Below, piece by piece: positions 1 to 28,658 of a stretch of DNA of 28,658 nucleotides; position 1 is the first letter of the stretch; every line of letters begins with the position of its first letter. A model generated the notes under the pieces. The model did no database searches, was not told the origin of the DNA, and saw only the letters and a program-made list of their open reading frames with translations. This DNA comes from a virus. The stretch lies in the IMG/VR virus record IMGVR_UViG_3300028025_004292, positions 1 to 28,658 of that record; one strand, 5' to 3'. A program made the position numbers and the translations under genes.

Positions 1-2
1 TC

Positions 3-2738
3 GCAGTGGGTGACTGGATCATCAGCAACGGTACGGCTTGGGAGAAGGTTGACCTCACAGATAGCGTTTCTAGCGTGTTTGGGCGCACTGGAGCCGTTGT
101 TTCGGCTAATGGCGACTACACAGCCTCACAGGTCACAAACGTCCCTGCTGGCACTATTTCTAGCACAAACGTCCAAGATGCCATTAACGAGCTTTCTACG
201 GATATTTCTACGGCCCAGAACGTCCTTGATGCCATTGTTACCAACGCTGATTCAGTAACCATCACCAAAGGTCAAGTGGTGTATGCTTTTGGCGCTACGG
301 GCAACCGTATGAGCGTTAAGCTGGCAAATAACAGCGCAGATGCTACAAGCGCAAAGACCATTGGCATTGTTCTCGATAACTCTATTGGAGCTGGCAATAC
401 TGGCAACATCCGCATGGTGGGCGTGGTTGATGGACTCAATCTTGGTGCTTACAACGATGGTGATACGCTCTATCTCGGCGCTACGGCTGGTAGTGTTACT
501 AGCACAAAGCCCTACGCCCCAAATCACTTGGTTTATGTTGGTATTGTTGAGCGTGCGAATAACGGTAATGGTCAGCTTTATGTCAAAGTTCAAAACGGCT
601 ACGAGCTAGACGAAATCCACGACGTTCAAATCACTTCTGCGCCTGCTTCGGGTGCTTTGTTGGTTCGTGATGCTACGAATTCCCTTTGGAAAGCAGCCCG
701 CCTTACGGCTGGCACAAACATCGCAGTAACGAACGCTGACGCTTCGGTGACGGTGGGCATCACGGGAACCATCGCTGGCACCTACGGCGGCACAGGCGTC
801 AACAACGGCGCGAACACCATCACGATTGCGGGCAACGTGACTCATGCGGGAGCATTTACGCAGACGTTTACGGCTACGGCTAACACGGCGCTGACGCTGC
901 CTGTCACGGGCACGCTGGCGACCTTGGCTGGCTCGGAGGCGTTGAGCAATAAGACGATTACGGCGTCTGCCTTCAACGGCACGGTGGGCGCGACCACGCC
1001 GAGCACGGTGGCGGCGACGAGTGGGACCTTTAGCGGAACGCTAAATCAATCGTCATCCTCTGCTTTTGCACCTCAGTTTATCCAGACCGGCTCTGCTGCT
1101 GACGGCTTTGGGACATACTTCATCGCCCGCAGGAATCGCGGAGGTGCGGCGGTTCAGGCTAACGATACTCTTTCGACGCTGTTGTTTCAAGGGTGGGACG
1201 GCACCGCCTATGACGACGCTGCATACATTTCCGCCACAGTTGCCAGCGTTTCAGGCGGGCACGTTGCAGGCCAACTTAACTTTGTAACTCTTAACAGCGC
1301 GGGAGTATCCGACTCGCGAGCTACCATCACCGCCACCGGCCTAAACAACACCGCAATCGGCGCCACGACGCCGAGCACAGGCGCGTTTACGACGTTGAGC
1401 GCGACGGGTACAATCACAAGCAATCCTGCTTCTGGAGACAACGTAAACTTTCAAAATGGCGCAGGCGTATCGCTGGGAAAAGTGTTTAACGATGCTGGGT
1501 TTTTTAACTTTCAAGGTTCTGCCAATGTTTCTGGAACGCGAATTGAGCATCCGACGCAGGTTCAAAACAGAATCAACGGGGCGACGATAACCACCACAAA
1601 CTCCACCGGACTCGCCGTGACGGGGGCGGTTTCGGGAAGTGCTCCATCTGCCGGGGCAAATACTTTTACTGCGACAAGCAATGGCGTAACTGGCATCAAT
1701 CATCCGCTCTATACTTTTCAACGCTCTGGTGGTGCCGTAGCGGGTGAAATCACCTACGAAGGTGTTGGAGCCACAATGAATCTGTGGACTACCACAGCAC
1801 ACAATTTAGTTTTGGGGTATAACCGGACTGCTGTTGTTAATATCAATTCAACCGGAGTCGGCATTGGGACGACGAGTCCTGCGGCAAAATTAGAAATAAG
1901 TGGCGCTTCAGCAGCGGCCCAAGCAATTGGAACACGGATTACAAATACCACTGCCACAGGGCTTACTTCGATTGAGTTTAGCAATGGGTCGGCGAACATG
2001 GGTCAAATTTGGGCGGGCAACAGCAGTTACGCTTCCTTTGGTGGTGCAGGTTCTCTTAATTATTCAGCCAACAGCGGCCCGCACGTTTGGTATACAAACT
2101 ATGTTGAACGCGCCCGCATCGACAGCAGCGGTAATCTGCTGGTGGGGACGGGTAGCGTTTATGTTCCGTCAACATACTTTTTTAGGTATGATGACGACAA
2201 GGGTATCATCGGTTCGGGGACTTGCACCTCTACTGGAAACGCCACGCAATTTGGTATCCGTGCAGCCAATGACATTATCTTTGCTACGGGTGGGGCTACA
2301 ACGCGAGCTACCATAACAAGTAGCGGCAATTTCAACATAGTAAATCTTGGAACTGGATTAGTTTATTCCAATAGCGGGACACTAACCAGCACGAATCCGT
2401 CTGATTCTCGCCTTAAAACTGACATTGCTGATTTGAGTTACGGATTGTCCTCCATTCTTGCGCTTCGCCCCGTCTCCTACAAATGGCTATCGGACACGGT
2501 TAACCAAGGCACGCAGTATGGTTTCATCGCTCAAGAAGTTCAGACAGTGATGCCGGAACTTGTTAAGGAATTTGAAACGACGGAAGATGGTGAAACGATA
2601 ACTCGTTTAGGCTTGGAAAAAGAAGGCATCTACGCTGCGCTTGTAAAAGCTGTTCAAGAACTGAATGGCTTGAATACAAATCTAGTTGCTCAAGTTGAAA
2701 TTTTGTCTCAACGTTTGGCTGCACTCGAAACCAAATAA
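3..2738 (+). CDS. Tail fibre with C-terminal peptidase S74 chaperone domain (5' end cut)
   Basis: Long fibre protein of at least 910 residues. The frame is open to the window edge, so the GTG at 6 is probably not the true start. Near the N-terminus is a fibre motif, FGRTGAVVSANGDYT. The middle holds Gly/Thr/Ser-rich repeats, including two GATTPST units and GIGTTSPAAKLEIS, typical of trimeric beta-structured fibres. The last ~112 residues match the S74 intramolecular chaperone: SDSRLKTDI near residue 799 carries the Ser-Asp and Lys of the self-cleavage site, followed by RPVSYKW, YGFIAQEVQ and a coiled coil at the end. In this family the chaperone trimerises the fibre and then cuts itself off. 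Likely role: host receptor binding. Base composition changes sharply inside the gene (see findings). Confidence 0.9.
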   Translation, partial: AVGDWIISNGTAWEKVDLTDSVSSVFGRTGAVVSANGDYTASQVTNVPAGTISSTNVQDAINELSTDISTAQNVLDAIVTNADSVTITKGQVVYAFGATGNRMSVKLANNSADATSAKTIGIVLDNSIGAGNTGNIRMVGVVDGLNLGAYNDGDTLYLGATAGSVTSTKPYAPNHLVYVGIVERANNGNGQLYVKVQNGYELDEIHDVQITSAPASGALLVRDATNSLWKAARLTAGTNIAVTNADASVTVGITGTIAGTYGGTGVNNGANTITIAGNVTHAGAFTQTFTATANTALTLPVTGTLATLAGSEALSNKTITASAFNGTVGATTPSTVAATSGTFSGTLNQSSSSAFAPQFIQTGSAADGFGTYFIARRNRGGAAVQANDTLSTLLFQGWDGTAYDDAAYISATVASVSGGHVAGQLNFVTLNSAGVSDSRATITATGLNNTAIGATTPSTGAFTTLSATGTITSNPASGDNVNFQNGAGVSLGKVFNDAGFFNFQGSANVSGTRIEHPTQVQNRINGATITTTNSTGLAVTGAVSGSAPSAGANTFTATSNGVTGINHPLYTFQRSGGAVAGEITYEGVGATMNLWTTTAHNLVLGYNRTAVVNINSTGVGIGTTSPAAKLEISGASAAAQAIGTRITNTTATGLTSIEFSNGSANMGQIWAGNSSYASFGGAGSLNYSANSGPHVWYTNYVERARIDSSGNLLVGTGSVYVPSTYFFRYDDDKGIIGSGTCTSTGNATQFGIRAANDIIFATGGATTRATITSSGNFNIVNLGTGLVYSNSGTLTSTNPSDSRLKTDIADLSYGLSSILALRPVSYKWLSDTVNQGTQYGFIAQEVQTVMPELVKEFETTEDGETITRLGLEKEGIYAALVKAVQELNGLNTNLVAQVEILSQRLAALETK

Positions 2739-2739
2739 C

Positions 2740-2883
2740 ATGACAACCGAACAAGCCCTCAATAACCTATACGCCGCCGCCCGCCTAGCTCCTCTGCCAG
2801 CCGAGCAACACGAAATCCTCCGCAAAAGCGCGGAAGTGCTCGTTGAAGCTCTGAAGCCGAAAGAAGCTCCGAAAGCTGACTAA
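2740..2883 (+). CDS. Small conserved-looking phage protein (47 aa)
   Basis: Starts one base after the fibre stop. I chose the ATG at 2740 over an upstream one at 2686 that would sit inside the fibre gene. The product is helical and Ala/Leu-rich (begins MTTEQALNNLYAAARLAPL) with a charged, Lys/Pro-rich tail. I recall similar small proteins next to fibre genes in other phages, but the function is unknown. No Shine-Dalgarno sequence is seen; expression probably depends on coupling to the fibre gene. Confidence 0.7.
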   Translation: MTTEQALNNLYAAARLAPLPAEQHEILRKSAEVLVEALKPKEAPKAD

Positions 2884-2884
2884 G

Positions 2885-3415
2885 ATGGCCGGAACCTCCG
2901 ACACGAACTGGCGCAGCTACGTTGGCCCTGCGGACAACGGCAAGCTGGTTACGTCTGAGGACTGGCAGCCGCCAAGCGACCCGAAGCAATGGGACGACTT
3001 GTTCAAATGCTCAAACGTGAGCAACCTAACGGCTACTGGTTTGGTCATTCCTGCTAGCCGTGAGGATAGTATTGATTGTGTGCGCGGTAGTGACTATTCC
3101 TTCCAATCCTGCGTCATTCAAGGCTCAACGACGGTGAAGGGAGCCATTGACGGGCTTAAGCTAAAGAACTGCGTTATATCGGGTACAGTGGAGTTAGGTC
3201 AATATGACAACTACTGGACTAAGGGCCGCGCCCCTACGCGCAATGTATCCCTAATCAACTGTTGCTCGCCCGATGGGGAGCCTGTTCGCGTTAAGCTCTG
3301 GGATGCTGAGATGCCTGTGGTGCAGAATACCAATGTAAAACTGGTCAAGATACCAAAGTGGGTTTGGTTGCCCTATTTCATCTTCCGTCGTCTCACCAAC
3401 CCTAAAGCCGTATAA
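2885..3415 (+). CDS. Hypothetical protein, possible beta-helix fold (176 aa)
   Basis: Begins one base after the previous stop. Residues ~40-130 alternate short beta-like strands with Asn/Cys/Gly turns (ENCVISGTVELG-like rungs such as LKLKNCVISGTVELG), suggesting a small right-handed beta-helix. The C-terminus is basic and hydrophobic (WVWLPYFIFRRL). It lies between the fibre and holin-like genes, so a virion-associated or fibre-related role is possible. I do not recognise the family. Confidence 0.65.
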   Translation: MAGTSDTNWRSYVGPADNGKLVTSEDWQPPSDPKQWDDLFKCSNVSNLTATGLVIPASREDSIDCVRGSDYSFQSCVIQGSTTVKGAIDGLKLKNCVISGTVELGQYDNYWTKGRAPTRNVSLINCCSPDGEPVRVKLWDAEMPVVQNTNVKLVKIPKWVWLPYFIFRRLTNPKAV

Positions 3416-3417
3416 CC

Positions 3418-3819
3418 ATGCTCGACCTTCTTACAAATGCCCTTGGTGGTGGTGCTCTCGGCGTCTTGCTTCGTATTGGCAATGGCTTCTTCGACAACTA
3501 CAAAGCCGCGCAGGAGCACAAGCGCGAGCTTGAGAAGGCTAAAGCTATGGCTGAGATTGCCAGCGACAAGGCGAAATGGGATGCGTTTACGGCTAGCCAA
3601 GAGGCGGCTACGCCTCCTGCCAACATCTCGCCGTGGGCTGCGAACACGATTACGCTGTTCCGCCCAACCATCACCCTGCTGCTCCTCATTCTCGTAACCA
3701 TCGTGTTTTTTGGCGTGTGCCAAGAAGAGCAAGCCGAGATGATTGATGAGATACAATTCTGTGCATTCAACTGCATCGGCTGGTGGTTTGGCGACAGAAT
3801 GACCCGCAAATCCAAATGA
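3418..3819 (+). CDS. Holin-like protein (3TM/GTA-holin type)
   Basis: 133 residues. The N-terminal hydrophobic stretch LLTNALGGGALGVLLRIG is followed by a charged helical linker (~25-60), a strong membrane segment TITLLLLILVTIVFF (~80-98) and a final segment ending in WWFGDRMTRK. The three-segment layout and the WFGDR ending resemble the 3TM holin family of gene transfer agents and phages. Holins set the time of lysis by opening the inner membrane to the endolysin. It overlaps the next membrane-protein gene by ATGA, as in a lysis cassette. The endolysin candidate is far away on the other strand (26253-26639). Confidence 0.7.
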   Translation: MLDLLTNALGGGALGVLLRIGNGFFDNYKAAQEHKRELEKAKAMAEIASDKAKWDAFTASQEAATPPANISPWAANTITLFRPTITLLLLILVTIVFFGVCQEEQAEMIDEIQFCAFNCIGWWFGDRMTRKSK

Positions 3820-3971
3820 ACTCGCACGAGAAAGACATCCTAACGGCGGCTATTCCCACTACAGCTTCGTTCACTTTGAGCCAAATTAACAGCGTTATAG
3901 GCATCATTGGCGGTCTTATTGGTATTGCCTACCTCATTTGGAAGTGGCGCAAAGAAGCCAATAAGCCCTAG
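3816..3971 (+). CDS. Small membrane protein, lysis-cassette candidate (51 aa)
   Basis: The start ATG at 3816 overlaps the holin-like stop (ATGA), so I prefer it to the earlier ATG at 3783. One transmembrane segment (VIGIIGGLIGIAYLIWKW, ~residues 26-43) is followed by a short basic tail RKEANKP. This could be a second holin, an antiholin or a pinholin-like partner of the preceding gene. Coupling makes a joint function likely, but no diagnostic motif is present. Confidence 0.7.
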   Translation: MNSHEKDILTAAIPTTASFTLSQINSVIGIIGGLIGIAYLIWKWRKEANKP

Positions 3972-4006
3972 AACCCCCTTTCCTTGCGATTTAAGGCCAT
4001 TTGACG
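3968..4006. repeat. 39-base dispersed repeat, copy B
   Basis: Fills the gap between the 51-aa membrane gene (its TAG is within the first bases) and the next ATG at 4008. It matches 24878-24916 over 39 ungapped positions with 7 differences. Read on the - strand it would encode RQMALNRKERGF then TAG, against RQNALKRKEWRF then TAG at copy A. Confidence 0.7.
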
Positions 4007-4007
4007 C

Positions 4008-4250
4008 ATGAACCCACGCAATCTACCCTGTAACAGCCCAAGACGCGACATAAGCGGCGGAAAGAAGAGCGTCGTTCGCGCCTGTGCCAATGGTAAATCC
4101 AAAGTGATACGTTTTGGTGACGCCAACATGACCATTAAGAAGTCTTCTCCAGCCCGTAAGAAGTCCTATTGTGCTCGTTCTGGCGGCATTAAAGGCCCGT
4201 CCAATAAGTTGTCCGCTAATTTTTGGAGCCGAAGGGCATGGGGATGCTAA
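4008..4250 (+). CDS. Small basic protein with VIRFGDANMTIKK motif (80 aa)
   Basis: The core reads KVIRFGDANMTIKKSSPARK, then KSYCARSGG and a C-terminal KLSANFWSRRAWGC. This order (FGDxNMxIKK, S/N-P-R-R-K-S, A-R-H/S, then YWSCRxW) is one I recall from a small conserved family in many tailed phages, usually near structural genes. Function unknown. Its basic charge suggests nucleic-acid or capsid contact (inference). The first ~20 residues look unconserved, so the true start could be downstream. No Shine-Dalgarno sequence precedes the ATG. Confidence 0.75.
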   Translation: MNPRNLPCNSPRRDISGGKKSVVRACANGKSKVIRFGDANMTIKKSSPARKKSYCARSGGIKGPSNKLSANFWSRRAWGC

Positions 4251-4259
4251 ACTAGCGTT

Positions 4260-4412
4260 ATGGTTTACACCACAAAGACTCCGCAAGCCTCCATTTCCGT
4301 CTCAGGAGACTCCATTCAATTTAAGTATGGCAAGAAGCCATGCTCACCCGACAGCGGCCTTAAAACCGTCGTTCGTCAACCCAACCCAAGCAAACGTAAG
4401 GCAATCAAATGA
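4260..4412 (+). CDS. Small basic hypothetical protein (50 aa)
   Basis: A complete frame from ATG at 4260 to TGA at 4412, nine bases after the preceding stop and overlapping the next gene by ATGA. The product begins MVYTTKTPQASISVSGDSI and ends in a Lys/Arg-rich tail (RQPNPSKRKAIK). The tight spacing on both sides is the main evidence that it is translated. Function unknown. Confidence 0.6.
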   Translation: MVYTTKTPQASISVSGDSIQFKYGKKPCSPDSGLKTVVRQPNPSKRKAIK

Positions 4413-4555
4413 GTGTTAAAGGCGAAAAGTATAGCTCCCGTAAACAGATGGTGAAGCACGAGAAGATGGAAGGCAAGAAAGAGCGTGCAATGGAATATGG
4501 CCCTAAAGGTAAGGGCTTTGGCAAAGCTGGCTACGGCAAGCGTAAGTGCTGCTAA
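4409..4555 (+). CDS. Lys-rich small protein (48 aa)
   Basis: Start overlaps the previous stop (ATGA at 4409-4412). About one third of the residues are Lys or Arg; the end is GKGFGKAGYGKRKCC with a terminal Cys pair. Such Lys/Gly-rich mini-proteins occur among virion genes of other phages, perhaps binding nucleic acid (inference). The stop TAA is separated from the next ATG by one base. Confidence 0.65.
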   Translation: MSVKGEKYSSRKQMVKHEKMEGKKERAMEYGPKGKGFGKAGYGKRKCC

Positions 4556-4556
4556 T

Positions 4557-4700
4557 ATGCCCCTCACCAAGAAGGGCAAAGCCATTATGAAGAACATGGT
4601 GGCGGAGTATGGGCCAAAGAAGGCTAAAGAGGTGTTTTATGCCTCGGCTAACAAAGGCCGCATCAAGGGCGTTGACTATCGGCGCACAGCGCGGAAATAG
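4557..4700 (+). CDS. Small conserved phage protein MPLTKKGKxIM family (47 aa)
   Basis: I chose the ATG at 4557, which gives MPLTKKGKAIMKNMVAEYG and then KEVFYASANKGRIKGV. I recall the pair of motifs 'TKKGKKIM...YG' and 'FYASxNKGxIKG' from a widespread family of tiny phage proteins of unknown function. It is the last of four small basic genes that run head to tail between the lysis cassette and the tail hub. Confidence 0.75.
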   Translation: MPLTKKGKAIMKNMVAEYGPKKAKEVFYASANKGRIKGVDYRRTARK

Positions 4701-4725
4701 GTCGCTTTGCTGGTAGAATGAGCTA

Positions 4726-6894
4726 ATGCCACGTTATAGCTCATACGGACGGTTAGACAACCAACAAGTTGATGACGGCGATACAGCTTTCCAGCGTATC
4801 AATAGCCGCTTGCGTCCCGATCAGCTTAAGCCAGGTGAAGTGGCTGCGAGCCAGAATGGCCGCATGGATGTGGATGGGGCGTGGCAAGTGCGTAAGGGCA
4901 TTTCCATCTTTGGCTTGCCCATTACTACGGGAACCCGCGCATTAACGGTTCCGTTCTATCTTTACGCCAACAAGACTATTTCTAGCGCCACTCGCGCTAC
5001 AACAACCATCACCGTAACAACCAGTGCTGCACATGGTTTCATTACAGGAACGTTGGTTTCAATTGCTGGCTTAACGGGAACGGTCAACCCCAATGGCAAT
5101 CGCACCATCACATCTACGGGTGCCAATACGTTCACCTTCACTATTGCTGGTTCTACGGGTAGTGAGACATATGGCGGTTCCGGCATAGCTGGAGCACCCA
5201 TTCTCGATGATTCCTCAGTGAACGGAGTCTATGGGAGCTGCTTGTTCTCCGATCCCGCGACCAATAACACAGAATACATTGCTCTAGCAACAAATAGCTC
5301 GCTTAGTTTGATTAAAGTGAGTGATGGTAGCGCTACAACAATTAACTACCCAACGGCAACAACCATCTCCAGCGAGGTCAATTTAGTCCAAGCGTTCAAC
5401 TACCTGTTCGTCTTCCGTAATGGTTTAACGGCTTTGCAATGGGATGGCAACTTTGCCGCCCCTACCTTTACGTTGGTTGATAATGGGGCTTACACCCAGC
5501 CCGTCATTTATCAGGCCACGAACAACACCGTCATCTCCTCTGGCGTGGTTACAGTGACTGCCAGCGGCCATACCGTGTCCATTGGCGACCTTGTTCGTGT
5601 CAGTGATAGGGGAACAACAGGTCTTAACAGCCTAGAGGAATATCGGGTGTACGACACAACGGCCACTACGTTCAAGTTTAAGGCCGACTGTGCTGATAGC
5701 GCGGCTACTACGGTTGCTGTGGGTATGCGTCAGTCTATTGGGCTAGGCTTCACCCATATGCCTTGCCCAGACTGGGCCATCTATCACCAACGCCGCCTTT
5801 GGATGCCATTTAAGTACTTGTCCACAGGTACGTCTGGCAATCCCACCATTACGGCTAGGAACATCTCGGACGAAATTATTGCCTCCGACATCCTTGACCA
5901 AAACACCTATGACCAAATCGAGAACCAGTTCCGCATTGCTTCTGGTAGCGCTGATTACCTTGTGGCGCTGCAACCCTTTGCCGAAGACAACCTAATTGCC
6001 TTCACTCGTAACAGCATCCATCTCATTAGTGGGGTGGGCGCAGACCTTGGTAATGCTGTGGTGCGCGAAATCACCCGTGAAGTGGGCTGCTGCGCTCGTA
6101 AGTCCATTGCCCAGGTCGGTAGCAAAATCATGTTCTTGTCTGACAATGGTGTTTACGCCATTCAGTTTGAAGACCTTTACAACTTGCGTGGTGTTAGCGT
6201 CCCCTTGTCAGAAGCCATCAATCCTACGATAAATAACATTGATCCGCTCTACATTGACAACGCCGTAGGCATCTATCACGACAATCGTTACTACCTTGCC
6301 GTCACTCCTAAAGGCAGCACCGAGAACAATATGATACTCGTCTATAACTTCCTCAATGATGGTTGGGAGAGTGTTGACTTCATCAATAGACCTGGCTGGA
6401 ACATCAAGAACTTCATCCGCGCTGGTGCTGGTGGCTTAAACAGCCTCTATGCTGTTAATGAGCTTGGCGGCATCCATCTCATTGACAGTGGTACATCAGC
6501 CGTTGATACGTTAGCCTTAGCCGTAGGCGAAGGAACCAGCGTTTACAGCATTAGCAGCTTCCTGACAACCCGCCAATATACCTTTGGCACAATGGACAGA
6601 AAGAAATATAACAGCTACGAACTCCATATTGAGAGTGCGCCCGAAATTGAGTCTGATGCCATTTTGTCAATGGAAACAGAAAACCTTGATAGCACAGAGG
6701 TTTATGGCAACTTATCTACCATCATTGGTGATCCTATACCTTCTGGTGAAGATGAGTCTATTCGCGGTCGTTTGGGTAACAAACGGGCTTATGGAGCACA
6801 AATGAGCGTTCTGCCCACCACAGGTCGTCCTAAGATTAGAGCCATTAAACTTACGGGTATGCTTGCATTCTCGTCCACAACCTCTGCTTCCTAA
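4726..6894 (+). CDS. Tail hub/nozzle-type structural protein, beta-propeller-like (722 aa)
   Basis: The N-terminal part (MPRYSSYGRLDNQQVDDGD, then LRPDQLKPGEVAASQNGRMD) resembles virion proteins that start by listing tail contacts. Residues ~85-160 hold Thr/Gly-rich beta repeats. From ~415 to 600 there are propeller-like blades: AEDNLIAFTRNSIHLISG, then KIMFLSDNGVYAI, YYLAVTPKG and LVYNFLNDGWESVD. This blade style is seen in podovirus nozzle proteins such as T7 gp12-type and P22 gp10-type proteins. The match is by pattern only. The stop overlaps the next fibre gene by TAATG, consistent with a nozzle followed by the appendage that binds it. Confidence 0.65.
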   Translation: MPRYSSYGRLDNQQVDDGDTAFQRINSRLRPDQLKPGEVAASQNGRMDVDGAWQVRKGISIFGLPITTGTRALTVPFYLYANKTISSATRATTTITVTTSAAHGFITGTLVSIAGLTGTVNPNGNRTITSTGANTFTFTIAGSTGSETYGGSGIAGAPILDDSSVNGVYGSCLFSDPATNNTEYIALATNSSLSLIKVSDGSATTINYPTATTISSEVNLVQAFNYLFVFRNGLTALQWDGNFAAPTFTLVDNGAYTQPVIYQATNNTVISSGVVTVTASGHTVSIGDLVRVSDRGTTGLNSLEEYRVYDTTATTFKFKADCADSAATTVAVGMRQSIGLGFTHMPCPDWAIYHQRRLWMPFKYLSTGTSGNPTITARNISDEIIASDILDQNTYDQIENQFRIASGSADYLVALQPFAEDNLIAFTRNSIHLISGVGADLGNAVVREITREVGCCARKSIAQVGSKIMFLSDNGVYAIQFEDLYNLRGVSVPLSEAINPTINNIDPLYIDNAVGIYHDNRYYLAVTPKGSTENNMILVYNFLNDGWESVDFINRPGWNIKNFIRAGAGGLNSLYAVNELGGIHLIDSGTSAVDTLALAVGEGTSVYSISSFLTTRQYTFGTMDRKKYNSYELHIESAPEIESDAILSMETENLDSTEVYGNLSTIIGDPIPSGEDESIRGRLGNKRAYGAQMSVLPTTGRPKIRAIKLTGMLAFSSTTSAS

Positions 6895-9188
6895 TGTCTG
6901 ACATTAAAAAGGGCTACACGTTCACGGATAAGTCCACGGACTGGGCTTCTAACAAGGAAACAGCCATTCGTCTGAACAAGATGATGGATGAGGCTAAGGT
7001 TAATTTAGTGGCTGGCACTAACGTCACCATCACACCTACGTTAAATGGCCCTCAAATCGACGTAACAGGTGCAGGAACAGGCTCTGTAACGTCCATTGAT
7101 GTTGATGGTGGTACGGGCATCTCCGTAAGCCCTGCTGGGCCTATAACCACGGCTGGCACGTTTACCGTGACCAATACGGCTCCTGACTTAACGGTTGTTC
7201 TTAGTGGCGGCACGGGAATTACAACGTCTGGCACCTATCCCAATTTTACTGTTACTAATAGTGCTCCAGACCAGACCGTTGCTTTAACGCAAGGTGGGAC
7301 AACCACCATCACTGGAACCTATCCCAACTTCACTATCTCGTCTGCTGACCAATATACGGGAACAGTTACAGGCGTTTCTGTTGTTAGCGCAAACGGTCTT
7401 GCTGGTAGTGCAACAACTGGGGCTACGCCAGCCATTACGCTTTCAACCACAGTTAGCGGATTAGTAAAAGGCAACGGAACAGCTTTGAGCGCGGCTACTG
7501 CTGGTACTGATTATGTCATTCCAAGTGGAAGCATCACAGGAACAGCAGGAAACGTAACGGGAATTGTTGCTGTTGCCAATGGTGGCAGTGGAACGAGTAG
7601 CCCAAGTCTTGTGGCTGGAACAAACGTAACGATCAGTGGTTCTTGGCCCAATCAAACGATCAATTCTACCGCTGGAGGTGGCGGCGGCGGTACTGTCACC
7701 TCGATTGATGTAGATGGCGGTACAGGTATTTCGGTTAGTCCCGCTGGCCCAATTACTACTTCTGGAACATTCACTGTTACTAACACAGCTCCAGACCAAA
7801 CTGTTTCAATTGCATCTGGTACAGGCATTAGCGCTTCTGGCACCTATCCAAATTTCACGGTAACAAACACGGCTCCAGATCAAACCGTTTCTATTAGTGC
7901 TGGCACTAACATCTCAGTGACGGGAAGCTATCCAAGTTTCACGGTTGGAAGCACGGCTGTTGCCATTCCAACGACAGGCAATAAATACAGTCGTCTAAGG
8001 AAAGATATCACAGGAACCATTGGTTCAGCCTCGGACATGAGTTGGGCTGGGCCTGATGTGTTTAACGTGGCTGACTACGGAAGTGCCACAGCCGCAATTA
8101 ACGCTCTTAATACGGCTGGCCGTGGATGTCTTTATTTCCCAGCGGGAACCTATTCCTATTCAACAGCCCTTCCGTCCATTACAAAGCCATGTTTGATTTG
8201 CGGAGATGGAGCTGGAGCAACTTACATAACATTTACTGGCATTGATGGTTTTGTTATTGATTACAGCGGAGCCAGAGCTAGTTGCGAGATAACATCGCTT
8301 ACAATTAACACTGCTGATAGCTCGGTTGGCTCTACATTAAAATCAGCAATTAAATTCACTCAGTTTTCAAACACCGATTTGAATGATGGATTTAGATTTC
8401 ATCATTTAGAGATTTCTGGCCGTTGGGGCTATGGCATCAGAATAATTGGTGCGTTTAATTCGATTCAAGGTTCTAGCATTTCCGATGTAAAGATTAGTTG
8501 TTTCCCTGGAGAAAATAAAACGCTAACATCATCTGGACAGTCAATTCAATATGGCATTCACATGGACAAGGCTTCCAATGTGATGATTACGAGCACGACG
8601 ATATTTGAGTCTTATTACGGTTTATACATTAAACAACAATGCGAAGGAACATCCATTGCAAATTGCATCGTAGTCAATTGCAACACTGGGGTCTATTCTG
8701 AAGGCTCAAATACGTTCATTAGCAACTCGCATTTCAATGTATCTAGCGGATACGTTAGCGACACCGCAATTCCCAACTGTGGAATCGGAATTAACTTAAC
8801 GTCAGTTAGCACAAGTTACCCAAATAATCATTCCAATCTTAGTCACGCCTATATAATTAGCGATTGCACTAGCGCTATTGGGTTGTATATGCAAAATGTT
8901 CAATATACTTTGGTTAATTGTTTCCGTGTGTTAGGAACACCATCATCATTGAAATATGGCATATACATGACAGGAAACGGAGTTAGCGGAGGAATAAATG
9001 CCACAAGGCGCAATTTTATTTGCCAAACTAACATCCAGAATACGACTGATTACGGCATATACATTGATGCAACGGTAACGCTTGGAAATGCCATTTATGA
9101 TGCTCTTTTTACAGATTTGGTTTCTGGATGCGTTACGTTTCAAGATAATGGCGGTGGAGCTACCACAAGAAGTCTGATAGTAATGTAA
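6894..9188 (+). CDS. Tail spike/fibre with C-terminal pectate-lyase-like beta-helix (764 aa)
   Basis: Residues 1-45 are a possible virion anchor (KKGYTFTDKSTDWA, then LNKMMDEAK). Residues ~60-370 are tandem beta repeats; the unit SIDVDGGTGISVSPAGPIT appears near residues 63 and 267, and TxSGTYPNFTVTNxAPDQT several times. From ~380 comes a spike-type domain: DVFNVADYGSATAAINAL, then CLYFPAGTYSYS and an IxGDGxGAT rung, as in pectate-lyase-3 tail spikes that bind or degrade surface sugars. No catalytic residue can be named. Base composition becomes A/T-richer from ~8200, perhaps a swapped receptor-binding end. Confidence 0.85.
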   Translation: MSDIKKGYTFTDKSTDWASNKETAIRLNKMMDEAKVNLVAGTNVTITPTLNGPQIDVTGAGTGSVTSIDVDGGTGISVSPAGPITTAGTFTVTNTAPDLTVVLSGGTGITTSGTYPNFTVTNSAPDQTVALTQGGTTTITGTYPNFTISSADQYTGTVTGVSVVSANGLAGSATTGATPAITLSTTVSGLVKGNGTALSAATAGTDYVIPSGSITGTAGNVTGIVAVANGGSGTSSPSLVAGTNVTISGSWPNQTINSTAGGGGGGTVTSIDVDGGTGISVSPAGPITTSGTFTVTNTAPDQTVSIASGTGISASGTYPNFTVTNTAPDQTVSISAGTNISVTGSYPSFTVGSTAVAIPTTGNKYSRLRKDITGTIGSASDMSWAGPDVFNVADYGSATAAINALNTAGRGCLYFPAGTYSYSTALPSITKPCLICGDGAGATYITFTGIDGFVIDYSGARASCEITSLTINTADSSVGSTLKSAIKFTQFSNTDLNDGFRFHHLEISGRWGYGIRIIGAFNSIQGSSISDVKISCFPGENKTLTSSGQSIQYGIHMDKASNVMITSTTIFESYYGLYIKQQCEGTSIANCIVVNCNTGVYSEGSNTFISNSHFNVSSGYVSDTAIPNCGIGINLTSVSTSYPNNHSNLSHAYIISDCTSAIGLYMQNVQYTLVNCFRVLGTPSSLKYGIYMTGNGVSGGINATRRNFICQTNIQNTTDYGIYIDATVTLGNAIYDALFTDLVSGCVTFQDNGGGATTRSLIVM

Positions 9189-9211
9189 CCCTATTCTGCT
9201 AAAATAGACTT

Positions 9212-9736
9212 ATGCCCATCCTAACTAAAGGCTCTACGTTTGCCACAGGCAATCAAGTTACTGCTGCCAATCTCAATGCCTTGGTGGATAGTGCCACGTT
9301 TGCGGCGGGTGCCGTGGATACGGTGACTACCGAGCTGTCGTCTGGGGCCATTGGCGTCAAAAATGGCGGCATCACTCCCTCAAAACTATCTTCTTATGGC
9401 CCTACATGGGGATTGGAGACGGTTAATAGCGTTCCCAACGTACAGGTGCTGCGCTATGCTGGTAATGCCGTGGTTAATGGCCCTCTGGAAGCGGGTGGAG
9501 CCATCACTTCTAGCGGTGCCATTTCGGCTAACGGCGATCTTTCTACCAACGGTGACTTGAAGATGCTGAACAACAAGTCCATCATCCCTAGTGGTAGCCC
9601 TGGCCGCACAGTTGCCCTTACAACGGGTACGGGTGGCAATAGCATTAAACTGGGCTTTGACAACTCTAGCGGCGCGTTCCTACTGGTTACGATTGACGGG
9701 GCTAACGAATATAAGATTGCCTTAACAGCCGTTTAA
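9212..9736 (+). CDS. Short tail fibre-like protein (174 aa)
   Basis: The N-terminus (TKGSTFATGNQVTAANLNAL, then VDSATF) parallels that of the preceding 764-residue spike. Next comes GAIGVKNGGITPSKL, a common fibre segment, then Gly/Ser/Asn repeats and a short beta-rich end. Length is small for a full fibre, so it may be an adaptor or a cap. It overlaps the next gene by TAATG. Confidence 0.75.
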   Translation: MPILTKGSTFATGNQVTAANLNALVDSATFAAGAVDTVTTELSSGAIGVKNGGITPSKLSSYGPTWGLETVNSVPNVQVLRYAGNAVVNGPLEAGGAITSSGAISANGDLSTNGDLKMLNNKSIIPSGSPGRTVALTTGTGGNSIKLGFDNSSGAFLLVTIDGANEYKIALTAV

Positions 9737-10080
9737 TGACCCCTATTGAGCAAGCAAAGGCTCATTATGTCAAACACGGCTTGAATTTTGAGCAGGACTT
9801 AGGCTACTATCTCGTTCATGGCTATGTGGTAGCCGCGCCTGATAGGTTTATGATGTTTAAGCCTGTTAGGGCCGAAATAGGCGAAGCCGATTGGTTTCCA
9901 GCCCAGCCTGACGCTTGGTATGTCCATTACGCCGCTGGTAAACGCTGTTTAGAGTGGTTTTTAGGCCAAGCGCCGTTCTACCTACCAAAGATAGCGTGGA
10001 TGCGGGATAAAGGGCTTAAAGCGCAACGGTTGGCGGTCTATGATGCTAAACGGCTTTGTGATAGACTAAAGCACAAATGA
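9736..10080 (+). CDS. Conserved phage protein of unknown function (114 aa)
   Basis: Aromatic-rich, soluble. Motifs: GLNFEQDLGYYLVHGYVVA, then PDRFMMFKPV, PDAWYVHYAAG, and FLGQAPFYLPKIAWMR. I recall this order (LVHG, PDRF, DAWYVxxAxG, APxxLPxIxW) from small proteins beside tail genes in other phages, with no assigned function. It is coupled on both sides: TAATG with the fibre gene and ATGA with the next gene. Confidence 0.8.
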   Translation: MTPIEQAKAHYVKHGLNFEQDLGYYLVHGYVVAAPDRFMMFKPVRAEIGEADWFPAQPDAWYVHYAAGKRCLEWFLGQAPFYLPKIAWMRDKGLKAQRLAVYDAKRLCDRLKHK

Positions 10081-10955
10081 GCAGCACGAAAACACCCACT
10101 CCACCCCCTGCGCCAACAGGCGTAAATGCGGGTCAATCTATGCTGGATTATCAGCAGCAATTTGCCAATCCAGAACTGCAAGCATTGACGTATGGATTGG
10201 AGCAGCAATATCGTCCTAAATATGCCGCGCTCAACTTAGCGGACATTGGGCAATATCAGCAGGGTGGCATCAATCTTTTAGGTCAGGGCACACAGCAGTT
10301 GGGCGAAATCGAGCGTCAGGCTCTGGCTCAACAGCGTGCAGGCGACGTAGCCGCCATTGGTCAATATGGCTCTGGCGTCACCCAGGCCATGCGTCAGGCC
10401 GATCCCTACGCTGCGGCCATTGCCGACCAACAGCAACAGATGGCTATGCAGCTCTATGGGCAGTCCCAAGGACTCACCCCTGAGCAACGTCGTTTGGCTG
10501 AACAGCAAGCCCGTGCGGGTGGTATGGCGCGTGGTCGTATTGGCGACCAGTCTTCCATTGCCGCTGAAATCTTGGGTCGTGAAGGCTCTTTGGCTGCTAA
10601 ACGTCAGGAAGCTATGGGCGCGGGCCAGCTTGCCCAGTCGTACAACCAACAGTTCTCTAGCCCGTTAATGTCCATTCTAGGCCGTCCTTCGTCGGCTATG
10701 CAATATGCCCAAGGTCAGCAAGGCTTGGCCTATCAGCAAGCGGGTGGGCCTGTTGGCCCTCGTTTCAGTGATCCTAACGCTGGGGTCAATCTTGCTCTTC
10801 AGAACGCTAGCAACCTTTCCAACTACAATGCGTCTATTTATGGCGCTCAGGCTGGTTTGGCTGGGGCTAAGGCTCAAGCTAATGCGGCTATGGTTGCTGG
10901 TGCCTTCCAAGGTTTGGGTGCTCTTGGTGGCGGATTTGCTGCTGGCAGAAAATAA
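10077..10955 (+). CDS. Internal virion (ejection)-type protein, Gln/Ala-rich (292 aa)
   Basis: Pro-rich start (TKTPTPPPAPTG), then a long helical region full of Gln and Ala (LDYQQQFANPELQALTYG, AIADQQQQMAMQLYG), and a Gly/Ala-rich hydrophobic end (GAFQGLGALGGGFAAG) that could insert in membrane. Position before two larger proteins of the same style suggests the trio of ejection proteins that podoviruses push into the host envelope with the DNA. This is inference from composition and order. Confidence 0.65.
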   Translation: MSSTKTPTPPPAPTGVNAGQSMLDYQQQFANPELQALTYGLEQQYRPKYAALNLADIGQYQQGGINLLGQGTQQLGEIERQALAQQRAGDVAAIGQYGSGVTQAMRQADPYAAAIADQQQQMAMQLYGQSQGLTPEQRRLAEQQARAGGMARGRIGDQSSIAAEILGREGSLAAKRQEAMGAGQLAQSYNQQFSSPLMSILGRPSSAMQYAQGQQGLAYQQAGGPVGPRFSDPNAGVNLALQNASNLSNYNASIYGAQAGLAGAKAQANAAMVAGAFQGLGALGGGFAAGRK

Positions 10956-10970
10956 ACGCAACTAACTCTT

Positions 10971-12320
10971 ATGGCTTTTCAAACTGGCACACAGGTAAAT
11001 GCGGCTCTAGGCCGTACAGACTACACTCCGTTCCTTCAAGGAGCCATGCAGGGCGCTCAGGCGCAGGCGCGTGGGGCTGAACTCATTGGGCAAGGATTGG
11101 CTGGTCTAGGCCAGCAAGTAGCCACTGGCATTGAGAAGTATTACAAGAAACAAGAAGAGAAGGGTATTGAGCAGCAGGGTGTTGAGTTTATTAAAAGCAA
11201 TGTTCCTGGCATTGACGATAAGGCTGCACGGGCTGGTCTTAAAGCGGCGGGTGGAGCGGCTGCGTTTGTCAATTTCATGTCTAGTCAAAGACAATCTCAA
11301 GAAGCAGCTAAACAGAAGCAAGAGGTTGATAGTCTAACTGAAATCTTGCGTCAGGGCGGTGGAACCATTCCGTCCCCAATTTCCAATCAAGTAGCTAAGT
11401 CCTTCTCTCCAAGCACGCTATTTGCGGCCCGTGAACAGTTCTTGAAACAATCTAAGATGGAGTCGGAGATAAACAAACTTAATGCTGAGTCTATGGGCAA
11501 ACCAGTTGAAGGTCAAATTATGACTCAAGAACAGGTTGCTGCTGAAGAGGCCAAGGGCCGAAGCATTACTGGTGTTCCAACAAGTGATGGAAATATCCGA
11601 GTTACGGCTGTTAAAACACTGGCAAAACAAGCACCTAATGTTACGTTTGGCGCTGTTGCTCCAGGCACTTATATCACCCAAACACCAGAAGGCGGATATG
11701 CTTCTAAAGCGGTTGAGGGTGCTCCAAAAACAAACGAACAGATTAACCGAGAAGAGGCTGTTGCAACTCAAGAAAGAGCTAAAGATAATTTTGGCAGTCA
11801 AATTAAATCAGCATTTGGAGGCATCATGCAGCTCAATAAGATGGGCGCTATGGTTAATCCAGATAATGATATGTTCACTAATTTAGGGGCCAAAGTTTCA
11901 TCTAGTTACCTTGGTCAAATTGTTGGTGGAGCAGGCGGTACTAAAGTTGCTAGCATTCAAAAACAACTTACAAAATTGCAGCCACTGATGATAGCTGCTT
12001 TGGCTGAAGCTACTGGTATAAAATCGACTCAACTCAATAGTAATGCCGAGCTTAAATTTTATTTGGATGCAATGGCTGATCCAAACACGGATTTCTATTC
12101 TAATATTGCAGCCCTAGATGCTCTTTCTAAACAGGTTGTTGGTAAGGATATTGTTGCGGAATTACTTCAAGATAATCCAAAACTTCTTTCAAAAGTTCGT
12201 CGTGAATCAAATACACTTCAATCCGAAAGACCGCTTAATTTAGGTGTCAATATTCCCGTTTCTTCACAGAAACCAGTTGAAAAACTTCAGATTAAATCAA
12301 TCAAGCAAATCGGGAAATAA
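10971..12320 (+). CDS. Internal virion/ejection-type coiled-coil protein (449 aa)
   Basis: Ala/Gln/Gly-rich helical N-terminus (FLQGAMQGAQAQARGAELIG), then a long charged coiled-coil region (~60-180, with YYKKQEEKGIEQQG and EAAKQKQEVDSL). The C-terminal half (~260-400) is mixed, containing IQKQLTKLQPLMIAALAE. No enzyme motif was found. It is the second of three ejection-type genes, separated from the next by two bases. The DNA turns A/T-richer from ~11700 onwards. Confidence 0.65.
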   Translation: MAFQTGTQVNAALGRTDYTPFLQGAMQGAQAQARGAELIGQGLAGLGQQVATGIEKYYKKQEEKGIEQQGVEFIKSNVPGIDDKAARAGLKAAGGAAAFVNFMSSQRQSQEAAKQKQEVDSLTEILRQGGGTIPSPISNQVAKSFSPSTLFAAREQFLKQSKMESEINKLNAESMGKPVEGQIMTQEQVAAEEAKGRSITGVPTSDGNIRVTAVKTLAKQAPNVTFGAVAPGTYITQTPEGGYASKAVEGAPKTNEQINREEAVATQERAKDNFGSQIKSAFGGIMQLNKMGAMVNPDNDMFTNLGAKVSSSYLGQIVGGAGGTKVASIQKQLTKLQPLMIAALAEATGIKSTQLNSNAELKFYLDAMADPNTDFYSNIAALDALSKQVVGKDIVAELLQDNPKLLSKVRRESNTLQSERPLNLGVNIPVSSQKPVEKLQIKSIKQIGK

Positions 12321-12322
12321 TA

Positions 12323-15124
12323 ATGCCAACGTATCAAATCGAAACCAACAGGGGGACATTTGAAATTGAGGCTAATCGGGAGCCAAGTGCCTCCGAAATT
12401 GAGTCATACATTTCACAGCAATCGGCTACGCCTGCTGCGCCTACTGCTCCTGTTGAGGCCCAGCCAATGGCTCAACAGCGCGATCCTTCTACTATTCCTG
12501 AGCTTGTTGCTGGTAATGAACAGCAAATGGCGCAGCAACGTGCTCGCAATGTTCAACAACAGCTTGGCCTAGCTGAACCCGTATCCCCAACGGAAACGGT
12601 TTCTTTGGCTAACCGATTTGTAGCTGGGTTTGCTCCCACTGCTCCAGAAAAGAAAGCCTATTACGAAAGCGAATACGGCAAAGACTCCTTTATTCCACTT
12701 AGCAGCAATCGGGCTTTGGTTCGTATTCCTGACAAGGTTAATGGATTTAAATGGGTGGTTGACGATCCCAAGGGTCTTGATGCTGGGGATATGGCCGAAA
12801 TTGCCTCTAGAGGGCCAGAGATTACGGCTGGCTTTGTCTCCACAATGGCTAGAGCACCAGGTACCGCTGGTGGCGTTGCTAAACTTGCCCAAGTGTCGGG
12901 TGTTAGTGCTTTGGCATCCAATGTTTTTGGTGCCTTGCAAGATGCTGCTTTTCGTGGGTTAACTGGACAACCAATTAATGCCCCTGAGATTTTGGGCCGT
13001 CGGGCAAAGGGAACGCTAGTTGAAACAGCGTTGGGTGTCGCGGCTCCTAAAGCCGTTGAGAAAGTAATTCAAATGGGGCGTACACGCTCTGCTCTTACGT
13101 CCAACATTGAAGCATTCATGGATGAGGGTAAGGCGGCTAAGAAAGCCCTTCAAGAACAAGGTTACAACCCATCTACCTCTGCTGAGTTGGCTGATGTGAT
13201 TCGTAATGCCAATCCAGCCAAATTATCTTCTGTTGAGGCTGGTGATGCTTTGGCTGAAAGCCTTACCCAAACCGATAAGGCATTACGCGTTCAATCTGTT
13301 GGAATGACTGAACAAGCCGCTACTTCTCTTGAAGCAAAGGCAATGGCTCGTATCAAGGCCGCAACGTCTCCATTTACTCTTGAACCAAGTGAGGCTGGAC
13401 TTGCTACAATTGGAGCTGTTAAGCAAAACTTCATGGATGCAAAGAAAGCCACTGATGCTTTGTATCAAAGTGCTTATGATGAAATTGCATCTGCGGCTAA
13501 GGAAAAAGGTGTTAAAGCAATTGTAAAACTTACCGAAAGCAAAAAGCTGGTTAATCAACTGGAAAGCAATCTTCTTAAATCTTCTGAAGTGGTGGAGGCT
13601 CAACCAACTGGCATTGTTGACCAATTTGGTCGTCAAGTTATGGGGCCAGAAACAACTACGACATCAACTCTTAGTATTTATCAACCACTGCTCACTGTAA
13701 TTAAACAAATCAAGCAAGCGGCTGGAACACCTCAAGAACTGCGTGCTGTAAGTCAATTGAGGACAATGATTGGCGAGAAGATCAAGAATCCTTCCGATTT
13801 GTTCCCAGGGCTTGATGTTGGTACAGCAAAACAACTCTACAAGTCTCTTTCTAACGACATAGACAGTTCGGTTGCTGCATTTACAGGCCCAGGTTCAGCT
13901 AAGTTGAAGTCTGCTCACATGGCTTATAAGGCCATGATTTCTCCTGTTGAATCGAATGATTTGATGTATCGCATTGCCAATGGATTGGTCAATAACCCAG
14001 AGGATGTTGTTAAAACACTTGCAAATGGTGGTACGGCTGATTGGGCTGCGGCTAAAGCAGTTGTTCCTGCTAATACGTTTAACAACCTTAAACGCACTGT
14101 TGTTGATAGTTTGATGGGTTCCGCCAAGGTTAGCATTGGAAACACAGAAATCGCAGACATTGGTAAGCTAGCTCAGTCGCTTAATGCTATTGATAGCTCG
14201 GTTAAGAATACGATTTTTAATGGCAGCAATCGTTGGCAGTTCATCGAGCAAGCTGGTCGTCAGGTAAATGCCATGAAGAACATGAATGGCCTGTTTACAG
14301 GCGAAGCCCTTCCCGCCATTGGTGCTATCAATGAGGCTATGGCTATTGCTGAAAGAGAAGGCATAAACAAGGCTAACAGCTATTACAAGAATGCCATTAA
14401 ACTAGCCGCTGAACGTCGGTCTAATATGACCTCTTCGTTGATTTCCCAAATCAACAATGGCAATACAATCCACGTTGCTGAACGTCCAGCCGAGTTCTTT
14501 GAAGGATTGGTTCTATCTGGCAAGTATCGCCCAGAGTACGTCAAAGGCGTAATTGCTAAACTTCCTCCAGAACAGCAAAAGAACATTGCTGATACGGCTT
14601 TTCAGACTCTCTTTGAGAAAGCACGAGTTTTAAGTCAGTCCACCGTAGAATCGGGCAAGAACACTTACAGCTTCGATCAGATGCTTAACAACGTGTTCAA
14701 GAATAAACAGCAAAGCCAGTCGGTTGAGGCTGTTATTGGCAAGGACAGGCTAGATGTCATCAAAAACTGGACTAAGTACGAGATGGCTAACAGCATTCAA
14801 CAAGCTAAGGCCAGTCAGCAAGGGCGTAGGATTACTGGGCTTATTGGTCGTTTGCCATATAGAAACCTAGCTATAGCTGGTTTTGCTTCTTATGCGCTGG
14901 AACAGGCATCTGGTAAGGCTTTCATAAGCAAAGCAACTCCTGCTAACGTAGCTTTGTTCTCGGATGCTCGTTTACTTCAAATGGCTCCAAGGAAAACCGC
15001 TGCTGGCATTGCTCTCATTCAAAGTGCTATGGGCAAGCCTGGTTATGGCGATTATATGCAGATGATGGGAGAATTTGATTACGACCAGCAAACGGCCATC
15101 GACGACTACTTGCTCAATCGCTAA
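12323..15124 (+). CDS. Large internal virion/ejection-type protein (933 aa)
   Basis: The N-terminal ~35 residues (TYQIETNRGTFEIEANREPS, then ASEIESYISQQ) match a short domain I recall at the start of large phage virion polyproteins. A Pro/Ala/Gln linker follows, then an amphipathic Ala/Gly-rich region (~160-250: MARAPGTAGGVAKLA, GVSALASNVFGALQDAAF) that may cross or bind membrane. The remainder is helical (~270-850), ending in MMGEFDYDQQTAIDDYLL. I see no lysozyme or transglycosylase motif. Likely the largest ejection protein. Its 3' end overlaps the convergent 82-aa gene by 11 bases. Confidence 0.7.
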   Translation: MPTYQIETNRGTFEIEANREPSASEIESYISQQSATPAAPTAPVEAQPMAQQRDPSTIPELVAGNEQQMAQQRARNVQQQLGLAEPVSPTETVSLANRFVAGFAPTAPEKKAYYESEYGKDSFIPLSSNRALVRIPDKVNGFKWVVDDPKGLDAGDMAEIASRGPEITAGFVSTMARAPGTAGGVAKLAQVSGVSALASNVFGALQDAAFRGLTGQPINAPEILGRRAKGTLVETALGVAAPKAVEKVIQMGRTRSALTSNIEAFMDEGKAAKKALQEQGYNPSTSAELADVIRNANPAKLSSVEAGDALAESLTQTDKALRVQSVGMTEQAATSLEAKAMARIKAATSPFTLEPSEAGLATIGAVKQNFMDAKKATDALYQSAYDEIASAAKEKGVKAIVKLTESKKLVNQLESNLLKSSEVVEAQPTGIVDQFGRQVMGPETTTTSTLSIYQPLLTVIKQIKQAAGTPQELRAVSQLRTMIGEKIKNPSDLFPGLDVGTAKQLYKSLSNDIDSSVAAFTGPGSAKLKSAHMAYKAMISPVESNDLMYRIANGLVNNPEDVVKTLANGGTADWAAAKAVVPANTFNNLKRTVVDSLMGSAKVSIGNTEIADIGKLAQSLNAIDSSVKNTIFNGSNRWQFIEQAGRQVNAMKNMNGLFTGEALPAIGAINEAMAIAEREGINKANSYYKNAIKLAAERRSNMTSSLISQINNGNTIHVAERPAEFFEGLVLSGKYRPEYVKGVIAKLPPEQQKNIADTAFQTLFEKARVLSQSTVESGKNTYSFDQMLNNVFKNKQQSQSVEAVIGKDRLDVIKNWTKYEMANSIQQAKASQQGRRITGLIGRLPYRNLAIAGFASYALEQASGKAFISKATPANVALFSDARLLQMAPRKTAAGIALIQSAMGKPGYGDYMQMMGEFDYDQQTAIDDYLLNR

Positions 15125-15362
15125 CCCGCTCCGCCGCAGCGATAGCTACTTCTGGTAGGAAGAACCTAAGCCCGCAAAGGGCATTCCCGACAATCTCGCA
15201 TAGGTACATACCGTCCTGTGCGCTCTGAGACACAAACCTCCATTTGTCCAACTGGGCTATGTGGACGATGGAGCCGCTTTCCTCTCTGGCTGCCATAATG
15301 ATGTTGGGTGGTACATTTTTGAACCAGTAGAGAGGGTCTATGGGGCTGTTTGTGGGAGACAT
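15114..15362 (-). CDS. Hypothetical protein (82 aa), last gene of the - strand unit
   Basis: I chose the ATG at 15362, because the longer frame reaching 15428 would run into the tRNA. The product begins MSPTNSPIDPLYWFKNVPPN and has RWRF-like aromatic stretches (LDKWRFVSQSAQDGMYLC). It overlaps the end of the 933-aa gene from the opposite side. Function unknown. Confidence 0.55.
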   Translation of the reverse strand: MSPTNSPIDPLYWFKNVPPNIIMAAREESGSIVHIAQLDKWRFVSQSAQDGMYLCEIVGNALCGLRFFLPEVAIAAAERVSD

Positions 15363-15370
15363 AAAGAGAT

Positions 15371-15442
15371 AGCTTTCGACAGGACTCGAACCTGCAATAT
15401 CCGGCTTACAAAGTCGGCGCTTCACCATTAAGCTACGAAAGC
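15371..15442 (-). tRNA. tRNA-Thr (anticodon UGU)
   Basis: Full cloverleaf on the - strand: acceptor GCTTTCG pairs with CGAAAGC; D arm GCTT/AAGC with loop AATGGTG; anticodon stem CCGAC/GCCGG with one A-C mismatch and loop TTTGTAA (anticodon TGT); variable loop ATATT; T arm GCAGG-TTCGAGT-CCTGT. Total 72 bases with U as discriminator; no encoded CCA. It reads ACA codons, and may read ACG by wobble. It sits 6 bases after the exonuclease gene and 8 before the last - strand gene, so it is probably cut from their transcript. Confidence 0.9.
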
Positions 15443-15448
15443 AAAAAA

Positions 15449-16216
15449 CTATTGTGACTTACGCCATTCAACGTAGTCCTTGTGGGCCGTTGCGCTAATC
15501 TTGTAATAGCGGCCACAGTCCTTGCATTGCATCATGTAGGACAGTGTTCCCGTTGAGCTAATCTGCTTACGGTTGATCTTTACGTTGCTACTACCGTCAA
15601 CAGGGCAAGTCCACTTATCGTTGCCAGAAGCAACCCCAGCGTGGGTCTTGTGGGGCAGGTAGTATTCCATCTTCTCCCAGACTTCTTGGAGCAGCTCTAC
15701 GTCCTTGGCACAATAGACGCACATTTGATTCATGGCCTTGATGTTCTTCTCAAGGACAATCTTCTTCCACAGGCCAAACTCGGTCTTTATCTTGCCGCCT
15801 AAGCCTAGGTACTTGGCAATGTAGTCGAGCTTGTTAGAGTTGAAGAGGAACTTGCTACGCGCCCATTTGAGAGTGTCAATGGTGCGATATTGGGGCATGG
15901 GGTCTAGGCCGTGAAAGATGGCACGGGCGCGAATCCACGGCATATCAAACTTGTCTCCATTGTGGAAAACAATCTCGTCGGCTTGGTTAGCCACTTTGAT
16001 GAACTCTTGGAGGAGCTTCTTGTCGCATTGGTTGCTGTCCCAACGTAACACCTTGGCTTTCTTTTGGTGCTCCCACTTGTAACCAATACAAATGATTGCT
16101 CGCTCCTTGAGTATGTTGTCATTATCAATACGGATGTCATAGCCAACGCGCCATGAGAGCACGACGTTGGGGGACGTTTCAATGTCGGCGAATAGGCGAT
16201 TGAGGCGAGGTTTCAT
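15449..16216 (-). CDS. DnaQ-like (RNase H fold) 3'-5' exonuclease with partial zinc ribbon
   Basis: 255 residues. The DEDD-type acidic motifs are visible: FADIETS (D11, E13), FHNGDKFDMPWIR (D91) and YCAKDVELL (Y168xxxD172), with IDTLKWARSKFLF between. This is the family of stand-alone phage exonucleases related to family B polymerase proofreading domains. The C-terminal ~55 residues look like a zinc ribbon, with C204, C231 and C234, but the expected second Cys is Asp207 (TCPVDGSS), so metal binding may be weakened. Probable role: trimming or proofreading during phage DNA replication or degrading host DNA. It starts by ATGA overlap with the 52-aa membrane gene. Confidence 0.85.
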   Translation of the reverse strand: MKPRLNRLFADIETSPNVVLSWRVGYDIRIDNDNILKERAIICIGYKWEHQKKAKVLRWDSNQCDKKLLQEFIKVANQADEIVFHNGDKFDMPWIRARAIFHGLDPMPQYRTIDTLKWARSKFLFNSNKLDYIAKYLGLGGKIKTEFGLWKKIVLEKNIKAMNQMCVYCAKDVELLQEVWEKMEYYLPHKTHAGVASGNDKWTCPVDGSSNVKINRKQISSTGTLSYMMQCKDCGRYYKISATAHKDYVEWRKSQ

Positions 16217-16371
16217 TCTTGGCTTTCGATTGTGTGGGAGATTCCCACCGCAGAAAATATAATGCAGCAGGATAGTAACATGAATCCAGCTCCAACAATC
16301 ATGTGAATGTCTTTATTGATAACACCTGCAACTACGCAGGCGGCGAATACGGGTACGAGTAGTGCGATCAT
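16213..16371 (-). CDS. Tiny two-segment membrane protein (52 aa)
   Basis: A short frame that exactly fills the space between the HNH gene and the exonuclease gene, with ATGA overlaps at both ends. Two hydrophobic segments: MIALLVPVFAACVVAGVI (1-18) and MIVGAGFMLLSCCIIFSAVG (~24-43), then a polar tail HTIESQE. The double coupling and membrane pattern argue that it is real. Function unknown. Confidence 0.7.
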   Translation of the reverse strand: MIALLVPVFAACVVAGVINKDIHMIVGAGFMLLSCCIIFSAVGISHTIESQE

Positions 16372-16721
16372 TTGTTTTTCTTCCTTATCTCTCGCTCTTC
16401 AGCGGTTTTAGTTTTGTGACAGGTGATGCAGATGGCTTGGTAGCCGTCTAGCTCCACGAAAAGACGTTCAATGAACTTGTCCCATGATTCAAACCCCTTG
16501 GTGGGGTCAACGACGGGATTAATATGGTCTATCTTAATGTCCTTGTTGCCTACGCTATTCGCGCATAGCGAACATTTGTAGGTGTTTCTAGCCGTCCTAG
16601 CCTTCTTCTTGCAGGTGTACTTAGGAGCCCAGCGAGACGAAGCCCTACGCAACGCAGAGGTAATGAAGCTCTTTTTACGGGCTGCAGTCCACTGACCATT
16701 GCAGTAGAGCTTGTCACTCAT
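16368..16721 (-). CDS. HNH endonuclease (117 aa)
   Basis: A classic small HNH protein: YKCSLCANSV (CxxC), then IKIDHINPVVDPTKGF with the catalytic His of DHINP, SWDKFIERLFVE, and AICITCHKTKT (CxxCH). The Arg/Lys-rich N-terminus (ARKKSFITSALRRASSRW) fits DNA contact. In phages such proteins can be homing nucleases or act in packaging or host DNA cutting; here it is embedded in the replication operon with ATGA overlaps, not next to a terminase. Confidence 0.9.
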   Translation of the reverse strand: MSDKLYCNGQWTAARKKSFITSALRRASSRWAPKYTCKKKARTARNTYKCSLCANSVGNKDIKIDHINPVVDPTKGFESWDKFIERLFVELDGYQAICITCHKTKTAEEREIRKKNK

Positions 16722-16975
16722 TTGTTAAAGCTACCCACTACAGCGTTGCCGAGGTAAAGGATAGCAGCGTTGATGTGTTTGCAGCGGGTGCGTAGAGGTT
16801 CGCCATATTCCCTCACTCGACCTGCTTTGTCCCATTCTTTTTGACATCTGGTCATAAAGTCGGGACAGTTGCAGGCTCCGTTGGGCATATTCTCAGCAAA
16901 TTCTACGGTGTAGATGGTGTCGCCGTCGGCTCCCGTGACGCTCATTTGGGAGCGTCCAGCCATTTCAACCTTCAT
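16718..16975 (-). CDS. SWIM-type zinc-finger-like protein (85 aa)
   Basis: Contains ACNCPDF and, about 28 residues later, RCKHINAAI, giving the CxCx(n)CxH pattern of SWIM domains. SWIM domains bind DNA or proteins, and I recall stand-alone phage versions of about this length from other phage genomes. Role here unknown. Coupled by ATGA to both neighbours. Confidence 0.75.
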   Translation of the reverse strand: MKVEMAGRSQMSVTGADGDTIYTVEFAENMPNGACNCPDFMTRCQKEWDKAGRVREYGEPLRTRCKHINAAILYLGNAVVGSFNK

Positions 16976-17238
16976 TGCTCATCCTTCTCGTTGTCTTGCT
17001 CATTAAGAACAGACCAATCGCCCGCTTTCAGCTTGTTAATCTTCGCAGCTGATTTTTCCCATTTACCATTGAGCTTCTTCAGATCGTTCTCAGCGGCTTT
17101 AATGGACTCGGCTAGCTTTTCTTGGCGGATTAGGATTTGCTTAATGCGGGATTCGGCATCATGCCTCTTTTCGGTAAGCAAAGCACTAGCCGCGCCTTCC
17201 AGTAAGTCCGTTAGGTTGAGTGATGGTATAGGTTTCAT
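16972..17238 (-). CDS. Coiled-coil hypothetical protein (88 aa)
   Basis: Mostly helical and charged. The N-terminus LNLTDLLEGAASALLTEKR is followed by a heptad-like stretch ESIKAAENDLKKLNGKWEK and an acidic end (NEQDNEKDEQ). Short coiled-coil proteins of this kind are common in phage early operons. Function unknown. ATGA overlaps on both sides. Confidence 0.65.
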   Translation of the reverse strand: MKPIPSLNLTDLLEGAASALLTEKRHDAESRIKQILIRQEKLAESIKAAENDLKKLNGKWEKSAAKINKLKAGDWSVLNEQDNEKDEQ

Positions 17239-17408
17239 TCTGCGTCTCCGCTGTAATAGTGCTCCAGTTCTTTAACACGGATGAGGTTGAGTACGGCAAC
17301 ACTACCCTTCTCTAAGCGCACAAGGGCGTTGTAAAGATCGGTGGCATTCTCTGCATGGATGCAGTCGCCGATGAGATGATTGATGAGTTGGTCTGTTTTT
17401 TCTTTCAT
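17235..17408 (-). CDS. Small hypothetical protein (57 aa)
   Basis: A frame from ATG at 17408 to TGA at 17235 that bridges the HNH gene and the coiled-coil gene, with a 4-base ATGA overlap at each end. The product begins MKEKTDQLINHLIGDCIHAE and ends RVKELEHYYSGDAE; helical and acidic. Without it the operon would have a 170-base gap. Function unknown. Confidence 0.7.
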   Translation of the reverse strand: MKEKTDQLINHLIGDCIHAENATDLYNALVRLEKGSVAVLNLIRVKELEHYYSGDAE

Positions 17409-17704
17409 TTGAGTAGGTTGTTTTCCCTAGCCCAGCTAGGGTTGTTATGTATCTTGGTGTGGCATGGACGGCATAAGCCTAGCCATGTGGTGGTGTCGTT
17501 GGTCTTAGAACCTCTTCCTTCCTTGTGATGGATGTCGGTGGCTAGTTCCTCACAGATATGACAGATGGGATGGAGGAGCAGGAAGTTAGTGCGGAGCTTA
17601 CTGTATTCGCTATTCCTCGCTCTCTGCTTCTTGCTTACCCTTCGTAAAGGAGTGGCGCGGGATAGTCCAGATTTCTTTACCTTCTTCGGTAGAAAGTAGT
17701 TCAT
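17405..17704 (-). CDS. HNH endonuclease, second copy type (99 aa)
   Basis: Basic N-terminus SGLSRATPLRRVSKKQRARN, then HPICHICEELATDIHHKEGR and GLCRPCHTKIH: two CxxC knuckles around the IHH motif. The N-terminal 'PLRRVSKK' pattern is standard for this HNH subfamily. I chose ATG at 17704; an in-frame ATG at 17803 would add ~33 unlike residues. Even so it overlaps the 70-aa gene by 95 bases in another frame. It is unlike the HNH at 16368 in sequence, so the two are probably not a recent duplication. Confidence 0.8.
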   Translation of the reverse strand: MNYFLPKKVKKSGLSRATPLRRVSKKQRARNSEYSKLRTNFLLLHPICHICEELATDIHHKEGRGSKTNDTTTWLGLCRPCHTKIHNNPSWARENNLLK

Positions 17705-17822
17705 AGTGGGTGTTGGAGCCTTTGAGCTGCTGGATGGCCTTATGGAGCATCTCTGCTTCACTTTTGTGATAGGGGCCAGCCAACGGTTCAAAGCCTTGTT
17801 CAAGCAGTAGATCGCGGGTCAT
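17610..17822 (-). CDS. Hypothetical protein (70 aa) overlapping the HNH gene
   Basis: Starts 23 bases inside the end of the nuclease gene and continues 95 bases into the HNH gene in a different frame. The sequence looks like a normal soluble protein: MTRDLLLEQGFEPLAGPYHK, then QQLKGSNTHYELLSTEEG and a Glu-rich end. The part before the HNH start (first ~40 residues) is in sequence with no other candidate gene, which supports it. Function unknown. Confidence 0.55.
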   Translation of the reverse strand: MTRDLLLEQGFEPLAGPYHKSEAEMLHKAIQQLKGSNTHYELLSTEEGKEIWTIPRHSFTKGKQEAESEE

Positions 17823-18630
17823 AGTTGTTTTGGGAGCGCCAGAGGCGGGTTAGACAGAGGAAATCTTTGTAGGCTTCAATGAGCTGTTCGCGCTCATATT
17901 TAACAACGTCCACCCGTCCTGGCTCAGTCGTGGAGATGTAGACATTCATGCAAAGAGCGTCGTCAAACTGCGAGTCGTTGAAGGCTGCGACGTAGTAGGC
18001 CGCGATTTGCATGGGATGGGTTTCGTTAGGAACAACAGGCTCGCCTTCCTTGGTGCGCTTGCTCTTCCAGTCGAGGATGCCCTTACCTTTGGCCGAGCGA
18101 TGCTTTACGTCGGTGGTGCCAGCGTAGCCTTCTTCGTTGTTCACCAAGACAATTTCAGCGTTCTCAATGGTGAGGCCGAGTTCGTCAATCTTGGCGTAGG
18201 CGGGTTCTACGAGCTTGCCAAGGAAGCAGCTATGGCCGTGAGCCACTTCCACTTCGTAGTCTTCGTACTCATTACCCTTGAGGAGAGCTTCAATGGCGGC
18301 GTGGACTTGGGTGCCGAGGTCGGCTGCGCCCATGCCGTCTTCCTTGCTCTTATCCAGCATATTCTGGACGTATTCTGCCATTTCTTCACCTGGATGGGGT
18401 GGATTGGCGTAGCAGGCTTCAGCTACCTTCATCATCTTGTAGCGTTCCAACCCTGGAGCCGCCAGCATCTTGGTGTAGGCCGAAACACTGGGGAGAAGGT
18501 CATACACCTTAGCGTCCTTGATGTTGGTGGGCCGCGAGGGGTTCTTAGCGCCCTTCTTGGTGGGTTGGGTGTGGGCTGGTTCTCCTTTGCGGGTGTACCA
18601 GTGGGACGATTCAACTTTTTTCGAGGTCAT
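17800..18630 (-). CDS. Cas4-like PD-(D/E)XK nuclease
   Basis: 276 residues. Motifs in order: GTQVHAAIE (His110), GYAGTTDV (Asp174), ILDWKSKR (Asp187-x-Lys189) and HPMQIAAYYVA (Gln208), the arrangement of the RecB/Cas4/PDDEXK_1 group. No four-Cys iron-sulphur signature is evident. In phages these enzymes act in recombination, end processing or replication. It sits between the SSB-like gene and HNH genes, fitting a replication-recombination cassette. It overlaps the 58-aa gene upstream by 20 bases. Confidence 0.85.
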   Translation of the reverse strand: MTSKKVESSHWYTRKGEPAHTQPTKKGAKNPSRPTNIKDAKVYDLLPSVSAYTKMLAAPGLERYKMMKVAEACYANPPHPGEEMAEYVQNMLDKSKEDGMGAADLGTQVHAAIEALLKGNEYEDYEVEVAHGHSCFLGKLVEPAYAKIDELGLTIENAEIVLVNNEEGYAGTTDVKHRSAKGKGILDWKSKRTKEGEPVVPNETHPMQIAAYYVAAFNDSQFDDALCMNVYISTTEPGRVDVVKYEREQLIEAYKDFLCLTRLWRSQNNYDPRSTA

Positions 18631-18787
18631 TAATTATTTCTTTCTTTCTTTTGTTAATGTAAGCTACCCGTCGTTTCAAATCTTCTTCAAACATCCCATC
18701 TAGTTCCTCACCATCGGGAAGGATGGCGAGGAGGCCGATGAGTTGGCCGCACTTTTCAGCTAGTTTTAGGTCAGAATGCGGGTTCAT
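18611..18787 (-). CDS. Small charged helical protein (58 aa)
   Basis: Start chosen at 18787 (MNPHSDLKLAEKCGQLIG), giving a 17-base overlap with the SSB-like gene rather than 50. The product has a Leu-rich helix (GLLAILPDGEELDGMFEEDL) and a Lys/Arg-rich end. Function unknown; its place between an SSB-like and a nuclease gene suggests replication. Confidence 0.65.
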   Translation of the reverse strand: MNPHSDLKLAEKCGQLIGLLAILPDGEELDGMFEEDLKRRVAYINKRKKEIINDLEKS

Positions 18788-19334
18788 CTGAGGGCTGTTC
18801 AATGCCCGACTCTGGGGCAAGGTTGCCAGCTTGGAGCTTCTGGGCCAAGCGAATTAACGTAGAAGACCAATGCCAGAGCGTGTCTTCGTTGGTGTCGCCT
18901 GTCTTGATGCAGATGTCCACGGCTTTATTGATGGCCATGCCTACGGTGATGCCCTCAATGCGTCCAGAACCGCCGTTCTGTGCCATTACAGGCGATTTGA
19001 CGGCTTCTGAGGGTGATGGTGGCTGTGTAGCTCCAACAGGGCTAATAATGGCTTTGTCGCCTAAGCTAATTTGGGCTTTGCCGTTGTAGTCGTCGCCGCG
19101 CTTAAGGCCCATGCCCGTAAACTTAACCAAATGGCCGTCTAGGGAGGTCAAATCACGGCTAAAGCTCGTGGCGCTAACTTCCAATGATCCTTCTGTCAGG
19201 GTGCAAGTCCAGAAGTTCTTGCCTGCCTTAGATTGGCGGGCCTTAGCGTTTTGGACGTTGGCTTGAAAGCCACCGGAGATAAACGAGCCAGGGGCTGTAT
19301 TTGCTGCTTCTTGTAGTGTTTTGAGTTGGGACAT
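18771..19334 (-). CDS. OB-fold / single-stranded DNA-binding-like protein (187 aa)
   Basis: Residues ~15-95 look like an OB fold: FQANVQNAKARQSKAGKNFW, then TCTLTEGSLEVSATSF, HLVKFTGMGLKRG and GKAQISLGDKAII. A Pro/Ser-rich linker follows, then a helical segment (~125-165) and an acidic tip ending EQPSDEPAF. The tip recalls the DDDIPF tail of bacterial SSB used to recruit partners (inference). Position between helicase and nuclease genes agrees with a single-strand DNA role. Confidence 0.65.
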   Translation of the reverse strand: MSQLKTLQEAANTAPGSFISGGFQANVQNAKARQSKAGKNFWTCTLTEGSLEVSATSFSRDLTSLDGHLVKFTGMGLKRGDDYNGKAQISLGDKAIISPVGATQPPSPSEAVKSPVMAQNGGSGRIEGITVGMAINKAVDICIKTGDTNEDTLWHWSSTLIRLAQKLQAGNLAPESGIEQPSDEPAF

Positions 19335-19338
19335 AAAA

Positions 19339-19824
19339 TTATTTCCAGAGGTTGCGGCGAATCATCAGGCTAATCACCGCATAGTTGGCGATGTCTTGAT
19401 AGGTGTCCTCAATGGCCTCGTTCTTAACCGAAGGCATCTTGTTGAGGTTCTTGAGACGTTCCATCTTGTCGTTCAAGCGAACCAAGACGCCAAACTCGCC
19501 AAAGGCTGAGATGTTGTGGCTGCCATAGTCCTGTTGCTTCCTGTCCATGAGCTGGACATTCTCGCAGCAAATACGGAAGGCTTCCTTGGCGGCGTCTGTG
19601 ACTAAGCCCAATTCGGCAAAAATTGCCTCATAGGGGTCGCCTTGGAGGGAGCGGCGGTATTCGTAGAACTCTTCGCCCGTAACGATGTGGCCCACTTCTG
19701 GCTCATCAACGTAGGACAGGTAGGGTGCTTTGTCGTTGCAGTCGGATTCGATGTAGCAAAAATCGGTGGGAAGAACCTTCTCGCCGATGCCTAGAGCGCG
19801 GGTGTTTTCGTAGCTAATGTTCAT
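19339..19824 (-). CDS. DUF1599-type (nucleotide modification-associated) protein (161 aa)
   Basis: The C-terminal half contains the signature MDRKQQDYGSHNISAFGEFG, then VLVRLNDKMERLKNL and EAIEDTYQDIANYAVI, as in DUF1599/Nmad1-like proteins linked to phage nucleotide metabolism or base modification. The family is MazG-like in its helical acidic pattern. The N-terminal ~70 residues are unassigned. The leader before its ATG is A-rich without a Shine-Dalgarno sequence. Confidence 0.75.
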   Translation of the reverse strand: MNISYENTRALGIGEKVLPTDFCYIESDCNDKAPYLSYVDEPEVGHIVTGEEFYEYRRSLQGDPYEAIFAELGLVTDAAKEAFRICCENVQLMDRKQQDYGSHNISAFGEFGVLVRLNDKMERLKNLNKMPSVKNEAIEDTYQDIANYAVISLMIRRNLWK

Positions 19825-19828
19825 ATTT

Positions 19829-20008
19829 TTATTTGTTTATTATCCAAGTGATGTCCTTGCCTTCCTTAGACACTGAATAGGGTCTATTGGGAATGCAAGC
19901 GGTTTCTGCTGGTTTCTTTGGTTTTTCTTCTGGTGGTTTCACAACTGGTTTAACAGTCGCTTCTTCCATGCTAATAATGTTACCGAAAAGATCAATCTGC
20001 TTGTTCAT
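19829..20008 (-). CDS. Small protein with possible sliding-clamp-binding motif (59 aa)
   Basis: The start at 20008 gives MNKQIDLFGNIISMEEATVK, followed by a Pro/Lys-rich stretch and SKEGKDITWIIN. QIDLFG fits the bacterial beta-clamp binding consensus (QLxLF). It overlaps the helicase end by 17 bases. Function unknown; a clamp or replisome contact is an inference from the motif alone. Confidence 0.65.
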   Translation of the reverse strand: MNKQIDLFGNIISMEEATVKPVVKPPEEKPKKPAETACIPNRPYSVSKEGKDITWIINK

Positions 20009-21254
20009 AAAACCATGTGTGATTGGCAAAATACTTAATGCGTGAGAATGCAAGTGGGCCGTCGCGTAGCTTGAGTTGCAGCAGTTCGTAGTCGTAGGTG
20101 GACTGTCCGAGTTCCTGCGGGCTACCACTGTGGCTCTTGCTGGGACGGTGCAGGGCGATAATGCGGTGGGCATCTTCTTCTATGCTTCCTGCGTCACGGA
20201 AGTCTGTACGGCTTGGTGCTCTGTCTTCACGTTCGTTGCCACGATTCAATTGAGCCGCGACGATGAGCGCACAACCCACGGTCTTACGCAGCGGTATCAT
20301 AGCCTTGGACAGTTGTCCCATGCGTTCGTAAGCCGAGCCGTCTGTACCCCGGATGAGTCCAAGGTAGTCGAGGATGACAAGCTGAGGCTTCCAAGAGGCG
20401 GCGAGCAAGCGGCAGCGGTTCTCGATTTGGGTTATGCTCATATCCTTGTCGAACACCCTGAGCTGTTGGCCGCTGAGTCGTTTAAGCTCCTTGAAATAGT
20501 CGCCCTGCTTGTCGGCAAACTCGTGATTGAGCGCCCGTAGGTTCACCCTGGCCCGCTGTCCCGCTATCTGCTTAATTACAGCGTTGGCCGAGGTTTCTAA
20601 CGTAAAATAGGCCACTCGTAAGCCTCTGTTGAGGTTGTGGCTGGCTATCTGGGACATGAACGACGACTTGCCAATAGAGGTGCGAGCGCCGACAACGACA
20701 TATTCATGGGCTTCGATGGGCTGGGCTAGGTTGTCGAAGCTGGGCAGACCCGTCGTTATGACATCCTTGTTGTCCCGTGTGCCCGCAATTTCCTGCTCGG
20801 CCCATAGCTTCACCTCCCCAATGAGCTGCTCAAGGCTAGGAGCCTCGCTTTCTGTGGGTTTTAAGAGCCCTTGCAGCCCTTCTACGGCCTTTGCCACCTC
20901 CTCGGCCTTCCCGCCCCTAGAAATGCACGCAATGGCGTCCTGAAGGGCTGGCTTGAGGACAGCCAGTTGGCCTTCCCATATCAGCTTCTTCAGGGCTTTC
21001 TTGCCAGTTATACTGCTAGAGCAGGATTTCTCGGCCTCAAACAGCTCTGTGGCAGGGCATTGGTCGCCCATTGCCATGTAAACACTGGACGTGTCTGTGA
21101 GCTGTCCCTTACTTCTAAGGGCTACCAGAGATTGCCAGAGCGATAGGTGCTTCGTGTCGGTGAAGGCACTATTGGAGAGTCCTCCACTAATGGCTGAGTC
21201 GATGAGGTCGGGGTCTGCGAGGCAGGCTCCGATGAAGATTTGTTCTGTTTGCAT
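19992..21254 (-). CDS. dnaB-like: DnaB-family replicative helicase
   Basis: 420 residues, near the usual length for phage forms. The N-terminal domain (~1-130) carries the DnaB-N-like start EQIFIGACLADPDLIDSAI. The RecA-type core contains Walker A GARTSIGKSS (189-198), FTLETSANAVIKQI, Walker B LVILDYLGLI (292-301) and the signature AAQLNRGNERE with RTDFRDAGSIEEDAHRII (348-366). It would unwind DNA at the phage fork; no primase domain is fused. Leader: AAACAAAAACAA before the ATG with no Shine-Dalgarno. A 72-aa frame overlaps its first 133 bases. Confidence 0.93.
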   Translation of the reverse strand: MQTEQIFIGACLADPDLIDSAISGGLSNSAFTDTKHLSLWQSLVALRSKGQLTDTSSVYMAMGDQCPATELFEAEKSCSSSITGKKALKKLIWEGQLAVLKPALQDAIACISRGGKAEEVAKAVEGLQGLLKPTESEAPSLEQLIGEVKLWAEQEIAGTRDNKDVITTGLPSFDNLAQPIEAHEYVVVGARTSIGKSSFMSQIASHNLNRGLRVAYFTLETSANAVIKQIAGQRARVNLRALNHEFADKQGDYFKELKRLSGQQLRVFDKDMSITQIENRCRLLAASWKPQLVILDYLGLIRGTDGSAYERMGQLSKAMIPLRKTVGCALIVAAQLNRGNEREDRAPSRTDFRDAGSIEEDAHRIIALHRPSKSHSGSPQELGQSTYDYELLQLKLRDGPLAFSRIKYFANHTWFYEQAD

Positions 21255-21340
21255 TTGTTTTTGTTTCTAAAAATTGAGTCGTAGTTGTTGCGGTATTGCG
21301 GAGTGCAAGACCTGTTTCGATCTCCTTTTCCGTTGCTCAT
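21122..21340 (-). CDS. Small protein starting MSNGKGDRNRS, overprinting the helicase 5' end (72 aa)
   Basis: The first ~28 residues (MSNGKGDRNRSCTPQYRNNY, then DSIFRN) match an N-terminal pattern I know from many small phage proteins (GKGDxxRP...YxxNYDxIF). The rest, Ser/Thr/Pro-rich, is read from inside the helicase gene in another frame. The start overlaps the 14-codon ORF by ATGA. The N-terminus is likely real; how much of the overlapped tail matters is unclear. Confidence 0.6.
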   Translation of the reverse strand: MSNGKGDRNRSCTPQYRNNYDSIFRNKNKCKQNKSSSEPASQTPTSSTQPLVEDSPIVPSPTRSTYRSGNLW

Positions 21341-21381
21341 AAATCGTGTTTGTTAACGTTAGCGTTGATTGGTTGTTTCAT
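21337..21381 (-). CDS. 14-codon coupled mini-ORF
   Basis: Reads MKQPINANVNKHDL. It starts by ATGA overlap with the 67-aa gene and ends by ATGA overlap with the next gene. An AAGGAGG lies 7 bases before its ATG, unusual in this genome. It may be a coupling peptide that carries ribosomes to the 72-aa gene. Too short for any functional claim. Confidence 0.4.
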   Translation of the reverse strand: MKQPINANVNKHDL

Positions 21382-21396
21382 TTGCTGGCCTCCTTC
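21378..21396. repeat. Gene-boundary repeat B2, copy 2
   Basis: Identical to 21712-21730. Joins the 67-aa gene to the 14-codon ORF. Confidence 0.75.
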
Positions 21397-21581
21397 CATT
21401 GAAAAGTAGATTTTCCGTCTTTGTTAGCCACCCAAATTGCGTGGCCCTTAACAACGGCTTCTTTTTCTTTTTCCCTAATCGCATGGCTTTCTCCACATGA
21501 ACAGCCCACCATGAAAATGACAAATGCGAGAAGAAAAATCATGAAAACCGTCGCTAAACCGAAATCGTTATTGTCGCTCAT
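21378..21581 (-). CDS. Single-pass membrane protein (67 aa)
   Basis: A membrane segment near the N-terminus (LATVFMIFLLAFVIFMVGCS, ~9-28) is followed by a charged linker and a C-terminal AVVKGHAIWVANKDGKSTFQ, WKEASK. I recall 'one TM then EAxxxGxAxYV...GxxxFxW' as a recurrent small phage family of unknown role. Coupled by ATGA at both ends. Confidence 0.7.
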   Translation of the reverse strand: MSDNNDFGLATVFMIFLLAFVIFMVGCSCGESHAIREKEKEAVVKGHAIWVANKDGKSTFQWKEASK

Positions 21582-21598
21582 TTGATTTTATTTGGTTT
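21576..21598. repeat. Gene-boundary repeat B1, copy 2
   Basis: Matches 22006-22028 at 22 of 23 bases. Joins the 45-aa gene (ending NKIK) to the 67-aa gene (starting MS). Confidence 0.65.
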
Positions 21599-21715
21599 AG
21601 GTTCAGTCTTGAAATTATTGATTCTCATTTTAATTGCGTAACCCTCGGCGTCTAATTTAGCAATCTCAGCGGCTGTTCTCAGGTCGCGCTTATATTCTTT
21701 AGATTCTGTGCTCAT
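21578..21715 (-). CDS. Small charged hypothetical protein (45 aa)
   Basis: From ATG at 21715 to TGA at 21578, with ATGA overlaps at both ends and AAGGAGG 7 bases upstream of the ATG. The product begins MSTESKEYKRDLRTAAEIAK and ends TEPKPNKIK. It fills a gap that would otherwise be about 130 bases. Function unknown. Confidence 0.65.
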   Translation of the reverse strand: MSTESKEYKRDLRTAAEIAKLDAEGYAIKMRINNFKTEPKPNKIK

Positions 21716-21730
21716 TTGCTGGCCTCCTTC
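21712..21730. repeat. Gene-boundary repeat B2, copy 1
   Basis: Nineteen bases identical to 21378-21396. On the - strand it contains AAGGAGGCCAGCAAATGA: end of one gene, ribosome-binding site and start of the next. Confidence 0.75.
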
Positions 21731-22011
21731 ATGGCTTTGTCGATGCTTGCGCGATTAATTGACCGTATGCGCCAATCTTCCAGAGCCTCTTTTTCAAGCC
21801 AATCCATCCGCGCTGTGTCGGCGGCAACCCGCGCATCCACCATCTTCTGAATTTGCTCTTCAAACGAAGCGATTAACAATTTCGCCGCTTCTTGCGTGGC
21901 TTCTTCTTTGGACAAGCCTTCGCCGCAAATCATGCGACCCTCTGAGGTAATGCGAAGCACTGCGAGATTTGAATTGTTAAAAGTTATTTGGGAATTGGTA
22001 GTATAGCTCAT
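21712..22011 (-). CDS. Hypothetical protein (99 aa)
   Basis: Beta-like N-terminus (LAVLRITSEGRMICGEGLS), then a helix (KEEATQEAAKLLIASFEEQI) and the phrase RMDWLEKEALEDWRIR, which is common in small phage hypothetical proteins. Ends with MKEASK, nearly the same end as the 67-aa protein. Function unknown. Confidence 0.65.
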   Translation of the reverse strand: MSYTTNSQITFNNSNLAVLRITSEGRMICGEGLSKEEATQEAAKLLIASFEEQIQKMVDARVAADTARMDWLEKEALEDWRIRSINRASIDKAMKEASK

Positions 22012-22028
22012 TTGATTTTCTTTGGTTT
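22006..22028. repeat. Gene-boundary repeat B1, copy 1
   Basis: Twenty-three bases with one difference from 21576-21598. On the - strand it covers the KIK-stop end of the 69-aa gene and the MS start of the 99-aa gene. Confidence 0.65.
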
Positions 22029-22217
22029 TTTAAGCTGTGCAATTGCTGAGTCTAATGCGTCCCTGACATTCTTTATTCCAGATCGGCGATTGGTTCCATT
22101 TTCTGTTCCAAGCTGCCAATACCATCCCGCGCCATCACCGCCCATTTTGGCCGAGTATCCAATTTCCAGTAATGAGTTGGCGTTCCAGAAATCAAGTCGT
22201 TCTTTATCTGTGTTCAT
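22008..22217 (-). CDS. Hypothetical protein (69 aa)
   Basis: A compact protein beginning MNTDKERLDFWNANSLLEIG, with a Trp/Gly centre (GDGAGWYWQLG) and a helical end (NVRDALDSAIAQLKKPKKIK). ERLDFWNAN resembles the ERxxWL start of many phage accessory proteins. ATGA overlaps on both sides. Function unknown. Confidence 0.65.
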   Translation of the reverse strand: MNTDKERLDFWNANSLLEIGYSAKMGGDGAGWYWQLGTENGTNRRSGIKNVRDALDSAIAQLKKPKKIK

Positions 22218-22510
22218 TTCTTCTTTGGTTTCCGCCAGCTAATGTTCTCTAGCGTTGGGTTGTTGTTGTCTCTGTTCTGTTGGATTAGACGATAGACTGA
22301 AGGCTGAGAAAGCCCGCTGCGCTTCTGGATTTGCTTGTACGTCATACCCGCCAGATGGTCTGTGTAAACGTCTAAGGCTTCCTTGGCTGTGATGGGCTTG
22401 CGGAATTTGTATTCCTTCTCATTGATGCCAGTGGCAAATCCTGTGGCATACGTCGCGTAGTGCTTGTTAAGCAGGTAGCGCACATTGTTCATAATTTCGG
22501 ATGCGTTCAT
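22214..22510 (-). CDS. Helix-turn-helix DNA-binding protein (98 aa)
   Basis: I chose ATG at 22510 because it overlaps the upstream stop by ATGA; an alternative at 22522 adds four residues. Residues ~52-80 form a helix-turn-helix: MTYKQIQKRSGLSQPSVYRL then IQQNR. Probably a transcription regulator or replication factor; no ligand or cleavage domain is seen. Confidence 0.7.
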   Translation of the reverse strand: MNASEIMNNVRYLLNKHYATYATGFATGINEKEYKFRKPITAKEALDVYTDHLAGMTYKQIQKRSGLSQPSVYRLIQQNRDNNNPTLENISWRKPKKK

Positions 22511-22875
22511 TCGTCCTCCCATTTACCAATCGTGCGTAGAAAAGCCTTGGCGCGTTGCGCGGCGGTGGCATGAAATATATCTATGCATCCCATGCTTGCG
22601 GTGAGGATGTTGCTGTAGGTTTCCCAGCACCCGCAGAATCCGTCTTTCGTCAGCAGCACCTTCTCCGCCTCATGCATGGCATTAAGATTATTAAGATAAT
22701 CGGGAAGATTCTCTGTTAGAACGCCTTTTTCTTTACGTCTAAAAACCCTAGTATGAATTGGCTCATAGCCGCCCTTGTAGTCGTTAAGCTCGGCGTTCCA
22801 TGTAGGGACATCGGCATATTCGCGGGTCCACCCACACGCTTCTGCGATGGCGATACGTTGTTTTTCTTTGTTCAT
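22507..22875 (-). CDS. Phage ABA-sandwich-type protein (122 aa)
   Basis: IAIAEACGWTREY near the start, DYLNNLNAMHEAEKVL in the middle and HATAAQRAKAFLRTIGKW at the end are the hallmarks of a common phage family (ABA-sandwich domain). Function is not established. A TATAAT-containing candidate promoter lies about 50 bases upstream of its A-rich leader. Confidence 0.75.
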   Translation of the reverse strand: MNKEKQRIAIAEACGWTREYADVPTWNAELNDYKGGYEPIHTRVFRRKEKGVLTENLPDYLNNLNAMHEAEKVLLTKDGFCGCWETYSNILTASMGCIDIFHATAAQRAKAFLRTIGKWEDE

Positions 22876-22894
22876 ATGTTTATTTTACGAAGCA

Positions 22895-23155
22895 TTAAGC
22901 TGCGTACTGTTGTTTATGTGAAGCATTATATTGCTTGCAATGGACTTGGACGGCGCTCTTGGAGAAGCCAATGGCTTCGCTGATGGCTAAGAGCGTGAGG
23001 CCTTTTTGTCGTAAGGCAATAATTTTCTCAATTGTTTTCTTAGATAGTTTGTTTGTTTGTCTGTCGCTTTCGATCCGTCCTCCACCCTGGAGCATAAGCC
23101 GAGGGCAGTGACGAGCAATCAAATCGAGGCATCTTGAGGCTGTTGTGTCGGGCAT
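22895..23155 (-). CDS. Helix-turn-helix protein (86 aa)
   Basis: The C-terminal half has a Hin/resolvase-like helix-turn-helix: KKTIEKIIALRQKGLTLLAI then SEAIGFSKSAVQVH. The N-terminus (RHCPRLMLQGGGRIESDR) is unassigned. It overlaps the next HTH gene upstream by 37 bases; an in-frame ATG at 23095 is a shorter choice. Confidence 0.7.
   Translation of the reverse strand: MPDTTASRCLDLIARHCPRLMLQGGGRIESDRQTNKLSKKTIEKIIALRQKGLTLLAISEAIGFSKSAVQVHCKQYNASHKQQYAA
22925..22941 (-). promoter_or_regulatory. Candidate -10 (TATAAT) with ATTGCAAGCAAT inverted repeat
   Basis: On the - strand ATTGCAAGCAAT runs straight into TATAAT, inside the end of the 86-aa HTH gene and upstream of the gene at 22875. No good -35 hexamer is found at the usual distance. 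The same 12 bases next to a TATA-like box occur at 28528-28547. Confidence 0.3.
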
Positions 23156-23325
23156 TGGTAGATGTACCAGCGGGCTAAATAGATTGAAGCGCCTAGGCTT
23201 TCGCAGATTTCTTTTAGGCTCCGCTGTTGTTTGTATAGGGTTGCGGCTTTAAGGGCCAGTTCTTGTTTGGGAGTGGGTGGCCTTCCCTTGGCAGGGATGG
23301 TTGGCGGCATGAAGATCGTGTCCAT
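23119..23325 (-). CDS. Helix-turn-helix-like protein (68 aa)
   Basis: Start at 23325 chosen because it overlaps the upstream stop by TAATG. KQELALKAATLYKQQRSLKE then ICESLGASIYLARWYI is a plausible helix-turn-helix, similar in plan to its neighbour at 22895 but not close in sequence. Probably a DNA-binding regulator. The longer frame to 23394 adds unlikely residues. Confidence 0.6.
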   Translation of the reverse strand: MDTIFMPPTIPAKGRPPTPKQELALKAATLYKQQRSLKEICESLGASIYLARWYIYQCPTQQPQDASI

Positions 23326-23495
23326 TATGGTTGGGCCAATAGTTCTTCCACGGCTTTCTGCCACGCATTGAACGCTGCTTGGCGCTCGGCCCAAGCCCGT
23401 TTCACCATAGCCGAAGTTTCGGCCTCAATCCAATGGCAAGTGGCTCGTTTCTGTTCGTAGATGGCTTCTAGTTCTTTCAGTTTTTCTTTAGTCAT
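23325..23495 (-). CDS. Helical hypothetical protein (56 aa)
   Basis: Start at 23495 follows an A-rich leader (GGAAAACAAAAAC) in the gap after the Ala-rich gene. The product is one long charged helix (MTKEKLKELEAIYEQKRATC, then KRAWAERQAAFNAWQKAVEE). Function unknown. Confidence 0.6.
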   Translation of the reverse strand: MTKEKLKELEAIYEQKRATCHWIEAETSAMVKRAWAERQAAFNAWQKAVEELLAQP

Positions 23496-23520
23496 GTTTT
23501 TGTTTTCCTGTTTGTTTTGT

Positions 23521-24081
23521 TTAGTTGAATGGGTTTTCAATCATTTTCTTGAATTGTTTTAATTGGGCATCCCGCGCAGCACCCAGCGCAGCAGCCCCCG
23601 CAGCACCCGCAGCCCACGCAGCATACCACGCAGCATCCGCAGAACCCCGCGCAGCATCCGCAGAACCCCACGCAGCATACCACGCAGCATCCGCAGCACC
23701 CCGCGCAGCACCCCGCGCAGCACCCGCAGCATCCGCAGAACCCGCAGCATCCGCAGAACCCGCAGAACCCCGCGCAGCATCCCACGCAGCACGCAACTCC
23801 TCTACGCTGGCTTTTCCTAAAGCAAAGCGTTCAGCTACGTCGAGCGCGTCAAGGCTACGTTTGTCTTTCATTAGATGCTGGACTTGGCGAGCGCACCAGA
23901 CGGCGAATAGACGAAGCTCCTTTTCTGGCTTGTTGGGTTGCTTTGCAAGCATCCAAAATAGCCATTCCAACTTAGGACAGTTGTCCCAAACTTCAGCAAG
24001 GGATTTTTGGGTTCGAGCATAAGCCGCGCCTTCGCGGCAAGCGTTGTGTTTTTGTAGGTAGTTTTCAATTTCTGTTTTCAT
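23521..24081 (-). CDS. Ala-rich repeat protein with putative immunity-protein-like N-terminus (186 aa)
   Basis: The N-terminal ~95 residues read like the 'putative immunity protein' family often seen in phages: NACREGAAYARTQKSLAEVW, then KELRLFAVWCARQVQHL and ALDVAERFALGKASVEELRA. The next ~75 residues are Ala-rich three- and four-residue repeats (GSADAA, AWYAAW), encoded by a GC-rich minisatellite at 23575-23798. The end LKQFKKMIENPFN is normal sequence. Ala every 3-4 residues suggests a long helix. Role unknown; a toxin-immunity function is a family name only, not evidence here. Confidence 0.75.
   Translation of the reverse strand: MKTEIENYLQKHNACREGAAYARTQKSLAEVWDNCPKLEWLFWMLAKQPNKPEKELRLFAVWCARQVQHLMKDKRSLDALDVAERFALGKASVEELRAAWDAARGSAGSADAAGSADAAGAARGAARGAADAAWYAAWGSADAARGSADAAWYAAWAAGAAGAAALGAARDAQLKQFKKMIENPFN
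23575..23798. repeat. GC-rich coding minisatellite
   Basis: Imperfect 9- and 12-base units built on CGCAGCATC, CGCAGAACC and CGCAGCACC, in frame with the Ala-rich gene. All units are multiples of three, so gain or loss would change length without breaking the frame. The repeat also opens long false frames on other frames and the opposite strand. Confidence 0.85.
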
Positions 24082-24155
24082 TTTTCCTATATATCTTTTC
24101 TAGGTGTTTGTTTAGTAGCAAGTTTTTTCTTTTTCTTTTTCCCAAACCGCTTGAG

Positions 24156-24245
24156 TCAAATGTATTCTTGAGGTTGCTTCTGTGCCGCTTCCAAAGTCGC
24201 GGCTAGTAGGAAATGCTTCCAAATATCCAAGGGAGAAGATTCCAT
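24156..24245 (-). CDS. Possible 29-residue peptide
   Basis: ATG at 24245 to TGA at 24156, MESSPLDIWKHFLLAATLEA then AQKQPQEYI. The composition is protein-like, but there is no Shine-Dalgarno sequence, A-rich leader or coupling. It is preceded by shorter frames of 15 and 16 codons. It may be a chance frame. Confidence 0.25.
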   Translation of the reverse strand: MESSPLDIWKHFLLAATLEAAQKQPQEYI

Positions 24246-24497
24246 GCGCTGTTAGGCGGATGTCGTCTTTGTCCCGTTGCTTCTTAACCTAAAGGGTCTC
24301 ATTAGGGGTTCAGCTTTGCGCTTTAGCTTCCAAATGATCCTCGTGAGAGAGTTCCATACCGCTCTACCTCGAATCTTCTCAGAAGTTGGTGAACGGATTT
24401 TCGCGCTTTGCCTAGCAAACTAAGTGTATCGCCGCTTAAGGCGTTCGGTGGTTTTTGCCTTATACGTCCCCGAAACGGTACGCTTTCTTTTCTGGGC

Positions 24498-24535
24498 AAA
24501 AAAAGTGCCCCAAGGTGGAACAAGCACCAAGGGGC
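24498..24535 (-). terminator. Rho-independent terminator
   Basis: On the - strand: GCCCC-TT-GGTG, loop CTTGTTC, CACC-TT-GGGGC, then AC and seven T. Both stems are perfect and the internal loop is a symmetric TT/TT. It would end transcripts of the right-hand block (28165 to 24678) before the replication block. Confidence 0.85.
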
Positions 24536-24613
24536 TTCTTAGGATAATCCGTTTCGTGCAATGAGAACCGGAAAATAAAAAGTTGCACTTAAGCTCTTGT
24601 TCAGCTACCTAAC
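24498..24613 (-). ncRNA. Candidate small RNA between an extended -10 site and the terminator
   Basis: On the - strand TGATAGAAT (24620-24628) fits an extended -10 promoter. A transcript from about 24613 would be ~115 bases and end at the strong terminator. It would contain GTGCAA/TTGCAC pairing, a TTAGG/CCTAA long-range pair and the terminator hairpin, and no credible gene. No known RNA family is recognised. Confidence 0.3.
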
Positions 24614-24677
24614 GAGAAGATTCTATCACATAGGGTAAGTCAATAGGTTTAATAGGGTTTTTTATGGGTGGTTTTAC

Positions 24678-24815
24678 TTACTCCCAATCGGCATCATTAT
24701 CCTTTCTCCAACTCTTCCAAAACGAGGCCCAGGTTGCGAAGACAATCCCGATAGCAATACCAGCGAGCAGGAGCGCGGCCCCTGCGACAAGCAGCATGAT
24801 TTTGATAATGTCCAT
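24678..24815 (-). CDS. Small single-pass membrane protein (45 aa)
   Basis: ATG at 24815 after the A-rich leader ACTACTAAAAAA. A strong membrane segment MLLVAGAALLLAGIAIGIVF (7-26) is followed by WASFWKSWRKDNDADWE. A hairpin (24827-24849) lies just upstream of the leader. It is the last gene before the terminator. Function unknown. Confidence 0.7.
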   Translation of the reverse strand: MDIIKIMLLVAGAALLLAGIAIGIVFATWASFWKSWRKDNDADWE

Positions 24816-24826
24816 TTTTTTAGTAG

Positions 24827-24849
24827 TTAAGGCCCGTTTTGGGCTTTAA
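24827..24849. other. Hairpin upstream of the 45-aa membrane gene
   Basis: TTAAGGCCC, loop GTTTT, GGGCTTTAA: nine pairs with one G-T on the + strand. No T-run follows on either strand, so it is not a standard terminator. It lies in the gap between the stop at 24878 and the ATG at 24815 and could affect translation of that gene or RNA stability. Confidence 0.45.
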
Positions 24850-24877
24850 GAGATTGTTTATGAGTTGTTAGGATGGC

Positions 24878-24916
24878 CTAGAAACGCCATTCCTTGCGTT
24901 TTAAGGCGTTTTGTCG
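24878..24916. repeat. 39-base dispersed repeat, copy A
   Basis: End of the 53-aa gene. Thirty-two of 39 positions match 3968-4006 without gaps, in the same strand orientation, including the terminal CTAG. Here it is coding on the - strand. Confidence 0.7.
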
Positions 24917-25039
24917 TGTTTTATGGGTCAGAGTGGCTGTTTGCTCCTTAAATGGCTTAAACGGCACCTTGGCGCTTTGCTTATAGATTGCGTTTATGGC
25001 ATAGTCTATGTCAGCAATTTCCTTCTCGGTTAGTTTCAT
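24878..25039 (-). CDS. Small basic hypothetical protein (53 aa) ending RKEWRF
   Basis: ATG at 25039 to TAG at 24878. The product begins MKLTEKEIADIDYAINAIYK and ends THKTRQNALKRKEWRF. Its last 12 codons plus stop are copy A of the 39-base repeat also present at 3968-4006. Function unknown; the basic C-terminus could touch nucleic acid. Confidence 0.65.
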   Translation of the reverse strand: MKLTEKEIADIDYAINAIYKQSAKVPFKPFKEQTATLTHKTRQNALKRKEWRF

Positions 25040-25042
25040 GGT

Positions 25043-25237
25043 TTAAGTTTCACGAAACCAATTTTCGTCTCTGTCAAACGAAACAGAAGCAAGTCCGTGG
25101 TCATCCCAATCTACCAGATAGACCAAAGCCAATTCGCCCGTTTCATAAGCAATAATGTTTTTGATGGTGCCCCTGTCGCACCACATTCTAACGCGATCCC
25201 CTGCTTTTTTTCCTTCAAATTCACTGAATAGTTTCAT
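25043..25237 (-). CDS. Hypothetical protein, possible small beta-barrel (64 aa)
   Basis: Start at 25237 follows the A-rich leader ACACAATAAAA. GKKAGDRVRMWCDRGTIKNI then LALVYLVDWDDHG resembles a KOW/SH3-like barrel, which often binds RNA or proteins. The end is DRDENWFRET. It overlaps the end of the 93-aa gene by 17 bases. Confidence 0.6.
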   Translation of the reverse strand: MKLFSEFEGKKAGDRVRMWCDRGTIKNIIAYETGELALVYLVDWDDHGLASVSFDRDENWFRET

Positions 25238-25502
25238 TTTTATTGTGTTTGGTTGGTATACACCCCTTAAGGGACTCCCGCGCCCCATCTAAAGGCAAAC
25301 GAAAGAGAAACGCACCCTTAGATTGGACGGCATGACTGAACAAGGCATCGAGGCTGCGCCCCAAAGGCAAGCCATACATTGCCCTCCACGCATAAAGGCA
25401 GGCTTTAAGCTGCGGAGAGACAGTGATGGGCCCGTTTGAGAGCTTTACCCGTTTGCCAGTAGGATCAGGACGCCTCCCGTTGCTTCGCTTCTTACGGCTC
25501 AT
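25221..25502 (-). CDS. Basic protein with ribbon-helix-helix-like segment (93 aa)
   Basis: N-terminus SRKKRSNGRRPDPTGKRVKL is strongly basic. GPITVSPQLKACLYAWRAMY then SLDALFSHAV could be a strand followed by two helices, as in ribbon-helix-helix regulators; this is a weak pattern match. Coupled by ATGA to the 28-aa membrane peptide upstream. Confidence 0.6.
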   Translation of the reverse strand: MSRKKRSNGRRPDPTGKRVKLSNGPITVSPQLKACLYAWRAMYGLPLGRSLDALFSHAVQSKGAFLFRLPLDGARESLKGCIPTKHNKNETIQ

Positions 25503-25585
25503 GTCAGGATACGCATGACTAGGCAGGCGAGGAACAGAAAGAGACTAAACAGCGCCACGGCTGCATTCCAGAGGAGTCGGCTCAT
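25499..25585 (-). CDS. 28-residue membrane peptide
   Basis: MSRLLWNAAVALFSLFLFLA then CLVMRILT: one hydrophobic segment with a basic N-terminal anchor. ATGA overlaps join it to the genes on both sides, which is the main reason to call it a gene. Function unknown. Confidence 0.55.
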   Translation of the reverse strand: MSRLLWNAAVALFSLFLFLACLVMRILT

Positions 25586-25779
25586 ACATTTTTCCTCCAG
25601 CTCGGCGCCCAATGCAGATCAGAAATGACGTTTATAGACTCGTCGCCCAGTAAGTCCTCAATGAGCTCAATTTCAGCGCGTGAGAGTGCGCCCGCCTGCT
25701 GCTCAAACTCTTTTGGAGAGATGAGCACAACGCCCCAGCCCTCGGCCCTTAACTCGGCGACGGTTTTATCGTTTGTCAT
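25582..25779 (-). CDS. Acidic hypothetical protein (65 aa)
   Basis: Begins MTNDKTVAELRAEGWGVVLI, with an acidic helix (SRAEIELIEDLLGDESINVI) and WAPSWRKNV at the end. Coupled by ATGA on both sides. The style is that of host-takeover or regulatory small proteins, but no family is recognised. Confidence 0.65.
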   Translation of the reverse strand: MTNDKTVAELRAEGWGVVLISPKEFEQQAGALSRAEIELIEDLLGDESINVISDLHWAPSWRKNV

Positions 25780-26006
25780 AGTTCAATTTCCTTTAGAATC
25801 CTTTGGGCTTCTTTTTTAGCCTGTTTTATCTCTTTAGGGGTCAAATCCTGCGCCACTTTTTCGGCAAATTCAATGGCTTTTCTCGCCTTCTTGTCAGTTG
25901 GCGCCGTTAGGCCCAGCACTAGAGCGAGCGTTAGAGCTTCAATTTGATTACTTGGAAAGCACCATAAGTCAGGCGCTTCGTTTGTCTTTTTTTGTTTTTT
26001 AGTCAT
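25776..26006 (-). CDS. Hypothetical helical protein (76 aa)
   Basis: Lys-rich start (MTKKQKKTNEAPDLWCFPSN), a hydrophobic helix (IEALTLALVLGLTAPT) and a long charged helix to the end (LTPKEIKQAKKEAQRILKEI). The hydrophobic part is short for a membrane crossing. Leader A/T-rich, no Shine-Dalgarno. Confidence 0.6.
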   Translation of the reverse strand: MTKKQKKTNEAPDLWCFPSNQIEALTLALVLGLTAPTDKKARKAIEFAEKVAQDLTPKEIKQAKKEAQRILKEIEL

Positions 26007-26070
26007 AAAATTCGTTTAATTTAATCGTTATGATGGTTTTATGTGTTTTATTGGTTATTTATCGCTTTTA

Positions 26071-26253
26071 TTAGGCGCGAACAATCCTATAATCATCGGC
26101 TATCATTCGATCCTCCATTGGCCCTTCTTGACAGGCAATGTGTTCCTTTAACTCATTCTCGGCTTCCTCTTTAGAGTCATAAAGGCAAGGTTCCTCGCAT
26201 TCGTCATCCCAGCCATAAGAAAACATCAGTTGTATTTTGTATTTAGTTTGCAT
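26071..26253 (-). CDS. Acidic hypothetical protein (60 aa)
   Basis: A beta-like start (MQTKYKIQLMFSYGWDDECE) then LYDSKEEAENELKEHI and DDYRIVRA. The pattern strand - 'WDD' - 'FDSxEEA' helix - 'YRIV' occurs in many small phage proteins. It overlaps the endolysin gene by TAATG. Confidence 0.65.
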   Translation of the reverse strand: MQTKYKIQLMFSYGWDDECEEPCLYDSKEEAENELKEHIACQEGPMEDRMIADDYRIVRA

Positions 26254-26639
26254 TAGAGTTTAGATTGAATTTTGCGCCAATAAGCGAGGGTTGCGCTCTT
26301 ATAGGCCCCTTTAGGCCCACCATTCCAGATTCGGGCCTTAAACTCAACGGAACGGCCCTTTGCGTAGTGTTCCGTATAAAGTGTGAACATCTCTTTGGAT
26401 TTCACGGGATCAAATCGGTCGTTTAAGGTGTATCGGGTGCCAGCGAAACGGTTAATGTCCTTGACTGTGATGGCCCAGATTTGGGCAATGCCTGCGGCCC
26501 TATAAACACCGTCCGCGCCCCTATCACCAACGGCACGAGGGTTTCCACCGCTTTCCACGGCGCAGACAGCCTCCCAGAGCCCCGCTTTTACGGGCAGAGC
26601 AGAGCAGGCAAGGCAAAGGATAAAGACAGTGCGTTTCAT
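26253..26639 (-). CDS. Secreted lysozyme/transglycosylase-like endolysin (128 aa)
   Basis: Start at 26639 overlaps the upstream stop by ATGA and gives a signal sequence KRTVFILCLACSALPVKA, cut probably after Ala. The mature part begins WEAVCAVESGGNPRAVGDRG, where the Glu of VESGGN is the likely catalytic acid of SLT/lysozyme-like folds, followed by GIAQIWAITVKDINRFAG and ARIWNGGPKGAY. It should cut peptidoglycan after export through the host Sec system (signal-type endolysin), so it need not wait for a holin pore. It is far from the holin-like gene and in the opposite unit. Confidence 0.8.
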   Translation of the reverse strand: MKRTVFILCLACSALPVKAGLWEAVCAVESGGNPRAVGDRGADGVYRAAGIAQIWAITVKDINRFAGTRYTLNDRFDPVKSKEMFTLYTEHYAKGRSVEFKARIWNGGPKGAYKSATLAYWRKIQSKL

Positions 26640-26896
26640 TCTGCAAGCGCCTCCTGAATATCTATTCCATACTCCGCTACCAGCTCCGAAAATTCGGCGC
26701 AATTATCCCAAATTGGATCGCCATTTGTAGCAAAAACCAAAGAGTCACAGACACGATAAAGCGTTATAGCCCAGTCATTGCTGTTAGTATGCTCTGGGTG
26801 CCAATATGTTCCAAATTCTTCCCCGTGGTTGCAGTGGGCTGCTCTGTATTCGTACTGAATTTGGAGCGATTTAACGCAATCAATCCCGATTTTCAT
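26636..26896 (-). CDS. Hypothetical protein (86 aa)
   Basis: Begins MKIGIDCVKSLQIQYEYRAA, with a His/Trp-rich middle (GEEFGTYWHPEHTNSNDWAI) and an acidic end (AEYGIDIQEALAE). Coupled by ATGA to the genes on both sides, including the endolysin downstream. Function unknown. Confidence 0.6.
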   Translation of the reverse strand: MKIGIDCVKSLQIQYEYRAAHCNHGEEFGTYWHPEHTNSNDWAITLYRVCDSLVFATNGDPIWDNCAEFSELVAEYGIDIQEALAE

Positions 26897-27153
26897 TTCA
26901 CGCCCTCCGCTTTAGCTAAAGCTACTTTCAATTTGTTTAAGGCAACTCCGCACTCCGCTTTACTTACTTTGGTGCCTATGGTATCGCCGAAGGCAGGAAT
27001 GAGGCCAAGGATATTGGCTGCGTATTTAGCTGCCTCGCGTAACTCCATGGCCTGATCCTTCCAATAAACCGTATCGGAATGGGATTCGTCGCATAGGTCT
27101 TCCCATTTGCGAATCGTTTGAAGTAACTCTGTTTCTTTTTGTGTTTTTTTCAT
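26893..27153 (-). CDS. Helical hypothetical protein (86 aa)
   Basis: Charged coiled-coil-like start (MKKTQKETELLQTIRKWEDL), then a more hydrophobic helix (AAKYAANILGLIPAFGDTIG) and a Lys-rich end. Preceded by a 67-base gap in which I see no clear signal. Function unknown. Confidence 0.6.
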   Translation of the reverse strand: MKKTQKETELLQTIRKWEDLCDESHSDTVYWKDQAMELREAAKYAANILGLIPAFGDTIGTKVSKAECGVALNKLKVALAKAEGVK

Positions 27154-27220
27154 GGGTTTTCAACGCCTTAACCCCGCGCTCAACTAAGAGACGCAGGGCA
27201 AGGGATGGGATTTTGTGTGG

Positions 27221-27466
27221 TTAGGCTATAAACTCAACGGTTACATCACCTAGCTTTGCGTTTTTAAGGTAATGGCGGCGGGATTCGTCGGCCTTATCTT
27301 CTCCGCATACAAAGCCCGAATAGTTGCCTGAATCGTGAAGGATCGTTTCTAATAGGCTGGCCGCTCCCTTCCTCATGTCGGGAGTAATATGCGCTCCTTG
27401 ATAGGCAAGGTAATAGTTGGCACGAGCGAGAACGTCGGCAACGCGAATTGTCTGTTTGGATTTCAT
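27221..27466 (-). CDS. Conserved small phage protein (81 aa)
   Basis: VADVLARANYYLAYQGAHIT, RKGAASLLETILHDSGNYSG and ADESRRHYLKN follow the order of a common phage family of unknown function (xxSLLExxLHxTGNYxGF...DESRRxY). Leader AATACACATG, no Shine-Dalgarno. Confidence 0.75.
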   Translation of the reverse strand: MKSKQTIRVADVLARANYYLAYQGAHITPDMRKGAASLLETILHDSGNYSGFVCGEDKADESRRHYLKNAKLGDVTVEFIA

Positions 27467-27479
27467 GTGTATTTATGGG

Positions 27480-27758
27480 TTAAAGTTTTTTGGCCATCTC
27501 TAAGCCAGCCAAATAAGCACGCATTTTGGTTTCCGCCTTTGCTTTGGAGATGTGTCCGCTCCAAATTGGCTCGGTGATCCCGCCTCCGTCATTGTGCATT
27601 CTATGGACGCAAATGCCGCCATAAGCGCCCGACAGGTGAAAGTTGCCAATGTTGGCCGTCAGTCCGTTTTCCGTGCGCGTGTAAGGCGTTAAAGGCGAAC
27701 CCGTCGCCGTGTTAATAAGTTCGCAGAGTGCTTCGAGTGTTTTTTTGCTAGTGCTCAT
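27480..27758 (-). CDS. Conserved small phage protein (92 aa)
   Basis: INTATGSPLTPYTR, NIGNFHLSGAYGGICVHRMH and NDGGGITEPI, ending MRAYLAGLEMAKK. I recall the same order (NxATGSPxxPYTR, GNYHLSGAYGG, LHRM, NxGGGV, RAFLAGLE) from many phages; function unknown. The ATG follows an ACACACACAACATG leader. Confidence 0.8.
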   Translation of the reverse strand: MSTSKKTLEALCELINTATGSPLTPYTRTENGLTANIGNFHLSGAYGGICVHRMHNDGGGITEPIWSGHISKAKAETKMRAYLAGLEMAKKL

Positions 27759-27791
27759 GTTGTGTGTGTGTTTATTGTTTATTGGTTGCGA

Positions 27792-27935
27792 TTATTCTAC
27801 GGAAATAAGATGCCAGTTGCCCGAATAGAGCGCCAAGGCGTAGGTTCTAAAGTTGGCCTCTGAGGTGAAGTATTCGGAGTTGATAAACTGTTTATTCAAG
27901 ATAGGAGAATAAACTGAGAACGTGTATTTTTTCAT
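27792..27935 (-). CDS. Small hypothetical protein (47 aa)
   Basis: I chose ATG at 27935, which follows the leader AAACAAACACACACAC, rather than an upstream start that would read through that leader. Product: MKKYTFSVYSPILNKQFINS, then aromatic-rich sequence to GNWHLISVE. Small beta-rich protein of unknown role. Confidence 0.65.
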   Translation of the reverse strand: MKKYTFSVYSPILNKQFINSEYFTSEANFRTYALALYSGNWHLISVE

Positions 27936-28006
27936 GTGTGTGTGTTTGTTTTGTTTGGACTCGTCAGCGGTAGCGTAACTACCGGACGCCTTGCGGCGTT
28001 TCGTCC

Positions 28007-28165
28007 TCAAAATTCGTTTGAGGTCATCGTGTAGTCATCGGGCCAAGTGCAATTCGCGGGATTTGCAATGTGCCACAGAAAGTCAATGTAAGCGATGCGA
28101 AAAGAGTTGGCGTTGATGGTGATGGTGTGGCCCGTGGATTTGTTGGTGAACTTGTAAGCGTGCAT
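28007..28165 (-). CDS. Small hypothetical protein (52 aa), first long-enough gene of the right block
   Basis: ATG at 28165 after the leader AAACACAAAACAAA; stop TGA at 28007. Product begins MHAYKFTNKSTGHTITINAN and continues SFRIAYIDFLWHIANPANCT. The longer frame on this strand (28024-28239) is Pro/Ser/Thr-rich and reads as a shadow. Function unknown. Confidence 0.7.
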   Translation of the reverse strand: MHAYKFTNKSTGHTITINANSFRIAYIDFLWHIANPANCTWPDDYTMTSNEF

Positions 28166-28402
28166 TTTGTTTTGTGTTTGTTTTGTTCGTCGGCTCGTTG
28201 CCTCCGATGGAAAGAGAGAACACTATTGCCGCGCATCATGCAAGCATAATTTCTGTAAATTCTGTTGAGTAAGTGATAAGTGCTTGGCGCATCAATGAAT
28301 TAAAGTTCAAGAAAGATTCCGATTCGCGGCCCCTACTTCATCAAACAGTAGGAAACACCGTAGATAGAAAGGAAGAGCGAAGCACTAGAGACTAGAGAAA
28401 CA

Positions 28403-28486
28403 CTAACAGCCCAGGTTGCTTTCCATTTTCCCGAAACCGGAACGGCAAGCCGGACAAGCAGCCGTCCGGATCCGCCTACAATCCAT
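28403..28486 (-). CDS. Possible Shine-Dalgarno-led leader ORF (27 aa)
   Basis: AAGGAGG (28490-28496) stands 3 bases before ATG at 28486. The peptide MDCRRIRTAACPACRSGFGK then MESNLGC contains CPAC and ends at TAG 28403. It lies just downstream of a TATACAAT box, and its coding sequence contains the CCGGAC/GTCCGG hairpin, an arrangement like a leader peptide. It could also be chance. Confidence 0.3.
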   Translation of the reverse strand: MDCRRIRTAACPACRSGFGKMESNLGC

Positions 28487-28527
28487 TTCCCTCCTTAGCG
28501 CAAAAACCCTTTGCCCGATGGTTTCTT

Positions 28528-28547
28528 ATTGTATAATTGCTTGCAAT
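28528..28547 (-). promoter_or_regulatory. Candidate - strand promoter with ATTGCAAGCAAT inverted repeat
   Basis: Read on the - strand: ATTGCAAGCAAT then TATACAAT. The 5-base arms ATTGC/GCAAT look like an operator touching the -10 box. No strong -35 is visible. On the + strand the same place reads TATAAT and could fire rightwards instead. Confidence 0.35.
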
Positions 28548-28658
28548 ACTCTTGTTATGGGATAGTTTGCATTTACTTTCCCTAGCCACTAGCCACTTCC
28601 CTATTGCCAACAGCCTGCATAGACAGTAACTTGCAACCCATAGGGGGCGGGGGGGGGA

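Follow-up and report, generated by a model that had tools for sequence, protein, structure and literature searches.

A row of small genes in the window, by which we mean the whole 28,658-base virus record IMGVR_UViG_3300028025_004292 (possibly a fragment), is held together by short repeated junctions that are probably reusable linkers between gene cassettes, the linker B2 comprising 16-19 bases. A cassette would be a small gene reaching from the ATG of one linker to the end of the next, and each linker would hold the last 4-6 codons of a cassette, its stop, the ribosome-binding site for the next gene and the ATG of that gene. Recombination from one linker to another, be it inside a single genome or among co-infecting phages, could then delete, insert or replace whole genes. 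Sequence comparison establishes that identical linkers join unrelated genes, that breakpoints between related viruses fall at linkers, that the same slots exist both empty and filled, and that different backgrounds share a pool of gene families.

The repeated junctions and the genes between them

The interval from the HTH gene to the helicase, read on the - strand, contains small genes of 69, 99, 45 and 67 aa together with a 14-aa ORF and a 72-aa ORF. Five 4-base ATGA overlaps link consecutive ORFs from the HTH gene through the four small genes to the 14-aa ORF (98, 69, 99, 45, 67 and 14 aa). The genes and junctions, in reading order, are as follows.

22214..22510, - strand: HTH gene, 98 aa, with weak HTH matches; constant upstream flank of the cassettes
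22214..22231, - strand: third junction, AAACCAAAGAAGAAATGA; HTH gene tail KPKKK* and overlap with the start of orf69
22008..22217, - strand: orf69 cassette; relatives in L004 (87% aa, same place) and L021 (90% aa, other gene context)
22008..22028, - strand: B1, AAACCAAAGAAAATCAAATGA; orf69 tail KPKKIK* and ATGA overlap with orf99
21712..22011, - strand: orf99 cassette; family in three backgrounds (helicase, 272-aa gene, RusA)
21712..21730, - strand: B2, GAAGGAGGCCAGCAAATGA; orf99 tail KEASK*, SD GGAGG 7 nt before the ATG, ATGA overlap with orf45
21578..21715, - strand: orf45 cassette; accompanies orf67 in L051
21578..21598, - strand: B1'; orf45 tail and ATGA overlap with orf67
21378..21581, - strand: orf67 cassette; one hydrophobic stretch by eye; relative in L051 (94% aa)
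21378..21396, - strand: B2'; orf67 tail KEASK*, SD GGAGG, ATGA overlap with the 14-aa stub
21337..21381, - strand: 14-aa ORF, candidate C-terminal stub; the larger gene has 207 aa in L070
21122..21340, - strand: 72-aa ORF, overlapping the 14-aa stub and the helicase
19992..21254, - strand: DnaB-type helicase (PF03796, 8.4e-40); constant downstream flank

Each junction consists of the final codons of one gene and the ATGA stop/start overlap, to which B2 adds a ribosome-binding site, and the B1 and B2 types alternate along the - strand. The sequence-only reading had described such alternating shared junctions between different small genes, and its description holds: B2 and B2' are identical over 19 bases (GAAGGAGGCCAGCAAATGA), B1 and B1' agree at 22 of 23 (AAACCAAAGAAAATCAAATGAGC, with T in place of G in B1'), the third junction at 22214-22231 (AAACCAAAGAAGAAATGA) retains the AAACCAAAG part of B1, and the junction coordinates were off by a few bases at most. 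Its statement that the intervening genes differ holds as well; a comparison of orf67, orf45, orf99 and orf69 revealed no significant DNA or protein similarity beyond the junctions.

The repetition of B1 and B2 exceeds chance. Among 24,090 pairs of ATGA-anchored 24-mers from both strands of the window, B2/B2' is the best (an identical run of 19) and B1/B1' ranks third (a run of 12). With up to three mismatches allowed, the B1 21-mer matches twice, where 100 shuffles average 0.00. The B2 16-mer also has two matches, both exact, where the shuffles average 0.28 and 3 of the 100 likewise reach two.

No convincing PHROG match was found for the cassette proteins, weak matches being confined to the HTH flank, and the orf99 protein has no match at E 0.01 among 50,697 phage records from cultured phages. 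The helicase does match cultured phages, every match lying below 60% identity.

The order B1-B2-B1'-B2' could also reflect an ancient tandem duplication of a pair of genes, followed by replacement of its contents, which the sequence-only reading had offered as one origin. The alternation is what such a history would leave; however, the genes at matching positions have no homology, the segment from B2 to B2', holding orf45-B1'-orf67, occurs as a block in L051, and L004 has B1 right before its orf67 relative. The duplication is thus already largely refuted by its non-homologous contents, and we reject it as very improbable.

Breakpoints in close relatives

A search with the helicase yielded 31 loci, seven of which also carry a close HTH relative; all of the relatives are metagenomic contigs. 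In window coordinates, homology with L004 extends over 22510-22002 and 21395-21104, with L006 over 22510-22209 and 21396-21104, with L005 and L007 over 22510-22196 and 21396-21100, and with L003 over 22510-22203 and 21404-21106. The check proposed in the sequence-only reading, a search for homology breakpoints in relatives, therefore places them at the junctions in five of the seven: homology breaks at junction 22214 or B1 and again at B2', where it resumes. The other two, L008 and L009, agree partly; their downstream block starts from 21334, past B2' and within the 72-aa ORF, which counts against the linker reading.

Between these constant flanks the contents vary. The window has orf69, orf99, orf45 and orf67, and L004 has an orf69-like gene, an orf67-like gene, immediately preceded by B1, and orf75; L003 has an orf67-like gene only, L006 an orf99-like gene only, and L005 and L007 a 97-aa gene. 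The occurrence of the same arrangements in different metagenomes (L005 and L007; L059 and L097) argues against chance misassembly. Moreover, the HTH gene ends in KPKKK* in both loci where orf69 follows (the window and L004) and in the B1-type tail K[P/A]KKIK* in five of the six without it (L003, L005, L006, L007 and L009), L008 reading on; this pattern would be explained if orf69 was gained or lost through an exchange at the tail. At the other end of the row, the 14-aa ORF that follows B2' is similar to the final codons of the 207-aa gene of L070 (81% over window 21366-21270), and is likely a C-terminal stub, the body of the larger gene having been lost at B2'.

In L005 (5572-5862) a B2 copy lies within a longer reading frame and is read in another frame (DGGQQM); it looks like an old joint that has become part of a gene.

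The linker in other virus groups and a shared pool of cassettes

B1 is restricted to close relatives of the window (5 contigs) apart from one unrelated match, L156. B2 is far from so confined. The segment from B2 to B2' (window 21725-21378) recurs in L051 as a 366-bp block that is 92% identical, is bounded by B2-type joints and has neighbours on both sides that differ from those in the window. Moreover, a scan of IMG/VR with the B2 16-mer returned at least 119 stretches, 11 of which, among those matches, hold two or three copies. A control with a permuted spacer and the same SD and ATGA gave 19 stretches in the same collection, none with two copies. A second control, in which three other Ala-codon versions of the 16-mer were pooled, gave one multi-copy stretch among at least 120. 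Single copies of B2 in the collection are partly background, the three other Ala-codon versions together also reaching at least 120 stretches, a lower bound that allows no comparison of density with B2.

The multi-copy stretch of the synonymous-codon control, L329, belongs to a 74-kb virus contig that carries its own linker version, GGAGGCAAGC[A/G]AATGA, at five successive small-gene joints (826-2464).

Empty and filled forms of one slot can be compared directly in a second virus group. In L143 a single linker directly joins a gene of 55 aa to one of 272 aa, the latter without a Pfam match; the two are identical to those of L131 at 149 of 149 nt and 584 of 600, respectively. Between the same flanks L131 holds 651 bp with three genes, L144 627 bp with partly different genes, and L214 one 123-aa cassette. 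The RusA locus (PF05866) forms a third group, in which 0 (L069), 1 (L059, L097, L105 and L117) or 2 (L049 and L104) cassettes stand in front of RusA; 80 RusA loci were collected, 12 of them without an upstream chain by the gene walker. The suggestion that the junctions act as short homology sites for swapping genes with start-stop coupling kept is therefore supported by breakpoints in close relatives of the window as well as in two further groups.

A count of families by background, made at E 1e-4 after 24 repeated contigs were dropped, places the orf99 family in 5 helicase, 12 RusA, 3 272-aa-gene and 2 other loci. The family of orf75 from L004, the PRTDEQ family and the KRRKE family each occur in two or more backgrounds, and close relatives of orf67 and orf45 turned up nowhere outside the window and L051 (E 1e-4). 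One pool of small gene families thus circulates among these backgrounds.

In a collection of bacterial genomes the B2 18-mer has 28 matches, all single-copy and in scattered phyla, and 24 of the 28 lie at gene joints. No cassette relatives were found beside any of the 28; given this scatter and the absence of such relatives, no host is named.

Are the linkers exchanged or merely selected?

It could be that illegitimate breaks occur anywhere and that only those survivors remain in which a boundary keeps a working SD and start-stop overlap, the linker then being a good ribosome-binding site that travels with cassettes and does not itself recombine. The GGAGG placed 7 nt before the ATG of B2 fits this account, as do the bacterial 18-mer matches at gene joints. 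A site-by-site comparison bears on it. For 107 B2-like sites, pairs drawn from different loci were judged by the flanking 60 nt to the left and to the right, the 18 linker bases being excluded: only one side was alike in 86 pairs, both in 15, neither in 5467, and 66 were unclear. At 1024 further ATGA joints in these loci, a set that includes spurious frames, only one side was alike in 1433 pairs and both in 1253, so that one-sided homology is a feature of other SD and ATGA junctions as well, which selection would predict. However, its share is 86 of 101 at B2-like sites against 1433 of 2686 at the others. Gene boundaries are generally frequent breakpoints in these viruses, and B2 more so, differing by degree.

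The contrast can be extreme, as between L004 and L131, where 60 of 60 positions right of the linker are identical and 20% of those to the left. Moreover, 199 of 798 BLAST HSP ends lie, on at least one side, no more than 6 nt from a B2-like site, against a mean of 26.8 and a maximum of 63 in a null of 500 site shifts; identical linkers can slightly attract BLAST ends, an effect from which the 60-nt flank test is free. The breakpoint counts are phylogenetically non-independent, and many of the loci were chosen for holding B2. Some exchanges, in part of the orf99 family, fall inside genes, which counts against the linker reading.

Codon usage within the linker is also informative. Position-wise conservation is biased, since the exact 16-mer served to retrieve the majority of the loci. 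In its place we took 116 loci retrieved through protein similarity, a few of the queries being genes beside B2. The commonest tail at the ATGA junctions of this set is EASK* (26 of 878, spurious frames included), and 25 of the 26 use identical codons out of 96 possible codings, which indicates that DNA is shared and not only a peptide. Selection for a C-terminal peptide (KEASK or KPKKIK), for instance as a degradation or targeting tag with DNA identity merely following, could draw on the tails being in frame in the window genes and on the conservative variants KEVSK, KETSK and KEGSK. Yet that single coding shared by nearly all EASK tails is not what a tag would leave, and the amino acids vary (KEVSK, KEVTK, KEGSK) while SD and spacing stay; the tag reading is accordingly disfavoured and extremely improbable.

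The same conservation of silent codon positions, together with that of the spacer, speaks against selection for translation as the only force, as does the gap between the permuted-spacer control and B2 itself in number of stretches and in multi-copy occurrence. Furthermore, the same kind of gene pair works with different junction sequences. The sequence-only reading had regarded junctions that diverge while the genes stay fixed as evidence against exchange. That pattern was found only in part, at the RusA locus, where more distant relatives keep the HTH-RusA gene pair with other SD and ATGA junctions. As the same joint type works with other sequences there, translation alone does not seem to demand B2. 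Selection alone is, on balance, unlikely. The best fit is a linker of common descent that spread together with the cassettes and came to be used as a joint again and again.

How exchange might work

With one linker at the end of many unrelated genes, recombination from linker to linker would leave a working stop/SD/start joint; an exchange at B2 would not disturb the register of stop, ribosome-binding site and start, and any cassette could accordingly fit any slot. Linker homology might drive the exchange through a phage annealing/exonuclease system or host recombination, and selection would retain those products that are still translated properly. We infer both the help that the shared 16-19 bases give to exchange and the recombination enzyme behind it. 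An identity of 16-19 bp is short for RecA-type recombination. The window encodes a PD-(D/E)XK exonuclease (PHROG 298 at 1e-15, PF12705 at 9e-5) and HNH endonucleases as well; no annealing protein was recognised among its proteins.

A bolder and more tentative possibility is that the linkers form a true exchange code, in which lineage-specific dialects are kept for the capture and re-ordering of pooled accessory genes, perhaps with a dedicated phage recombination system. The dialects would then be GGAGGCCAGCAAATGA in the window, GGAGGCAAGC[A/G]AATGA in the 74-kb virus of L329 and GGAGGTTACAAAATGA at the RusA locus.

How phage accessory genes are gained and lost one by one without breakage of operons is an old question. 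Since the sites can be read directly with both empty and filled alleles, short homology becomes testable against selection alone. The linker also serves as a practical marker, since rows of small, swappable phage genes turn up when sequences are scanned for it.

Comparison with known systems

Conserved boundary sequences in phages are an old idea, of which the present linker is an unusually clear variant with unusually direct evidence. In lambdoid phages such boundary sequences are described (Clark et al., 2001; Susskind and Botstein, 1978; via PMC3029335) as short conserved edges of exchangeable modules and as proposed homologous recombination sites producing mosaic genomes. B1 and B2 are likewise short conserved sequences at the edges of non-homologous modules, and the comparative breakpoints fall at them. 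Unlike the lambdoid sequences, however, the linker repeats between unrelated single genes in one genome and includes stop, SD and start, and the same slot is seen with zero to three cassettes. A literature search, made largely without subscription papers, recognised no published description of the B2 linker.

The nin region of lambda and P22-like phages is described as a chain of small nonessential genes with ATGA overlaps that is mosaic between phages and contains a Holliday-junction resolvase (PMC8022706). The window shares the chain of ATGA-overlapping small genes; in contrast to the nin families, which lie between P and Q, its cassettes precede a DnaB helicase and have no convincing PHROG match. 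The joints of lambda nin do not repeat one sequence: among 10 gene starts the longest identical run in register is 9 nt, and lambda nin as a second case of a repeated linker is therefore unsupported.

The Start Associated Sequences of Cluster K mycobacteriophages are reported as a 13-bp GGGATAGGAGCCC with an SD core, typically 3-7 bp before the start of nonstructural genes of different families, with a proposed role in translation initiation (PMC3203893). B2 too is a repeated short sequence with an SD core before genes of different families, but it differs in sequence, spans the stop/start overlap, and its sites are gene-swap breakpoints. In the window GGGATAGGAGCCC has one match with 2 mismatches, at chance level and away from the junctions.

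A row of small-gene cassettes with shared joints also recalls the integron. No attC-like inverted repeats were seen at the window junctions, and the folds of B2 and B2' are not clearly beyond those of shuffles; with neither repeats nor fold at the junctions, the attC reading is rejected. No integron integrase was found among the window proteins scanned, the record being possibly a fragment.

Other features of the window

Upstream of the HTH gene, a 122-aa gene (22507-22875, - strand) has a homologue in L070 with 98% protein identity in another context, and its family is also a cassette before RusA in many loci. A gene further along (23521-24081, - strand), which matches PHROG 18326 (function unknown), has an alanine-rich repeat region with units such as AARGAADAAWYAAW and 9- and 12-base DNA repeats, the repeat pattern being a different one in L070. 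A tRNA-Thr gene (TGT) lies at 15371-15442 on the - strand, close to where the + strand and - strand blocks of genes meet.
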